Assembly: GCF_000265425.1 (NCBI RefSeq)
Contig: NC_018014.1
Coordinates: forward strand, 2,728,001-2,792,000
Direction: 5' to 3'
DNA from: Terriglobus roseus DSM 18391
GTDB lineage: Bacteria > Acidobacteriota > Terriglobia > Terriglobales > Acidobacteriaceae
DNA length: 64,000 bases
Shown here: one piece after another, positions 1 to 64,000 of the stretch
How the letters are laid out: each line of letters begins with the position of its first letter
How positions within the stretch are numbered: position 1 is the stretch's first letter
Made by a program: the position numbers and the translations under genes
The notes under the pieces: model-generated
Database searches by the model: none
What the model was told of the DNA's origin: nothing
Seen by the model: the letters and a program-made list of their open reading frames with translations, nothing else

Positions 1-2
1 TT

Positions 3-44
3 GGCATGGCGGGTGGGTATCTGCTGCTGAAAGCGCAGACCTGA
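3..44 (+). CDS. Possible 3' end of an upstream gene (partial)
   Basis: One frame is open from the window edge to a TGA at 42-44 and would encode a short glycine/leucine-rich tail ending in YLLLKAQT. It could be the C-terminus of an upstream gene, but only about 13 residues are visible and a second frame is also open to a stop at 79. No family can be assigned. Confidence 0.2.
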   Translation, partial: GMAGGYLLLKAQT

Positions 45-100
45 TCGCGGTTTCGCCGCATCGTGCAGACCACTCGTAGAATCAAATGCGAGGATTGTTC

Positions 101-787
101 ATGCGAAACCTTGCACCAGCGCTGCTCGCAACGATTGCCATGGCAGCGACCGCACAGACCGCCCCGAAGCCCGCAACCACCACCGCGAAGCCCGGCGCCG
201 CGAAGAGCTCTACCGCGACACACCGGCTGACCGCTCACGTTCCAAGGACGACCATGCCCGATCCCAAAGCAACTGAAGGCACTGCCGCTGTCGGCACGAT
301 GCCCGCTGTCACCGGCACGCCGGCGCCGCTGTACGCACTGAAGTACATCGACACAAAGATTGGCGACGGCGAACTGGCTCGCCCGTCGACGCCGCCGTCC
401 AACGTGGTCTTCTACACCGTGCATTACACCGGTTGGACCCTTGACGGTAAGAAGTTCGATTCGTCCGTCGACCGCGGCCAGCCCATCGTCTTTCCGATCG
501 GCCTGAAGCGTGTGATCTCCGGCTGGGACACGGGCTTTGAAGGCATGCATGTCGGTGGCAAGCGCCGCCTTATCATCCCGTACCAGCTTGCTTATGGTGC
601 TGCGGGGCATCCGCCCGATATCCCAGAGAAGGCTGACCTGGTCTTCGACGTGGAGCTGGTCGGTCAGGGCAATACGCAGCAGCCCGTTACGGGCTCGCAT
701 TTTGAGCCGCCGACGCCTGAGTCTGCACCCTTAACACCGCAACCCGGCGCGAACCCGGCGGCCAAGCCGGAAGATCACCCGGAATAG
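101..787 (+). CDS. Exported FKBP-type peptidyl-prolyl cis-trans isomerase
   Basis: A 228-aa protein with an N-terminal signal peptide (ATG at 101, Ala-rich hydrophobic core, likely cleavage after ATAQTA), then a Pro/Thr/Ala-rich linker. One FKBP domain occupies roughly residues 85-190; visible signatures are VHYTGWTLDGKKFDSS, the VISGWDTGFEGMHVGGKRR segment and the YGAAGHPPDIP loop. FKBPs catalyse prolyl isomerisation during folding; the signal peptide places this one in the periplasm. The tail is Pro/Ala-rich and disordered. An ATG at 86 would add five residues, but the one at 101 gives a more typical signal peptide. It ends 13 bases before the following ABC gene, so the two are probably co-transcribed. 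Confidence 0.85.
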   Translation: MRNLAPALLATIAMAATAQTAPKPATTTAKPGAAKSSTATHRLTAHVPRTTMPDPKATEGTAAVGTMPAVTGTPAPLYALKYIDTKIGDGELARPSTPPSNVVFYTVHYTGWTLDGKKFDSSVDRGQPIVFPIGLKRVISGWDTGFEGMHVGGKRRLIIPYQLAYGAAGHPPDIPEKADLVFDVELVGQGNTQQPVTGSHFEPPTPESAPLTPQPGANPAAKPEDHPE

Positions 788-800
788 AACAGGAACAACC

Positions 801-2549
801 ATGCTGGAAAAGCTGAACCCACTGCGTCCCTACCTGAAGCGATACCGCGCCCAACTGGCGCAGGGCGCAGTCGCGGTGCTGCTTTATAACAGCTCGAAGA
901 TCGTGATGCCGTTGCTGATCGGCCGCGCCGTGGATGGCATCGTCCACCACGGCGCGGAGTCGGTCATCACGCGTACGGTCTTTCTGTTGATCGCCGTCGC
1001 TGCCGTTGCGGCGGTGTGCCTGTATGCCACGCGATGGATCATCATTGGCGCCAGCCGCGAGATCGAGTTCGATCTGCGCAATGACATGTTCGGCAACCTT
1101 GAGAAGCAGTCGCTTTCGTTCTTCCACCAGCACCGTACGGGCGACATCATGGCCCGTGCGACGAACGATCTGAATGCGGTTCGACAACTGCTTGGCCCGG
1201 CAATCATGTACTCCGCCAACACCGTTGTCTTTACGGCGGCGGCGCTGCCGTTCATGCTGCACATCTCCAGCCGGCTGACGCTGTTTGCGTTCCTGCCGTT
1301 GCCGATCGCTTCCGTCGTCGTGCAGCTGATGGGCCGCAAGATCCACTCACGCTTTGAGCGGATCCAGGCCATGTTCTCGGAGATCAGCGCCAAGGCGCAG
1401 GAGAACTTCAGCGGTGCCCGCCTGGTCCGCGCCTTTGCGCAGGAAGAGGCGGAGATCAAGTCCTTCGAAACGGCGAACCGTGAGTACATCCGCCGGTCAC
1501 TGTTTCTTGTCCGCATTATGGCCATGCTGTGGCCCACGCTTGAGTTTGTGCTGGGCATGTCGATCATGCTGACCTTGCTGGTCGGCGGCCGCGAAGTGGT
1601 TGGGGGCCGCATCTCCGCCGGGCAGTTCGCGGAGTACATGGTCTTCATGGTGCAGCTTACCTTCCCAATGCTGGCGCTTGGCTACGTCATCAACCTCTTT
1701 CAGCGCGGCACCGCATCGGTCGTGCGTATCGACGAGCTGCTGCGCTGGGAGCCGTCGATCAAGGACGAGAGTGGCCTGTCCATACCCATTGACGCTGTGC
1801 CACGCGGCGACATCGAGTTCCGCAACCTGACCTTCGGCTATGGCGACGGCCCGCGCATCCTGGAGGATGTGAACCTGTCGATCCCGGCAGGCAGCTCCCT
1901 TGCGATTGTCGGGCCGACCGGCTCGGGCAAGTCGACGCTGGTGAACCTGATTCCGCGACTGCTGGACGCGCCTGCGGGCGAAGTCTTCGTGGATGGTCTG
2001 CCCATCCGCGAGTGGCCGCTGACGGCCCTGCGCCGCTCCATCGGCTTTGTGCCACAGGAGACGTTCCTCTTCTCGACCAGCATCCGCGACAACATCGCCT
2101 TCGGCGTCGAGTCAGCCACGGACGCGGAGATCGAACGCGCCGCAACCGTCGCACACATCGCGAACGAGATCCTTGAATTCCCCCATGGCTTCGATACGCT
2201 GGTGGGCGAACGCGGCGTAACGCTTTCCGGTGGCCAGAAGCAACGGACGTCGATCGCGCGAGCAATCATGCGCGATCCGCGCATCCTGATCCTGGATGAC
2301 GCACTTGCCTCCGTAGACACGTATACGGAAGAGCAGATTCTGCGCGGACTGCGCGAGGTGATGACAGACCGCACAACAATCCTGATCGCGCATCGCGTCT
2401 CGACCGCACGCAGCGCCGACCGGATCGCGGTCCTGATCAACGGTCGCATCACGCAGATCGGCACGCACGACGAACTGCTTGCCAGCGGTGGCTACTACTC
2501 GGAGCTGTTTGAGAAGCAGCAGCTGGAAGAAGAGATCGTCGCGAACTAA
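801..2549 (+). CDS. ABC exporter half-transporter, MdlA/YheI type (degenerate Walker B)
   Basis: A 582-aa exporter with an N-terminal six-helix membrane domain (about residues 15-310) fused to a nucleotide-binding domain (about 335-575). Walker A is GPTGSGKST, the signature is LSGGQKQR, and Walker B is ILILDDA, where Asp replaces the catalytic Glu. That Asp, with the LSGGQKQR signature, matches the MdlA/YheI side of heterodimeric exporters, whose partner keeps the Glu. A gene of exactly the MdlB/YheH type lies at 18633-20630, so the two products may form one pump; this is inference. Substrate unknown (lipid or drug export is typical of the family). It directly follows the FKBP gene. Confidence 0.85.
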   Translation: MLEKLNPLRPYLKRYRAQLAQGAVAVLLYNSSKIVMPLLIGRAVDGIVHHGAESVITRTVFLLIAVAAVAAVCLYATRWIIIGASREIEFDLRNDMFGNLEKQSLSFFHQHRTGDIMARATNDLNAVRQLLGPAIMYSANTVVFTAAALPFMLHISSRLTLFAFLPLPIASVVVQLMGRKIHSRFERIQAMFSEISAKAQENFSGARLVRAFAQEEAEIKSFETANREYIRRSLFLVRIMAMLWPTLEFVLGMSIMLTLLVGGREVVGGRISAGQFAEYMVFMVQLTFPMLALGYVINLFQRGTASVVRIDELLRWEPSIKDESGLSIPIDAVPRGDIEFRNLTFGYGDGPRILEDVNLSIPAGSSLAIVGPTGSGKSTLVNLIPRLLDAPAGEVFVDGLPIREWPLTALRRSIGFVPQETFLFSTSIRDNIAFGVESATDAEIERAATVAHIANEILEFPHGFDTLVGERGVTLSGGQKQRTSIARAIMRDPRILILDDALASVDTYTEEQILRGLREVMTDRTTILIAHRVSTARSADRIAVLINGRITQIGTHDELLASGGYYSELFEKQQLEEEIVAN

Positions 2550-2587
2550 CGATCGCCCGCCCTCGGCCATCAGCGCATAACGATCCG

Positions 2588-3343
2588 CTATGCGCGGGTA
2601 ATGGTAATGCCGCGCTTCGCGTAGGGTTCGACCAACGCCTCGTCCACGCTACGTTCCACGATGATGCCGTTTATGTCGGCAAGGCCGACCACTTCGTAAG
2701 CCGAGGCGGCGTTCAGCTTCTCAGCAGAAGCAAGAACCACTGTCTCGGCAGAAGCCCGACTCAAGGCGCGTTTCACGGCGGCTTCCTCGTAGTCGCCGGT
2801 TGTGAGTCCGACCTTCGGGTGAACACCGGTGACGCCCATGAAGAAGATGTCGGCGTGAATCTTACTGATGGCCTCGACAGCAGATGCCCCGACCGCGACC
2901 ACGGAATGCTTAAAGAAGCGACCGCCGATCAGAATCACTTCGACGCCTCCGTGGTTCACCAGCTCAAGCGCAATGGTCGGACTATGGGTCACGATGGTGG
3001 CTTTGAGGTCGAGCGGTAGATGCCGCGCAATCTCGCGAGAGGTCGTTCCTCCATCAAGGATCGCGACCTGGCCTGGCTGAATCATCGCCGCTGCCGCGAT
3101 ACCGATGGCAATCTTCCCTTCATGCCTGAGCTGTTCGCGACCGGCGAAGTCAGCGACGGCGGGCGAAGCCGGCAGTGCGCCACCGTGGACCCGCTGGAGT
3201 AGCCCCTCTCGTGCAAGTTCGCGCAAATCCCGGCGAATGGTGTCTTCGGAGACGTTCATAGACTGGCTCAGGTCTTTCGCAACGACCTGCCCCTCTTGCG
3301 TGAGAATCTGGATAATCTGCTGTTTTCGATGCGTCGTGAGCAT
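2588..3343 (-). CDS. DeoR-family transcriptional regulator
   Basis: A 251-aa regulator. The N-terminal DeoR winged helix (about residues 1-58) begins [14 protein letters not shown], with a recognition region around [12 protein letters not shown]; a sugar-phosphate-binding DeoRC domain follows (about 75-235) with the family signature [14 protein letters not shown]. Such proteins usually repress sugar or nucleoside genes and respond to a phosphorylated sugar. The start at 3343 is chosen because the HTH begins there and GAGAG lies just upstream; an in-frame extension to 3415 would run into the divergent gene. It is divergent from the NudK-like gene, which acts on nucleotide sugars, making that gene a plausible target. 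Confidence 0.85.
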
Positions 3344-3403
3344 TCGCTCTCTCTTGCACGATATTACTTGACTCTGCATGAAACTGCACGTTACGGTCAA
3401 CGT
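3344..3403. promoter_or_regulatory. Divergent promoter/operator region between DeoR regulator and nudK
   Basis: Sixty bases separate the two divergent starts. A direct repeat TGCACGNTA occurs at 3355-3363 and 3385-3393, exactly 30 bases apart, and a TTGACT lies at about 3368-3373. DeoR proteins often bind repeated sites near their own promoter, so this is a candidate operator; no experimental support is implied. Confidence 0.35.
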
Positions 3404-4024
3404 ATGAGTCACCAAGCGGCGGTGAATACGGCAAACGAAAAGGTACGGATCAAGGCGGTCGAGACCCTCTCCGACGATTGGTACGTTCTGAAAAAGACGA
3501 CCTTCGAACTACTTCGCAGGGACGGGAGCTGGCAGCAGCAGAGCCGCGAAACGTATGACAGAGGGAACGGAGCGACCATTCTGCTCTACAACCTGGAGCG
3601 AAGGACGGTCGTGCTCACGCGCCAGTTTCGCTTTCCTGCCTACGTCAATGGTCACTCCGGCATGCTGATCGAAACGGCTGCGGGCCTGCTTGATCAGGCA
3701 AGTCCCGAAGATCGAATTCGCGCAGAAGCCGAAGAGGAGACTGGCTACCGTGTGTCGCATGTCCGCAGGGTCTTCGAAGCGTTCATGAGTCCGGGATCTG
3801 TCACGGAACGACTCTACTTCTTTGTCGCTGAATACGGGAGTGGGTCCCGGGCCACACTGGGTGGAGGCAATCACGAAGAAGGTGAGGATATCGAAGTTCT
3901 GGAGCTACCGTTCGAAAAGGCCATGGCTGCAATCGACAGCGGAGAGATTGAAGATGGCAAGACGATCATGCTTCTGCAATACGCATTCATTCATCTCTTC
4001 CAGGCCCAGCGAGCCACGCCGTAA
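3404..4024 (+). CDS. nudK: Nudix hydrolase, GDP-mannose pyrophosphatase (NudK) type
   Basis: A 206-aa Nudix hydrolase resembling E. coli NudK along its length: the [16 protein letters not shown]-like segment (here [15 protein letters not shown]), the Arg-Gln-Phe-Arg motif after the second strand, an AGLLD segment, and a Nudix box [12 protein letters not shown] with the catalytic EExxxE-type acidic residues. NudK hydrolyses GDP-mannose and related nucleotide sugars to GMP and sugar phosphate. The ATG at 3404 gives the usual family length; an extension to 3296 would overlap the divergent regulator. The 3' end is convergent with the SDR gene, 23 bases away. Confidence 0.8.
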
Positions 4025-4047
4025 GTCTGCGCTCTGGCCCAGTCGGC

Positions 4048-4777
4048 TCAGATGAGACTCAGGCCACCATCGACCGCCATCACCTGTCCCGTGATGAACT
4101 CCGGCGCGGCGGCGAAGAACATTACGGCTGCTACTACGTCCTCCGGGGATCCATCGCGTCCCATGGGCGTCTTCCCTGCCAGCCGCTCCGGCTCGTCCGG
4201 CAAACGGATCATGCCGGGCGCGACGCAATTCACGCTGACCTCCGGTGCCCATGCCTTCGCCATCGTCTGCGACAGCATATGCAGCGCGGCCTTGCTGGCG
4301 CAGTAGTGCCCGTGCGTGATCCATGGCTTCATGCCACCGAGCGAGCCGATGTTGATGATCCTGCCATGACCGCTGGCACGCAGATGCTGCAAGGCCGCCT
4401 GCGCCACCAGGAATGGACCGCGAGCGTTGACCGCGTAGGCGTCGTCCCACTGCTCTGGCGACAGTGCCTCTAGCGGTGCCGACTCAAACATACCGGCGTT
4501 GTTAATCAGCAGGTCCAGGTCGCCAAGAAACTCCACCGCCTGTGCGACCGCGCTGAAAAATGACAGCATCCGGCGAGCGCACATCGCACGCGACGGCGTG
4601 CGCGCGGACTCCGAGATCTGTGAGTTCCTGGACGACCGCGGCAGACTCCGCATCCAGCGAGCGTGAGGTCACAACGACGTTCGCTCCCGCGGCCGCGAGA
4701 GCCACGGCGAACGCACGTCCCAGCCGCCGGACGCCGCCTGTGACGAGTGCACGTCGGCCCCACAGTATGTTGCTCAT
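4048..4777 (-). CDS. Short-chain dehydrogenase/reductase, interrupted by a +1 frameshift
   Basis: Two overlapping frames together form one ordinary SDR of about 242 residues. The upstream part has the Rossmann glycine motif (LVTGGVRRLGRAFA) and a CDVRSPDAV segment; the downstream part has NNAG, the catalytic Tyr/Lys as YCASK, a VAPGMI loop and the GQVMAVDGG C-terminus. The frame changes in the A5 run at 4556-4560 (T5 on the coding strand): removing one base restores continuity. It starts two bases after the secreted-protein gene ends, so they form an operon. Substrate unknown; the N-terminus resembles FabG and pteridine-reductase-like SDRs. Either a sequencing indel or a recent pseudogene; the otherwise intact sequence favours error. 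Confidence 0.75.
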
Positions 4778-4779
4778 GC

Positions 4780-5466
4780 TTAGTTCGAAGGAGAGGAGGT
4801 ACCGGGCGAGCCGTCGCTGGCAGGCGTGGTATCGCTCGAGGTCTTATTCGGCATCTTGGCCGGTGCTGCAGGCGCCGGAGTGACGTTATGGTCGGCGGGT
4901 ACCACGGTCGAATCACCCTTGGCCTTCGCGTTCTTCGGCAGCGAGGGCAGTTTGATCACAGGTGCTGTGGCCGGCAGCGGCTTCGGCGTCGAAGACGGGC
5001 CCGTATTGCGAATGGGCTCCTGAACGCCGACGCTGCGGTTCATGTCCTTGGCTTCGTTCTCACCATACGCAGAGACCTGCGTCGTCGGCCGCTTCATGCG
5101 TACCGTCAACTGCTTCGAAGGCCCATCCAGCAGGATCGTTCCGGCGTAGGTCGTAAAGCCATTCGCAATGACCTGAATGCCCACCTGCGAGCCGGTCGGA
5201 ATGATGTCGATGAAAGCCTTGCCGTCTGTGCCGGACTTGATCTCGAGATTGCCCTCGTCGTTGCCATCCTTCGTGGGATGGAAGATGACGGCAGCGTTCT
5301 CAAGGATCTTGCCGTTCGTGTCCTTGACTACCAGAATCTCAAGGTGGCTGGTCTCGGGCGGCGCCTTGTACTTGCGGCCGTGGCGCTCCGACTGCGCAGG
5401 GGCCAGCGTGGCGGCCAGGGTAACAACACTTGCAACGGAGACGAGAAGCGAACGGCGGAACTGCAT
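4780..5466 (-). CDS. Secreted carboxypeptidase-regulatory-like domain protein
   Basis: A 228-aa protein with a signal peptide (RRSLLVSVASVV core, likely cleavage near APAQS) and a compact beta-sandwich module at about residues 40-128 (HLEILVVKDTNGK, then a GTDGKAFIDIIPTGSQV segment), typical of the carboxypeptidase-regulatory / Cna-B-like folds common in acidobacterial exported proteins. The remaining 100 residues are Pro/Ala/Thr/Ser-rich and probably disordered. No catalytic motif is visible. It is followed at two bases by the SDR gene. Confidence 0.6.
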   Translation of the reverse strand: MQFRRSLLVSVASVVTLAATLAPAQSERHGRKYKAPPETSHLEILVVKDTNGKILENAAVIFHPTKDGNDEGNLEIKSGTDGKAFIDIIPTGSQVGIQVIANGFTTYAGTILLDGPSKQLTVRMKRPTTQVSAYGENEAKDMNRSVGVQEPIRNTGPSSTPKPLPATAPVIKLPSLPKNAKAKGDSTVVPADHNVTPAPAAPAKMPNKTSSDTTPASDGSPGTSSPSN

Positions 5467-5593
5467 GGGTGCATTCTACCGCCGCAGGCGCTCGCCTGTC
5501 TCCGAGCAGTCACAAACTGAAGTCGTCTTTTGACGCTGCTTGACGTTTACAGACGACCTTGAGCGACATTCACTCATATTTCATTGAGCAGTC

Positions 5594-5623
5594 TTGACTC
5601 TCACTAGGCCACCGCCGTACATT
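5594..5623 (+). promoter_or_regulatory. Vegetative promoter of groES-groEL
   Basis: A TTGACT -35 box at 5594-5599 and a TACATT -10 box at 5618-5623 are separated by 18 bases. The -10 touches the first base of the CIRCE element, so bound HrcA repressor would block polymerase. Confidence 0.7.
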
Positions 5624-5648
5624 AGCAATCGGAGCGGCGGAGTGCTAA
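5622..5648 (+). promoter_or_regulatory. CIRCE operator (HrcA binding site)
   Basis: The inverted repeat reads TTAGCAATC, nine bases, GAGTGCTAA, matching the CIRCE consensus TTAGCACTC-N9-GAGTGCTAA with one mismatch in the left arm. CIRCE is the target of the heat-shock repressor HrcA; its place over the start of the chaperonin transcript fits HrcA control, with GroEL feedback as known in other bacteria. hrcA itself is not in this window. Confidence 0.92.
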
Positions 5649-5691
5649 AACGCCCTACCGCCCACCCACACATCAAGGAGAACGAAGAACC

Positions 5692-5985
5692 ATGGCATCG
5701 ACATTCACACCGCTGCACGACCGCATCCTGGTCCGTCGCCTGGAAGAAGGCGAAACACTTCGCGGCGGGATCATCATCCCCGATTCTGCGAAGGAAAAGC
5801 CCCAGCAGGGCACAGTTATCAGCGTCGGCAAGGGTAAGAGCAATGACGAGGGCAAGGTATTCCCGCTCGACGTCAAGGCTGGCGACACGGTCCTCTTCGG
5901 CAAGTACTCCGGCACCGAGATCAAGCTGGAAGGCGAAGATCTGCTGATCATGCGCGAAGAAGAAGTCCTCGGAATCCTCAAGTAA
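5692..5985 (+). CDS. groS: Co-chaperonin GroES
   Basis: A 97-aa protein of standard GroES length. It has the N-terminal [10 protein letters not shown] motif, the mobile-loop segment with [14 protein letters not shown], and the C-terminal [14 protein letters not shown] strand. It forms the heptameric lid on GroEL in the cytoplasm. An AAGGAG ribosome-binding site precedes the ATG. A CIRCE-controlled promoter lies 44-98 bases upstream and groEL follows after 106 bases. Confidence 0.97.
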
Positions 5986-6070
5986 CCATTGCCCCGAACT
6001 CGGGTGCCCCATGTCTCGCTTCTGAGACATGGGTTTTCAGAACTCCGCAATCAACCGCAGCTCTTCGTGA

Positions 6071-7764
<1,694 letters not shown>

Positions 7765-7820
7765 AGCATTGCATGCAGCGGACGCGGCCAAAGCCGCAGA
7801 CGCAAGTGCGACGAGACAGA

Positions 7821-7848
7821 AAGCCCCGGAGCAATCCGGGGCTTTTGT
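7821..7848 (+). terminator. Intrinsic terminator after groEL
   Basis: A nine-base-pair stem AAGCCCCGG / CCGGGGCTT with a six-base loop is followed by a T-rich tract (TTTTGTTT). It lies 57 bases after the groEL stop. Confidence 0.85.
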
Positions 7849-8072
7849 TTACGACATGTTTCGGCCTGGACAATTCAGACGCCTACAAAACCACATCCAG
7901 ATTGGGCACAAGCTCGCGCGCGACAGCTTTGGAGCTGATGAATAACAGTCGCCGAAAGTTGCCAAGCCCCTTCGTGTGTCGAATTAATTTTTTCACAAAA
8001 TGAATTAGTTATGGGGCAAGGCTGAACGCCAGGAATAATTTTCCGTACTAGGAATTTTTTACTGTAGTTTAG
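7849..8072. other. AT-rich non-coding stretch upstream of the acyltransferase leader
   Basis: No convincing reading frame. The region is clearly more AT-rich than its surroundings (for example around 7981-8070) and probably carries the promoter for the structured leader that follows. A tract TTTTTT occurs near 8055-8060. Confidence 0.4.
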
Positions 8073-8215
8073 GGCGGTGCCCGAAATCCTCTGCACGGTT
8101 GCCGGTCCCAGCTGCCATTTTTCGGGCTACCGCCTTGGCTGCTCCGTGAGGTGAGGGCTCCACCCAAAGAGGGTGGTAATGCTCGGTGGGGAGTCACGAC
8201 TGAAAAGCGTGATTC
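8073..8215 (+). ncRNA. Structured 5' leader, three hairpins (unclassified regulatory RNA candidate)
   Basis: Three stems sit upstream of the acyltransferase. First, GGCGGT (8073-8078) and GCCCGAAA (8079-8086) pair with TTTCGGGC (8120-8127) and ACCGCC (8129-8134), 14 pairs with one bulged T. Second, CCACCC (8160-8165) pairs with GGGTGG (8171-8176) around AAAGA. Third, GAGTCACG (8191-8198) pairs with CGTGATTC (8208-8215), with one G-T pair. The ribosome-binding site GGGAG follows at about 8228 and the TTG start at 8240. I do not recognise a known riboswitch class; folding and conservation are untested. Confidence 0.45.
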
Positions 8216-8239
8216 CTGTTCATTTTAGGGAGTTTACGT

Positions 8240-9472
8240 TTGAAAGAATCCAACCCGCTTCCAACGCCCGGCGGTCATCACCGTTTCCATTTGCTAGATG
8301 CGCTCCGCGGCCTTGTTTCCGTGCTAGTCGTTTATCTGCACGCACCCGCCTATCTCAACTTGCGAGCTGGGCACGACACAACCCTTGGGGTCGACTTCTT
8401 TTTCTGCTTATCCGGGTTTGTGATTGCTTTCTCTTATGAACGGCGCCTGGCGCTGTCACTCACCTTCAAGCAGTTCTTACGCGCACGCCTCATTCGTCTC
8501 TACCCGATCTATCTCTTTGGCCTGCTCGAGGGAACCATCTCGTTCCTGCTGGTGATGGTCAAATTCCCTCTTTCGATTGGGGACGTGGGTCGCCTCTCGA
8601 TTCTCTTCGGTCTACAGACGTTGATTCTTCCTGGCTTCGGCGTTTGGAAGAGCCACCTTCTGTTCCCGCTGAACTTCCCCGCCTGGTCAATGTTTTTCGA
8701 GTTGCTGGTCAACATTGCCTTCGCTGCAGCCATTCGTAAAAAAATCGCCAGCAACAAGGCTCTCATTGCGACTTACGCCGTCTCACTCGCGTTGATGATC
8801 GGGCTTACAACGCAATACAAGGGCACTGATGTTGGATGGGGTTTGAACGCAGGCCATCTCATCGGCGGCACCGCTCGTGTATGTCTATCTTTTGTCGCCG
8901 GAGTGCTCATCCTTCGCTACACCCGTGCGAATCCGCGCAAGAGTTTCTCAGATCGGATCAGCATCTTCGCTTCCCTAGGCATCATCATCGCATTACTGCT
9001 GATCCTGCAATCACCGCATCCAGTGTTACGCACCAAGCTATTTCAGCTACTCGCGATCAGCTCTCTTCTACCTGCCACCGTTTATCTCGGCTCGCGTTGT
9101 CACGTATCGAAAAGACTCGCGCCTGTCTGCGCTTTCTTAGGGGACATTTCCTTCCCTCTATACCTCATCCATGCCCCCATCATGGTTCTTTTTGATTTGC
9201 CTGCAGTGAAGGCACTCCTCCTTCGCCTTCCTTCCTTGCAGCCCCTCGTCGTTCCTTCGGTGCTCTTGATCGCCGGGACAATCTCTTACTTCGTTATGAC
9301 GTACTACGATCTTCCGGTAAGAGCTTTCCTCCGACGCCAGCAATCACTGCGATCATTGATCTTCCACCTCCCAACCGCTCTCACACGACAAGGCAGCGTC
9401 AGCGATCGTAGCGAGCAAGGGCTGGGCCAGCGGTACCGCGATGAAGCAGCAAAGCACGTAGCGATGCTGTAG
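8240..9472 (+). CDS. Membrane acyltransferase, acyltransferase-3 (OafA/YrhL) family
   Basis: A 410-aa integral membrane protein with about ten hydrophobic helices. The family motif is at the N-terminus: HLLDALRGLVSVLVVYLH, with the conserved Arg, then GVDFFFCLSGFVI and the ARLIRLYPIYLFG segment. These enzymes O-acylate sugars of exopolysaccharide, LPS or other surface glycans at the inner membrane. The TTG start at 8240 is preceded by GGGAG with seven-base spacing. It is monocistronic: a terminator follows, and the next gene is convergent. The long structured leader suggests post-transcriptional control. Confidence 0.85.
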   Translation: MKESNPLPTPGGHHRFHLLDALRGLVSVLVVYLHAPAYLNLRAGHDTTLGVDFFFCLSGFVIAFSYERRLALSLTFKQFLRARLIRLYPIYLFGLLEGTISFLLVMVKFPLSIGDVGRLSILFGLQTLILPGFGVWKSHLLFPLNFPAWSMFFELLVNIAFAAAIRKKIASNKALIATYAVSLALMIGLTTQYKGTDVGWGLNAGHLIGGTARVCLSFVAGVLILRYTRANPRKSFSDRISIFASLGIIIALLLILQSPHPVLRTKLFQLLAISSLLPATVYLGSRCHVSKRLAPVCAFLGDISFPLYLIHAPIMVLFDLPAVKALLLRLPSLQPLVVPSVLLIAGTISYFVMTYYDLPVRAFLRRQQSLRSLIFHLPTALTRQGSVSDRSEQGLGQRYRDEAAKHVAML

Positions 9473-9554
9473 CTCAAGATGCCTCGTAACTAACTCACGC
9501 TACAAAGCACGCATGTCGCTTGAAGCTGGACAAGATGAAGAGATGCAAACGCAG

Positions 9555-9590
9555 AAAAGCCCCGACGATTCTCGAGGCTTTTTTGTTTTG
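9555..9590 (+). terminator. Intrinsic terminator after the acyltransferase
   Basis: AAAAGCC-C-CGA pairs with TCG-A-GGCTTTT (one C/A mismatch) around a short loop, followed by TTTTGTTTTG. It lies between convergent genes and could act in both directions because of the A-run on the 5' side. Confidence 0.75.
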
Positions 9591-9604
9591 TTTTGTGTAA
9601 AGAA

Positions 9605-10825
9605 CTAAGCAACCACCTTGCCATGCGTAGCTTCGTTCAGTGTGTCAGCCCAAGGATCGATCACGATCTTGGTGACTTGGTCTTCCTTCTTCTGCCACTT
9701 GCCGTACATCTCCGGTGCCTGCTCGATACCGATGCGGTGCGAGATCATAAAGCTTGGGTCGATCTGGCCTGCTTCGATGCGCTCAAGTAGCGGTGCGAGA
9801 TGCGCCTGCATGTGGGTCTGACCCATGTTCATGTGGACACCCTTGCCGAACGCTGCACCAAAGTTCACCTTATCGAGGACGCCACCATAGACGCCAGGGA
9901 TGGAGATAGTTCCGCCCTTGCGCACGGCCTGAATAGCTTCGCGCAGAACGATGGGACGATCCGTCTCAAGCATCAACGTCTGCTTCACACTGTCATACAG
10001 ACCGGCCGTCGTGGCAGCGTGTGCTTCCATACCGACAGCGTCGATACAGGAGTCCGGTCCCATGCCGCCAGTGATATCCCGCAGCGCTTCCTGGATGCTG
10101 AGACCTTCATCGGTGTAGTCCATGATGGTTGCTCCGCAGTAACCCTCTGCGAGGCGGAGACGCTCTGGGAAGCGATCGATGGCGATGACCTTCTCTGCGC
10201 CCAGCATGTACGCGCTGGCGATGGCGAAGAGCCCCACGGGACCGCAACCCCAAACAGCGACCGTGTCGCCGGGCTTGATGTTTGCATTCACAGCAGCCTG
10301 GTAGCCGGTTGGGAAAATATCCGAAAGGAAGAGTACCTTCTCGTCCGGGATGTCGCTCTCGATCTTGATGGGTCCCACATCCGCGAACGGGATGCGTGCG
10401 TACTGCGCCTGTCCCCCGGCGTAACCGCCGTACAGATGCGAGAAGCCGAAGAGACCTGATCCCGAGTAGCCATACATCGTTTCGGCAACCTGGGCGTTGG
10501 GGTTGGTGTTATCGCAGACGCTCCATAGATCGCTTGCGCAGAAGAAGCAGCTACCGCATGCGATGGTGAATGGCACCACGACGCGATCGCCACGCTTCAA
10601 CTTCTTCACTTCACTGCCGACCTCTTCGACGATGCCCATGAACTCATGGCCCAGGATGTCTCCGGATTCCATCGACGGGATGAAGCCACCGTACAGATGC
10701 AGATCGCTACCGCAGATTGCGGTACGCGTGACGCGGATGATTGCGTCCTTGGGGTTAATGATCTTTGGGTCCGGAACATTCTGGACCTCCATGGACTCTT
10801 TGCCCATCCAGCAGACTGCCTTCAT
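9605..10825 (-). CDS. Zinc-dependent alcohol dehydrogenase, formaldehyde-dehydrogenase-like
   Basis: A 406-aa medium-chain dehydrogenase. Visible are the catalytic zinc site ([13 protein letters not shown] with Cys, then [12 protein letters not shown]), the structural-zinc cysteine cluster ([15 protein letters not shown]), the NAD-binding motif VWGCGPVG, and an Asp (AIDRFPERL) after the second strand, favouring NAD. The length and the insertion after the Cys cluster match the glutathione-independent formaldehyde-dehydrogenase-like subgroup. It follows the SRPBCC gene after 70 bases on the same strand, a pairing that suggests a shared stress or detoxification role; the real substrate is unknown. 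Confidence 0.82.
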
Positions 10826-10895
10826 TGCGTACTCCTTCTAACTTGTCGCGAGTGTTTCGAAATGGTTGACTTACGCAGATCCAGGGCGATGCAGA

Positions 10896-11537
10896 CTACT
10901 GCTGGCTGCTGCCCGGCGGCGTGGGGTTGTTCTCGCCGTACATCCACTTCTTGATGGTTCCGCTTATGCCGCGATCGCCATGCGGCTGGCCCTTCACGGT
11001 AGGAATCTCGCCCGTCTCTGCGAACTGCTTGAAGTGACGCAGATCTTCCGTCACAATCTGTCGCGGGCTGCGCTTGGCTGTCGCGGCGATCGCATTGCCG
11101 AGGGCGCCAGCGGGTACCTTACCCACCTGCACCAGCGTGACGCGTGTGCCCCGCGCTGTCTCTTCAAAGGTGACAACACCACTCTGCTTTACATCGTCGG
11201 TGATGGAGCGCCAGGCAATCTTCTTACCCGGGACGAGCTCTGTTACTTCCGAATCAAACTCAACGCGCTTGCCGTCGGCATCATCCGGATCACCCATAAC
11301 CCAATGACTTACACGCTCACTTACAGGATTTACAGAAACGACATACTCCTGCCACAGGGGAATAGAAACGATATCGCTCCACATGGCGAAGAGAGTCTGA
11401 GCGTCCTGACGGATGATCTGCACGGACCGGCCGATGATCTCCCCATCGTCGGTCTTATCGGCCGGAACAAAGTAGCGATTGCCGTCCTGCTGTGCCATGG
11501 GAAAGGTATAGTTCGGCGGATTCTGCGGAGTACTCAT
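10896..11537 (-). CDS. SRPBCC (START-like / polyketide cyclase-type) protein
   Basis: A 213-aa cytoplasmic protein without a signal peptide. The central 140 residues show the SRPBCC pattern: an IGRSVQIIRQDAQTLFAMWSD opening strand and helix, a W-rich VSHWVMGDP segment, VTELVPGKKIAWRS, and an alternating strand FEETARGTRVTLVQ. The C-terminal helix ends with HFKQFAETGEIPT. SRPBCC folds bind hydrophobic ligands or act as cyclases and dehydratases; no catalytic residues can be named. It is first in a two-gene operon with the zinc dehydrogenase. Confidence 0.7.
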   Translation of the reverse strand: MSTPQNPPNYTFPMAQQDGNRYFVPADKTDDGEIIGRSVQIIRQDAQTLFAMWSDIVSIPLWQEYVVSVNPVSERVSHWVMGDPDDADGKRVEFDSEVTELVPGKKIAWRSITDDVKQSGVVTFEETARGTRVTLVQVGKVPAGALGNAIAATAKRSPRQIVTEDLRHFKQFAETGEIPTVKGQPHGDRGISGTIKKWMYGENNPTPPGSSQQ

Positions 11538-11820
11538 GGTGGCCTCTGTCGTGGTGGCGTTACTGATTCTCTAGTTGTGATGGCACAACCGCGACTGTGA
11601 GCCACCCGCCGAGCGCCGCAAGCAGCACTTTCCGCACGTCATTTTCACCCGCAGCAACACGGCAGCGTCAGAAAGACACAACTGCCGCACTTTGTGTGAC
11701 TTATGTGCCTGATATCGCACATAAGTCGATCGACTCTAACCGCAAAAGCCGTCCATGGCGCAGCCGCGTCTCGGTGAATCTGATCCGTAAGGATTATCAG
11801 AACTAGTGAAGCTACAAACA
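11538..11820. other. Intergenic region, no supported gene
   Basis: About 280 bases upstream of the SRPBCC gene. A 69-codon frame at 11597-11806 has no recognisable motif, no clear ribosome-binding site and an Arg/Ser-rich composition typical of GC-rich spurious frames. The minus-strand promoter of the SRPBCC gene must lie here, but no strong boxes stand out. Confidence 0.4.
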
Positions 11821-11852
11821 AAATGGCAACGCGACGAATCGCGTTGCCATTT
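11821..11852 (-). terminator. Strong intrinsic terminator after the VWFA-type gene
   Basis: A perfect 14-base-pair stem (AAATGGCAACGCGA and its complement) closes a four-base loop. On the minus strand the stem is followed by TTTTGTTTG, 20 bases after the stop of the VWFA-type gene. Confidence 0.88.
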
Positions 11853-11871
11853 GCAACTATGCTTTTGAGGC

Positions 11872-12810
11872 CTATCTGGCGCCGGCTGCGCCTGCCAGTT
11901 GCTGTGCGCGTAGCTTGACGCCCTTGGTGTTGGAGCTGACCTTTACGCGCTGCAGTTTGGTGGAGCCGGTTTGAAAGGTAACCAGATAGCTCTCACGCAG
12001 CTCAGAGTCGAACTTTCGGAAGTATGGCTCAAGCGAGACCGGGTTGATAGTGCCGCCGTTGAGTGATTCGCCACCTGTGCCTTCGGCAGTCTGGCTCAGA
12101 TAGCTCTGCCCGCTGAAGCTGGCGAGATTGCCATTCACCTCGCGACGGCCGTAATAGATCGAATAAACGGGCACGCCGGCACGCTGGGCGTCCGTAATGG
12201 CCTGCGCGACGTAGGGGCTGTCCTGATTCATTGGGCTCACCGATCCGTTGTAGCGATCGATGCCGCTGGTGATCATTAGGACCACTCGCGCGACGCCCGG
12301 ATGTACGGGCCACTTCTTCACCAGATCCTGGAGGCAGAAGTATGGGCTGCCGTCGACGCCTGCCATGGAGATGGGGAGACGGATGGCCTTGAGCTCCTGC
12401 TCAGCCTCCGTGCTGAAGCCCTGGGGAAAATTAACGCCACCATTGCGCATATAGCCAACGCCGACCGCGGTGGTGGGCGAAACGGTGTTCTTCACAAACG
12501 ATTCCACTTCATGAAGCTGGATGCCAAAGTTCGAGCGCAGGCCGTCGTCGATCAGCAGCGCGACCTCGGTGCGCACACCGGGCTTGTTCCCAACGCTAAG
12601 CGCTTGCAGAGAGCTGACAGGCACTGTCTTGCCGTTGAACTCCAGCTTGAGATCGGAAGGCTGCAACGTGGGCGCGCCGCCCTTGCTCTCCGCACGCACG
12701 ATGATGCTGACAGGCTTTGGGCCTTCCGTGTATGCATCCGAACGCTGCGCGTTCATGCTGAGTGTGGTGCAGCAGACTAGACCTGCAGTGATTGCCATGG
12801 AACGGAACAT
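11872..12810 (-). CDS. Exported VWFA-related acidobacterial protein
   Basis: A 312-aa protein with a signal peptide (start taken at 12810, FRSMAITAGLVCCTT; the ATG at 12837 adds nine residues that weaken it). The order of elements matches the VWFA-related acidobacterial family: an N-terminal strand-rich segment (VSIIVRAESKG, LKLEFNGKTVPV), then a von Willebrand A-like fold with TEVALLIDDG, a VLMITSGIDRYN segment and VPVYSIYYG. The usual DxSxS metal-binding motif appears as DDGLRS, so the MIDAS site looks degenerate. Function unknown; such proteins are periplasmic or surface-associated. Confidence 0.75.
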   Translation of the reverse strand: MFRSMAITAGLVCCTTLSMNAQRSDAYTEGPKPVSIIVRAESKGGAPTLQPSDLKLEFNGKTVPVSSLQALSVGNKPGVRTEVALLIDDGLRSNFGIQLHEVESFVKNTVSPTTAVGVGYMRNGGVNFPQGFSTEAEQELKAIRLPISMAGVDGSPYFCLQDLVKKWPVHPGVARVVLMITSGIDRYNGSVSPMNQDSPYVAQAITDAQRAGVPVYSIYYGRREVNGNLASFSGQSYLSQTAEGTGGESLNGGTINPVSLEPYFRKFDSELRESYLVTFQTGSTKLQRVKVSSNTKGVKLRAQQLAGAAGAR

Positions 12811-12900
12811 AGCGAACTCCTTGAAAGCCGCTGACATGGCTCTCTAGATAAGACGCCGTCCATGAATTTTGGATCGATATTTCTACACGCCAATACGGCA

Positions 12901-12938
12901 TGCTGCCCGGTAAGCCTACTTCGGCTCTCCGGGCAGCA
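12901..12938 (-). terminator. Hairpin after the TonB-dependent receptor gene
   Basis: A perfect 10-base-pair stem TGCTGCCCGG / CCGGGCAGCA encloses an inner AGCC/GGCT stem. It lies six bases after the receptor stop on the minus strand. The downstream T-tract is weak, so it may be Rho-assisted or only an RNA-stabilising 3' end. Confidence 0.6.
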
Positions 12939-12943
12939 CTGGA

Positions 12944-15385
12944 TTATTCCGCTGGAAAGCGAACCTTCAGGCCAACACGCACCGTCAGCGGAAGGCCTGG
13001 ATAGCCAAACGCGCCAATGTGCTGGTTGTTCAGCAGATTCTCAGCCTGCGTAAACACACCGATCGACGGCCGCCACTGGTAGGTGACGCTGGCGTCCAGC
13101 TTCGTAAAGCCATAGGCCAGGTTACGGTTCGGCAGCAGCATCGAGTTATCGAAGGTAGAGCTAGAGAACGCATCGATAAACGTCGAATCATCCGACCGCG
13201 AGGACATAGCCCCCTTCAGCGCAGCACCAAACTTGTTGCCCGTGTACTGCACGACGAAGAAGCCCGTGTTCGGCGCGCGCCGGAACGGACGCTGACCCAC
13301 CAGCGGCGAACTGACACCGATGGCAACGCCCGCATACTTGGGGTTTACGGTCGCCGCACCACCAAGCGCCTGCAACGCATCGGTTGAGAAGGACTGCTTC
13401 ACCGAAGCATCCAGGTACGTGTAGCCTGCACGAACAAACAGGCGATGCGTCATCTGGTACTGCAGCTCCGCTTCGATGCCCTGCCCCTGTGTCGACAGAG
13501 AGTTCAGATAAAAGCCATACAGCGCCTGCGGCAGCGTCTGGTTGAAGTACTGGTTGTACAGCGACGTCGACACATACTCGATGCCGCGGCCGTACGTACT
13601 GTGAAAGTAAGTGAGGTGCAGAATCGCACGGTCGCTATAGATGTTCTGACTTACGCCACCTTCGTAAGTACGGCTGCGCTGTGCGCCAATGGGACTGACA
13701 CGGAACTTTGCAATATCCGCCGTATCGTTGATGCCTTGCAGCGCGGCATACAGCGATGAGAGCTGCGTCGACAGGTTCGGCTCCTGCACGCCCTTGGCAA
13801 AGTTCACACGCAGACGCGTGCCATGGAACCAGCCGGTACCAGGCTGAATGGCATAGTAAGCAAGCCCAAGCTGCGGCTGGCCCTCAGTGCCATACAGCGA
13901 GTTGCGCTGGATCGCACCGCCCAGTGTATAGAAGACTCGGTGACCCACGCTTCCCTGCATCTGCAACGTGTAATCGTAGTTGCTGCGGCCAACCTGCTGA
14001 TTGGTGCCGAACAGCGGATACCGATACGAGCCACGCTCATCCTGAAAGCGGAAACCACCAATGACCGTAAGGTGTTCGTTGACCTTGTAGTCCGTCCGGT
14101 AGTCAAGTCCATCGCGGTTCGAGACCAGTTCATAGCGCGTTGGGAACGGATCGTAACCAACGACGGCGCTGCCCGTTGCAGACGTGCCATTCGCGCCGCG
14201 AATCGTCACAACCTTGCCGTAGTAAGTGCCGAAGCCATCCGGTGTGCCGTTGCTGGCAAACTGCTGCGACTGCTCGCGCTTGCGTGCGCCAATGTAGCGG
14301 AAGCTGTTATGCCAGCCGCTTCGACGCGTGTCGTCGATGACGCCGGACATGTACGTGTTCTGATCGCCCTGCTTACCCACCTGCGTCAGGCCCTGGAAGT
14401 CATAGGGGCCCGGCAGTCCCGTTGCAGACACACCATTGCGAACTGTGCCGCGGATGCTGGTAGTGCCCGTGAAGCTATAGCCCAGGTTCGCAGCAGACGT
14501 CGCGGAATGATAGCGGTCATTGGCCAGCGCGTTGGAGGTATCGAAGCGCGAGAAGGCCGTGTAGTAATCCGCCTTGCCGTACGTACCGGAGAGCGTCGCT
14601 TCATTGCGCCAGGTGTGTAAGTTTCCCGCGTCACCAGAGTAAGTAAGCACCGGCCGAATCGCCGTGCCGTGCGGTGTTTCAAAGCGCACCACACCCGCGC
14701 GCGCATCCGTACCGTAGAGCACGCTATCCGGTCCGCGATGTGACTCCAACGCGCGCACTGCCGTGGAAGATACGGTGCCAAAGTCAAAGACACCGCCCAC
14801 GTCGTTCGCGGGTACATCGTCGATCAGGACCTTGTTCGCGTCCGAGTTGCCGCCACGCACAAACAGCGACGTCGCACCACCGTACTGGCCGGTCTGTACC
14901 ATCGATACGCCTGGCTGCAGACGCAGTTCCTGCGTCACGTCGACACGCGTGCTCAGGTCCTGCATCGGAATAATCGTGACGCTACCGCTCGTCTGCGCGA
15001 TCGCCGTGGGTACGCCCGTGGCCGTCACCGTGACTTCACTGCGGACGGGATTGATCGTCATTTGCAGATCGCGTGAGACCACGTCCAGCGACCGGCCATA
15101 GAAAGGCTCGCTGACCTGCACGGCAAAGGCCTGTGCGTTTGCCAGCAGCAAGAAGCGTCCGTCTTCCGTAGAGCGAATTTCGTACGAACCATCCGGCAGT
15201 GTGACGGTCGATGCCACAACCTGCGTGCCCTTGATTAACTGCACGCGTGCCGATGGAATGGCCCGGCCCAGCGGATCGCGCACGCTGCCGCGAATGATGA
15301 CGGCGTGTGCCGTAAGTGTAGTGGTGGACAAGACTGCGGCGAGCCACACGCATGTGCGCGCGCGTCGCCTGGGGATGCAATACAT
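12944..15385 (-). CDS. TonB-dependent outer-membrane receptor, BtuB-like cobalamin transporter
   Basis: An 813-aa outer-membrane receptor. After a signal peptide (cleavage near TAHA) comes a CarboxypepD-regulatory-like domain (about residues 28-108, with DPLGRAIPSARV and GSYEIRS), then the plug (SVTIIPMQDLSTR, GVSMVQTGQYGG, LFVRGGNSDANKVLIDDVP, ESHRGPDSVLYG) and a beta barrel to a C-terminal aromatic-type end (VRVGLKVRFPAE). The plug matches BtuB. Cobalamin is inferred mainly from the B12 riboswitch just upstream. An AGGAG site lies seven bases before the ATG. The extra N-terminal domain makes it some 200 residues longer than E. coli BtuB, usual for acidobacterial receptors. No btuCDF or tonB gene is present nearby. 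Confidence 0.85.
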   Translation of the reverse strand: MYCIPRRRARTCVWLAAVLSTTTLTAHAVIIRGSVRDPLGRAIPSARVQLIKGTQVVASTVTLPDGSYEIRSTEDGRFLLLANAQAFAVQVSEPFYGRSLDVVSRDLQMTINPVRSEVTVTATGVPTAIAQTSGSVTIIPMQDLSTRVDVTQELRLQPGVSMVQTGQYGGATSLFVRGGNSDANKVLIDDVPANDVGGVFDFGTVSSTAVRALESHRGPDSVLYGTDARAGVVRFETPHGTAIRPVLTYSGDAGNLHTWRNEATLSGTYGKADYYTAFSRFDTSNALANDRYHSATSAANLGYSFTGTTSIRGTVRNGVSATGLPGPYDFQGLTQVGKQGDQNTYMSGVIDDTRRSGWHNSFRYIGARKREQSQQFASNGTPDGFGTYYGKVVTIRGANGTSATGSAVVGYDPFPTRYELVSNRDGLDYRTDYKVNEHLTVIGGFRFQDERGSYRYPLFGTNQQVGRSNYDYTLQMQGSVGHRVFYTLGGAIQRNSLYGTEGQPQLGLAYYAIQPGTGWFHGTRLRVNFAKGVQEPNLSTQLSSLYAALQGINDTADIAKFRVSPIGAQRSRTYEGGVSQNIYSDRAILHLTYFHSTYGRGIEYVSTSLYNQYFNQTLPQALYGFYLNSLSTQGQGIEAELQYQMTHRLFVRAGYTYLDASVKQSFSTDALQALGGAATVNPKYAGVAIGVSSPLVGQRPFRRAPNTGFFVVQYTGNKFGAALKGAMSSRSDDSTFIDAFSSSTFDNSMLLPNRNLAYGFTKLDASVTYQWRPSIGVFTQAENLLNNQHIGAFGYPGLPLTVRVGLKVRFPAE

Positions 15386-15396
15386 TTGAATCTCCT

Positions 15397-15415
15397 ACGC
15401 TCCCCCTCGGGGCGT
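15397..15415 (-). promoter_or_regulatory. Expression-platform hairpin at the receptor ribosome-binding site
   Basis: Immediately after the cobalamin aptamer, ACGC-CCC pairs with GGG-GCGT in a short hairpin abutting the AGGAG at 15392-15396. No U-tract follows, so the switch probably controls translation initiation rather than termination. This is inference from position. Confidence 0.5.
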
Positions 15416-15417
15416 GG

Positions 15418-15625
15418 TTTGCTGTCAGCACCGGAATCGGTCTCCTGACTTACGCGCTTGCGCAGGGCCTCGGTAATGCCACGCACCTCGCCTTCCCGCT
15501 GTTCGCAGTGACGACCGGCGCCTCGAAGCTCCGCGTCTCCTCAATGCATCGGAGGAGCGCGATTACAGTTGCGGGGCAGTGGCGGAATCTCACCGCGCTT
15601 CCCATTGCATTCCAATGCAGTTGGC
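15418..15625 (-). promoter_or_regulatory. Cobalamin (B12) riboswitch
   Basis: On the minus strand the leader contains the conserved blocks of the cobalamin aptamer in order: GGGAAGC, GGTGAGATTCCGCCACTG, CCCGCAACTGTAA (the B12 box core), a variable arm, then GTAAGTCAGGAGACCG and the closing GGTGCTGACAGC. It sits directly upstream of the BtuB-like receptor, in the same orientation. Bound cobalamin is expected to switch off expression. Confidence 0.95.
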
Positions 15626-15701
15626 GTGAATGTCGAACAGTGCGCCGAAGCGCAGTCTGTCAATGGAGTGTGAACCTCCAGTCTACGCGCCACCGGACGC
15701 A

Positions 15702-16751
15702 TTAGGCCGCTGTATGTGCCTCTATCGCAACATTTGCCAGGATCGCCGATGCACGCAGGCAGGCGGTTTGATCCACATCGCGATGCGTCACCAGGCGCAC
15801 GCTGTGGGCGCTCAGGGCACTGGCAAGTACGCCGTTTTGCTTGAGCGCTGCGACATATGCAGGCGCGTCAAAGGCAGTGGTGAAGATCACGATGTTCGTC
15901 TCAACATCTGCTGGATCAATCGTGATGCCTTCGATCTTCGCCAAGGCCTCTGCCAGCAGCCTCGCCGTGGCGTGATCCTCGTGCAGACGCTTCGGCATCT
16001 CTTCCAGCGCGATCAAGCCCGCCGCGGCCAGAATGCCCGCCTGCCGCATGCCACCACCCAGCGCCTTGCGGACCATGCGGGCTTCCCGGATGAATTCCGC
16101 AGTGCCAACCAGGAGCGATCCCACCGGCGCGCACAGGCCCTTCGACAGGCAAAAGTTCACCGAGTCATAGCCCTCCGTCAGCGTGGCAACGTCGGTCTTC
16201 AGAGCGGTCGCGGCGTTAAACACTCGCGCACCATCCAGGTGAATGGGCAAGCCGCGGCTGTGCGCGCCATTCCGCAACTCGCGCATGACGGCCAGCGGCG
16301 TCACCGTGCCGCCTGCCATGTTGTGCGTGTTCTCTACCCAGACCAGGCCGGTCTGTGCCTTGTAGTAAAGACCGGATGTCGCCAGAGCCGGCTCGATATC
16401 CTTCCAGCGCAGAACACCGCGCTGCCCGGCGACCGTACGCAACTGGCAGCCGCTGAACATTGCGGCCATGCCCATCTCCCAGTCCATCACATGCGCCCGC
16501 GACTCGCAGACAACTTCCCTCCCGGGCTGCGTGTGCAGACGCAGTGCGATCTGATTGCCCATCGATCCGGTCGGCACAAAGATAGAAGCCTCACGGCCAA
16601 AGAGCTCAGCAGCGCGCGCCTCCAGCTTGTTGATCGTCGGGTCCTCGCTGTAGACGTCATCCCCCACCTCAGCGTTGGCCATGGCAGAACGCATCTCGGG
16701 CGTGGGTTTTGTTACGGTGTCGCTGCGAAGGTCGATGATGTTCTCAGGCAC
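15702..16751 (-). CDS. ltaE: Low-specificity L-threonine aldolase
   Basis: A 349-aa PLP enzyme that cleaves L-threonine or L-allo-threonine to glycine and acetaldehyde. Family signatures: N-terminal [24 protein letters not shown], the LHLDGAR-like [10 protein letters not shown] segment with the PLP-binding Asp, and the Schiff-base Lys204 in [12 protein letters not shown]. Length is normal. Its ATG overlaps the end of the upstream small gene by eight bases, so translation is probably coupled. Its PLP could come from the PdxS/PdxT pathway encoded later in the window. Confidence 0.93.
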
Positions 16752-17145
16752 GTTTCAGTTCTCCAGGTTCCGGCAAGCGCAGCAAAGGCTTGAAATCAAC
16801 TCGCCAAATATCCAACTCGAACAGGTCGCCATCCTGATCGACGTTAAGCGAAATCTCGAGCCCCATGCCGTCTTCGTCCCTTGCACGCACGGCGATCAAT
16901 TCGTGATCCATCTTCCGAGGCCCGAGCCCCGTAAAACGAAGGCTACCCATGCCGCCGTCCTTCATGAACTCGACACGAGCGTCAGCCAAATGATCCCGCA
17001 GCGATGCGCCGTCCGGCAGCATTTCGAGCATCGCTGTGATCAGCGCTGATTCGCGTGGAGTGAGGGCTCGCGCACCCGGGCTAACGTACGGTGATGCGTC
17101 CCACGTGGATGTTGCCGTCGTCGAATCTAAAGGCTCGAAACTCAA
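16744..17145 (-). CDS. Small conserved protein, possible DUF6984-type immunity protein
   Basis: A 133-aa protein with [13 protein letters not shown], then [24 protein letters not shown] and [11 protein letters not shown] segments, a pattern I associate with a DUF6984-type family (from memory, not searched). The TTG start at 17145 has AGAGGAG six bases upstream. It overlaps the 3' end of a short frame that looks like the C-terminus of a polymorphic toxin, an arrangement typical of toxin-immunity pairs, and runs eight bases into ltaE. No membrane or signal segment. Immunity function is inference from context only. Confidence 0.6.
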
Positions 17146-17320
17146 GGTGCACTCCTCTCACATGAACTTCTCCCGTATAGGGTCCGGCCATGAGTCGGTC
17201 CTGCAAGAGCTGCAGATGCTTCGTGATCTCCTGCTCAACGTCGCTTTGTGTCAGTCCTGCCGCATAGGTGTGACGGAAGGTATGTGAGAGCTGATTGGCA
17301 TTCCGTCCGAACTCGATCAA
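17081..17320 (-). pseudogene. Toxin C-terminal domain remnant (possible)
   Basis: A 79-codon frame with the sequence pattern of a small polymorphic-toxin C-terminal domain: GRNANQLSHTFRHTYAAGL, then a helix, then [21 protein letters not shown]. There is no ATG or GTG, only a TTG with no ribosome-binding site, and the frame opens right after the hemW stop codon in the same phase. This suggests that only the last part of a longer toxin gene survives, next to its putative immunity gene. Possibly spurious; the resemblance is from memory and not confirmed by search. Confidence 0.4.
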
Positions 17321-17347
17321 ATGGCGGTCATCCGCGATGACATGATT

Positions 17348-18544
17348 CTAAGCTGCTGGGATAGCGAGCAATTCTCCAAAAACACTGGATGAGAGGATGC
17401 GTCCGTTCTGAGTCAATCGGACGGATTCGCGGTCTACAGACATGAAGCCCGCGATAGCAAGCTCACGGGACCTCTCAACAAAGGCATCCACCCACGCAGC
17501 AGGGTAATCCCGCCGCAACGCGTCGATCGACACGCCCTCGCTCAAACGCAGCCCAAGGAAGATACTCTCCTCCCAGGCTTCAAGTGCATCCACCCGCTCC
17601 ACCTCCACGGCCTCGGCGGCGTCCATGTAACCGTCCAGGTCGTCGGCGTTCGCGAAGCGCACAGCCCCACCGGTCTCGGCGTCCAACAGCATGGAGTGCG
17701 CATCGAGTCCGAAACCGAGGTAGGGTGCCCGTGTCCAGTACTTCAGATTGTGCCGCGACGTATGGCCGGCTCGCGCAAAGTTCGAGATCTCGTACTGCGT
17801 CAGCCCTGCGCCGTTCAACGCTTCACAAGCCTGCGAATAAAGATCCGCAACCAGTGAGTCAGCAGGCGTCGCATTGGCGCCGTAACGGACACCCGGTCCG
17901 ATCAGCTCACGCCCAAGCCGCGAATCCTCATCGACCTCGAGCATGTAGACAGAAACGTGATCGACGCTACTCTCGATGGCCTGCTGCAACGACTCACTCC
18001 AGCTCGCGACCGTCTGGTGCGGCAGCCCGGCGATCAGATCCACGTTGAGATCCCGAACGCCCGCAGCACGCAGGCGTTCCAGCTCTGCCAGGCACGAAGC
18101 ACCCGTATGCGAGCGCCCAACAGCCCGCGACTCCGCATCGACGAAGCTCTGCACCCCCAGCGAGATGCGGTTCACACCACTCTTTAGCAGCGAGTCCAAC
18201 AGCGCATCGGAGATCTGACCCGGAGCGGCCTCTACGGTGATCTCGGCGTCCTGAAACACTTGAAACTGGTCACGAAGCGCACCAAAGAGCGCCGTCATCT
18301 GCTGTGGCTCCAGCAACGAAGGCGTACCCCCGCCAAGGAAGATCGAATCCACCGCGGATGGGACCGCAAGTCCATGCGGTGACGCGAAATCGCGCGCGGC
18401 GCCAATCTCTGCAATGACCCGATCCACGTAAGCGGCCATGCGCGCGGGCGGGTAAGCGTCTGAGGCGAAGTTGCAGAAGGTGCACTTGGCTTTGCAGAAC
18501 GGCACCGAAAGGTACAGTCCCAGCGTGTTGTCGACCGTGCCCAT
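17348..18544 (-). CDS. hemW: HemW-like radical SAM protein
   Basis: A 398-aa radical-SAM protein once annotated as oxygen-independent coproporphyrinogen oxidase. The iron-sulfur motif is C17-KAK-C21-TF-C24 after the typical YLSVPF strand, with FLGGGTPSLL, GVQSFVDAE and the HemW-type RHNLKYW...GLDAHS segment. HemW proteins are heme chaperones rather than true HemN enzymes. The start at 18544 is preferred because GGAG lies five bases upstream and the protein then begins directly with the first family strand; a longer frame reaches 18661 but would cross the divergent promoter and the ABC start. Confidence 0.87.
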   Translation of the reverse strand: MGTVDNTLGLYLSVPFCKAKCTFCNFASDAYPPARMAAYVDRVIAEIGAARDFASPHGLAVPSAVDSIFLGGGTPSLLEPQQMTALFGALRDQFQVFQDAEITVEAAPGQISDALLDSLLKSGVNRISLGVQSFVDAESRAVGRSHTGASCLAELERLRAAGVRDLNVDLIAGLPHQTVASWSESLQQAIESSVDHVSVYMLEVDEDSRLGRELIGPGVRYGANATPADSLVADLYSQACEALNGAGLTQYEISNFARAGHTSRHNLKYWTRAPYLGFGLDAHSMLLDAETGGAVRFANADDLDGYMDAAEAVEVERVDALEAWEESIFLGLRLSEGVSIDALRRDYPAAWVDAFVERSRELAIAGFMSVDRESVRLTQNGRILSSSVFGELLAIPAA

Positions 18545-18632
18545 GGCTCCATTTTCCCACGTTGGTGCTGGCCGCCCCATACGAAAGCTGCACCGGAGCG
18601 GCCCCGGCCCACATCTACAATGGGACAGACTC

Positions 18633-20630
18633 ATGGCGAAACGCACCAAAGAAAAGCCCAAGCCCGCAGCGAAGTCCGGCGGCGACGAAGAGGTACTGGG
18701 AAAGGCCTATGACAGCCGGCTGATGCGCCGGCTGCTGACCTACATGCGTCCCTACACGGGCCATGCCGTCCTCAGCTTCGCCGCCATCCTGCTCAAGGCC
18801 GCCGCGGACGTCGCGGGCCCTTACCTGATCCTCGTTGCGACCGATCGCTACATGACGGGCCGCTCCACGACGTTTGTACCGCCATTTCTCCAGCGCCATC
18901 TCAGCACAGTGCCGCTCACGGGTATCACCCAGTGCGCGCTACTCTACATGTGCGCGCTGCTGATGAGCTACGGTCTCGAGTTCCTGCAGACCTACCTGAT
19001 GCAGTGGACCGGCCAGCGCATCATGTTCGACATGCGCTCGCAGATCTTCCGCCACCTGCAGCGCATGCACGTCGGCTTCTACGACAAGAATCCCGTGGGC
19101 CGCCTGGTTACGCGCGTCACAAGCGACATTGACGCGCTGAACGAAATGTTCACGAGCGGCGTGCTCGCGATCTTCGAAGACGTCTTCGTCCTGATCTTCA
19201 TCGTCGGCATCATGCTTTGGATGAGCTGGCCGCTGGCCCTGCTCACGCTCTCCGTACTGCCGCTCATCATGTACGCCACGCGGCTCTTTCGGATCGCCGT
19301 ACGCGCCAGCTACCGTCGCATCCGCGTCGCCATTGCGAAGATCAACGCCTACACGCAGGAACACGTCAGCGGCATGAGCGTCGTACAACTCTTCAACCGC
19401 GAAGAGCGCGCCTACAAGGACTTCCAAAGCATCAACGCAGAACATCGCGACGCCTTCGTCGACCAGGTGCAGGCCTACTCGCTCTACTATCCTGCAGTCG
19501 AATTGCTCAGCAGCATCGCCATCGCAACGGTCATCTGGAAGGGTGGCCTAGGCGTCCTCCACGGCAGCACCTTCTTCGGCCGCACGGTCACGGTCGGCGT
19601 CCTGCTTGCCTTCATGCAGTACGCGCAGCGCTTCTTCCGGCCCATCATGGACCTCAGCGAGAAGTACAACATTCTGCAGGCTGCCATGGCCGCCAGCGAA
19701 CGTGTCTTCAAGCTGATCGATACCGAGCCCGAAATCGTCTCACCGGCAACCGTCACCGCCACGCCAGACAGTGGCTCACCGTGCGCCATTGAGTTCCGCG
19801 ATGTCTGGTTCACCTACCAGACGCTGAACGACGACCAGCGCGTCTGGGTCGAAACCGCGGCCGACGCGGAGCTTGCCGCATCGACCGACATCGAGTGGAT
19901 CCTCCGTGGTGTTTCGTTCCGCGTGGCGCGCGGTGAGACCGCTGCCATCGTCGGACACACCGGTGCCGGCAAGACGACCATCACGGCCCTGATGATGCGC
20001 TTCTACGACGTCACGCGCGGCGCAGTCCTGATCGATGGTGTCGACGTCCGCGAAGTAGCTCTCGACACCCTGCGCAGGCGATTCGGTGTCGTTCTGCAGG
20101 ATGCCTTTCTGTTCACCGGCACCGTCCGCAGCAACATCCGTCTGGGCAGTGAATGGATCACGGACGCCGAGGTCGAGCATGCCGCCGACGAGGTCAACAT
20201 CGGCGACTTCATCCGCACCCTGCCGCAGGGCTTCGACCAGCCCATGCAGGAGCGCGGCGCGACCCTCTCCACCGGCCAGAAGCAGCTCATCAGCTTCGCA
20301 CGCGCTCTGGCGCACCGGCCTGAGATCCTGATCCTCGACGAAGCCACCAGCTCCGTCGACACCGATACCGAACTGCGCGTGCGACTTGCCCTGCAGCGCA
20401 TGATCACCGGCCGCACCTCGGTCGTAATCGCACACCGCCTCTCCACCATTCAGCGCGCAGACACCATCCTGGTCATGCACAAGGGCCAGCTCCGCGAGAG
20501 CGGCACGCATAACGAACTGCTCGTGGAGCGCGGCCTCTACTGGCGCCTCTACCGCCTGCAGTACAAGGATCAGGAAGACACCGTCATCCCCATTCCGGCA
20601 GAACCACTCCGCCTGCAGCCCGGCGACTAA
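18633..20630 (+). CDS. ABC exporter half-transporter, MdlB/YheH type
   Basis: A 665-aa exporter: charged N-terminus, six membrane helices (about residues 40-330), nucleotide-binding domain (about 385-640). Walker A is GHTGAGKTT, the signature LSTGQKQLISFARAL, and Walker B ILILDEATSSVD with the catalytic Glu present. The GQKQLxSFARAL form is characteristic of the MdlB/YheH subunit of heterodimeric exporters; the matching MdlA/YheI-type half is at 801-2549. About 25 extra residues before Walker A (DDQRVWVETAADAEL) form an insertion in the NBD. The start at 18633 is chosen over the in-frame ATG at 18471, which overlaps hemW. Ends with a clear terminator. Confidence 0.88.
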   Translation: MAKRTKEKPKPAAKSGGDEEVLGKAYDSRLMRRLLTYMRPYTGHAVLSFAAILLKAAADVAGPYLILVATDRYMTGRSTTFVPPFLQRHLSTVPLTGITQCALLYMCALLMSYGLEFLQTYLMQWTGQRIMFDMRSQIFRHLQRMHVGFYDKNPVGRLVTRVTSDIDALNEMFTSGVLAIFEDVFVLIFIVGIMLWMSWPLALLTLSVLPLIMYATRLFRIAVRASYRRIRVAIAKINAYTQEHVSGMSVVQLFNREERAYKDFQSINAEHRDAFVDQVQAYSLYYPAVELLSSIAIATVIWKGGLGVLHGSTFFGRTVTVGVLLAFMQYAQRFFRPIMDLSEKYNILQAAMAASERVFKLIDTEPEIVSPATVTATPDSGSPCAIEFRDVWFTYQTLNDDQRVWVETAADAELAASTDIEWILRGVSFRVARGETAAIVGHTGAGKTTITALMMRFYDVTRGAVLIDGVDVREVALDTLRRRFGVVLQDAFLFTGTVRSNIRLGSEWITDAEVEHAADEVNIGDFIRTLPQGFDQPMQERGATLSTGQKQLISFARALAHRPEILILDEATSSVDTDTELRVRLALQRMITGRTSVVIAHRLSTIQRADTILVMHKGQLRESGTHNELLVERGLYWRLYRLQYKDQEDTVIPIPAEPLRLQPGD

Positions 20631-20649
20631 CGCAACATCGATTCAACAC

Positions 20650-20684
20650 AGAAGCGGAGGCCCCATCGGCCTCCGCTTCTTCTT
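20650..20684 (+). terminator. Intrinsic terminator after the MdlB-type ABC gene
   Basis: A 13-base-pair stem AGAAGCGGAGGCC / GGCCTCCGCTTCT with a CCATC loop, followed by TCTT, 19 bases after the stop. The A/G-rich 5' arm gives a fair T-tract for the convergent gene as well. Confidence 0.85.
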
Positions 20685-20702
20685 GCTGTCGACCACGGAT
20701 CG

Positions 20703-21908
20703 TTACCGGCGACGGACACCCTCACGACCATTGTGGTTCTCGCGCTGGATCTGGTGGCTGGCGACGTTCTGTTCGCGATTCACCTGCTGCCGCTCAGGTC
20801 CGTTTAGCCGGCCGCCGTTTGCCATACGATCCGCCCTCACCTGCTGGTTGATGTTCTGCTGACGGCTCTCCGCTCGTGCCGCCTCGCTCGCCGTCATCTG
20901 GCCGCTGTTGATGCCGTTGGCAATTCGCTGCTGCTGATTCGCCTCGCGGTCACCCACCAGACTATTGCCCTGGTTCTGTACGGCAGCATTGTGCTTGTCG
21001 TTGTAGATCGAGTTGCTGATGTTGTTCTGGCGCTGGTTGATGTTCTGCTGCTCCTGCGGCGTCAGGCTCCCGCCGTTCGCTGCACGGTCATTCCGAATGG
21101 TGTTGTTCAGGTTCGCCTCGCGCCCCTCAACGTTTCTCGTCTCACCGGCGGTCATCTGCCCGGAAGCGACACCCTGCGCAATGCGGCCCTGCTGGTCGAA
21201 GCGGCGGCCATTCACCTGGTTCATCGCAAGCGTCTGCGGCCGACCACCATTCACGCTGGCAAGCGAGCCGCGATCCTGCGCAAAGTTCGTCTGGTGCATC
21301 TGCTGATTTACCGTGGCACCCACATGCTGCTCATGGGCAAAGGCCATCTGCTGCGGCGTCGGCCGCGCCGCGATCCCACCAGGTCCATTGAAGCTCACAC
21401 GGTTGATGTTGTTGTTCACAATCACCGTGCGGTCGACGTACGTGTTGTGAATGACCGTCGTATTCACATTCATCACAGCCGTGTTGTAACGGAAGGTATT
21501 CCCCGCCCACACACCGCCGCCAAAGCCCACGCCCGTATAGCCAAAGCCATAGTTCACGCCGCCATAGAAGCCGACATGCGGTCCCCAGTAGCCGGGATGC
21601 CAGCCATACGCACCGCTTGCAAAGCCCCAGTAACCCGGCGTCCACAAATAGCCAACCTGCGGCGGCGCAACCCACACGCCCGGCACCCAGTAGTAGCCCG
21701 CAGGACCATAGGCCCAGTATCCCGGCGTCCACAGGTAGCCCGGCGTCGGGCACGGCGGCTGCACGTAGACCGGCAGCGCGGGCGGCGCAGTGTGAATGGC
21801 GATGCCAATCGAAAACGACTGGGCCGCAGCGGATGGCGGCGCGATGCTTGCAACAGCAGCGATCAAAGGCAGAGTTGCAGCGAAGGTCAGTTGCACGAAG
21901 CGATTCAT
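20703..21908 (-). CDS. Exported WXXGXW (YXWGXW) repeat protein with C-terminal tandem repeats
   Basis: A 401-aa protein with a signal peptide (cleavage near SAAAQS). Residues about 58-115 hold repeated TPGYW / PGVW / HPGYWG units, the WXXGXW repeat family found in exported proteins of Gram-negative bacteria. After a Gly/Tyr/Asn-rich stretch, the C-terminal half contains two copies of a roughly 80-residue unit built on RIAxGIxSGQMTAxE, an Asn/Gln-rich helix, and RxANGGxL, spaced about 79 residues apart. The composition (Asn, Gln, Arg) suggests an extended fibrous or surface protein. Function unknown. Divergent from lpxB across about 170 bases. Confidence 0.7.
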   Translation of the reverse strand: MNRFVQLTFAATLPLIAAVASIAPPSAAAQSFSIGIAIHTAPPALPVYVQPPCPTPGYLWTPGYWAYGPAGYYWVPGVWVAPPQVGYLWTPGYWGFASGAYGWHPGYWGPHVGFYGGVNYGFGYTGVGFGGGVWAGNTFRYNTAVMNVNTTVIHNTYVDRTVIVNNNINRVSFNGPGGIAARPTPQQMAFAHEQHVGATVNQQMHQTNFAQDRGSLASVNGGRPQTLAMNQVNGRRFDQQGRIAQGVASGQMTAGETRNVEGREANLNNTIRNDRAANGGSLTPQEQQNINQRQNNISNSIYNDKHNAAVQNQGNSLVGDREANQQQRIANGINSGQMTASEAARAESRQQNINQQVRADRMANGGRLNGPERQQVNREQNVASHQIQRENHNGREGVRRR

Positions 21909-22082
21909 GGTGTCTCCCGTGCACGAAGTCAGTCCGTGCAGACAGCCACTTCAACCCACGGCTTTTTCGGATGTTTCTCGCAGCCTCGCACAATGCGTTC
22001 CGTGTCGCAATTCTGCGTATCCGACATAACGAGCTCCGCAGCAACATCGCCCACCTACCGCGACGGATACACTTGTCGGGAC

Positions 22083-23309
22083 GTGCTGCAGACCCCACTC
22101 ATCTTCCTCTCGGCCGGCGAGGCCAGCGGCGACCACTACGGCGCACAACTCATCGCTGCCGTAAAAGCCGTCCTGCCACAGGCCCGTTTCATCGGACTGG
22201 GCGGAGCCGCCATGGAAGCCGAAGGCCAGCAACGAGTCGTCCGCGCAGAAGACGTCGCCGTCATGGGCATCACCGAGATACTGCAACACATCCCGCGCAT
22301 CCTCGGCAGCTACCTCCGGCTCGTCCAATCCATCAAGAGGAACCGGCCAGACGTCGCCGTGCTCATCGACTTCCCCGATGTCAACTTCCGTCTCGCCAAA
22401 CACCTCAAGAGGCTCGGTGTACCCGTCATCTGGTTCGTCAGCCCGCAACTCTGGGCCTGGAAGCGTAGTCGTCTGCGCTGGGTGCAGCAACGCATCTGGA
22501 AGATGCTGACCATCTTTCCCTTCGAAGAGACCTTCTATGCCAACCGCGGCGTCACGGCCGAATTCGTCGGACATCCGCTGGCGGAACAGCCGCTCCCGAC
22601 GATCTCTCGCGAGCAATACGCGAAGGATCACAGCCTCGATCCTGCAAAGCAGTGGGTCGCTCTCCTGCCCGGCAGCCGTGGCGGTGAGATCGACGCAAAC
22701 CTGCCAGAGATGGTGCGCGCAACCGCACTCATCGAGCAGGACTATCAGTACCTTCTCCCCGTCGCACCCACCGTCAGCGACGCACGTCGCGATGCGATGA
22801 GGACCGCCACGCAGGCATCCAGAGTCAAGCTGGTGTCCGACGCCCGCGCCGCCTTGCTGCACAGCCGCGCAGCCGTCGTAGCCAGCGGCACGGCGACAGT
22901 GCAGGCAGCGGTCATCGGCATCCCGTTCCTCCTCGTCTATCGAGTCTCGGACCTTACGTTTAAGGCAGCGAAGCGCCTGGTCCGATACCCCGTCGAAATT
23001 CCGGCGGAGGAGGACGCGCACGGCAATCTTCCCATCGGCATGGTGAACCTCGTCGCCGGCAGGCGGATCGTCCCCGAGCTCCTCCAGGAACACTTCACCG
23101 GAGAAGCCGCCGCCGCGGCCCTGAGACCCCTCCTCGAAGATTCACCCGAGCGTGCGGCTCAGATCGCAGCCCTCGCTGAAGTCCGTCACAAGCTCCAATC
23201 CCCCAACCACCGCACCGGCATCGAAAGCCTGCGCGACGCCGTACTGGAAGCTCTTGAACCGCCGCCCCTGACCACCTCATCCGCCGCGCCTGCATCTGCG
23301 TCTAAATAA
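22083..23309 (+). CDS. lpxB: Lipid-A-disaccharide synthase
   Basis: A 408-aa GT19 glycosyltransferase that joins UDP-diacylglucosamine and lipid X in lipid A synthesis at the inner membrane. Diagnostic motifs: SAGEASGDHYGA at the N-terminus, LIDFPDVNFRLAK, FVSPQLWAWK, FPFEETFY, FVGHPLAE and LLPGSRGGEI. The frame is open far upstream, but the family start coincides with a GTG at 22083 (VLQTPLIFLSAGE). It stands alone here rather than in an lpxD-fabZ-lpxA cluster. Its presence shows that the organism makes LPS. Confidence 0.93.
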   Translation: MLQTPLIFLSAGEASGDHYGAQLIAAVKAVLPQARFIGLGGAAMEAEGQQRVVRAEDVAVMGITEILQHIPRILGSYLRLVQSIKRNRPDVAVLIDFPDVNFRLAKHLKRLGVPVIWFVSPQLWAWKRSRLRWVQQRIWKMLTIFPFEETFYANRGVTAEFVGHPLAEQPLPTISREQYAKDHSLDPAKQWVALLPGSRGGEIDANLPEMVRATALIEQDYQYLLPVAPTVSDARRDAMRTATQASRVKLVSDARAALLHSRAAVVASGTATVQAAVIGIPFLLVYRVSDLTFKAAKRLVRYPVEIPAEEDAHGNLPIGMVNLVAGRRIVPELLQEHFTGEAAAAALRPLLEDSPERAAQIAALAEVRHKLQSPNHRTGIESLRDAVLEALEPPPLTTSSAAPASASK

Positions 23310-23367
23310 AGGACAGCCCATAATTGGGCTACCCTTGCCTCAGCTCGAATGAAGGACCCTCGCCAGC

Positions 23368-25350
23368 ATGTTTGCGATCCGCAAGTTTGTAGTCGCCACC
23401 AGCGCCGCCGCTCTCTCTATCTCCGCCGCCGCCCAGACCAGCGGCACGCGCCAGCCGCTGCAGGTGACCGGCTACACCATCGACGCACAGCTTGATCCCG
23501 TCGCTCAGCGCCTGACAGCGACCGCCGCCGTCACCTTCACAGCGGTTCAGGACCTCATGTCGGCCACCTTCGAACTGAACAACGGCCTCCGCATCACCAA
23601 GATCACCGGGCCGGACGGCAAGCCGCTCGACAGCGACCGTGACGCCAGACGCTCGACCGTTACGGTGTCGCTTCCCGTCGCTATCCCAACCGGAACAACC
23701 TCCACCTTTACATTCACTTACGCCGGCATCCTGAAAGAAGCAGATACAAGCCCGGTTGAGGGCATCAAGACCGCTGCGCTCGCCACGCCCATCTCCATGC
23801 TGCTCTACCCGGGCCGCTGGTTCCCCATGGTCGGCCTGTACACCAACCGCTTTACGATGAACCTGCACGCCACCGTCCCCAGCGATGAGATCGCCGTGAG
23901 CAGCGGTTTCACGGGTAAGAAATCGGTCGCTGGCAACAAGACCGAGTTCGACTTCGCATGGTCCAAACCCGGCTTCCCCGGAACCCTGATCGCAGGCAAG
24001 TTCCTACCGGCAGGCAAGGTCGCAGGCTCGAATCAGATCTCCATCTACGTCACCGAGCCGCACAAGGCCGCGGCTGCTGATTACGCCGGCGTAGCCGCGC
24101 AGCAGCAGGAGTACTTCACCAACACCTTCGGCCAGCCCGAGAGCGGCAAGCTGCAGATCGTCGAACTGCCCGACGACAGCGTCTCCGCATCCTGGGGACC
24201 AGAGATTGCCGCCATTGCGGGCAATCGCATCGGCGACAAGAACAGCCATCGCCTGCTGGCCAACACCATCAGCCGCCAGTGGTGGGGCTCTGAGATCTCG
24301 CCTGCCACACTGAACGACGCGTGGATCACGAACGGCATGGCCCGCTACTCCGAACTGATGAACCTGGAAGAGACCGGCGGCAAGACCGCGCTCCAGAACG
24401 CCATCCCCGATATCGAAGCAGGCGCGCTCGCCTACGACACGGCACCGCTCTCGACCCTCGCTCGCGTCGACCCATTCTCGCCACAGTTCCAGTCCATGAC
24501 GCTTGAGAAGGGTGCCATGGTCTTCCACATGCTCCGTTACCAGCTTGGCGACGACAAATTCCTCGCCTTCCTGAAGGGCCTGCTCTCGCAGTACACCGAC
24601 AAGCCCGTCCGCTCCGCTGATCTGGAAGTGGTCGCGAAGGCGCAGGGCGGCGAAGGCGTCAACCTGAGACCCTTCTTCGCGCAGTGGATCGATGGCACCG
24701 GCGCACCGTCCTTCCAGGACAAGTTCACCATCTACCGTCTCGGGTCCAACAAAGGCTTCCGCACCATCGGCTCTGTCTCGCAGGACCTCGACCTCTTCCG
24801 CATGCCCATCGACCTGCGCATCGAGACCGACGGTAAGACCGAAACCCGCAAGATCGACGTGACCGGTACGGACTCCGCGTACACCATCGAGACCTTCGGC
24901 CGTCCCCGCCGCATCGTCATCGATCCCGACAACTGGGTGCTCAAAAGCACGCCGGATCTCGCCGTCCGCGTCGCCGTCCTCAAGGGTCAGCAACTCGTAG
25001 CCCAGGGCGACCTCATCGGTGCACTGGCCGAGTACCAGAAGGCGCTCGACAGCAACAAGAACTCAGCGCTCGCAAACTACCGCATCGCAGAGATCTTCTT
25101 TACGCAACGTAACTACCAGTCGTCCGCCAACAGCTACCGCGACTCGCTGCGAGGCGACGGCGAACCGCGCTGGACGCAGGTCTGGAGCCACATCGGCCTC
25201 GGCAAGATCTTCGACCTGACCGGCCAGCGCGATCGTGCCGTGCAGGAATACCGACTCGCCGTGCAGACCAACGACAACACACAGGGCGCCATCAACGAAG
25301 CGCGTGCACTTCTGCAGAAACCCTTCGAGCGCGCGCGCTCCATGGACTAA
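23368..25350 (+). CDS. Exported M1 aminopeptidase-like protein without catalytic residues, with TPR tail
   Basis: A 660-aa protein with a signal peptide (cleavage near SAAAQT), an M1-type N-terminal beta saddle (about 35-210) and an M1-like helical domain (about 215-440). At the zinc site, where active enzymes have HExxH followed by WLNEG, this sequence has LLANTISRQWWG and DAWITNGMARY: all three ligands and the general base are lost, while the framing Trp/Gly residues remain. The tail (about 555-655) has TPR-like helices (GDLIGALAEYQKALDSN, ANYRIAEIFF). It is probably a binding or scaffold protein in the periplasm. Monocistronic, followed by a terminator. Confidence 0.78.
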   Translation: MFAIRKFVVATSAAALSISAAAQTSGTRQPLQVTGYTIDAQLDPVAQRLTATAAVTFTAVQDLMSATFELNNGLRITKITGPDGKPLDSDRDARRSTVTVSLPVAIPTGTTSTFTFTYAGILKEADTSPVEGIKTAALATPISMLLYPGRWFPMVGLYTNRFTMNLHATVPSDEIAVSSGFTGKKSVAGNKTEFDFAWSKPGFPGTLIAGKFLPAGKVAGSNQISIYVTEPHKAAAADYAGVAAQQQEYFTNTFGQPESGKLQIVELPDDSVSASWGPEIAAIAGNRIGDKNSHRLLANTISRQWWGSEISPATLNDAWITNGMARYSELMNLEETGGKTALQNAIPDIEAGALAYDTAPLSTLARVDPFSPQFQSMTLEKGAMVFHMLRYQLGDDKFLAFLKGLLSQYTDKPVRSADLEVVAKAQGGEGVNLRPFFAQWIDGTGAPSFQDKFTIYRLGSNKGFRTIGSVSQDLDLFRMPIDLRIETDGKTETRKIDVTGTDSAYTIETFGRPRRIVIDPDNWVLKSTPDLAVRVAVLKGQQLVAQGDLIGALAEYQKALDSNKNSALANYRIAEIFFTQRNYQSSANSYRDSLRGDGEPRWTQVWSHIGLGKIFDLTGQRDRAVQEYRLAVQTNDNTQGAINEARALLQKPFERARSMD

Positions 25351-25370
25351 GCTTCGTTTCGAACCAACAA

Positions 25371-25411
25371 GGCCCACGTCTCAATCCTGAGGCGTGGGCC
25401 CTGCCTTTTGC
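25371..25411 (+). terminator. Hairpin after the M1-like gene
   Basis: GGCCCACG-T-CTCA pairs with TGAG-G-CGTGGGCC around ATCC, 12 Watson-Crick pairs plus one T-G. CTGCCTTTT follows. Confidence 0.75.
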
Positions 25412-25701
25412 GAAGCAATGAGCCAGAATCCAACCACCACCTTCGGGTCAGAAGAATGTCGCATTCTTGCGCCTCAACACAAGCAACACGCGACGCAATT
25501 CCTGAATCCGCGCGCCACCAAAGCGCGTCTAGTTAGGTGTTCGGCAAGGAAATGCGGGTCACTCGAGAACCTGCGATCCGCACTGAACATGGCACAAGGC
25601 CAAACACGCCGGGCGATGAACGGAGCCGGCGCGAAGCTCTTCCCTAAAGCCGTGGGCACCAGTCGCGACCGCTCGACGACTGTCCCAACAGGGTGACACT
25701 T
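25412..25701. other. Intergenic region, no supported gene
   Basis: About 290 bases. Competing frames on both strands (100 and 105 codons) have no recognisable motif and odd composition. The promoter of the small secreted protein that follows is expected here. Confidence 0.4.
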
Positions 25702-25851
25702 ATGGTTCTTCGTAACGCTGCACTTTTGCTTGCACTGACGCTTCCAATAGCCGCATTCGCACAGGAGCATGATCGCTCCCCACACACGCATGACAGCTCA
25801 CCGCGTACGCACGACAGCTCGCCACGTCCCACCGGCCAGCCGACTCGCTAA
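25702..25851 (+). CDS. Small secreted His/Ser/Pro-rich protein, 49 aa
   Basis: ATG 25702 to TAA 25851. The first 21 residues form a clean signal peptide (VLRNAALLLALTLPIAAFA, cleavage before QEHD). The mature part is about 28 residues with a short direct repeat, THDSSPR twice, and four histidines. GGGTGA lies five to ten bases upstream as a weak ribosome-binding site, and a strong hairpin terminator follows 21 bases after the stop, which supports a genuine transcription unit. Function unknown; metal binding by the histidines is possible. Too short for homology to be judged by eye. Confidence 0.5.
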   Translation: MVLRNAALLLALTLPIAAFAQEHDRSPHTHDSSPRTHDSSPRPTGQPTR

Positions 25852-25872
25852 CCGAGTCACATCGACATCAGA

Positions 25873-25905
25873 AAGGGCATGGCGCAAGCCATGCCCTTCT
25901 CTATT
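25873..25905 (+). terminator. Intrinsic terminator with GCAA tetraloop
   Basis: A perfect 11-base-pair stem AAGGGCATGGC / GCCATGCCCTT closes a GCAA tetraloop, followed by CTCTATT. It serves the small secreted gene and may also serve the convergent phospholipase-D-like gene. Confidence 0.82.
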
Positions 25906-25923
25906 GCAAACCTTCCTCACGAA

Positions 25924-27075
25924 CTAATCTTTTCGCTGCACCTGCAGCTGCGCGGCCTGCGCCGCCATGTCCCGTAGCGCCAGCAACACGGCATCGTGGA
26001 TCTCTTCGCGGAAGGCATCACGCACTGTCTGTGCGACCTCACCCGGTTCAAACGCCACGTCACTCGTGCGGCGCTCGAAGACGCGCTCCAGCACCTGCTC
26101 CACCACCGGCTTCACGTTGATGTGCTTCGCAACGATCTTCGCCACACGCCGCACCGGGATATCCATCGCCGTTTCCATGGAGTCCTGCACCGCCGGCTGA
26201 GCCCCCTGCCAGTCGCCTTCGAAGATGTTGATCATCTTCTTCACCGCCGCTGCATCCTGGAAGATCACGCCAATCTCTCGGCGCGCCTCCAGCTCGAGCT
26301 TACGCAGACTCTGGCTGCCCAGAAATGCGGCCTTCCCATCACGAAGGATCGCGCGCACGTGCAGACGCATCCCCATCGTCCGCAGCGGCAGAATATTCGC
26401 CCGGGGTGAAGCGCGACCGATGATCCGCACATCCACGCCATCCGCGACCTTCTCCCGCAGCAACTTCACAAAGTCTGGATCGCTGATCTTCATCTCGTAC
26501 AGCAGCAGCTGCTTCTTGGCGCCCTTGATGAACTCCGTCAGCTCCTTGCGCGCGTTAATCGGGCTGACGACCAGCTCATGCACGCTCGACACAAACGGCG
26601 TCCGGTGCGAGTCGCACTCGAACAGCTTCACCGCCTCCGCCACGATCGCGGGTGTCGTAATCCGAGCGCCAAACGACCGGCTCAGCGTAATGTCCAGGTG
26701 CGTGTAGTTGAACGCCAGCAGGAACAGTTCCTTGCGGTCGATGATGAACATCTTGCCGTGGTAACGCACCAGGTCGTCCGCCGTACGCGTCACGGTAATG
26801 CCGCGCTCCAGCAGACGCATCTCCAGCTTGCGAAGGTTCTTCTCTTCGCCGCGATTGGTAAACGCGATCAGCGCCTGCACCGTAACGCCGCGCTGCACGG
26901 CTTCTACGAGAGCCCGTTCGATCTCGCTACGGTCATACCGAAAGATCAGAATCAGAATGCTCGTCTTCGCGCTGCGCAGCGCGTTCAACAGGGGCTCGAT
27001 GCCGTCATCCGGCTGTACCATCAGCTTCACTTGTATCTTGGTCTCCTGCTGTACTGGCACAGCGTCGTACTTCAT
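25924..27075 (-). CDS. Phospholipase D-like protein with degenerate HKD motifs
   Basis: A 383-aa protein with two PLD-like repeats. The first (about residues 20-165) has YHGKMFIIDRKELFLLAFNYT: the HxK is present, but the usual GSxN is changed to AFNYT. The second (about 185-300) has LHVRAILRDGKAAFLGSQS: HxR instead of HxK, with GSQS retained. Active PLD enzymes need two HKD motifs, so activity is doubtful or altered. The C-terminal 80 residues are helical and charged. No signal peptide or membrane helix. Family members include cardiolipin synthases and nucleases. Starts on the minus strand 100 bases from the next plus-strand gene. Confidence 0.72.
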   Translation of the reverse strand: MKYDAVPVQQETKIQVKLMVQPDDGIEPLLNALRSAKTSILILIFRYDRSEIERALVEAVQRGVTVQALIAFTNRGEEKNLRKLEMRLLERGITVTRTADDLVRYHGKMFIIDRKELFLLAFNYTHLDITLSRSFGARITTPAIVAEAVKLFECDSHRTPFVSSVHELVVSPINARKELTEFIKGAKKQLLLYEMKISDPDFVKLLREKVADGVDVRIIGRASPRANILPLRTMGMRLHVRAILRDGKAAFLGSQSLRKLELEARREIGVIFQDAAAVKKMINIFEGDWQGAQPAVQDSMETAMDIPVRRVAKIVAKHINVKPVVEQVLERVFERRTSDVAFEPGEVAQTVRDAFREEIHDAVLLALRDMAAQAAQLQVQRKD

Positions 27076-27175
27076 GAGGATGCAGAACCGCTAGTGGAAG
27101 ATGTTTTCCGTGCGTCGCGCATCGCACTTCGCGGGAATTGCTTCTTATCTCGTACAGACCACGTTCGGAGACAAC

Positions 27176-28273
27176 ATGTTGCGTTTCACACGGCTTTCGC
27201 ACTTTGCAGTGATCTGCACGCTTGCCGCAGCATCCTTTCAAAGCTTTGCGTCCCCTGCCGCCGCCCACGCCGCTTACGTTCAGGACGACGACAAGAAGTC
27301 CAAGGCCAAAGAAGATGACAATGACCGCGACGTTCGCAGCAACGCCGCGCTGTGGGCGCAGATCCGCAACCCCGTCCTGTGGCACCAGCCAAAAGACATC
27401 GCCAGGCTGGACCTGCTCAACGGTCAGGGCGGCAGGGACAAGCAGCCCCGCCCTCCATTCGTCTTCGAATCAGAGGACATGGGCGGCACCAATCCCAAGA
27501 TGGATGTGCGCGACGCCGGCGATAAGAAGTGGCGCGTGAAAGCTGGCGAAGAAGCACGGCCAGAGGTCGTCGCCTCGCGCCTTCTGTGGGCCATGGGCTA
27601 CTTCGTCAATGACGACTACTTCTTGCCGTCAGCAACCGTCAGTAACGTAAAGGTGAAGCGGGGCCCGAAGGAATGGAAGGCCGGCCAACTGCAGGACGTC
27701 CGCTTCGCACGCAAACCCGCGGGCCAGAAGAAGATTGGCATCTGGGAGTGGAAGACCAACCCCTTCTACGGCAAGCGTGAGTTCAACGGCCTGCGCGTCA
27801 TGATGGCCGTCATGAACAACTGGGACCTGAAGGACGAGAACAACGCCGTCTACACCGATAAGAAGAGCGGCCAGCAACTCTTCCTCGTCAGCGACGTCGG
27901 TGCAAGCTTCGGCTCCAACGGCATCGGATGGACCAAGGCAAGCTCCAAGGGAAATATCGACAGCTTCAAAGACTCGAAGTTCGTGACCCGCCTGACGACA
28001 GCCACCGTGGACTTCGGCACTCCCAGGCGTCCCACCGGCATGCTCTTCGCCACGGCGGGCGTCACGGCCAAGTCTTTCGCCATGCGGGCCAATCTCGACT
28101 GGATCGGCCGCGAGGTACCACGCGAGGACGCCCGATGGATCGGCGGCATGCTCGCCCAGCTCAGTCACAGGCAGTTGACCGATGCCTTCCGTGCAGGCGG
28201 CTTTCCCGACGAAGTCGTCACCCAATACGTAACCGTCGTCGAGTCACGCATCGCAGAGCTGAAGAAGCTTTAG
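27176..28273 (+). CDS. Exported protein of unknown function
   Basis: A 365-aa protein with a signal peptide (start taken at ATG 27176, GGAG upstream; cleavage near HAAYV), then a Lys/Asp-rich linker. The globular part contains EEARPEVVASRLLWAMGYF, EWKTNPFYGKREFNGLRVM, NNWDLKDENNAVY and FLVSDVGASFG. The spacing of an Arg/Glu helix, an NxxD-type motif and a D-G motif loosely recalls kinase-like folds (HipA or PI3/4-kinase-like), but that is speculative. I do not recognise the family. A hairpin terminator follows. Confidence 0.6.
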   Translation: MLRFTRLSHFAVICTLAAASFQSFASPAAAHAAYVQDDDKKSKAKEDDNDRDVRSNAALWAQIRNPVLWHQPKDIARLDLLNGQGGRDKQPRPPFVFESEDMGGTNPKMDVRDAGDKKWRVKAGEEARPEVVASRLLWAMGYFVNDDYFLPSATVSNVKVKRGPKEWKAGQLQDVRFARKPAGQKKIGIWEWKTNPFYGKREFNGLRVMMAVMNNWDLKDENNAVYTDKKSGQQLFLVSDVGASFGSNGIGWTKASSKGNIDSFKDSKFVTRLTTATVDFGTPRRPTGMLFATAGVTAKSFAMRANLDWIGREVPREDARWIGGMLAQLSHRQLTDAFRAGGFPDEVVTQYVTVVESRIAELKKL

Positions 28274-28293
28274 TCAGCGCTGTCAGCAGAAAC

Positions 28294-28328
28294 GAAGGCC
28301 CGGTTGCTGATGCATCCGGGCCTTCTTC
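28294..28328 (+). terminator. Intrinsic terminator
   Basis: GAAGGCCCGG pairs with CCGGGCCTTC around a 12-base loop, followed by TTCCT. It lies 20 bases after the unknown exported gene. Confidence 0.75.
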
Positions 28329-28351
28329 CTGGCAACTGTCCGAACGGACGC

Positions 28352-30167
28352 CTAAGCCAGCAAAGCAGACTTCTCTTCATCCGCATGGGCTTGTGTCTCG
28401 TTCAATTCCTGGTATAAACCGCCGGCATGGATCAACTCGTCATGCGTGCCATTCTCCACGACACGCCCATCCTGCCAGCACATAGATGCAGTTCGCATTC
28501 CGCACCGTCGATAGCCGGTGAGCGATCACGATCGCCGTCTTCCCTTCCATCAATCGATCGAGCGCCTCGAACACCAGGTGCTCGCTGTTCGCATCAAGCG
28601 CCGAGGTCGGCTCATCCAGGATCAGGATCGGGCTGTTCCGCACCATGGCACGCGCAATCGCGATGCGTTGCCGCTGGCCACCCGACAGCAGGATGCCCCG
28701 CTCGCCCACGACTGTATCGTACTTCTGCGGCAGGCAGTCGATAAACTCATCCGCATTCGCGTCCTTCGCGGCCTGCACAATCTCGGCGTGCGTCGCCTCC
28801 GGCCGCCCATACGCAATGTTCTCCCAGATCGACCCGCTGAACAGCACCGTATCCTGCAGCACAAAGCTCAACTGCTCACGCAGTGACTTCTGCTTTACCT
28901 TGCTGACGTCCTGTCCATCGATCCGCACAGTTCCCGACTGCGGCTCGTAGAAACGTGCAATCAAGTTGATCAACGTCGTCTTGCCGGAACCAGTCGGCCC
29001 CACGATCGCAACCGTGGAGCAGGGCTCCACGCGCATCGTCACATCGTGCAGGATCTCGCGATCGCTGTTGTAGCTGAAGCTCACATTGTCCAGTTCGATG
29101 CGACCTTCGGTGATGCGCAGATTCTTGGCGCCAGCGGCGTCACGCACCTCGTCCTGATTGCCAATGATCTCCTGGATGCGTTCGTAGCCGATGTCGGCCT
29201 TCGAGTACGAATCCATGATCTTGCTGATGTCCTGCATCGGCTTGTACATACCCGCGATGTACGCAATAAAGATGTAGATCTTGCCGCCGGTCATATTCGA
29301 ATCCAGAGCCAGCCGACCGCCGAAGTACAGCACACCGCAGGTACCCAGTGCCGTGACGATGTTCACAATCGGTACCAGCTTCGCCTTCAGCGTACGCGCC
29401 TTCAGTGAAGCCTCAACTGTCTCCAGGCTCTCGCCCTCAAGCCGGTCGATCTCATACTGCTCGCGCGAGAACGCCTTCACCACGCGGATGGAGCCAAGGA
29501 CCTCCTGCACCACGGAGATCATCTTGCCCTCCTGCTTCCGCACCGCACGCGAAGCCTTCTTCACCTTGCGCGTGTACGTGTACACGATCGCGAACAGGAT
29601 AGGCACGACAGCCAGCGCAATCAGTGTCAGTTGCCAGCTCAGGTAGAACAAAACGCCGATCATGCCGACAATGGTGGCGATGTCGACCAGGATGCTCAGC
29701 AACCCCGACACAATGAAGCTCTGAATCGAATCAATATCCGTCGTCACGCGGCTGATCAGGTCGCCCGTCTGGCTGGTGTCATGGTACGAAAGCGACAGCC
29801 GCTGCACCTGCGCGTAGAGCGTCCGGCGCAGATCATGCGTCACCCACTGCCCCACGCTCGTCGTCGTGTACTTCTCCCAGTACGAGCAGAACGCGTCCAC
29901 AATCGCGATCGCAACAACCGCAATGCAGGCGAACATCAGGATCTGGTGCGGCTCCGTGCCGGCCGTGCGTTTGATGAACTTGAAGAGCCAGCCGTGAGAT
30001 TCCTTGTGCGCAATCACATTGTCGAGCACGATCTTCAACGGCCACGGCGCCGCCACATCCGCGATACTCTCACCGGCAATCGCAACCAGCCCCAGCATCA
30101 GCGCCCGACGGTGAGGCCGCAGCAGTTCCTTGATCGTAATGCGGCGCGTCTCCTGCTTGTCGGGCAT
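28352..30167 (-). CDS. ABC exporter (MsbA-like), C-terminus interrupted by a frameshift
   Basis: An exporter with six membrane helices (about residues 20-310) and a nucleotide-binding domain (about 345-580): Walker A GPTGSGKTT, signature LSGGQRQRIAIARAM, Walker B ILILDEPTSALD. The catalytic Glu is present, so it may be a homodimer of the MsbA/lipid-or-drug-exporter type. The frame breaks at the CC of 28475-28476; dropping one base restores YVLQDGRVVENGTHDELI and a normal tail ending at 28352 (about 604 residues). As read, translation would stop at 28440 with 18 altered or missing positions after CIYVL. Start taken at 30167 (MPDKQETRR); an in-frame ATG at 30269 adds a non-typical N-terminus. 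Confidence 0.82.
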
Positions 30168-30408
30168 ACTGCTCTGCAATCTCCTGGTCTGTGACGGCGT
30201 CTCGGGATCCACTGCAAATGCAGCAGGAACACGACAGTCGAACCACAGTTCCCGACCGCGTCGCCCCACGATACATTACGCCGAAGGACCACGGAATACC
30301 CCGTTAGCACGGAGAAAAGTAGCTCTTCAGAATCTCTTGAGTCCAACCGTTTGGACGCTGCGCCCCGCGCGGCTGTTGTCTTCCCGCCGTGTCAGCGGCC
30401 CGCCGCTC

Positions 30409-31470
30409 TCACGCGTTCAGAGCGCATCGTGGAACCACGCGGAGATCCAGCAATTCAACCTCGGGCGTCATGTAGTCCTCGCGCACCGGCTCTTCACGAA
30501 GCAGCCCCGTACTCAAATACTTCTTGTTGTCATCGCAAAACACAGTAGCAACCGTGGTCTTGCCTTCGAAGCGCATCGCCGCTGTCACCGCAGCAAGAAA
30601 ATTGCAGCCCGACGAAATCCCTACGGCAAGCCCGAGCGTTCGCGCCAGCAACTGCGCCATCAGGATGGAGTCGCCATCGTGGATGGCGATCACCTCATCC
30701 ACCTCGCGCAACTGGACGATCTCCGGAATGAACTCATCGCTGATGCCCTGGATGCGATGAGACCCCACCTTATAGCCGGTCGTCAGCGTAGGCGACTCCG
30801 CCGGCTCAACCGGATGACAGGTCAGGCCAGGCCACGCACGGCGCAGCGACTGCGAAACGCCCATGATCGTCCCCCCCGTTCCCACACCAGCAACAAACGC
30901 ATCCGGGATCAGGCCTGCATGGCGAAGCTGCGCAATGATCTCTGGCCCGGTGCCGAGCGCGTGTGCCTCCACATTCGCTTCATTCTCAAACTGCCGTGGA
31001 AGGAAAACAGCGTTCTGCTCCAGGGCCAGCCTGCGGCAGCAGTCGATGCTGCCCAGAAAGCCACCCTGGTCCTTGCTGATGCTCACAACCTCTGCGCCAT
31101 AGCTGCGGATCAGATCCATCCGCTCCCGGCTCATCCAGTCCGGCATGTAGATGACGACCTTATGTCCGAGCGCACCACCCAGTGCCGCAAACGCAATCCC
31201 CGTGTTTCCGCTGGTCGCTTCCGCAATGCGATCGCCCGGGCGCAGCGACCCATCCTCATACGCGCGCTCCAGAATGTGAAGCGCCATGCGGTCCTTGATC
31301 GAGCCGCTCAAATTCAGGTGCTCGGCCTTCGCGCAGACAGCGCCCGTGCGTCCGCGATACCGGTAGTCGATGCAGAGCATCGGCGTGTTGCCCACCAACT
31401 CCCGAAGTGCGGTGAAACGGTGACGCGTGGTCTCTGGAAGAGTGACAGGCTGCAGAAGCTCTAGGGGCAT
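30409..31470 (-). CDS. cysK: Cysteine synthase family PLP enzyme
   Basis: A 353-aa type-II fold PLP enzyme. The Schiff-base lysine is K59 in [13 protein letters not shown], followed by the substrate loop [10 protein letters not shown], the phosphate-binding [12 protein letters not shown] and a C-terminal SSGCNFLAA with the Ser that contacts PLP nitrogen. The [12 protein letters not shown] tail is typical of CysK/CysM. The likely reaction is O-acetylserine plus sulfide to cysteine, though CBS-like or OPS-dependent variants cannot be excluded. Divergent from an Lrp/AsnC regulator across 53 bases, a likely regulator. Confidence 0.83.
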
Positions 31471-31523
31471 ACGAGAATGCTAAAGATTCCCGTGCTTTCG
31501 ATCCATAATGTTTGTAAGGTAGG
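31471..31523. promoter_or_regulatory. Divergent promoter between cysK and the Lrp/AsnC regulator
   Basis: The 53 bases between the two starts must carry both promoters and are relatively AT-rich; CATAATG at about 31505-31511 resembles a -10 for the regulator. Lrp/AsnC proteins commonly control the divergent gene. Confidence 0.4.
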
Positions 31524-32093
31524 ATGCGTCTTATGCCGACGAATGTTAGGCCAAAAACCGCTGCAAAGAAGATCGCGAAAGCCGCAGAGGCATCGCACGT
31601 GCCGCCGCTCACGCCGGCGCCTGCCCTGCTTGATGCCATCGATCACGCCCTCATTGAAGAGTTGCAGGACAACGCACGCATCTCCTTCGCAGAACTGGCG
31701 CGCCGCGTCCATCTCTCCAAACCCGCAGTGATGGAGCGCGTACGCCGGCTGGAGACGTCCGGAGTGATCCTTCGTTACCGCACCGAGATCGACCCGGCAA
31801 AGCTCGGACTCGCAGTGCGTGCGTTCGTGAAGATCACCGTCGCTGGCGATCGCCTGTCGAACTTCGCACGCCTCGCGCGGTCGATCCCCGAGGTCGTCGA
31901 ATGCCATCGCGTCACCGGCAATGAGAGCTTCCTGGTCCAGGTGGTCGTGCGCGACATGAACCACCTGGAGACAGTGATCGACGCGCTCATGCCCTACGTC
32001 GCCACCAATACCAGCATGGTGCTCAACTCCCCCGTACAAAGCGCGCGCATCCCACTCCCTGCGCCGCAACCGAAGCGCGGCGGACGACGATAG
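31524..32093 (+). CDS. Lrp/AsnC-family transcriptional regulator
   Basis: A 189-aa regulator with a Lys/Ala-rich N-terminal extension of about 35 residues, an AsnC-type HTH (about 38-90: LDAIDHALIEELQDNARISFAELARRV, then LSKPAVMERVRRLE) and a RAM ligand-binding domain (about 100-170: AVRAFVKITV, VVECHRVTGNESFLVQVVV). An in-frame ATG at 31533 is an alternative start; AAGG lies close to either. Such regulators sense amino acids. The neighbouring cysteine synthase gene suggests a sulfur amino acid effector, by inference. Confidence 0.87.
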   Translation: MRLMPTNVRPKTAAKKIAKAAEASHVPPLTPAPALLDAIDHALIEELQDNARISFAELARRVHLSKPAVMERVRRLETSGVILRYRTEIDPAKLGLAVRAFVKITVAGDRLSNFARLARSIPEVVECHRVTGNESFLVQVVVRDMNHLETVIDALMPYVATNTSMVLNSPVQSARIPLPAPQPKRGGRR

Positions 32094-32107
32094 AGCGCGC
32101 AAACGCA

Positions 32108-32176
32108 GCGGAGGGATCTGCTTCTCGCCCATGCCGGCTGGTTTGCCTGGCTCGGACGAAAAGCAGATCCCTCCGC
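32108..32176. repeat. Long inverted repeat between convergent genes
   Basis: Perfect 16-base arms (32108-32123, GCGGAGGGATCTGCTT, and 32161-32176) flank a 37-base loop, and the stem continues for four more pairs past one mismatch. There is no clear T-tract, so it is not a classic intrinsic terminator. It may act as a bidirectional terminator with Rho, or be one copy of a dispersed palindromic repeat; GCAGATCCCTCCG-type repeats are, to my recollection, common in acidobacterial genomes. Confidence 0.75.
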
Positions 32177-32198
32177 CTCACTAACGACTTGCTTCGAA

Positions 32199-33449
32199 CT
32201 ACAGCGAACTCATGTTGTGCAGGAACTCCTGGTTGTTGCGGGTCTTGCTCAGCTTGTCCGTCAACAGTTCCATAGCCTCGACCGGCGACAGCGGATTCAA
32301 CACCTTGCGCAGAATCCACGTACGCTGCAGGTCTTCCTTCGGGATCAGCAACTCTTCCTTACGCGTACCGCTGCGCTGGATGTCGATCGCCGGGAAGACG
32401 CGCTTGTCGACCAGCTTGCGGTCCAGGATGACTTCCATGTTGCCCGTACCCTTGAACTCTTCGAAGATGACTTCGTCCATACGCGATCCGGTATCGACAA
32501 GAGCCGTCGCCATGATCGTGAGCGAACCGCCCTCTTCAATGTTGCGGGCCGCGCCGAAGAAGCGCTTGGGGCGCTGTAGCGCGTTCGAGTCCACACCGCC
32601 GGAGAGCACCTTGCCCGAAGGCGGCACGATCGTGTTGTAGGCACGTGCCAAACGGGTGATCGAATCCAGCAGGATCACAACATCGCGCTTGTGCTCGACC
32701 AGGCGCTTGGCCTTTTCGATGACCATCTCGGCCACCTGTACGTGACGTGCTGCCGGCTCGTCGAAGGTCGAGGAGATGACCTCGCCCTTTACCGAGCGCT
32801 GCATGTCCGTGACTTCTTCCGGACGCTCATCGATCAGCAGGACGATCAGCACAACCTCAGGATGGTTCGTCGTGATCGAGTTCGCAATCGACTGCAGCAG
32901 AACCGTCTTACCGGTACGCGGCGGTGCAACGATCAGGCCACGCTGGCCCTTGCCCACGGGCGTCAACAGGTCCATCACGCGGCCGGAGATGTTGTCGCGG
33001 ACCGTCTCCATCTTCACGCGCTCTTCGGCGTACAGCGGCGTTAGGTTGTCGAACAGAATCTTGTTGCGCGTCTCTTCGGGCGATTCAAAGTTGATCGCTT
33101 CGATCTTGACCAGCGCGAAGTACTTCTCACCCTCGTGCGGCGGGCGCACGTTGCCGCTGATCGTGTCGCCGGTCTTCAGGTCGAACTTGCGGATCTGCGA
33201 AGGCGAAACGTAAATATCATCCGGACCGGGCAGGTAGTTATAGTCGGGCGAGCGAAGGAAGCCGTACCCGTCGGGCAGGATCTCAAGGACACCTTCCGCG
33301 AAGATGTGGCCCTCTTTTTCGCTCTGGGCCTGAAGGATCTTGAAGATCAGGTCCTGCTTACGCAGGGCGCTTGTGCCTTGGATCTCAAGGCCGCGTGCGA
33401 GCTTTCCGAGTTCGGCAATGCTCTTTTCTTTAAGTTCTGAGATGGTCAT
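32199..33449 (-). CDS. rho: Transcription termination factor Rho
   Basis: A 416-aa RNA-dependent ATPase and helicase, standard Rho length. Visible: N-terminal helix domain, cold-shock RNA-binding segment ([28 protein letters not shown]), Walker [21 protein letters not shown] with the catalytic residues, Q-loop/R-loop [21 protein letters not shown], and [22 protein letters not shown]. Start [10 protein letters not shown] is typical. Transcribed after the omega gene on the same strand, 237 bases away, but with a terminator between them. Confidence 0.96.
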
Positions 33450-33654
33450 GGATACCTGTGTACGTGCGTCCGTCTTGATAGGAGCGGGTGAGACTGGGAA
33501 GGGATTTCAGTGCGGAGGGTGTTGCGGGCTGGTGCGGTTGTTTTGCTGCAAATCAAAGCAGTCGTGCAAACGGCAGTGCGGCACTCTCAACTTGGGTGTG
33601 GTGATGCTACAGACACTACTACGAAACCGGCGGCGTGCAAATGCCTATTTCGTT

Positions 33655-33679
33655 GAAAAGAGCGGTGCGGGTGCACCGC
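33655..33679 (-). terminator. Intrinsic terminator after rpoZ
   Basis: On the minus strand GCGGTGC pairs with GCACCGC around ACCC, followed by TCTTTTC. It is seven bases past the rpoZ stop and separates it from rho. Confidence 0.78.
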
Positions 33680-33686
33680 ACGGCCG

Positions 33687-33914
33687 TTAGGCCGCGCGGC
33701 GCTCCTCGATGGTTTCCAGAACTGCAGCCGGCTCAGGGCCAGTCTTCAGATCGGACGGCGCCTGCTCATGGAAGCGCTCCAGAACTTCGTTCGTCGTGTC
33801 CTGCAGACGGGTGTTGGGCTTGTGGAGCTTGCGGGTTGCCTTGCTGGCAAGCTGACAAAGCTGGTAACGGTTCTGGACGTGGGTTAGAGCGCCAAAGATC
33901 AGATCGGAGCGCAT
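33687..33914 (-). CDS. rpoZ: RNA polymerase omega subunit
   Basis: A 75-aa protein with the acidobacterial omega pattern: MRSDLIFGALTHVQNRYQLC, then QLASKATRKLHKPNT and a short acidic tail. The NRYQL...A.RA-like core is the omega signature; omega supports beta-prime folding and RNA polymerase assembly. AAGGAG precedes the start. It does not sit beside gmk or spoT as in many bacteria. Confidence 0.78.
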   Translation of the reverse strand: MRSDLIFGALTHVQNRYQLCQLASKATRKLHKPNTRLQDTTNEVLERFHEQAPSDLKTGPEPAAVLETIEERRAA

Positions 33915-34077
33915 GGTTCTCCTTAAATTTTGTTACGGCTTCAGTTGGAAGCCGCTTACAGCGGGCCGGAGGGGGAGTCTTGGAAGCCGGTTCACTGTAA
34001 TTAGACGTCTCACCCTGGTCATGGGGTTCAACGCATGAAGTTCTTCAGAACGAGAGCGCACGGCACTACCCGCCACT

Positions 34078-36510
34078 GTGGCGTCCACTGCCCTCTCGTT
34101 ACGGTATGGATTGCTGCGCCTGGCCGTCCGGCGCTTTGTACGGGAACTGGTCCATGTACTGGGATTCAACAGCGCCCGGCCTGGATGCCTCAGTAGTGGC
34201 ACGCTGACGATCCCGATTACGACGGCACCCTCGGGCGTGCCCATGACGGCGAACTACAGCATTGCGCTTGCCGGGCAGTTTCCGGCGGAGTCTGCTGGCA
34301 TCCAGATCATTCCGGGCGAGCATGCCTCGGTAAATTTCGGATCGGCCGCCACCGGCGCGCCCGCCGGGACGCGTGTGCTCCATGTAAACAACCTCACGTC
34401 GAGCGCGCTATCACTCACCGTCAGCGCGCCGCGCCAGTTTGCCGTTACCGGCGATTCATGCGGAGGGCTGGCGCCGAATGCCGGTTGTGATCTGACGGTG
34501 CAGTACACCCCCGTGAGCGGCGGCGACGCGACCGGCACCGTCTTTGTGCAGGGCACCCCGTCGGACGGATCAGCCACACGCAATGGTCTTGCCTATCTGG
34601 AGGGCTATGGCGCGGGCAATGCCTCCCTTGCCGTAACGGGGAACCTTTCGATCGCGGGCGTGCTGACTTTTGGGAGCGTCACCTCGGGCCTCAGCGCCTC
34701 GCAGACGCTGACCTTCACCAATCCGCTGACTTCCGCAGCGGGCACTGCGGTCACCGTTCGGCGAGTGCAGTCTGAGCTCCCTTTCCTCTCGACGACCGAT
34801 TGCGGCGCACCTTTGCTGCCCGGACAGAGCTGTTCCGTAAGCGTGAGATATACCCCGCTCTACCAGGTCGCGTCGTCAGCGGACATTACCGTGCCGCAGA
34901 TCGACACAGGAACTCTAACCATCGAGAGCGATGCCGCGAATGCGCCGCTGTTCCTCGACCTGCTCGGCCAGGCAAAGGCGGCGGTCGTCAGCGTACCTTC
35001 GAACACAGCTCCACTGGCGGCTTTCACAACATCGCAGGGGTCGCTCACTTTCGGCTCGTCCGCTGCAGGCACAGCGTCTGTGCCGCAGTCTGTGCGACTG
35101 ACCAGTACCGGAACGGCTACCGTGCATGTGACTGGAGTTGTCACCAGCAGCGGCTTCCAGGCCTCGAATGGCTGCGGCGCCTTGATCGCAGGCGCGTCCT
35201 GCTCCATTGCCGTCACCTACCAGCCTCAGACTTCTGGGCCGACGGTTGGATCGCTGGAGATTCAGAGCGATGCCAGCACGTCGCTGGAACTTGTGTCACT
35301 GCTCGGCATGGGCTCGCCGGCATCGGTGACGCTCGCCCCGCTCGCTCTCGACTTTGGACGTGTCCTGGTTGGCCGCAGCGCGTCGCAGATGGCGACGCTG
35401 ACGAATACCGGCAGCACTTCCCTTGCGATCGGCTCCCTCATCACGACTGGAGGCAACTTCGCCCTGGCGACCGCCACGACCGCAACCAATGCGTGCCCGA
35501 GTAGCGGCGGCACCGTAGGCGCGGGTACCAGTTGCACCATTGCTGTTATGTTCACGCCGTCGACTGCCGCGACCCTTCGCGGAACACTGTCGGTCGCTAC
35601 TTCGGCGACTCCCCTGCCGCTGGCGGTGGATTTGTCTGGCGTGGGAACCAGGCCGCAGCTCAGTATTACCCCTGACTCGCTGGCGTTTGCGAGTGTCCTG
35701 GTTGGCACGACGGCAACGCAATCGGTCACGCTGCGCAATACCAGCGCTTTGACGGTGGATGGTCTGAGTTTTCGCGCGACTCCGGGCTTCAGCGTAAGCA
35801 GTACCTGCGGAATCACGAGCCTTAACGCTGCGTCCTCTTGTGCGGTGAGTGTTACGTTTGCGCCGACGGCCACCGGCGTTTATGCGGGGACGCTGACGGT
35901 TGCAAGCACCGATCCTGCCTCACCCATCACGATTCCACTCACCGGCACGGGGACACAAACCGGCACGATCATCAATCCTCCGGCTGGCGACATCGGGCTT
36001 ACCGTGAACGGAGGTTCTACCGCGTCCGTAACAGTGCAGGCGGGCCTTCCGGCGACCTACGCTCTAAACGTCACACCGTCCAATGGCTTTACCGGCGACG
36101 TGGCGCTGACCTGCATGGCGGAGAAGCCTGCTGACTACACCGCGTGCTCGTTATTGCCCGCCTCGGTGACGTTGGGAGGAGGCGCGCAGGCTTCCTCTGC
36201 GACCATCTCTACTCTTTCAGCCGTATCCGCAGCGATCGGAGCACCAAGCCCTCTCGGACTGCGGGACGTGTTGCTGTGCACGCCACCGGCATTGCTCCTG
36301 CTGCTTGGTCTGAGGCAGCGGCGCTTTGCTGCGCTGCTCACCTTTTTGCTGGCGGTCGCCCCGGTCAGTGGCGGTTGCGGCAGCAGTGTGGACCGGCGTA
36401 TTCGCTATGCTGCCACTGGCACATACACCTTCCACGTCACAGCGACACCGGTGGATGGCGTGACTGCGCCGAAGAGCGTGACACTCACGCTTGTGATCAC
36501 ACCGCGGTAG
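34078..36510 (+). CDS. Choice-of-anchor D / ASPM-SPD-2-Hydin repeat protein, N-terminus uncertain
   Basis: A long protein made of about six 100-residue Ig-like modules. Each has the pattern FGSVxxGxSxSQTLTFTN, a Cys-containing CGxxLxxGxSCSxxVxYTP turn and a LDLLGxG end (for example at residues 195-300, 330-415, 417-525, 528-635), typical of choice-of-anchor D domains. The C-terminus has a hydrophobic stretch (LLCTPPALLLLLGLRQRR) and a Cys/Gly-rich end. The assigned GTG start gives no signal peptide; an ATG at 34035 in another frame begins MKFFRTRAH. The N-terminus may therefore contain a further indel. Likely exported and surface-associated; function unknown. Confidence 0.68.
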   Translation: MASTALSLRYGLLRLAVRRFVRELVHVLGFNSARPGCLSSGTLTIPITTAPSGVPMTANYSIALAGQFPAESAGIQIIPGEHASVNFGSAATGAPAGTRVLHVNNLTSSALSLTVSAPRQFAVTGDSCGGLAPNAGCDLTVQYTPVSGGDATGTVFVQGTPSDGSATRNGLAYLEGYGAGNASLAVTGNLSIAGVLTFGSVTSGLSASQTLTFTNPLTSAAGTAVTVRRVQSELPFLSTTDCGAPLLPGQSCSVSVRYTPLYQVASSADITVPQIDTGTLTIESDAANAPLFLDLLGQAKAAVVSVPSNTAPLAAFTTSQGSLTFGSSAAGTASVPQSVRLTSTGTATVHVTGVVTSSGFQASNGCGALIAGASCSIAVTYQPQTSGPTVGSLEIQSDASTSLELVSLLGMGSPASVTLAPLALDFGRVLVGRSASQMATLTNTGSTSLAIGSLITTGGNFALATATTATNACPSSGGTVGAGTSCTIAVMFTPSTAATLRGTLSVATSATPLPLAVDLSGVGTRPQLSITPDSLAFASVLVGTTATQSVTLRNTSALTVDGLSFRATPGFSVSSTCGITSLNAASSCAVSVTFAPTATGVYAGTLTVASTDPASPITIPLTGTGTQTGTIINPPAGDIGLTVNGGSTASVTVQAGLPATYALNVTPSNGFTGDVALTCMAEKPADYTACSLLPASVTLGGGAQASSATISTLSAVSAAIGAPSPLGLRDVLLCTPPALLLLLGLRQRRFAALLTFLLAVAPVSGGCGSSVDRRIRYAATGTYTFHVTATPVDGVTAPKSVTLTLVITPR

Positions 36511-36528
36511 ACAGCCCTAGCAGGCCGC

Positions 36529-37689
36529 TTAGGAAATGCGTGCGGGCGCCATGGCGACCTGCTCGACGATCTCGATGCCAAAACCCTGGAGCGCGGGCAC
36601 GTGCGTGGGGCGCGAGACGAGCAGGCGGATGCGATGGATGCCAAGGTCCGAGAGGATCTGACCGCCGATGCCGGTGTGACGCAGCGTCTGGGACTGATCC
36701 TTCGAACTGGCTCGCATCGCGGCATCGCGGTGCATCACCATGCGCGGCGGGGTCGTAGTGCGATCGATCCCGAAGCCTCGGCTGCCGTTATGTAGATAGA
36801 CCAGGGCGCCGCGGCCGTGTTCGGCGATCAGGCGCATGGCGTTTTCGACGCTCTGACGGCACTCGCAGCCATCGTGACAGAAGATGCCGCCGGCGAGACA
36901 GTGTGTGTGGACACGCACGAGCACGGGATCTGCGCCGCCCATGTCGCTGACATCACCCATCACCATGGCAAGGTGGCTTTCGCCCTCTTCGACATCGCTC
37001 GCGTAGGCGATGGTTCGGAACTCACCCCAGGGTGTATTCAACACCGTTTCGGCTTCGCGGTGGATATAGCGCTCGTGTTGCAGGCGGTAGCGGATCAGTT
37101 CCGCCACGGTCAGCATTCCCATGTCATGGGTCTTGCAGAATTCGATCAGGTCCGGCACGCGCGCCATGCTGCCGTCGTCATTCATGATCTCGCAGATCAC
37201 ACCGGCAGGGATCAGGCCGCTCATGCGAGCAAGATCTACAGAAGCTTCAGTTTGTCCTGCACGTACGAGCACGCCACCTTTGCGCGCACGCAGCGGGAAG
37301 ACGTGGCCGGGCCGCGCCAGGTCTGCGGCTGTTTTGCCGGCGGTAACTGCAGTCAGGATGGTGTGCGCGCGGTCCGCAGCGCTGATGCCCGTGGAGACAC
37401 CCTCGCGAGCCTCAATACTCTCGGTGAATGCGGTGCCGAAGCGCGAGGTGTTCTCAGCGGCCATGGGCGAGAGACGCAGGTAGTCCGCGCGTTCCTCGGT
37501 GAGCGTTAGGCAGATCAGGCCGCGGCCGTACTTTGCCATGAAGTTGATGGCTTCAGGCGTGGTGAATTCAGCGGCGAGCGTCAGATCGCCCTCGTTTTCG
37601 CGGTCTTCGTCATCGACCACCACAATCATGCGGCCCGCGGCAAACTGCCGCAGCGCCTCCGGAACGTCGATGAAAGGGCTCTCAGGCAT
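36529..37689 (-). CDS. ribBA: RibBA: DHBP synthase fused to a degenerate GTP cyclohydrolase II domain
   Basis: A 386-aa fusion. The N-terminal RibB half (about 1-205) is canonical: [27 protein letters not shown]-like [32 protein letters not shown] and the [11 protein letters not shown] segment; it makes dihydroxybutanone phosphate from ribulose 5-phosphate. The C-terminal RibA-like half keeps zinc-type cysteines (HTHC, GCEC), but QEGRGIGL is replaced by HNGSRGFGI and TNNPxK by VSRPTHV, so GTP cyclohydrolase activity is doubtful. Start at [13 protein letters not shown] is preferred over the in-frame ATG at 37725. It pairs with a small gene upstream, separated by a terminator. Confidence 0.87.
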
Positions 37690-37771
37690 AGGTCTAGAGT
37701 GTATCTCCCGGATTTGGATGATCATGATGCGACAGAAGCCTCAGAACAAACGCTGGCTTCTGGACAAAACA

Positions 37772-37796
37772 ATGGCCCCGCCGGAAGCGGGGCCAT
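37772..37796 (-). terminator. Intrinsic terminator after the 75-aa gene
   Basis: A 10-base-pair stem ATGGCCCCGC / GCGGGGCCAT with a five-base loop, followed on the minus strand by TGTTTTG. It lies 21 bases past the stop at 37818. Confidence 0.82.
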
Positions 37797-37817
37797 GCTG
37801 ACTTGCCGACACGCTGC

Positions 37818-38045
37818 TTACAGCGTGGACTCGATTTCGAAACCCCAGGCCTCGAGCAGCGCCTCCGGGATGTACTTCGAGTTCTTATTGCGGCGCGCCC
37901 ACTCACGAAGACGCGTCGACCGGATGTACTGGTCCGGGGTCAGCTTGTATTCCTTCACTACCAGTTCGAACGATGTGACGGTCGGCACTACCGGTCCAAT
38001 CGGCTCCGGCTTGCCCCAATTCGGGTTTCCACGACGCTTCGCCAT
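37818..38045 (-). CDS. Small conserved protein of unknown function, 75 aa
   Basis: Basic N-terminus (MAKRRGNPNWGKPEPIG), then a helical part rich in charged residues (YKLTPDQYIRSTRLREWARRN) and an acidic end. No signal peptide, no known motif that I recognise. A GAGGAG-like site precedes the ATG, and a strong terminator follows, so it forms its own transcript. Its small size, basic start and cytoplasmic nature would suit a nucleic-acid- or ribosome-associated role, but this is only a suggestion. Confidence 0.65.
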   Translation of the reverse strand: MAKRRGNPNWGKPEPIGPVVPTVTSFELVVKEYKLTPDQYIRSTRLREWARRNKNSKYIPEALLEAWGFEIESTL

Positions 38046-38279
38046 CTTTTCTCCTCGACCCTAAGTCGTATGCCGCACAGCTCTACAGCGGGTTCAACCC
38101 GCAAGGCGCAACAAACACCTTAGTTTACCGCACTTTCACAGGAATTCCAAGGCGGCGAGAAGCGAAGGACGTCGTCAATGTGGCGCGTTGGCTGAGACAT
38201 CTTGCTATGTCGCTCTCCTCATCACAGTTATGTTGATTCAAGTCTTTCTTCCCATGTCACAACCAACCCTTGAGGCCCT

Positions 38280-38969
38280 ATGAGCAATTCCAAGTGTCAA
38301 ACCCTTGATACGGCACCTGAGCCGGAGGATCTCCAGAATTGGGAGGTCAGCCGCCGCACCTTTCTGCAATCGGCGACCGCCGTTGGCGCAACGCTGGCGG
38401 TGGGTATGTCCCCAGCGGACGCGCAGACCGTGATGCCTGGAAGTGCCAAGACCAAGTCCGTAACACTGAACATCAACGGGCAGGATCACAGCATCCAGTT
38501 GGACACGCGGACCAGCCTGCTCGACGCGCTGCGAGATCACCTGGACATGACCGGATCGAAGAAGGGTTGCGATCACGGCCAGTGTGGCGCATGCACGGTG
38601 CTTGTTAATGGCCGTCGTGTGAATAGCTGCCTGCTATTGGCGGTTTCGGCTGAGGGCGACCCCATCACGACTATTGAAGGACTGTCGCACGGCGATGACC
38701 TCTCGCCCATGCAGGCTGCCTTCCTGGAACATGACGCGTTTCAGTGCGGCTACTGCACGCCCGGCCAGATCTGTTCGGCGACAGCGTTACTGGACGAGAT
38801 GAAGGCCGGCCACGCGTCGGTGGTTTCGTTCGAAGACGGCACACAGAATGCGCCGAAACTGACCGACCGTGAGATCAAGGAGCGCATGAGCGGCAACATC
38901 TGCCGCTGCGGCGCCTACCCCAACATTGTGAGCGCCGTACGCGCTGTCGCGAAAGGAATGAGCCTGTGA
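38280..38969 (+). CDS. paoA: Aldehyde oxidoreductase iron-sulfur subunit (PaoA type)
   Basis: A 229-aa two-cluster [2Fe-2S] subunit. A twin-arginine signal (SRRTFLQ, residues 24-30, then AVGATLAVG) indicates Tat export to the periplasm. The plant-type cluster is bound by C97, C102, C105 and C117 (GCDHGQCGACTVLV), the second by FQCGYCTPGQIC and NICRCGAYPN. It passes electrons from the molybdenum subunit to FAD. First gene of a three-gene operon with four-base overlaps. Close to E. coli PaoABC (YagTSR). Confidence 0.93.
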   Translation: MSNSKCQTLDTAPEPEDLQNWEVSRRTFLQSATAVGATLAVGMSPADAQTVMPGSAKTKSVTLNINGQDHSIQLDTRTSLLDALRDHLDMTGSKKGCDHGQCGACTVLVNGRRVNSCLLLAVSAEGDPITTIEGLSHGDDLSPMQAAFLEHDAFQCGYCTPGQICSATALLDEMKAGHASVVSFEDGTQNAPKLTDREIKERMSGNICRCGAYPNIVSAVRAVAKGMSL

Positions 38970-40012
38970 ATCCCTTCGCTTACGAACGAGCCACTGCCCC
39001 CGAAGGCGCCGTCCACTCCCTCGCTGCCGACAAGAACGCGAAGCTGCTGGGCGGCGGAACAAACCTCGTCGACCTGATGAAGCAGGATGTCGAGCGCCCG
39101 TCTACGTTGATCGACATCACGCGCCTGTCGGCATTGGCGCACATCGAAGCTGTAGAAGGCGGACACCGCGTCGGCGCCCTGGTCCGCAACAGCGACCTGG
39201 CGAACGATGGGGATGTACGCAAGACCTATCCCCTGCTTTCGCAGGCACTGCTTGCGGGTGCTTCTGCGCAGTTACGCAACCTGGCCACGACCGGCGGCAA
39301 CCTGATGCAGCGCACTCGCTGCTACTACTTTTATGATTCTGCTCTGCCTGCCTGCAACAAGCGCGCCCCGGGTTCGGGCTGCGGAGCCGTCGAGGGATTC
39401 AATCGCGTCCATGCGGTTCTGGGACAGACGGACGAGGGGCCAGCCGGCGCGCATACCTGCATCGCGACAAACCCCAGCGACATGAACGTGGCGCTGGCGG
39501 CACTTCATGCAGTGGTTGAAATTTCAGGGCCGAAGGGCAAGCGAACGATGCCTGTGCGCGAGTTCCACCGGCTGGTTGGCAAGACGCCACAGCTCGACAC
39601 GAACCTGCAGCACGATGAACTGATCACCGGCGTGCATCTGCCGGCGTCTGCTGCGAAGTTTGCGGCAAACAGCTACTACCTGAAGGCGCGCGATCGGCAG
39701 AGCTATGCCTTCGCACTTGTTTCCGTCGCCGCTGGTCTTGAAATGGACGGCGGAAGCATCAAGTCCGTCGCGCTGGCATTGGGTGGCGTCGCACATAAGC
39801 CATGGACCAGCGAAGCCGCTGAAAAGGCCATGATCGGCAAGCCCGCCACTGAAGAAACTTTCAAGGCCGCCGCGGCAGCAGCCATGCAGGGTGCGAAGGG
39901 CTACGAGCACAACGCCTTCAAGATCGAACTCGCGAAGAGCTGCATCGTCCGCGCCTTCACCTTGGCGGCGCAAGGCACCGGCAACCACGGCGCAGAAGGA
40001 GCGGCAGCATGA
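38966..40012 (+). CDS. paoB: Aldehyde oxidoreductase FAD-binding subunit (PaoB type)
   Basis: A 348-aa subunit of the xanthine dehydrogenase FAD family. FAD-binding GGGTNLVDLM near residue 31 and ATTGGNLMQRTRC near 110; the cysteines around RCYYFYDSALPACNKRAPGSGCGA match the extra [4Fe-4S] insertion known in PaoB. It overlaps paoA by four bases (ATGA type) and paoC by four. It has no signal of its own and is presumably co-exported with PaoA. Confidence 0.92.
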   Translation: MNPFAYERATAPEGAVHSLAADKNAKLLGGGTNLVDLMKQDVERPSTLIDITRLSALAHIEAVEGGHRVGALVRNSDLANDGDVRKTYPLLSQALLAGASAQLRNLATTGGNLMQRTRCYYFYDSALPACNKRAPGSGCGAVEGFNRVHAVLGQTDEGPAGAHTCIATNPSDMNVALAALHAVVEISGPKGKRTMPVREFHRLVGKTPQLDTNLQHDELITGVHLPASAAKFAANSYYLKARDRQSYAFALVSVAAGLEMDGGSIKSVALALGGVAHKPWTSEAAEKAMIGKPATEETFKAAAAAAMQGAKGYEHNAFKIELAKSCIVRAFTLAAQGTGNHGAEGAAA

Positions 40013-42270
40013 TGGACGAGATGCAGGAACAGAAGAGTCCTGTCGGCAACGGCAAGGAACTGCCGGTTCGTTATGACGGCAAGCTGAAGGTCTTGGGCAA
40101 GGCGAAGTATGCTGCCGAGTTTGCCAAGGAGATCGAAGAACAATTCAAAGGCAAGGGCATGCTGTACGCCTACCTTGTGGTGTCGAACATCGCTTCGGGC
40201 GAGATCATCAGCATGGACACGTCTGCGGCCGACCACGCCTCCGGTGTCGTGAAGATTCTGACGCCGTTCAACGCACCAAAGCTGCCGATGGTGGCTCCGC
40301 AGCCGCCTGCCACGCGCAAGCTATCGCTCCTGCAGGACCGCACCGTCTATTACAACGGCGAGCCGATTGGGATCGTGCTCGCGAAGTCGCAGGTAGAGGC
40401 GGCGCACGCAGCTTCGCTGATCAAGGTGAAGTACAAGGTCGTGCCGTCGAAGCTGAACTTCGACAAGCGCCTCGGCGAGGCGCGTATGCCCAAAGGCGGC
40501 AACGCTCCCAAGGCACAGAAGCATGGCGACGAAGCGGCCGCATGGGCGAAGGCGACAACCGTCGTTGAGCACACCTACAGCACTCCGCTGCAGACACACA
40601 ATCCCATGGAGCCCCATGCGACCATCGCCGCATGGGAGGCCGACAAGCTGACCGTCTACGATGCGACGCAATACATCAGCGGCGATAAGCAGACGCTGGC
40701 CAAGCACTTCTCACTGCCGCTCGACAGCGTTCACGTCATCGATCCCTACGTTGGCGGCGGCTTCGGCTCGAAGGGATCGACGTGGTCGCATGTGGTCCTG
40801 TGCGCCCTGGCTGCGAAGGTTGCGGGCGTGCCCGTGAAGCTGGTGATGGAGCGCAACCAGATGTTCGGCCCAGTTGGCGGACGCCCGAAGACGGTACAGA
40901 CCATCAAGCTGGGTACGGACAACACCGGCAAGCTCGTGGCGATACAGCATGACGTGATTCTGCCCGCCTCGGTGATGGAAGACTTCATGGAGGCTGCGGC
41001 GAACCAGACCACGATGCTCTACCAGTGCGACCAGATCAGCACCTCGCACAAGATGGTGGACATGAACATCGGCGTGCAGACCTTCCAGCGCGCACCGGGT
41101 GAGGCAGTCGGGACAGCGGCACTCGAGTCGGCGATGGACGAACTGGCCATCAAGCTCAATATGGATCCCCTCCAACTCCGCATGCTGAACTACGCCGAGA
41201 AGGATCCGGGCCAGCAAAAAGAGTTCTCTTCGAAGCACCTAAAGGATGCTTACACACAGGCAGCAGAACGCTTTGGATGGACGAAGCGGAACAGCACGCC
41301 CGGAGCGATGCGCGAAGGCAACAAGCACATCGGGTACGGCATGGCGACCGCCACCTACCCGGCGAATCGCTCGGCTGCTATGGCCGTCATTCGCTTACAG
41401 GCCAACGGTCGCATGTTCATTGGCAGCGGCACGCAGGACCTTGGCACCGGCATGTACACCATGATGGCCCAGACCGTCATGCAGGAGCTGGATGTTCCCT
41501 GGGAGATGATCGATGTGAAGCTGGGCGACTCTACGCTGCCCAAGGCACCGGTGTCAGGCGGTTCGCAGTCCACTGCGTCCGTTGGACCTGCGGTCAAGGA
41601 AGCCTGCAATCAGTTGAAGTTGAAGCTCGCAAACATGGCTGCCGCCGATCCATCGTCCAAGCTGTACGGCGCCATGGTGAATGACATCGAGGTGAAGGGT
41701 GGCATGTTGGTATCGAAGACCGACGCGTCGAAGTCTGAACCACTGGCAGCCTCGATCGCTCGCAACAAGGGAGCAGCCATTGAGGAAACGGGGTCCGGCG
41801 AACCAAGCCAGGAGGCGCAACGCGCGCTATCCACGCATAGCTGGGGCGCAGTCTTTGCAGAGGTCGCCGTGGACGATCACACGCACATGGTGGAGGTCCG
41901 CCGCGTCGTTGCGACCTACGACATCGGCAAGCTGCTAAACAAAAAGACCGGCATGTCGCAGCTTGAGGGTGGCATCGTGTGGGGCATCGGTACTGCACTT
42001 ACCGAGGAGACGGTGCTCGACAACACCACGGGCCGCATCGTCAACAACAATCTGGCGGAGTACCACGTGCCGGTCAACCTTGACGCTGGCATCATCGACG
42101 TCACGGTCATCGACACGCCGGATACGAAGTTCAATCCTCAGGGCGCGAGGGGCGTGGGCGAGATCGGCATCACTGGCGTCGCAGGCGCAATCGCTAACGC
42201 CATCTTCAACGCTACCGGCAAGCGCGTGCGCGACTTCCCCATTACGCCGGACAAGATCATGGCGGCGTAG
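40009..42270 (+). CDS. paoC: Aldehyde oxidoreductase molybdenum cofactor subunit (PaoC type)
   Basis: A 753-aa molybdopterin-binding subunit of the xanthine oxidase family, oxidising aldehydes to acids. Visible: VLGKAKYAAEF near the N-terminus, HNPMEPHATIAAW, DPYVGGGFGSKG, PGEAVGTAALESAMDELA, GSGTQDLGTGMYTM, GGSQSTASVGPA and the catalytic Glu718 in ARGVGEIGITGVAG. An AGAAGGAG site lies seven bases before the ATG. In E. coli PaoC the cofactor is MCD and is inserted by PaoD; no paoD-like gene follows here. A terminator follows 23 bases after the stop. Confidence 0.94.
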   Translation: MMDEMQEQKSPVGNGKELPVRYDGKLKVLGKAKYAAEFAKEIEEQFKGKGMLYAYLVVSNIASGEIISMDTSAADHASGVVKILTPFNAPKLPMVAPQPPATRKLSLLQDRTVYYNGEPIGIVLAKSQVEAAHAASLIKVKYKVVPSKLNFDKRLGEARMPKGGNAPKAQKHGDEAAAWAKATTVVEHTYSTPLQTHNPMEPHATIAAWEADKLTVYDATQYISGDKQTLAKHFSLPLDSVHVIDPYVGGGFGSKGSTWSHVVLCALAAKVAGVPVKLVMERNQMFGPVGGRPKTVQTIKLGTDNTGKLVAIQHDVILPASVMEDFMEAAANQTTMLYQCDQISTSHKMVDMNIGVQTFQRAPGEAVGTAALESAMDELAIKLNMDPLQLRMLNYAEKDPGQQKEFSSKHLKDAYTQAAERFGWTKRNSTPGAMREGNKHIGYGMATATYPANRSAAMAVIRLQANGRMFIGSGTQDLGTGMYTMMAQTVMQELDVPWEMIDVKLGDSTLPKAPVSGGSQSTASVGPAVKEACNQLKLKLANMAAADPSSKLYGAMVNDIEVKGGMLVSKTDASKSEPLAASIARNKGAAIEETGSGEPSQEAQRALSTHSWGAVFAEVAVDDHTHMVEVRRVVATYDIGKLLNKKTGMSQLEGGIVWGIGTALTEETVLDNTTGRIVNNNLAEYHVPVNLDAGIIDVTVIDTPDTKFNPQGARGVGEIGITGVAGAIANAIFNATGKRVRDFPITPDKIMAA

Positions 42271-42293
42271 TTTCAACAAAGAGACAGGAACCG

Positions 42294-42326
42294 GAAGCGG
42301 CACCAGCGATGGTGCCGCTTCTGTTT
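42294..42326 (+). terminator. Intrinsic terminator after paoABC
   Basis: A perfect 12-base-pair stem GAAGCGGCACCA / TGGTGCCGCTTC with a GCGA loop, followed by TGTTTG. It separates the pao operon from recQ. Confidence 0.85.
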
Positions 42327-42373
42327 GTGCAGCATGCCTGAGGCGAACGCTATGCGAAAATAGCATTCACCGC

Positions 42374-44776
42374 ATGGCCTCCACCACTCCACCTGTCGAT
42401 CTGAATGCACTGCTGCACAGCACCTTTGGTTTTCGCGATTTTCGCGTGAATCAGCAGGCTGTGTGCGAGGCCGCCACTGCTGGGCGGGATGTGCTGCTGG
42501 TGATGCCGACGGGTGCAGGCAAGAGTCTCTGCTACCAGCTTCCAGCTCTGGCGCGAGGTGGCACGGCGCTGGTGATCTCGCCGCTGATCGCGCTGATGGA
42601 CGATCAGGCTCACAAACTGACATCACTCGGCCTGCGCGTGGGTCGTATCCACTCCGGCATGGACCGAGAACACAGCCGGCAGGTGTGCCGCGACTATCTC
42701 GACGGCAACCTGCAATTTCTCTTCATCGCACCCGAGCGCTTCCGAGTACCGGGCTTCGGTGCCATGCTGACCAAGCGACTGCCTTCGCTCATCGCGATCG
42801 ACGAAGCGCACTGCATTTCGCAATGGGGCCATGACTTTCGGCCGGACTACCGCAATTTGGCGGCGCATCTGCAGTCACTGCGGCCAGCCCCGGTAATCGC
42901 GCTGACGGCGACAGCGACACCACAGGTGCAGCGCGACATCGTCAGCGAACTAGCGCTAAAGGATGCAAAACAGTTCATTCACGGTTTCCGCCGCACGAAT
43001 CTTGCGGTCGAGGTGGTTGAGGTCAGCAAGCCGCGCCGTATCGAACTCGCGCGCAAGCTGCTGAAGGACGACGCGAATCGCCCGGCCATCATCTATGCGC
43101 CATCGCGCAAGGACGCTGAGGCACTCGCGACCGAACTGAACACCGACTTCCCTACCGCCAGCTATCACGCAGGTCTTGATCCGGGCACGCGCGACCGCGT
43201 GCAACGCAGCTTTCTCGATGGCAAGACGGAGGTGGTCGTTGCGACCATCGCCTTCGGCATGGGGATCGACAAAGCCGACGTGCGGACTGTCCTGCACATG
43301 GCCATGCCTGCATCGGTCGAGAGCTTCTATCAGGAGATTGGTCGTGCTGGCCGCGACGGGAAGCCCGCACGCACGGTGCTGATGTACAGCTTCGCCGACC
43401 GCCGGATGCATGACTTCTTTCTGGAGCGCGACTATCCGCCGGCAGACACGCTGGCACGCATCGCCACGTCTCTGGGTGAGGAGCCAATTTACGCGGACGA
43501 TCTGCGCATCCGGCTGAAGCTTGACTTGGACGTCTTCGGCCCCGCACTCGACAAACTGCTGGCGCAGGGTGCCGCGCAGATCGATATGGGCGGCAACGTG
43601 ACGCGCGCGGAGAACCCCAACGCGCAGTGGCGCCGCACCTACGACACGCAGGTGAACTTTCGCCGTGGCCAGATCGACGCGATGATGCGCTTCGCCTCGG
43701 GTGCCGAATGCCGCATGGCTGCACTCATTAAGCACTTTGGTGATTCCTCCGATAGCGCTCGCACCTGCGGTCTGTGTGACTTCTGTTCACCGGAACGCGC
43801 GTCGGCACAGGCCTTCCGCGAACCAACGAACGACGAGATGCGCGAGATCAAGCGCATCCTGCGGGCACTGTCGGGGGCATCTGCGGGCAAATCCACGGGC
43901 AAGCTGTTTACCGAGCTCTACCCGACCGGTGCGCTTGACCGCAAAGAGATGGACGCGCTGCTGGACTCGCTGACACGTGCCGGTTACACCGCTGTTGAGT
44001 CCGCTAGCTTCGTCGCGGAGGATGGCCGCGAGATCAGCTATCGCCGCGCCCTGCTCACTCACGAGGGCCGCGAAGCCGAGGACACCGGCGAGGATCCGGT
44101 GGGCCTGCAATTGCGGGATGCCGAAACGGTCAACGCGGGCCGCACACGTACCCGCGACCGTAGCACGACATCCTCTGCGAAGAAGAAGGCTGCTGACATT
44201 GAGAACACGCCGCTCTCGGCCGAGCAGAAGCAGCTTGATGCGTCGCTGCGGGCGTGGCGTGCGGCGGAAGCAAAGACCCTCGGCAAGCCTGCGTTCGTGG
44301 TCTTCGGCGACCGGACTTTGCGCGCCATTGTCCTTGAGGCTCCCGCTTCGATGGCGGAATTGCAGAACATCTCGGGCATTGGCCCAGCCAAGGCGGAGCG
44401 GTTCGGCGACGCGATTCTTACCGTAGTCAGCGGAGGGTCTGCTCCCACCAGCAAGCCCGCCCCCAAGCAGGCGAAGAATGCAGCGGCTGCTCGGCCGCCA
44501 GCTGCAACGACCATTCAGGCGGCGATCTCGTATGTTCCGACGCAACCTGCCGACGATGCCCCGCAATCGCTGGAACATGCGCTGAAAGTATGGCGGATGC
44601 GGGAGGCGCAACGGCAATCGAAAGCGCCCTTTGACTTGTTGCACGATCGGACGATTCGCGAAATTGCCGCGCAAAGACCGCAGTCCGTTGCCGATCTGCG
44701 GGCAATGGACATCGATGGGGCGTGGATCGAGCGGTTCGGTGCGGCTGTCTGTTCGGTTGTGGCACAGCACGCATAG
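42374..44776 (+). CDS. recQ: ATP-dependent DNA helicase RecQ with two HRDC domains
   Basis: An 800-aa helicase. Walker A MPTGAGKS (about 43-50), DEAH-type IDEAHCISQWGHDFRPDY (about 140), helicase C-domain with TIAFGMGIDKADVRTV and QEIGRAGRDGKP, zinc-binding cysteines (ECRMAAL, then TCGLCDFC), a winged-helix RQC-like part (about 490-580), and two HRDC domains (about 617-690 and 733-799). E. coli RecQ has one HRDC; two or three occur in some bacteria, such as Deinococcus and Neisseria. Roles: DNA repair, recombination and fork processing. The frame is open upstream, but the ATG at 42374 starts the family sequence. Confidence 0.93.
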   Translation: MASTTPPVDLNALLHSTFGFRDFRVNQQAVCEAATAGRDVLLVMPTGAGKSLCYQLPALARGGTALVISPLIALMDDQAHKLTSLGLRVGRIHSGMDREHSRQVCRDYLDGNLQFLFIAPERFRVPGFGAMLTKRLPSLIAIDEAHCISQWGHDFRPDYRNLAAHLQSLRPAPVIALTATATPQVQRDIVSELALKDAKQFIHGFRRTNLAVEVVEVSKPRRIELARKLLKDDANRPAIIYAPSRKDAEALATELNTDFPTASYHAGLDPGTRDRVQRSFLDGKTEVVVATIAFGMGIDKADVRTVLHMAMPASVESFYQEIGRAGRDGKPARTVLMYSFADRRMHDFFLERDYPPADTLARIATSLGEEPIYADDLRIRLKLDLDVFGPALDKLLAQGAAQIDMGGNVTRAENPNAQWRRTYDTQVNFRRGQIDAMMRFASGAECRMAALIKHFGDSSDSARTCGLCDFCSPERASAQAFREPTNDEMREIKRILRALSGASAGKSTGKLFTELYPTGALDRKEMDALLDSLTRAGYTAVESASFVAEDGREISYRRALLTHEGREAEDTGEDPVGLQLRDAETVNAGRTRTRDRSTTSSAKKKAADIENTPLSAEQKQLDASLRAWRAAEAKTLGKPAFVVFGDRTLRAIVLEAPASMAELQNISGIGPAKAERFGDAILTVVSGGSAPTSKPAPKQAKNAAAARPPAATTIQAAISYVPTQPADDAPQSLEHALKVWRMREAQRQSKAPFDLLHDRTIREIAAQRPQSVADLRAMDIDGAWIERFGAAVCSVVAQHA

Positions 44777-44840
44777 CTGCGCCCTTGGGCGAGCTTCTGC
44801 GTGCCGCGAACAAAGTGGGCCTGTCCCGTCCGCGTACCGC

Positions 44841-44880
44841 ACAGTGTCATAGATCGGCGAACAGTGCCATAAATTCGCTG
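44841..44880 (+). promoter_or_regulatory. Direct-repeat operator candidate upstream of pdxS
   Basis: ACAGTGTCATAGATCGGCGA and ACAGTGCCATAAATTCGCTG are adjacent direct copies with a 20-base period (14 of 20 identical), about 90 bases upstream of the pdxS start. MocR/PdxR regulators of pdxST bind direct repeats of this spacing class in other bacteria; no pdxR is visible here, so the link is inference. Confidence 0.4.
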
Positions 44881-44968
44881 CTAAACTTAGCTTGCTGGCC
44901 GGGATGCATTGTGCACCCGAACTAACCCGTCTTACATTTTGCGAAACATCCGAAGGAGCATTTGCGCC

Positions 44969-45925
44969 ATGGCTGACCTCTCTTCTTCCAACGGTAACTA
45001 CGCACCGCACGGTCTGCGGCTGAAGACCGGCCTGGCCGAGATGCTCAAGGGCGGCGTCATCATGGACGTCATGAACGTTGAGCAGGCGCGCATCGCTGAA
45101 GAAGCCGGCGCTGTTTCCGTCATGGCACTTGAGCGCGTTCCCGCGATGATACGCGCCGAAGGCGGCGTTGCCCGCATGGCGAACCCCAAGCTCATCAAGG
45201 AAATCATCGCCACCGTCTCCATCCCGGTTATGGCAAAGGCACGCATCGGCCACTTTGCCGAGGCGCAGGTCCTGCAGCATCTGGGCGTTGACTTCATCGA
45301 CGAGAGCGAAGTTCTCACGCCCGCCGATGAGGTTTACCACATCGACAAGCATGCGTTCACCACGCCCTTCGTCTGCGGTGCACGCAACCTGGGCGAGGCG
45401 CTTCGCCGCATCGCTGAGGGCGCAGCCATGATCCGCACAAAGGGCGAGCCGGGCACCGGCGACGTAGTGCACGCTGTGCAGCATATGCGCCAGATCATCC
45501 GTGAGATCAAGGCACTCACTGTTCTGGGTGACGAAGAGCTCTACAACGCAGCCAAGGTCCACGGCGCACCGTACGAGCTGATCCGTATGGTCGCGCAGAC
45601 CGGCAAGCTGCCCGTGCCGAACTTCTCGGCTGGCGGTATCGCCACCCCGGCCGACGCTTCGTTGATGATGCAGCTAGGCGCAGAGACGGTCTTCGTCGGC
45701 AGTGGCATCTTCATGAAGGAGGGCGCAACGCCCCTCGACGTGGAGAACGACCCCAAGGATCGTGCCGAGGCCATCTCGCGCGCAAAGGCTATCGTCATCG
45801 CGGCAACGCACTACGACGATCCCAAGATCTTGGCGGAAGCCAGCGAAGCCGTACTGGGATCGATGAAGGGCCTCGCAGCAGCCGCCATTGAAGAGAAGAA
45901 CCTGATGCAGACACGGGGCTGGTAG
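44969..45925 (+). CDS. pdxS: Pyridoxal 5'-phosphate synthase lyase subunit PdxS
   Basis: A 318-aa (beta/alpha)8 barrel that builds PLP from ribose 5-phosphate, glyceraldehyde 3-phosphate and ammonia. Highly conserved: [48 protein letters not shown] with the catalytic Lys, [24 protein letters not shown] with the second Lys, and [19 protein letters not shown]. The AAGGAG site lies 11 bases before the ATG at 44969; a longer frame from 44909 is less likely. It works with PdxT encoded 0.9 kb downstream. Confidence 0.97.
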
Positions 45926-45988
45926 GCGTTCACACGCCCGCTTACTGCTTCGCGTAAGCCTTCCGTTGGTTGGCATGAAACGCACACG

Positions 45989-46020
45989 AAAGGCCGCGAG
46001 CAATCGCGGCCTTTCTCTCT
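45989..46020 (+). terminator. Terminator between pdxS and the RidA-like gene
   Basis: A perfect 11-base-pair stem AAAGGCCGCGA / TCGCGGCCTTT with a GCAA tetraloop and CTCTCTT after it. It may end most pdxS transcripts, or act as a partial terminator that sets the PdxS to PdxT ratio. Confidence 0.8.
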
Positions 46021-46033
46021 TAAAAGGAGCTCC

Positions 46034-46807
46034 TTGACCAGCGAGCATCGGACCGCCGTGAAAGTCGTGCTGAATGGTGGATTTGCTTACCTACCGGATG
46101 CTGGTCGCTCCTTTTCGCGCGGTGTGATCGCGCTCGATGGATACGTGTTTCGCCGTGTCCACTTACGGCGGGGGCTTCCACTGGAAGCCGGCTTGAGATT
46201 TGCGGCCGAATTCATCCGCGCCGCAGGACGGCCGATGCAGGCTTTCTGCGGCTGCGAACTCCGTATTCCCACCAGACTTTCCCGCACCGGGTTTGCGGAG
46301 TTTAACCGGCGCTCCATCGCCGCACTTGGCTCAAGCGGTTTCGAGATCGAGCCGGTGAACCCCGCCGCCCGCACCAACATGGCACCGGCGATTGGTGCAC
46401 CAACGGATGCGGCACTGGCTGCCTTTACCTTCGCCGTACCGAGCCGTTCCAGCCCAGAGGCGCAGGACTTTCTCATCTCAGGCAAGCCGGAACTTGCAAG
46501 CAATCCAGATCGCGTCATCGCGACCGGTGACATCTCGTCCAGCGGCATGCAGGAAAAAGCCGCCTTCGTCCTTGAAGAGCTGCAGCTTACCGTGCGGCAA
46601 CTTGGCGGGTATTGGGACAGGGTTACCGCAGGACAGATCTACACAAGGCATTCGATCGGAGATCTCGAGGGTGTATTCGCATCCGCCGGTTTACCGCTTA
46701 CCCGTTGCACCCACATTCCCGGCGACCCGCCTGTCTTTGGCCCGGACGGCGTACCGCTTGAGTTCGAGGTGGATGTGCGTTCGATCACGGTCGAAGAGAC
46801 GGCTTAG
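46034..46807 (+). CDS. RidA/CnbZ-like deaminase-family protein between pdxS and pdxT
   Basis: A 257-aa protein without signal or membrane segments. It resembles the CnbZ (2-amino-5-chloromuconate deaminase) group within the wider RidA-like set: FAYLPDAGRSFSRGVIALDG, CGCELRIPTRLSRTGFAEFN, NPAARTNMAPAIGAPTD and a C-terminal RCTHIPGDPPV segment. This match is by memory and moderate. RidA relatives hydrolyse reactive enamines and imines released by PLP enzymes. The TTG start has AAAAGGAG five bases upstream. It lies between pdxS and pdxT, with 35 bases to pdxT, so it is probably co-transcribed with pdxT. Confidence 0.6.
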   Translation: MTSEHRTAVKVVLNGGFAYLPDAGRSFSRGVIALDGYVFRRVHLRRGLPLEAGLRFAAEFIRAAGRPMQAFCGCELRIPTRLSRTGFAEFNRRSIAALGSSGFEIEPVNPAARTNMAPAIGAPTDAALAAFTFAVPSRSSPEAQDFLISGKPELASNPDRVIATGDISSSGMQEKAAFVLEELQLTVRQLGGYWDRVTAGQIYTRHSIGDLEGVFASAGLPLTRCTHIPGDPPVFGPDGVPLEFEVDVRSITVEETA

Positions 46808-46842
46808 TGCTCCGCGTCACGATGCAGCCGCTATGATGGCTT

Positions 46843-47445
46843 ATGGCCGACTCATCCACAGGCATTGCGCAACCAACCATCGGTATTCTCGCGCTGCAGG
46901 GCGCCTTTGACGCGCACGCGCGCATGTTGCAATCGCTGGGCGCGACGACCGTTCTGGTCCGCAAGCCGGAACAGCTCGCCACCATCGACGGCCTCATCAT
47001 TCCCGGTGGCGAATCGACCACATTTCTGAAGCACCTGGAGCGCGCCGGCTTCTTCGACGTGCTGGCTGAGTTCACGCGCACGAAACCCACCTTTGGCACC
47101 TGCGCCGGCGTCATCCTGATGGCAAAGACAGTGCTTAGCCCCACGCAGAAGTCCCTTGGCGTCCTCGACATCGCGATCGAGCGCAACGCCTACGGCCGTC
47201 AGAATGACTCACGCATCCTGGAAGCTGAAACTTCCCTGCCCGGCGGCCCAATCGAAATGGTCTACATCCGCGCACCGCGCATCACCGAGATGGGCCCCGG
47301 CGTTGAAGTCCTTGCAGAGCGCGAGGGTTCGCCTACGCTCGTCCGGCAGGGTCATCTGCTGGCGGCCACCTTTCATCCGGAGCTGTCGACGGATCCGCGG
47401 GTGCACCAGCTTTTCCTTGATCTTGTGAAGTCCGGCCGCAACTAG
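46843..47445 (+). CDS. pdxT: Pyridoxal 5'-phosphate synthase glutaminase subunit PdxT
   Basis: A 200-aa class-I glutamine amidotransferase that supplies ammonia to PdxS. Signatures: GILALQGAFDAHARML, the IIPGGEST loop, the nucleophile Cys87 in FGTCAGVILM and the catalytic His-Glu in ATFHPELS. Length is normal. It is separated from pdxS by the RidA-like gene, unusual because pdxS and pdxT are normally adjacent. Confidence 0.96.
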   Translation: MADSSTGIAQPTIGILALQGAFDAHARMLQSLGATTVLVRKPEQLATIDGLIIPGGESTTFLKHLERAGFFDVLAEFTRTKPTFGTCAGVILMAKTVLSPTQKSLGVLDIAIERNAYGRQNDSRILEAETSLPGGPIEMVYIRAPRITEMGPGVEVLAEREGSPTLVRQGHLLAATFHPELSTDPRVHQLFLDLVKSGRN

Positions 47446-47540
47446 CGTTCGATTTCCGCAGCAATCTCTGCAGATTTACGCCGCACGGGTTTTCACCGAT
47501 GCGGTCACGGAGTACACTCAGGGCCAACAGCGCCTGCGCC

Positions 47541-48320
47541 ATGCCTGCCATTCTTCATCCCGATGAGGTCGTCGAAAAGCGACCATCCCGCCGTATCGAC
47601 GAGGGCGATACGGGTGGCGGACGTCTGCCACCCATCGAGCCGAAGCACACCGGCGGCGGTGGCGATGGCGACAACTGGAACAACAAACCGGTAGGCCGTC
47701 GCGGACCACGTGAGCGCCTGGGTAACTATCGTCGCGGCCTCTTCTTCGCGCTGGCCGGCGACCTGATGTTCTTCGTCGCCATCGTCTGCGCCTTCTTCGC
47801 AACCAAGCACTCCGGACACATCGACGCCTACAACCACTGGGTGTACTCGTGGGTTCCCATCGCGATCCCGTCGATCTTATGGCTGAACACGGGCGCCCTG
47901 CTGATCTCCTCGATCACCATCGAACTGGCGCGGCGGTCCATCTTCCGCGAGATTGACGTGATGGAAGAGTGGCTGGGCATGGGAACGCCCACACGGAAGC
48001 GTGTGATGCCGTGGCTGGCTGTGTCTACCCTGCTGGGGTTGACGTTCTTATGGGGACAGTACCTGGCGTGGAAGCAACTGGCGCGTGAGCCAATCTTCGT
48101 GCGCGGAAACCAGTCATCGCGCTTCTTTTACCTGATCACCGGCATCCACGGCGTGCACCTGCTGCTGGGGATCGCGCTGCTCATCGCTGCGTTCATCGGC
48201 ATGCGGACGGTAAAACAGATCGAGTCGCGGCAGATCCTGGTCGACTGCAGCGCATGGTACTGGCACACCATGGGTGCTCTCTGGATCTTCCTGTTTGGCC
48301 TGCTCATCTACGGCCAGTAG
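47541..48320 (+). CDS. Cytochrome c oxidase subunit III-type protein
   Basis: A 259-aa protein with a soluble Gly/Asp-rich N-terminus of about 65 residues and five predicted membrane helices: RRGLFFALAGDLMFFVAIVC, WVPIAIPSILWLNTGALLIS, PWLAVSTLLGLTFLWGQYLA, FYLITGIHGVHLLLGIALLI and WYWHTMGALWIFLFGLLIYG. The GIHGVHLLLG and WYWHTMGALWIF signatures are typical of heme-copper oxidase subunit III. The start at 47541 (MPAILHPDE) is preferred over 47499. No other oxidase subunits lie nearby, so it is an isolated paralogue or part of a split operon. Confidence 0.8.
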   Translation: MPAILHPDEVVEKRPSRRIDEGDTGGGRLPPIEPKHTGGGGDGDNWNNKPVGRRGPRERLGNYRRGLFFALAGDLMFFVAIVCAFFATKHSGHIDAYNHWVYSWVPIAIPSILWLNTGALLISSITIELARRSIFREIDVMEEWLGMGTPTRKRVMPWLAVSTLLGLTFLWGQYLAWKQLAREPIFVRGNQSSRFFYLITGIHGVHLLLGIALLIAAFIGMRTVKQIESRQILVDCSAWYWHTMGALWIFLFGLLIYGQ

Positions 48321-48325
48321 CTCCC

Positions 48326-48360
48326 GACACTGCCATCCCGTGGTCGAGGATGACAGTGTC
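48326..48360. terminator. Hairpin between convergent genes
   Basis: GACACTG-C-CATCC pairs with GGATG-A-CAGTGTC (12 pairs, one mismatch) around nine bases. It lies between the subunit III gene and the convergent M20 peptidase. There is no long T-tract. Confidence 0.65.
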
Positions 48361-48365
48361 TCGGC

Positions 48366-49394
48366 CTAGAGACCAGCAGCCAGTCCGCTGACAAGTTCGG
48401 CGTACTTCTCAACAGCGTCCAGCAGTTCAGACTTGAGCACCTTCTCCTCGGGCGTGTGCGCGACATGAATGGTTCCAGGTCCCAGCAGCATCGGCTCACC
48501 CCAGTTCGTCAGCGAGGAAATGTCCGTGGCGTACTTCGCCACCATCGTCTCCCAGCCCGGCATGCGCTTCATGCGGACGGCGGACAGGTCGAGCGCAAAC
48601 TTCACATCGCAGCGGTTCGCAACCACCCGCTCCACAATGTCCTTCACGTCGCGCGAATCGCCAATGGTGCGGATCAATACGTGCGCCTCGGCCGCGTCGG
48701 CGATCACATTCGGAGCTCGTCCGCCGCTGACCAGGCCGGTATTCACCGTCGTCTCACCGATCTCGGCATCCACCGGAAACTCTGTCCGCTGCAGCTCGTG
48801 CAGGACGTCGATCAGCTTGTTGATCGCGGAGTCGCCAAGCTCGGGGTACGCCGAATGGGCCATCTTGCCGCTGGCGCGAAGTTCCACCCGCAACGCGCCC
48901 TTGGTGGCGAGCGCTAGTTTGTTCTCCGTCGGTTCGCCATTGATCAGGTAGCGCGAGCCGTGTCCATCAAGATTCGCCACCTTAGCACCGGCGGAGTCAC
49001 GCTCTTCACCGACGACGTAAAGCAAGCCAACTGCAACGCCGCCCTTCAGAAGCTTCTCTGCGGCGCACACCTGCGATGCGAGGATGCCCTTGGCATCGCA
49101 CGAACCGCGGCCGTACACGTACACGTCGTCTTCGCTCGATTCGAAGTACGGCGGCACCGTATCAAAGTGCGTCGACAGGGTGATCAGCGGCGACGAGCCG
49201 GGCATGGTCGCATAGACATTGAAACGCTCACCGGATGAGCCGTTGATCCCCGGCTGCTCCACCTTCTGCCGCTCCACGTTGTAGCCAAGCCCGCGCAGAT
49301 ATTCGTCAAGAAACACGCCGCAGCGGCCTTCGTTGTAGGTCGTCGATTCGATGTCGACAAGCTTTCGTGTCAGCGCAATTGGATCGATGGACAT
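48366..49394 (-). CDS. M20-family metallopeptidase (ArgE/DapE-like)
   Basis: A 342-aa zinc peptidase. Visible signatures: LITLSTHFDTVPPYF (first metal His-Asp), VYGRGSCDAKGILASQ (bridging Asp), VVGEERDSAGAK (catalytic Glu-Glu), LVELRASGKMAHSAYPELGDSAINKLIDVL (dimerisation lid) and a C-terminal GPGTIHVAHTPEE metal-binding region. Typical substrates are N-acyl amino acids or dipeptides; specificity cannot be read. Start taken at 49394 because the long frame upstream lies over the divergent hydrolase. Its promoter shares a 42-base intergenic region with that gene. Confidence 0.85.
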   Translation of the reverse strand: MSIDPIALTRKLVDIESTTYNEGRCGVFLDEYLRGLGYNVERQKVEQPGINGSSGERFNVYATMPGSSPLITLSTHFDTVPPYFESSEDDVYVYGRGSCDAKGILASQVCAAEKLLKGGVAVGLLYVVGEERDSAGAKVANLDGHGSRYLINGEPTENKLALATKGALRVELRASGKMAHSAYPELGDSAINKLIDVLHELQRTEFPVDAEIGETTVNTGLVSGGRAPNVIADAAEAHVLIRTIGDSRDVKDIVERVVANRCDVKFALDLSAVRMKRMPGWETMVAKYATDISSLTNWGEPMLLGPGTIHVAHTPEEKVLKSELLDAVEKYAELVSGLAAGL

Positions 49395-49436
49395 GCACAC
49401 AAGGATACCCGACGAAGTCGCCGCTATCATCGAAGC

Positions 49437-50144
49437 ATGGCTGCAACCATTCAAACGATCGAGACACTGCGCGGACCCGCGGGGCGGCTGGAGGCGTTGC
49501 TCAACGTCGGCAACAGCGCCGCAACTTACTCCGCGCTGGTCTGTCATCCGCATCCGCCGTCGGGCGGCACCATGCATACCAAGGTGGTCTATCAGGCCGC
49601 GAAGGGATTCTCGCACTTCGGTGTGCCGGTACTCCGCTTCAACTTCCGCGGGACAGGCCGCAGCGAAGGCGTCCATGACAACGGCCCCGGCGAGATCGAA
49701 GATGTTCGCGCTGCGATCAATTGGCTCGATCATGAGTTCGGTCTGCCGATCCTCCTTGCAGGCTTCTCCTTCGGTGCGAACATCGCCTTCCGCGCGGGCT
49801 GCGGCGATCCACGCATCAAGGGCCTCATCGGCCTTGGAATGCCGGTGGAGGCGGGCGGGCGCAAGTACAGCTATGAGTTCATGAGGGACTGCACCGCACC
49901 GAAGCTCTTCCTCACCGGTGCAGAAGATCCCTTCGCTCCGAGAGAGCTGATGGAGGAAGTCTTCGCGAACGCACCCGGCGACACCGAGATGCGCTGGATC
50001 GAGGGCGCGGAGCACTTCTTCGCGGGCGTGCCGTCCTCGCCCGCAGTCAAGCTCGACCGCATGCAGCTCGCGCTGCGCGAATGGCTCCACGCGCACTTCT
50101 TCCGGCAGACACCCGTCGTTGAGGCGGCTCGCGAGGCAAGATAG
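49437..50144 (+). CDS. Alpha/beta hydrolase
   Basis: A 235-aa cytoplasmic hydrolase of the dienelactone-hydrolase-like (COG2945-type) group. CHPHPPSGGTMHTKVV, FNFRGTGRSEG, the nucleophile Ser111 in LAGFSFGAN, an Asp in GAEDPFAP and a His in GAEHFF form a full catalytic set. Substrate unknown. Divergent from the M20 peptidase. Confidence 0.82.
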   Translation: MAATIQTIETLRGPAGRLEALLNVGNSAATYSALVCHPHPPSGGTMHTKVVYQAAKGFSHFGVPVLRFNFRGTGRSEGVHDNGPGEIEDVRAAINWLDHEFGLPILLAGFSFGANIAFRAGCGDPRIKGLIGLGMPVEAGGRKYSYEFMRDCTAPKLFLTGAEDPFAPRELMEEVFANAPGDTEMRWIEGAEHFFAGVPSSPAVKLDRMQLALREWLHAHFFRQTPVVEAAREAR

Positions 50145-50216
50145 ATCGAGCTCCCAGGTGGCATTTCCCGCACCCGGGAACGTACTCTCTTCCTGCGCGG
50201 AAGTCCGGCGATCTAC

Positions 50217-50372
50217 ATGGTTTTGCAGTGCGAGCTATGGGAAAACGTAGACCGCTTTACGCCCAGCGGTCAGCGGTATGATGAACTGGTATTGACAAGC
50301 CATTTCCACCAACTGGACCGCATATTTGATGACGTCTATCGCCATAAGCGATTGGCCTCCAACGTGCAATAG
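50217..50372 (+). CDS. Possible small protein, 51 aa
   Basis: ATG 50217 to TAG 50372, in a 280-base gap otherwise without a gene. The translation has protein-like composition (ELWENVDRFTPSGQRYDELV, then HFHQLDRIFDDVYRHKR) rather than the Arg/Ser/Pro bias of shadow frames. No good ribosome-binding site is visible, so it may be a remnant or may belong to a longer unit. I do not recognise it. Confidence 0.4.
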   Translation: MVLQCELWENVDRFTPSGQRYDELVLTSHFHQLDRIFDDVYRHKRLASNVQ

Positions 50373-50425
50373 AAGGTGATGAGCGCGCGTTTCGCGATAC
50401 GTCGCCGGAGATCAAGACCGAAGGA

Positions 50426-53362
50426 ATGGGCAAGGCGCTACAAACCCGCGTAACCGCCGTTGTGTTGGCGATCGTGACCCTACTGGTCTGCGCGCTGGGC
50501 ATTGCCAATTTTCTTCAGGAGAGCTCGTACGAGGCGCCGACGGACGGCGTCTGGTGGATTGAAGGCACCGGTGGCCTGCTGGCAGAGCGCGTCCCTGCGA
50601 ACTCGCCTGCGCATCGCGCTGGCGTCCGCGAAGGCGATCTACTTGTCACGGCCAACAAGCGCAACACACTAGCTGCCCCGGCTCTGCAGCGTGAGATGGG
50701 CCACACCGGCACATGGGGCCACATCAATTACTCGTTGATGCGCGGCAAGGCGCCACTCGAAGTCCCCGTCATTCTCGAGCCGACCGACCGCAGCCGCAAC
50801 CAGGGTCTTCGTCTCATTGCGCTGGCTTACCTTGCCATCGGCATGTATGTCCTGCTGCGACGCTGGACTGCGCCAAAGGCGATGCACTTCTACGTCTTCT
50901 GCCTCGTCAGCGGCGTCCTTTACAGCTTCCGCTACACGGGCGTCTTCGACACGCTGGATTGGATCTGCTACTGGGGCGTGCTGGCTGCGGGAGCACTGCA
51001 ACCCGCCCTCTTCCTGCACTTCGCCGTCTCGTTTGGCGACATGACGCAGTCCCTGCGCCGCAAGGCATTGGTTGCGTTGATCTACATTCCGGGCGCGGTC
51101 GAGTTCGGCCTGCAGATCGAGGCCATCACACGCTGGTCGGCGACCGAGCGGCTGAAGCATCGGCTGGATCAGATTGGCGTGGGCTATCTCGCGCTGTATT
51201 ACGTGATCGCAGCGGTTGTCTTCTGGTTCCGGTACCGCGCGTCCGACAAGCCGCTGGAGCGGCAGCAGTTGAAGTGGCTGACGCGCGGCACACAGCTCTC
51301 CGTCATCCCGTTCACTGCGCTCTACGCAATTCCCTACCTTGCGGACGCGGACGTTCCCGTCGCACTGGCCCGCGCCGCCGGATTCGCGCTGATCTTCCTG
51401 CCTCTCACCTTCGCGTGGGCCATTGTTCGCTACCGCCTGATGGACACGGACCTGATCTTCAAGCGTGGTGTCACCTACACGCTCGCGACGGCCGCGCTTA
51501 TCGGCGTCTACTTCGGCGTGGTCGCCCTGTCGGCAGAGGTGGTGCACACCCGCCTGCCCAGCCTGCGGATCTGGGGACTGCTCGCCGGTATCATCGCCAC
51601 CGCGCTGATCTTCGAGCCGATCAAAGCAGCCATCCAGGCGCGTGTCGACCGGCTCTTCGACCGCAAGCGGTACGACTATCGCGAGACGCTGATCGAGTTC
51701 AGCCGCGGCCTCTCTTCGCAGACAGATCTGCCGACGCTCTCGCGCTCTATCGTGGAGCGGCTCTCGCAGACACTTCTGGTTTCGCGCGTTGCAGTCTTCG
51801 TCGCATCGGACGACGGAACCGGCCGAGACTTCTCGCTGGCAGCATCCCACGGTCTGCCCGACAACATCCTCGTCGACCTGCCCACGCAGACCTCGCGCGA
51901 CTCCTTCCTCAACTTCGGTCTGCTTTCTCAGGACCACATCTTCTTTGAGAATCCGCAGCAGTTGCTGCACCTGGAGCCGGCTGAGCAGCGGATGGCATCG
52001 CTGCTGGACCTGAACTACTACCTGCCGTGTCGCGTCTCCCGCCAGGGACACGCCTCGCGCACCATCGCCGTCATCGGCCTGGGCCGCACGCAGGAAGGTG
52101 ACTTCCTCTCCTCCGAAGACATGGAGCTGCTGAGCTCCCTCGCCGGATACATCGGCATCGCCATCCAGAACGCGCAGCTCTTCTCGCGGCTGGAGCAGCA
52201 GATCACCGAGTTTGAGCGCCTGAAGGAGTTCAACGAGAACATCGTCGAATCCATCAAGGTCGGTATCTTCACTCTGGACCTGAACAACGCCGTCGAGAGT
52301 TGGAACGCCGAGATGGAAGTGATGTACGCGCTCCCGCGTGCGGACGCCATCGGCCGCAACGTTGCCGAACTCTTCCCGAGCACGTTTCTCGAACCCTTCT
52401 TCGAGGCCCATAACCAGCCCGGAACGCATCACCTGTCAAAGGTACGGTTGGATCTGCGCACCGGCGAAAGCCGCACGGCCAACATCGCCATTGCCCCACT
52501 GCTAACGCGCGACTTCGTCTCCGTTGGCTCCATCGTCATGATGGAAGACATCACGGATCGCACTCGCCTGGAAGGTCAACTGACACAGGCTGAGAAGCTG
52601 TCCTCCATAGGCCTACTCGCTGCGGGCGTAGCGCACGAGGTGAACACGCCACTCGCCGTGATCTCGTCCTACGCGCAGATGCTCCAGAAGCACACGCGCG
52701 ACGATCTGCGCCTTGCTCCGATCCTCGAAAAGATCACGCAGCAAACCTTCCGCGCGTCGGAGATCGTCAACGGCCTGCTGAACTTCTCGCGGACCAGCTC
52801 GACGGTCTTCGCCTCTCTCGATCTGAACGCGGTGCTTCGCGAGACACTGACGCTGATCGATCACCAGCTCCGCACAGCTCGTGTCACCGTCGACGCGGAC
52901 CTGCAGGCAACGCTGCCACGCATCTACGGCAGCCAGGGCAAACTGCAGCAGGTGATCCTGAATCTTCTGTTGAACGCCAAAGACGCCATGAACGACGGCG
53001 CCGGCGGCACCATCCGCCTGGTCACCTATGACAACGGCAACGACGTGACACTGCGTATCTCCGATACTGGCTCCGGCATCGATCCGGAGCACCTCCATCG
53101 CATCTACGATCCGTTCTTCACCACGAAAAATGCGCCTCGTCAGGGGCAGCATAAGGGGACCGGATTGGGGTTGTCGGTTTCTTATGGCATCGTGCAGGAG
53201 CATAATGGCCGTATCGCGGTGGAGAGCACCGTCGGCGTGGGCACCACGTTCACGCTCGACTTCCCCATCGAGCCATCGCCCAAGGATGACCCAAGCGCGC
53301 AGCGCGAACCGTCCAAATCACAGGCGATCGATCCCATCGAAGCAAGGACCGTGAATGCCTGA
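50426..53362 (+). CDS. Membrane histidine kinase with PDZ, seven-helix, GAF and PAS domains
   Basis: A 978-aa sensor kinase. A first membrane helix (about 8-28) is followed by a periplasmic PDZ-like domain (about 40-110: GLLAERVPANSPAHRAGVREGDLL), then about seven more helices to residue 395, a GAF domain (about 430-600), a PAS domain (about 605-715), HisKA with His737 in AAGVAHEVNTPLAVISSYAQ, and HATPase (N box LLNAKDAMND, G boxes DTGSGI and GTGLGL). Its stop overlaps the start of the sigma-54 response regulator by eight bases, so they form a cognate pair. The PDZ suggests sensing of misfolded or peptide ligands in the periplasm. Confidence 0.9.
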   Translation: MGKALQTRVTAVVLAIVTLLVCALGIANFLQESSYEAPTDGVWWIEGTGGLLAERVPANSPAHRAGVREGDLLVTANKRNTLAAPALQREMGHTGTWGHINYSLMRGKAPLEVPVILEPTDRSRNQGLRLIALAYLAIGMYVLLRRWTAPKAMHFYVFCLVSGVLYSFRYTGVFDTLDWICYWGVLAAGALQPALFLHFAVSFGDMTQSLRRKALVALIYIPGAVEFGLQIEAITRWSATERLKHRLDQIGVGYLALYYVIAAVVFWFRYRASDKPLERQQLKWLTRGTQLSVIPFTALYAIPYLADADVPVALARAAGFALIFLPLTFAWAIVRYRLMDTDLIFKRGVTYTLATAALIGVYFGVVALSAEVVHTRLPSLRIWGLLAGIIATALIFEPIKAAIQARVDRLFDRKRYDYRETLIEFSRGLSSQTDLPTLSRSIVERLSQTLLVSRVAVFVASDDGTGRDFSLAASHGLPDNILVDLPTQTSRDSFLNFGLLSQDHIFFENPQQLLHLEPAEQRMASLLDLNYYLPCRVSRQGHASRTIAVIGLGRTQEGDFLSSEDMELLSSLAGYIGIAIQNAQLFSRLEQQITEFERLKEFNENIVESIKVGIFTLDLNNAVESWNAEMEVMYALPRADAIGRNVAELFPSTFLEPFFEAHNQPGTHHLSKVRLDLRTGESRTANIAIAPLLTRDFVSVGSIVMMEDITDRTRLEGQLTQAEKLSSIGLLAAGVAHEVNTPLAVISSYAQMLQKHTRDDLRLAPILEKITQQTFRASEIVNGLLNFSRTSSTVFASLDLNAVLRETLTLIDHQLRTARVTVDADLQATLPRIYGSQGKLQQVILNLLLNAKDAMNDGAGGTIRLVTYDNGNDVTLRISDTGSGIDPEHLHRIYDPFFTTKNAPRQGQHKGTGLGLSVSYGIVQEHNGRIAVESTVGVGTTFTLDFPIEPSPKDDPSAQREPSKSQAIDPIEARTVNA

Positions 53363-54770
53363 GGCATTACCCGACAACACACTCGCACTCGGCGCACGCA
53401 TTCTCATCATTGACGACGAAGCCGCCATCCGTGACTCTCTCGAAGCACTTTTGACCCTGGAAGGCTTCACCGTCGATCTGGCCCCGGAAGGCATCAGCGG
53501 CCTCGAAGCGCTCGCTGGCGGTCAGTACGACCTGCTGCTGCTGGACCTGTCCATGCCGGGCGAGAGCGGCATCGACCTGCTGCCCCGCATCAAGCGTATG
53601 CGGCCCGAACTCCCCGTCATCATGATTACGGCCTTCGGCACCGTCGGCAACGTCGTCGACGCACTCCGTGCGGGCGCCGATAACTTCGTCCAGAAGCCCT
53701 GGGATAACGAGAAGCTCCTGGCGGACATGCGGACCGCGATCGCGAAGCATCGCTCGCAGCAGGAGGTCGTTCAGCTTCGTAAGACCTTGAAGCAGCGATA
53801 CAGCTTCGACAACATCATCGGCAAGTCCGACATCATGGCGAAGCTGCTGGACACCGTCGCACAGGTCGCACCCGCGAAGACCACCGTCCTCATCCAGGGC
53901 GAGAGCGGCACCGGCAAGGAACTCATCGCCAAGGCCATCCACACGGCCAGCCCGCGCCGCGACAAGCCCTTCGTAGCCATCAACACGGGCGCCGTACCGA
54001 CCGACCTGCTGGAGTCCACACTCTTCGGACACGTGAAGGGCGCCTTCACCTCCGCCGTTGCGGCGAAGAAGGGCCTCTTCGAGGTCGCGGACGGCGGCAC
54101 ACTCTTCCTCGACGAGATCGGCACCATGCCCATCGAGACGCAGGCCAAGGTGCTGCGTGCACTGCAGGAGCGCCGCTTCATGCCCGTAGGTGGCACCGCC
54201 GAGATCGCAGTGGATGTGCGCATCGTCGCCGCCACCAACGTGAACCTGCAGGCCGCTGTTCGCGACGGACGCTTCCGCGAAGATCTTTACTATCGCCTCT
54301 CCGTCATCACGCTCGATCTGCCGGCACTGCGCCAGCGCAAGGAAGACGTTCCGCTGCTTGCCGCTCACTTCCTGCGGCACTACAGCGAAGAGAACGGCTT
54401 TGAGCTGCGCACACTCTCGCCCGACGCTTTGCGCGCCATGCTCGACTACGACTGGCCCGGCAACGTCCGCGAACTCGAGAACGCCATGGAGCGCGGCGTC
54501 GTGCTCTCCGGCGGCCCCAACATCACGCTCGACCTGCTGCCGCAACAGTTGAGCGGCACCGTCTATACCGCGGCTGTGCTCGACCACAAGACCGACGCCT
54601 CCCTCTTCGACATCATGGAAGAGATCGAGCGCCGCATCCTGGCCGACCGCCTCGAACGCTGCAACTGGAACCAGACCGAGGCCGCAGAGTTCCTGCGCAT
54701 CCCTCTAAGCACCCTGAACCAGAAGATCAAACGCCTGAACGTCGAGATCAAGAAACGCCACCGCGACTAA
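53355..54770 (+). CDS. NtrC-type sigma-54-dependent response regulator (GAFTSA variant)
   Basis: A 471-aa regulator: receiver domain (about 15-125) with phospho-acceptor Asp64 in LLLDLSMPG and Lys near FVQKPW; AAA+ domain (about 150-385) with Walker A GESGTGKE, the sigma-54 contact loop HVKGAFTSA, Walker B GGTLFLDEIG and VAATNVNL; Fis-type HTH (about 425-471: WNQTEAAEFLRIPLSTLNQKIKRL). The contact loop is GAFTSA rather than GAFTGA. It needs RpoN to activate promoters; its targets are unknown. It overlaps the kinase by eight bases. Confidence 0.9.
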   Translation: MPEALPDNTLALGARILIIDDEAAIRDSLEALLTLEGFTVDLAPEGISGLEALAGGQYDLLLLDLSMPGESGIDLLPRIKRMRPELPVIMITAFGTVGNVVDALRAGADNFVQKPWDNEKLLADMRTAIAKHRSQQEVVQLRKTLKQRYSFDNIIGKSDIMAKLLDTVAQVAPAKTTVLIQGESGTGKELIAKAIHTASPRRDKPFVAINTGAVPTDLLESTLFGHVKGAFTSAVAAKKGLFEVADGGTLFLDEIGTMPIETQAKVLRALQERRFMPVGGTAEIAVDVRIVAATNVNLQAAVRDGRFREDLYYRLSVITLDLPALRQRKEDVPLLAAHFLRHYSEENGFELRTLSPDALRAMLDYDWPGNVRELENAMERGVVLSGGPNITLDLLPQQLSGTVYTAAVLDHKTDASLFDIMEEIERRILADRLERCNWNQTEAAEFLRIPLSTLNQKIKRLNVEIKKRHRD

Positions 54771-54779
54771 CGGCGACGC

Positions 54780-55697
54780 TTAGAGCGTCGTGGGCAGTAG
54801 CAAGGTAATCGTCCGCGATGAACGGAGTTGGATCATTGCCGGCAGGCACCCGACCCACTCACCGTCCGCCTGCACGTGAGTTCTGCCAACCGCTCCGTCA
54901 CACGTGAATGAGACCACATCGTGTCGGCTGAGCAGCGGGTTCCAGCGCTCCAGCCGCAACCATGAGGACAGAAACCAAAGCGGCATAGCAAGCAGTGCCG
55001 GCGCTTTGACGAGCACCAGTCGCATGCTCTCGTCATTGAACGTGGCGCCGCGTGCCACACCCGGAAAGATGCCGCCGAGATCCCCGATGCGCAGTGCCAT
55101 CGCACTCACTGCCTCCGCCGTCCCCTCCGTGCCATCCGCACCCTTCCATTGCACGCGAAACGGACGGAAGCCCCCACGCAGCAACAGGCGCAGAGCATGC
55201 CAAAGGTAGGCCCACCGCCCTACGAAGCTTCGATTGATCGTCAGCATTCGGTACATCAAGGCACCGTCGGGCCCACTACCGGCCATCGTCAAGAAGTAGC
55301 GTTCGCCGCTCGTTGTCACACACTGACCAACGGCTACACGGCGCTCGCGCCTCGCGGCATAGGCAGCGGCCGCTCGCAGCGGATTCAACGGAATGGATAG
55401 CTCGCGGCACAACGCATTCGCACTGCCCAGCGGGATGATCGCGAGCTTCGCTGAAGTACCGACGATGCCCTGCAACACGTCGTGAACGGTACCGTCGCCG
55501 CCGCAGGCAAAGATGACCTCCGCACGCTCCGCAATCGCCGAGCGCGCCTGGTCCCCGGCACTGCCGCGATGCGTGGTCGCTGTCACCGTAAGCTCGTATC
55601 CATGCCCGCGCAGCAACGAAGCAATCTGCTGCACCGTGGCCTCACGGGCACTGCGGTTGCGGCCAGCCTGCGGGTTGTAGAGCAGAAGGCCGCGCAT
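54780..55697 (-). CDS. Diacylglycerol/lipid kinase family protein in the hopanoid operon
   Basis: A 305-aa lipid kinase of the DgkB/YegS family. Conserved YNPQAG-RN (phosphate loop), the nucleotide-binding GGDGT motif at residues 66-70, the PLGSANALCREL segment (GSANA instead of the usual GTAND) and a C-terminal HVQADGEWVG with the QxDGE motif. It would phosphorylate a lipid hydroxyl using ATP. It is the last gene of the hopanoid operon, 12 bases after the dehydrogenase gene. Substrate may be diacylglycerol, sphingoid or another lipid. Confidence 0.82.
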   Translation of the reverse strand: MRGLLLYNPQAGRNRSAREATVQQIASLLRGHGYELTVTATTHRGSAGDQARSAIAERAEVIFACGGDGTVHDVLQGIVGTSAKLAIIPLGSANALCRELSIPLNPLRAAAAYAARRERRVAVGQCVTTSGERYFLTMAGSGPDGALMYRMLTINRSFVGRWAYLWHALRLLLRGGFRPFRVQWKGADGTEGTAEAVSAMALRIGDLGGIFPGVARGATFNDESMRLVLVKAPALLAMPLWFLSSWLRLERWNPLLSRHDVVSFTCDGAVGRTHVQADGEWVGCLPAMIQLRSSRTITLLLPTTL

Positions 55698-55709
55698 GAT
55701 GTCTGGAGT

Positions 55710-56807
55710 CTACGGCTGAATGACGATCTTCATGGAGTCGGCAACAGGATGCGATGCCAGGTCGATCCCTTTCACAGCGTCCTCAAGTGAGAAGCGGTGC
55801 GAGATCAGCTTCGTAAGATCGAATGTGCCGTCGCGATAACCGCTGAACACGAGCTCAATCGCCTCATCCTGGATGGCAACGGAAGATGAGTACGACCCCA
55901 TCAACGTCTTCTCATCCATGCAGACAGCGGCCGGATCGAAGGGAGCTTCGCCATGCTGCGTCTGCGCAAAGAGGCAGACACGGCCACCGGGCCGAATCGC
56001 ATTCATCGCCAGGGTGATCAGGCTGTTCGCGCCCACGGCAAGCAGAGCAACATCCGCGCCACGCCCCTCGGTCACACGCTTGCACTCCGCAACGACGTCG
56101 GCGTTCGCATCCAGCGGATGATCGAGTCCGTACCCCGCAGCCACCGCATGACGCTCCGCGTAGAGATCGCTCGTCAGCACATGCGGCGTCTTGCGCTTGG
56201 CAAGAGCAGCCAGCAGGATGCCAATGGGTCCCTGACCGATGACAAGAACAGTCTCATCATCCTTCAGGTCAAGAAGCTCAATGGCCTTGTAGCAGGTGTT
56301 GACCGGCTCGATCCATGCAGCCTGCTCAAACGGAATATCGTTAGGAAGCTTAATTAATCCCCTGCGAACGATCCAGTCCATCACGCGGATATACTCCGCA
56401 AACCCACCGCCCGATGGCTCGCCAAAGCCAGCCGTAGCGCCAACCTTCTTGTACGTCTCGCACTGCGCAAAGGTCTGCTTGCGGCAGTAGTAGCACTCGC
56501 CGCAGGGAATATGGTGAAAGCTCATCACGCGGTCGCCAACCGCAAAGCCCTTAACTCCCTCGCCCACCTGCACGATGGTTCCAGCCATCTCATGGCCAAA
56601 GATCCGCGGCGCCGAGTGCGATCCCGTGTGGATCTTCTTCAGATCCGTCCCGCAGATGCCGCAGGTATCGATCTTCATCAACACTTCGCCAGCGCCGATC
56701 GTCGGCACGACAACCGTCTCCACACGAACATCATTCACAGCACGGTACACAGCAGCGCGCTGCTCCGTTGGCAAGGTCGTTTCTTCACGAGTCACTGCAA
56801 CACTCAT
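55710..56807 (-). CDS. Zinc-dependent dehydrogenase in the hopanoid operon
   Basis: A 365-aa medium-chain dehydrogenase of the threonine/sorbitol dehydrogenase type. Catalytic zinc ligands in DTCGICGTDLKKIH and FGHEMAG, structural zinc cysteines in CGECYYCRKQTFAQC, NAD-binding VIGQGPIGILLAAL, and a full-length C-terminal domain. It overlaps hpnG by four bases (ATGA) and precedes the lipid kinase. Its position suggests action on a polyol side-chain intermediate, such as a ribosylhopane-derived aldehyde, but this is inference. Confidence 0.85.
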   Translation of the reverse strand: MSVAVTREETTLPTEQRAAVYRAVNDVRVETVVVPTIGAGEVLMKIDTCGICGTDLKKIHTGSHSAPRIFGHEMAGTIVQVGEGVKGFAVGDRVMSFHHIPCGECYYCRKQTFAQCETYKKVGATAGFGEPSGGGFAEYIRVMDWIVRRGLIKLPNDIPFEQAAWIEPVNTCYKAIELLDLKDDETVLVIGQGPIGILLAALAKRKTPHVLTSDLYAERHAVAAGYGLDHPLDANADVVAECKRVTEGRGADVALLAVGANSLITLAMNAIRPGGRVCLFAQTQHGEAPFDPAAVCMDEKTLMGSYSSSVAIQDEAIELVFSGYRDGTFDLTKLISHRFSLEDAVKGIDLASHPVADSMKIVIQP

Positions 56808-57493
56808 CGCGGTCTCTCAATTCCAATGTCATCGGCAATGGCTGCGCACAGATTCACCGCTGCCAGCTTTGCCTGCTTGCCAAACTGCGCAAGCGAACTC
56901 CAGCACTGCGGCTTCGTCGCAACATGTGCGATGAAGCGCGCCGTCGCGAACTGCCCTGCTGCGGTCACGAACGGATTCATATCCGGCAGCTCTTCATCCA
57001 GGGTATCGCTGATGGCCTTGATGGCGCGGAAGCCCAAACCGTTCGCCATAGCCAAACGTGCCACCGTGGAAGCTTCCATATCCACCGCAACCGCCCCGTC
57101 ATAAGTACCCGCCAGGCGATGCTTCTCTTCACGCACAGCAACGCGCGTTGATGTCAGCAACAGTCCGCCAGGGCCATTGGCCGGCAGCATCTCACCCGTA
57201 TTCAGATCGCGCACCATGCTGGCACGCACGATCGAACCCGGCGCCAGTTCTTCGCGCAGAGCACCCGCCCAGCCAACGGACAGTAACTGCATCGGTTCGC
57301 ACACCTGGCGCGCTCGCGCAAATGAACGCAGCGCCGCGTTCGCTCCCATACCGCCCGCAAAGGCCATGATCGGCCCATTAGGATGCTGCCACCCGTCGAC
57401 GCCGTCCTTGGTCTCAAGCGCAGCCCAACTACGGACCAGCGGCTTCAGTTCGCCAGGCATAGCGGCGATGATCACGATCGCATCGTTCATCAT
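56804..57493 (-). CDS. hpnG: Hopanoid-associated phosphorylase/nucleosidase HpnG
   Basis: A 229-aa member of the purine nucleoside phosphorylase superfamily. VIIAAMPGELKPLV start, GMGANAA, SVGWAGAL, the VAVDMEASTVARLA segment and KAISDTLDEELPDM are typical of HpnG, which releases adenine from adenosylhopane to give ribosylhopane. The start at 57493 overlaps the hpnA stop by four bases; the longer frame to 57538 is less likely. Located between hpnA and the zinc dehydrogenase. Confidence 0.87.
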   Translation of the reverse strand: MMNDAIVIIAAMPGELKPLVRSWAALETKDGVDGWQHPNGPIMAFAGGMGANAALRSFARARQVCEPMQLLSVGWAGALREELAPGSIVRASMVRDLNTGEMLPANGPGGLLLTSTRVAVREEKHRLAGTYDGAVAVDMEASTVARLAMANGLGFRAIKAISDTLDEELPDMNPFVTAAGQFATARFIAHVATKPQCWSSLAQFGKQAKLAAVNLCAAIADDIGIERPR

Positions 57494-58497
57494 GCGCGTG
57501 CCTTGTATGCCGGCGCATAGCCATTCGCAACGAACCACTCCATCGCCGAACGCAATGCCATATCCACCGGCTTCACCTCGAAGCCCAATTCTCTCTCCGC
57601 CTTCGTCGAAGCCGCGAACATCATCTTGCGCCCCATACGCACGGCCTCAACGGTTGCCCGTGGCTCCTTACCCCGGAGCTTGCCCGTGATCGTCTCGTCG
57701 AAGAAAGCGAAGGCCATCGCAACGCCGTGCGGCACCTTATGCTTCGGCGATGGCAGACCACTCATGGCGGCCATGCGATCGAGAATCTGCTTCAGCGTCA
57801 GGTTCTCGCCACCCAGGATGTAACGCTCACCCGGTGTGCCACGATCCAGTGCAACGACGTGCATGCGCGCAATCTCGGCGACATCCACCAGGTTCAGGCC
57901 GGTGTCCACGTAAGCCGGAAAGTTCTTGTTCAAGAAGTCAACGACGATGCGGCCAGTCGGCGTTGGCTTGCGATCCTGAGCACCAATTGGCGTCGTGGGA
58001 TTTAGGATCATGACGTGCTGCCCAGCCCGCGCGGCGGCAATCGCCTCCTGCTCCGCAAGCCACTTCGAACGCTTGTAGTGGCCGATCATGTCGGCTTCGC
58101 TCACTGGAGTCGTCTCGTCGACGATGATGTTTGACTTGGTAAAGCCCATGGTCGCCACGCTCGACGTGTACACCACGCGCGGCACGCCCACCTCACGCGC
58201 CAGCTTCAACAGTTCACGCGTGCCGTCAACGTTGGCCTTGTACATGTCCGCAGGATCGGGCACCCACAGTCGATAGTCCGCAGCGACATGCACCAACGCA
58301 TCGCAGCCTGTCAGCGCTGAGCGTAACGAGGACACATCGCGCAGATCGCCAACGACCGTCTCGCCCGCGATCCCCTCAAGCGAAGCAAGATTACTCGAGG
58401 AGCGTGTGAGCAGGCGCAGCTCGGCACCCGCCGCAGCGTAGGCGCCAGCCACATGACTACCGACGAACCCCGTTGCTCCAGTAAGAAAAACCCGCAT
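57490..58497 (-). CDS. hpnA: Hopanoid-associated sugar epimerase/dehydratase HpnA
   Basis: A 335-aa extended SDR. TGATGFVGSHVAGAY near the N-terminus, HVAADYRLWVPDP, YTSSVATMGF, the YKRSKW catalytic Tyr/Lys region, GERYILGGENLTL and a C-terminal helical domain match the HpnA family in hopanoid clusters. The exact reaction in side-chain synthesis is unsettled. It lies 19 bases after the unknown 150-aa gene and overlaps hpnG by four. Confidence 0.9.
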   Translation of the reverse strand: MRVFLTGATGFVGSHVAGAYAAAGAELRLLTRSSSNLASLEGIAGETVVGDLRDVSSLRSALTGCDALVHVAADYRLWVPDPADMYKANVDGTRELLKLAREVGVPRVVYTSSVATMGFTKSNIIVDETTPVSEADMIGHYKRSKWLAEQEAIAAARAGQHVMILNPTTPIGAQDRKPTPTGRIVVDFLNKNFPAYVDTGLNLVDVAEIARMHVVALDRGTPGERYILGGENLTLKQILDRMAAMSGLPSPKHKVPHGVAMAFAFFDETITGKLRGKEPRATVEAVRMGRKMMFAASTKAERELGFEVKPVDMALRSAMEWFVANGYAPAYKARA

Positions 58498-58516
58498 GAA
58501 TGGTTAGGTAGCCGAA

Positions 58517-58969
58517 CTAATCGAGCTTCTCCGGCTCGATCTGGATGTTCTTCTCGCCGGCTGCCTTCTTCTCCCAGTACTTCTTGACCCAGGCGTCAAA
58601 GGTCTTACCTGCGGCGGTGTCGCGGCCGCTGAAGTTGACCGCAGCGATCTCCGCGTACGGAATGCTGCGACGCGAACGGTCTTCGCCCTTCGACGGCATC
58701 ACACGCACCATGGAATCCAGCAGCGTCTTGCCCTGACGGCGATCGTAGACGTAGCCCTCGACAACTTCGCCGGACTTCAAAGTGAGCGTCACATCGCCGC
58801 GGTAGTCGAACGCCTTTTCAAGCACGTCCTTCACTTCCGCTTCGGTCGCGAGCTCTGGAATCCATCCTTCCAGATTCTCGCGCTCGCGGCCCGCCATTAC
58901 TTCCAGCTGGTCGGGCGATGCCTCTTGCAGCTCTTCGATCTTGAGGTGTTCCTGCTGGTCAGTCGCCAT
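58517..58969 (-). CDS. Conserved unknown protein inside the hopanoid operon, 150 aa
   Basis: A soluble 150-aa protein with an acidic helical N-terminal half (EELQEASPDQLEVM; EAEVKDVLEKAFDYRG), a small beta-rich core VTLTLKSGEVVEGYVYDR, then SIPYAEIAAVNFSGRDTAAG, and a basic C-terminal helix FDAWVKKYWEKKA. The core strand pattern could fit an Sm-like or small beta-barrel fold; this is speculative. It begins two bases after the hpnH stop and is 19 bases before hpnA, so it is translated with the pathway genes. I do not recognise a named family. Confidence 0.72.
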   Translation of the reverse strand: MATDQQEHLKIEELQEASPDQLEVMAGRERENLEGWIPELATEAEVKDVLEKAFDYRGDVTLTLKSGEVVEGYVYDRRQGKTLLDSMVRVMPSKGEDRSRRSIPYAEIAAVNFSGRDTAAGKTFDAWVKKYWEKKAAGEKNIQIEPEKLD

Positions 58970-58971
58970 CG

Positions 58972-60123
58972 TTAGTCTCCTGCCACCAGGGATTCCGCGT
59001 GGTTCACGCGCTCTGCTTCAGCCGACAGAATCGGCGAACCGATCTGCACCAGTTGGCCGTGGTTTGTTGGGCGCCAGTCATTCAGAATCTTATTCGCGCC
59101 ATCGTCCTTGTAGGTGTTGAAGAAGATCGCCTTCGCGGTCTGCAGCAAGCCCTTGACCGAGCCGAAGGTGTAGTTCACACCGCTGGCCTCATAGCCCGAG
59201 TGCACCATGCAATTCGCGCAACGCGGGTTACCGCTCTCCGTGCCGTAGTTCGCCCACTCCACCGACTGCATCAGTTCGGCGAACGAGTCAGCATAGCCAT
59301 CCTGCAGCAGGTAGCAAGGCTTCTGCCAGCCGAAGATGGAATAGGTCGGCATGCCCCAGGGCGTGCACGTCAGTTCCTTCTTGCCCATCAGGAATTCCAT
59401 GAACATGGGCGAAGCATTGAAGCGCCAGGTCTTCTTCCGGTTCGACAGCAGCGCGCGGAAGAGCTTCTTCGAGCGGGCGCGGCCCAGGAAGTGCTTCTGG
59501 TCAGGAGCCTTGTCGTACGTGTAGCCGGGCGAAACCATCATGCTCTCAACGCCGGCTTCCATCAGCTGGTCGAAGTGGCGGCGAACCGAATTCGGGTCGG
59601 CACCATCGAAGAGCGTCGTGTTTGTCGTGACACGGAAACCTGCAGCCACGGCAGCGTGAACGCCTTCCATGGCGATGTCGTAACCGCCCTCGCGGCAGAC
59701 ACCAAAGTCATGATGCTCGCGCTCACCGTCCACGTGTACTGAGAACGACAGGTACTTCGAAGGCTTGAACAGGTGCAGCTTTTCCTTCAGCAGCAAGGCG
59801 TTCGTGCACATGTACACGTACTTCTTGCGAGCGACCAGGCCGGCGACAATCTCCGGCATGCGCGGGTGCAGCAGCGGCTCGCCGCCGGGAATGGCAACCA
59901 TCGGTGTGCCGCACTCTTCCACTGCTTTGAAGCAGTCTTCGGGCGACAGCTCAGCCTTCAGGATATGGGCCGGGTACTGGATCTTGCCGCAGCCGGCGCA
60001 TGCCAGGTTGCAGCGGAACAACGGCTCCAGCATTAACACCAGCGGATACCGCTTCTTACCCATCAACTTCTGCTTCAAGACGTAGGTTGCTACGGTCCAA
60101 GCTTGCGAAACTGGTACTGCCAT
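58972..60123 (-). CDS. hpnH: Adenosyl-hopane synthase HpnH (radical SAM)
   Basis: A 383-aa B12-independent radical-SAM enzyme that adds the adenosyl radical to hopene (diploptene), forming adenosylhopane. The cluster motif is C38-NLA-C42-AG-C45 after LVLMLEPLFR; further HpnH features are AIPGGEPLLHP, LSFSVHVDGEREHHD and a Cys-rich C-terminus (NPRCANCMVHSGYEASGV). Located 67 bases after shc. HpnH is required for all side-chain-bearing hopanoids. Confidence 0.95.
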   Translation of the reverse strand: MAVPVSQAWTVATYVLKQKLMGKKRYPLVLMLEPLFRCNLACAGCGKIQYPAHILKAELSPEDCFKAVEECGTPMVAIPGGEPLLHPRMPEIVAGLVARKKYVYMCTNALLLKEKLHLFKPSKYLSFSVHVDGEREHHDFGVCREGGYDIAMEGVHAAVAAGFRVTTNTTLFDGADPNSVRRHFDQLMEAGVESMMVSPGYTYDKAPDQKHFLGRARSKKLFRALLSNRKKTWRFNASPMFMEFLMGKKELTCTPWGMPTYSIFGWQKPCYLLQDGYADSFAELMQSVEWANYGTESGNPRCANCMVHSGYEASGVNYTFGSVKGLLQTAKAIFFNTYKDDGANKILNDWRPTNHGQLVQIGSPILSAEAERVNHAESLVAGD

Positions 60124-60190
60124 TCGCGCTACCTCCAGCGTGCTTTACACGCATGCCACGCAAATGCGCAGCGAGTGAAAATCAAAACTT

Positions 60191-62227
60191 CTAAGCGTCA
60201 CTGCGTGACATGCACTTATCGTAGGTCGTCAGCGCCAGCAACGGGAAATACTGTTTGTACAGGTGGTATCCCAGATAGAACACCCGCGGGAATCCGGTAC
60301 CTGTGTAGTAGCTTTCGCCGTTTCGTCCCGGCACAAGCTCACTCCATGAACCGTCTTCCGCCTGGTGATCCACCAGCCAGCGCACACCCTTTGCAACCGA
60401 GTCGGAACGCGTATCGCCACCAGCCAGCAAGGCCAGTAGAGCCCAAGCGGTCTGTGAAGGCGTGGAAGGACCTACGCCCCGCGAACCCGGGTTATCGTAG
60501 GTGCCGCACGTCTCGCCCCATCCGCCGTCGTTGTTCTGCACGGACCGCACCCATTCCACCGACTGCTGAACCTGAGGCTCATTCGTATCGAACCCGATGG
60601 CTTCCAGGCCACGCAGCACAAGGAACGTGCCATACAAATAGTTCACACCCCAGCGCCCAAACCACGAACCATCGGACTCCTGCTCACGCAGGATGAACTG
60701 GACCGCTGCTTCCACACGCTTGTCACGGCGCGTGTAGCCATAGGCTGCCAACGTTTCCAGAATGCGGCCGGTAATGTCCACTGTCGGCGGATCCAGCATC
60801 GCGTTGTGATCGGCGAACGGGATGTACTGGAAGATCATCTTCGTGTTGTCACGATCAAACGAGGCCCAGCCGCCGTTGCGGCACTGCATGCCGAAGACCC
60901 AGTTGATGGCTCGCTCTGCGGCATCATGCTGACGAGCTTCCTGCGGATGGTCCACCATCTTCAGAGCCAGCAGGACCTCGCCCGTGTCGTCGACATCGGG
61001 GTAATGAATATTGTTGAAGAAGAATGCCCAGCCGCCCGGCTCGACGTTCTTGACCTTCTGAGCCCAATCACCCTTGTGGCGGTTCTCTTTGCTCAGCAGC
61101 CAATCGGCCGCCTTGATCATGCGCGGGTCTGTCGAGGACAGACCTGCCTCACCCAATGAGGAGACGACCTGGGCCGTATCCCATACGGGCGAAAGGCATG
61201 GCTGCATGCGGAAGGTCGGCACCGGATACTCCGGCGTTCCCTCCGGGCAATCGATCCCCAGCTTCTCAAATTCGTCCATCGCGCGAATCATCTGCGGATC
61301 ATCGAGTGAGTATCCGAGATGCCGCAGAGCAACGATGGCATTCAGCATGGCAGGATAGATCGCTCCCAGACCGTCGGAACCCTCAAAGCGCTCCAGCATC
61401 CACTCCTCGGCCTTCTTCAGCGCAACCTTCCGCAGTGGGCGGATATGAATCCGCTCGGCCCAATGCACCATGCGATCCAGGAAGAGGAAGAAGTTACGCC
61501 ACGAGACGATCTTCTTGTCCCAGCGCAGATGCAGATCGGAGTTCGCGCGACCGCCAACGAAGAGTTCGTCGATGCCCTGCTCTGCCGGCAGCAACTTCAA
61601 CGGTTTCTTCGCGTACATGATCGACAGCGGCACCAGGATGCCGCGGGACCACGATGAGATCTCGTAGATGTTGAAGTAGAACCAGTTCGGCGCAAGAACG
61701 ATCTCGGGCGGAATCGCCGGTACGGCGTCGTAATCGTACTGTCCAAACGCGCATAGATAGATCTTCGTGAAGGTGTTGCACTCCACGACACCGCCGTTCG
61801 CCAGCACCCACTCGCGTGCCTTGACGAGGATAGGATCATCCTGCGACCAGCCCATCAGCTTCAGCGCGTGGTAGGCCTTCACGCCGTAGTTAATGTTCGA
61901 TGGTCCGCCAGGGTACAGACTCCATCCGCCATCGTCGTTCTGGTGACGCAGAATTTCATTCATTGCACGCTGCATCTTGCCGGGATCGCCCGTGCCCAGC
62001 AGCGTGTGCAGGAAGATGTAATCCGCCTCCAGCATCACGTCGGCTTCCAGTTCGCCGCACCAGTAGCCATCTGCGTGCTGCTGGCCCAGCAGCCACTCCT
62101 TCGCCGTTGACACGGCTGCACGCACTCTGTCCAGGCCAAGGTCAAGACGACCAAAGCGCGGCTGTGCGGGGCTCGCGGATGCGGTGGTTGCCGCTGGCGT
62201 GCCCGATCTCAAGTCATTTTCCTGCAT
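60191..62227 (-). CDS. shc: Squalene-hopene cyclase
   Basis: A 678-aa class-II triterpene cyclase that converts squalene to hopene and hopanol at the inner membrane. The catalytic motif is D411-V-D413-D414-T; multiple QW repeats are visible (QNDDGGWGETCGTYDNP, QESDGSWFGRWG, QHADGYWCGE, QNDDGGWSLYPGG). Length is in the family range. It is the first gene of the seven-gene minus-strand hopanoid operon. Confidence 0.96.
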   Translation of the reverse strand: MQENDLRSGTPAATTASASPAQPRFGRLDLGLDRVRAAVSTAKEWLLGQQHADGYWCGELEADVMLEADYIFLHTLLGTGDPGKMQRAMNEILRHQNDDGGWSLYPGGPSNINYGVKAYHALKLMGWSQDDPILVKAREWVLANGGVVECNTFTKIYLCAFGQYDYDAVPAIPPEIVLAPNWFYFNIYEISSWSRGILVPLSIMYAKKPLKLLPAEQGIDELFVGGRANSDLHLRWDKKIVSWRNFFLFLDRMVHWAERIHIRPLRKVALKKAEEWMLERFEGSDGLGAIYPAMLNAIVALRHLGYSLDDPQMIRAMDEFEKLGIDCPEGTPEYPVPTFRMQPCLSPVWDTAQVVSSLGEAGLSSTDPRMIKAADWLLSKENRHKGDWAQKVKNVEPGGWAFFFNNIHYPDVDDTGEVLLALKMVDHPQEARQHDAAERAINWVFGMQCRNGGWASFDRDNTKMIFQYIPFADHNAMLDPPTVDITGRILETLAAYGYTRRDKRVEAAVQFILREQESDGSWFGRWGVNYLYGTFLVLRGLEAIGFDTNEPQVQQSVEWVRSVQNNDGGWGETCGTYDNPGSRGVGPSTPSQTAWALLALLAGGDTRSDSVAKGVRWLVDHQAEDGSWSELVPGRNGESYYTGTGFPRVFYLGYHLYKQYFPLLALTTYDKCMSRSDA

Positions 62228-62344
62228 TCTGATTAGACGAATCCTTCGGCAGATGCGGTGCAGCCTGCGAACCTTCGTGGATGCTGCAAATACGGCGTAA
62301 AACGCAATTGATACCGCGTTTCGGTAGCAAATGCCAGAGAAATA

Positions 62345-63364
62345 CTAAGCGCGAACAGTCTGCGCTCCCGGCGCGGATGCGATGGCCTGCACGATCTCAG
62401 GCGGAAGGCCGAAACGGACGTTCTCCGGCATCACCTCAACCTCATCGACATCACCATATCCCTTGCCTTGCAGATAGGCCACAACTTCCTGCACCAAGAC
62501 CTCAGGCGCAGACGCACCGGCCGTGATCGCCACGCGCCCTCTGCCCTCCAGCCACTCGGGCTGGATGTCCTTGGCGCTGTCGATCAGGTAGGACGTGGTC
62601 CCGATATTCATCGAGACCTCAACCAGGCGGTTCGAGTTGGAACTGTTCCGCGATCCGACGACGAGAACCAGATCGGCACCATGCGCCACATTCTTAACGG
62701 CAGTCTGGCGGTTCTCGGTGGCGTAGCAGATGTCCTGCGCATGCGGTCCCACGATCTTCGGGAACTTCTTCTTCAGCGCCTCGATCATGTACTTCGCTTC
62801 GTCCAGCGACAACGTGGTCTGCGTGAGATACGCAACGCGTTCTGGATCGGGCACGACAAGCTGATCAACCTCTTCAACGGTTGAAACCACCTGGGTCACA
62901 TCCGGAGCCTCGCCCTGCGTGCCCTCGACTTCTTCGTGATCGCGATGTCCGACCAGCACCAGCGAGTAGCCCTGCTTGGCAAACTTGATCGCCTCGACGT
63001 GCACCTTGGTAACAAGTGGGCAGGTCGCGTCGATCACTTTAAGTCCGCGTTCCTTCGCGCGCTCACGAACAGCCGGCGAGACGCCGTGCGCGGAATAGAT
63101 CACGCGCTTGCCCTCAGGCACCTCGTCCAGTTCGTTGACGAAGATCGCCCCCTTCTGGCGCAGGTCATCGACCACGTAGCTGTTGTGCACGATCTCTTTG
63201 CGCACGTAGATCGGCGCGCCGAAGGTGTCCAGCGCAATCTTGACGATGTCGACCGCGCGCACTACACCGGCGCAGAAACCACGGGGCTTCAGCAGCAGAA
63301 CGCGCTTCTGTTTTGCGCTGTCATTTTCGGCGGAGATGGGCGGGTCGAGGGTAAGGGTGCTCAC
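62345..63364 (-). CDS. ispH: 4-hydroxy-3-methylbut-2-enyl diphosphate reductase IspH
   Basis: A 339-aa [4Fe-4S] enzyme, the last step of the MEP isoprenoid pathway, giving IPP and DMAPP. Conserved KPRGFCAGVVRAVDIV, VHNSYVVDDL, SAHGVSP, DATCPLVTKVH, HRDHEEVEGTQGE, QTTLSLDE, ICYATENRQTAV and GSRNSSNSNRL, GASAPE. The GTG at 63364 is chosen since the family sequence begins about 20 residues later; an ATG at 63430 would extend it. TATACT lies six bases before the GTG. It supplies precursors for squalene and hence for the adjacent hopanoid operon. Confidence 0.94.
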   Translation of the reverse strand: MSTLTLDPPISAENDSAKQKRVLLLKPRGFCAGVVRAVDIVKIALDTFGAPIYVRKEIVHNSYVVDDLRQKGAIFVNELDEVPEGKRVIYSAHGVSPAVRERAKERGLKVIDATCPLVTKVHVEAIKFAKQGYSLVLVGHRDHEEVEGTQGEAPDVTQVVSTVEEVDQLVVPDPERVAYLTQTTLSLDEAKYMIEALKKKFPKIVGPHAQDICYATENRQTAVKNVAHGADLVLVVGSRNSSNSNRLVEVSMNIGTTSYLIDSAKDIQPEWLEGRGRVAITAGASAPEVLVQEVVAYLQGKGYGDVDEVEVMPENVRFGLPPEIVQAIASAPGAQTVRA

Positions 63365-63483
63365 CTTGAAAGTATACCGCGAAGTAAACAGCGAGTGGTC
63401 CGAATTGAACCGTCGCTGGTGCAAAGGCATGAAACTCTTGAGCGCGGCGGTGACGCAATATGGCGCACGCACCCAAGGCAGAC

Positions 63484-63639
63484 CTAGAGATGTCCGCCGC
63501 AGCCCGTGTGAGTGCAATGACAACTCAGCGTGTTCGGGGCGGCGGCAGCCGCGTCCTTGCACAGATCCGAGCAGAATTTGCCTTCCGTAACCGTACAGGT
63601 GCAAGGCAGATGGGCGCATTTCTTTGGATCGTGAGACAT
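63484..63639 (-). CDS. Bacterial metallothionein (SmtA/BmtA type), 51 aa
   Basis: ATG at 63639, TAG at 63484-63486. The 51-residue product has eight cysteines (C8, C13, C15, C23, C27, C40, C42, C47) and several histidines in the order CAHLPCTCTV, GKFCSDLC, SCHCTHTGCGG, which is the zinc-finger-containing layout of bacterial metallothioneins: CxCxV, FCSxxC, then CxC...C. These proteins bind zinc, cadmium or copper in the cytoplasm. A GGAGG ribosome-binding site lies seven bases upstream. It is between ispH and recN on the same strand. A longer overlapping frame in the other direction has no support. Confidence 0.8.
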   Translation of the reverse strand: MSHDPKKCAHLPCTCTVTEGKFCSDLCKDAAAAAPNTLSCHCTHTGCGGHL

Positions 63640-63700
63640 TTGGGGCCTCCGCTTGACTTACTGGCAGGAAGTATAGACCTCGCCCAGTCCTAAGCAGCGA

Positions 63701-64000
63701 CTATTTACTAGCCTTCAACATCTGCTCAGCGTGACGCAAACTCGTCTCCGTCACGGTGGCGCCACTGATCATGCGCGCTATCTCGCTCGTCCGCTCCTCT
63801 TCCTTCATCTGCCGGATCTGGGTGCGGGTACGGCCGTCACGCTCAGACTTCTCGACAAGGAAATGCTGATTCGCAAATGCAGCGATCTGCGGGAGATGCG
63901 TGACGCACAGAACCTGTTGATGGCTCGCGAGCGCCTTCAGCTTCTGCCCGACAGCCTCTGCCGCCCTCCCGCCGATACCGATATCGATTTCATCGAAGAC
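63701..64000 (-). CDS. recN: DNA repair protein RecN, C-terminal part (runs off the window)
   Basis: The last 99 codons and stop of RecN. The Walker B and following segment read VFDEIDIGIGGRAAEAVGQK, then QVLCVTHLPQIAAFANQHF and a C-terminal MISGATVTETSLRHA, all typical of this SMC-like ATPase of double-strand break repair. The start lies beyond position 64000. Confidence 0.93.
   Translation of the reverse strand, partial: VFDEIDIGIGGRAAEAVGQKLKALASHQQVLCVTHLPQIAAFANQHFLVEKSERDGRTRTQIRQMKEEERTSEIARMISGATVTETSLRHAEQMLKASK

Follow-up and report, generated by a model that had tools for sequence, protein, structure and literature searches.

An Sm-like protein encoded directly behind hpnH is a probable accessory subunit of the adenosyl-hopene transferase HpnH in Acidobacteriota

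Results

The hopanoid gene cluster of Terriglobus roseus

The window, i.e. the whole stretch of 64,000 nucleotides from Terriglobus roseus DSM 18391 that was analysed, carries a hopanoid gene cluster on its minus strand in the order ispH-shc-hpnH-ug3-hpnA-hpnG-like. It comprises an ispH (LytB) frame (62345..63619), the actual start of which probably lies inside the frame, the squalene-hopene cyclase gene shc (60191..62227), hpnH (58972..60123), the gene under study (58517..58969; 150 aa, ATG start) and hpnA (57490..58497). The 383 aa radical SAM adenosyl-hopene transferase HpnH and HpnA were identified by their NCBIfam scores of 519.9 bits (cut-off 225.05) and 462.9 bits (cut-off 367.65), respectively. 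HpnH performs the first side-chain step in the formation of bacteriohopanepolyols, lipids that serve as geological biomarkers. A HpnG-like phosphorylase (56804-57538 of the window) scored 81.6 bits, well below the HpnG cut-off of 187.1. The gene starts 2 bases after the end of hpnH and stops 19 bases before hpnA, as the original prediction had stated, and a Shine-Dalgarno-like AGGAG (58977..58981, minus strand) is located within the final hpnH codons ahead of its ATG. The T. roseus genome, a single contig of 5,227,858 bases, holds a second copy of this region.

For subdivision 1 Acidobacteria, a hopanoid cluster (cluster B) was described in which hpnH precedes ug3, a gene with no known function that was reported missing from the SD3 and SD1/3 clusters (Sinninghe Damste et al., 2017, PMC5462960). 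As the gene at 58517-58969 likewise follows hpnH in a subdivision 1 acidobacterium, we assign it by position as ug3. The protein was rightly predicted to be without a recognisable family. The gene itself is already in print; the passages of PMC5462960 available to us describe no fold, tail or fusion for ug3, and among titles and abstract openings of the open-licence literature no description of its role was found. What is new here are the predicted Sm-like fold, the ug3-associated tail motif and the fusions.

ug3 is predicted to adopt a small Sm-like barrel

AlphaFold2 prediction on A1, a profile built from 44 ug3 sequences, gave a model with a mean pLDDT of 67.9 and a pTM of 0.53, in which the core alone is confident. 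This predicted Sm-like core (58631..58843, minus strand; residues 43-113) consists of one helix (42-55) and five strands (58-63, 68-77, 86-91, 100-103 and 107-112), and the conserved segment FSGRDTAAG (58607..58633) is found at and just past strand 5. A basic C-terminal helix (58562..58600, residues about 123-136) is predicted with weaker confidence than the core, while residues 1-38 have pLDDT values below 50. Hence, the beta-rich core and the basic C-terminal helix proposed previously were recovered in the model, but of the acidic helical N-terminus only a low-confidence helix (7-13) was retained. The Sm/LSm-like fold is composed of an N-terminal helix followed by a bent five-stranded sheet. 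This arrangement is found in the model above, and a second model, predicted from the HpnH tail together with ug3, has the same order of helix and strands.

Foldseek searches with the first model listed the Sm-like protein XC5848, Hfq, WYL-domain proteins, YaeO and an Edc3/Scd6 entry; for the second model RimP ranked first and ribosomal proteins also ranked high. With neither model was a match at E<=0.001 obtained. Structure comparison (VIA) of the first model yielded Hfq (3rer_F, Z 8.6, rmsd 2.1 Å over 61 residues), a designed barrel (Z 8.3), YaeO (6jie_A, Z 8.1, 3.2 Å over 71 residues, 20% identity) and PafBC (Z 8.0), and that of the second model 2e12 (Z 8.7), PafBC (8.4) and Hfq (8.2, rmsd 1.4 Å over 56 residues), where Z values near 8 can reflect a common arrangement. 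WYL/PafBC domains and designed small barrels thus tie with Hfq, and our assignment to the Sm type is based on the topology and the number of Hfq/Sm entries among the fold matches. There is good support for the prediction of a small barrel of the Sm/SH3-like kind.

At the sequence level, ug3 had no Pfam or NCBIfam match above cut-off, in line with the earlier failure to assign a motif, and such a match to an unrelated housekeeping family, which would have spoken against the original prediction, did not appear in these databases either. The best hits of a PDB sequence search had E values of 0.67 and 0.79. Among the 44 members, ROF was the commonest weak Pfam match (eight members, best E 0.029), ahead of MshEN (five, 0.015), DUF6982 (PF22478; three, 0.019, under its cut-off of 24.5 bits), pP_pnuc_1 (two, 0.0015) and SM-ATX (one, 0.1). 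The Rof/YaeO family (PF07073) scored 12.4-12.6 bits over ug3 residues 48-76, far under the cut-off of 27.6. When the whole genome was searched with ROF, only the two ug3 copies matched, at an E value of 1.25, and a profile alignment to E. coli Rof exceeded 100 of 100 shuffles, albeit narrowly (21.9 versus 19.8). The sequence support for kinship with Rof is therefore weak. DUF6982 matched two other proteins in this genome, and a direct comparison with ug3 was insignificant; the Hfq profile (TIGR02383) found one Hfq (C1:884339) and did not match ug3.

ug3 relatives remain with hpnH

Searches for ug3 covered Acidobacteriota, plasmids, viral contigs and genome_contigs. A tblastn search of genome_contigs returned 418 relatives, of which the best 80 were retained. 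In the alignment of 44 sequences the other members are 45-82% identical to ug3 and 18 columns are invariant; these relatives and the conserved alignment indicate that ug3 is more than a chance open reading frame. Three of the best 80 loci (L010, L048 and L054) are labelled as other phyla and were taken for mislabelled bins. With ug3 as single query no plasmid match was obtained at E<=1, and none of 27 pattern matches in viral contigs was a ug3 relative.

In the phylum sample of 396 genomes, ug3 was found in 47 by single-sequence search and in 49 by profile A1 (E<=0.01), the latter comprising 45 full-length proteins, one partial sequence (G239) and three weak matches (G221, G185 and G255), which read as YqeY-like, PIN-like and carboxypeptidase-regulatory-like proteins and look like chance. 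Forty-four of the full-length proteins belong to family f1 and one to G203, the sole ug3-positive genome among 15 of family f29. HpnH was above cut-off in 96 of the 396 genomes. In the class sample ug3 was detected in 211 of 399 genomes, including the doubtful G450 (E 2.2e-4, two stops), which is probably a chance match. G387 (E 8.9e-4, two stops), from the single-sequence search of the phylum sample, gave no match once its sequence was examined. With the class listing ordered by kinship, 108 genomes of f1 were positive and two negative, and the distribution was patchy in f2, f91, f89, f90 and f92.

The gene directly upstream and on the same strand is hpnH in 79 of the best 80 of 418 loci, the 80th beginning 66 bases before the open reading frame at a contig edge, and in all 45 full-length cases of the phylum sample. 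Gaps between -4 and +6 bases, with start codons chosen by rule, separate hpnH and ug3 in 65 of the 79 and 39 of the 45 cases, respectively. Likewise, in a divergent class set (50 loci from 48 genomes, as G720 and G708 are counted twice) HpnH was upstream or fused everywhere except in L324, which lies at a contig start. hpnA adjoins ug3 in most, but not all, relatives: of the best 80 of 418 loci, 62 have it on the same strand, and in ten loci with 6 kb read downstream it was not found, while hpnH is present. The proposed link to the hopanoid operon therefore holds, and full-length relatives did not turn up away from hopanoid genes, but the tie is to hpnH rather than to the hpnH-hpnA pair. A partial ug3-like stretch (L126:3-416, minus strand) was observed at a contig edge behind a PilT-like-looking region that has no Pfam match, and no hopanoid gene was found on this short contig. 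Besides, a further, incomplete ug3-like frame (L351:4740-5078) lies in G516 some 2 kb downstream from the first one.

HpnH proteins encoded with ug3 carry a conserved C-terminal tail

Alignment of HpnH sequences from genomes with and without ug3 revealed a C-terminal extension in the ug3-positive ones (58975..59133 in the window, minus strand), with two conserved segments, YKDDGANKIL (59083..59112; mostly Y-x-D-x-x-A) and QLVQI (59041..59055; usually PLVQI). In the phylum sample the tail behind the CMVHxGYE motif measures 58-74 aa in all 45 ug3-positive genomes, versus 21-26 aa in 41 of the 43 ug3-less HpnH that could be read by pattern, the other two having 37 (G095) and 61 aa (G330). These 43 are part of 52 ug3-less entries (51 above cut-off and the fragment G275), and the nine missed by the pattern have short ends by eye; among these nine, the HpnH frame of G029 (L241) is interrupted, either by a stop or by a change of frame. 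An LVQI-like motif occurs in 45 of 45 ug3-positive and in none of the 43 ug3-less tails. It was also present in 73 of the 75 tails read among the best 80 of 418 loci (five unread), where the other two have LVAI and LVSI.

A long tail as a general feature of HpnH was rejected within the Acidobacteriota sample. Outside it, five HpnH from Pseudomonadota plasmid records have unrelated tails of 60-90 aa, and the tail of a Streptomyces HpnH is short. In the class sample, HpnH was sought in 80 of the 188 genomes without ug3; 45 were above cut-off and 30 were read. The 28 tails measured are 23-83 aa long, the long ones often being rich in Gly and Asn, and neither an LVQI motif (by eye) nor a ug3 match was found at these 30 loci, indicating that it is the motif, not a long tail alone, that marks ug3. 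These loci (L276-L305) represent a second, distant type of HpnH within the same class, and those of f91 often have the Gly/Asn-rich tail. In the divergent set the LVQI pattern is kept in 35 of 39 unfused and ten of ten fused loci; the exceptions read LVNI, LIQI and, twice in one genome, FVNI. The loose Y-x-D-x-x-A pattern fails in five of the 39 unfused loci, and the tail of G203 does not contain its D.

Among 107 distinct HpnH sequences, the tail residues A31, L46 and I49 are invariant, followed by L35 (106), D28 (105), Y26 (104) and Q48 (101), while a dozen columns past the motif drop to about 20-50%. The conserved positions mostly use mixed synonymous codons, which argues for constraint acting on the protein. 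For the same set, which consists mostly of f1 sequences, pN/pS was 0.122 in the core, 0.48 in the tail and 0.257 in the six codons around the motif, a small number of codons. The end of the tail was excluded as evidence, since the same bases encode the ug3 Shine-Dalgarno sequence. When the HpnH tail and ug3 were modelled as a single chain, no strand formed at LVQI (block pLDDT 61) and no ordered docking was predicted.

Natural contrasts were also found. The two ug3-less genomes among the 110 of f1 (G573 and G624) possess a distant HpnH with a short tail of 24 aa. ug3 is absent from G330, whose HpnH tail does not contain the motif, whereas both occur in its congener G203, and from reading of the translations the gene after ug3 in G203 directly follows hpnH in G330. 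The G330 genome has a completeness of 92% and a contamination of 8%, and its placement beside G203 is not firm. Much of the linkage between tail and ug3 follows one HpnH subfamily, and hence the number of independent events is small.

HpnH and ug3 are fused in several lineages

HpnH and ug3 were found in one open frame in ten genomes (G442, G522, G546, G675, G492, G396, G732, G712, G561 and G633), where the G712 frame is truncated by the end of its contig, and the genomes of G561 and G633 each consist of one contig. All six fusions tested against NCBIfam were HpnH, and Pfam recognised radical SAM and DUF3463 domains with nothing above cut-off for the remainder. The long ug3 frames of G720, G528 and G708 are not fusions, as their overlap with HpnH is in a different frame. 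As the set was enriched for divergent sequences and long frames, the ten cases give no rate of fusion. On a tree of the HpnH core (55 hand-chosen rows, nine of them fused) the fused label requires three changes, three being also forced by the starred branches, with the changes unpolarised, and three separate fusions would be the simplest history suggested by these sequences.

Discussion

A partnership of HpnH and ug3 is likely, because the two genes form one protein in several lineages. We consider it probable that ug3 is an Sm-like accessory subunit, or detachable C-terminal domain, of HpnH, held by the tail or fused. ug3 would be made right behind HpnH, probably by coupled translation; while HpnH attaches the adenosyl group to hopene, ug3 may act as its detachable C-terminal domain, kept close through the tail segments Y-x-D-x-x-A and P-L-V-Q-I, or joined covalently in the fused lineages. 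Since HpnH of the other bacteria examined has no ug3, we presume the role of ug3 to be regulatory or stabilising rather than catalytic, perhaps helping HpnH to stay folded and positioned at the membrane or the electron donor. Both the contact in the unfused case and the route via the tail are conjectural: docking by the tail receives no support from the single-chain model, and the LVQI motif may serve HpnH itself, as it is kept in all ten fusions. More tentatively, and somewhat less probably than not, we speculate that HpnH is a two-part enzyme in many Acidobacteriota, with an Sm-fold subunit that grips the tail motif, controls activity or membrane placement, and has repeatedly been fused.

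The original prediction of a non-enzymatic helper probably stands; as to the RNA- or lipid-handling factor that it held possible, the natural fusions speak for an enzyme subunit rather than such a factor working by itself. Hfq and YaeO/Rof are among the closest predicted folds, and the commonest weak Pfam match, the whole-genome ROF search and the shuffled alignments all point in the direction of Rof, so one might think of ug3 as an Hfq- or Rof-like RNA-binding regulator of hopanoid operon expression or of Rho-dependent termination. Yet the ROF scores fall far short of the cut-off, the genomic context differs from that of Rof/YaeO, a true Hfq is encoded elsewhere in the genome, and it is hard to see why a factor working in trans should be fused to a metabolic enzyme in three places on the tree of that enzyme. 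We regard such a regulator as unlikely; RNA handling is conceivable from the Sm-like fold but unsupported, and the helix and five strands predicted for ug3 are shared with Hfq and Sm/LSm proteins, although the Hfq profile misses it.

Slightly less likely still is that ug3 is no fixed subunit of HpnH and instead passes on hopene or adenosylhopane, or recruits HpnA, HpnG or a reductant. The frequent presence of hpnA on the same strand would suit this function, and the basic C-terminal helix could touch the membrane; however, hpnH persists in the ten loci where hpnA was not found, and every fusion observed is to HpnH. That the tail and ug3 are passengers of one HpnH subfamily with no direct functional tie is quite improbable: ug3 does track one part of the family on the HpnH core trees, but the motif columns are near-invariant as protein with synonymous codons free to vary, ug3 and the motif are absent together from G330 and present together in G203 of the same genus, and fusion has been repeated.

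Among known systems, the accessory subunit favoured here may find a model in Edc3/Scd6 (4a54 among the fold matches), as the LSm domain of Edc3 was reported to bind short helical leucine-rich motifs in its partner enzyme Dcp2 (PMC4320757). These proteins act in eukaryotic mRNA decapping, and the resemblance is one of analogy, not kinship. If our proposal is true, an Sm-type fold has been adapted to serve a lipid-making enzyme as its dedicated partner, which would bear on how Sm folds are viewed, namely as those of RNA proteins; such a subunit, so far undescribed and present in abundant soil bacteria, would also matter for pathway reconstitution and for predicting hopanoid producers. The natural fused proteins make the HpnH-ug3 partnership directly testable.

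The duplicated stretch covers 48520-64000 of the window; its second copy is located approximately 460.5 kb away on this contig and differs by a substitution (58036) and a single-base homopolymer difference (63315). Of nine spot pairs taken at a fixed offset, one was identical, and indels may account for the rest. For T. roseus KBS 63, 13.79% contamination with markers identical, one excepted, is reported (PMC5900883). The homopolymer difference is situated near the start of the conserved ispH part, so that in one of the two copies the 5' end may be shifted or the sequence may contain an error.
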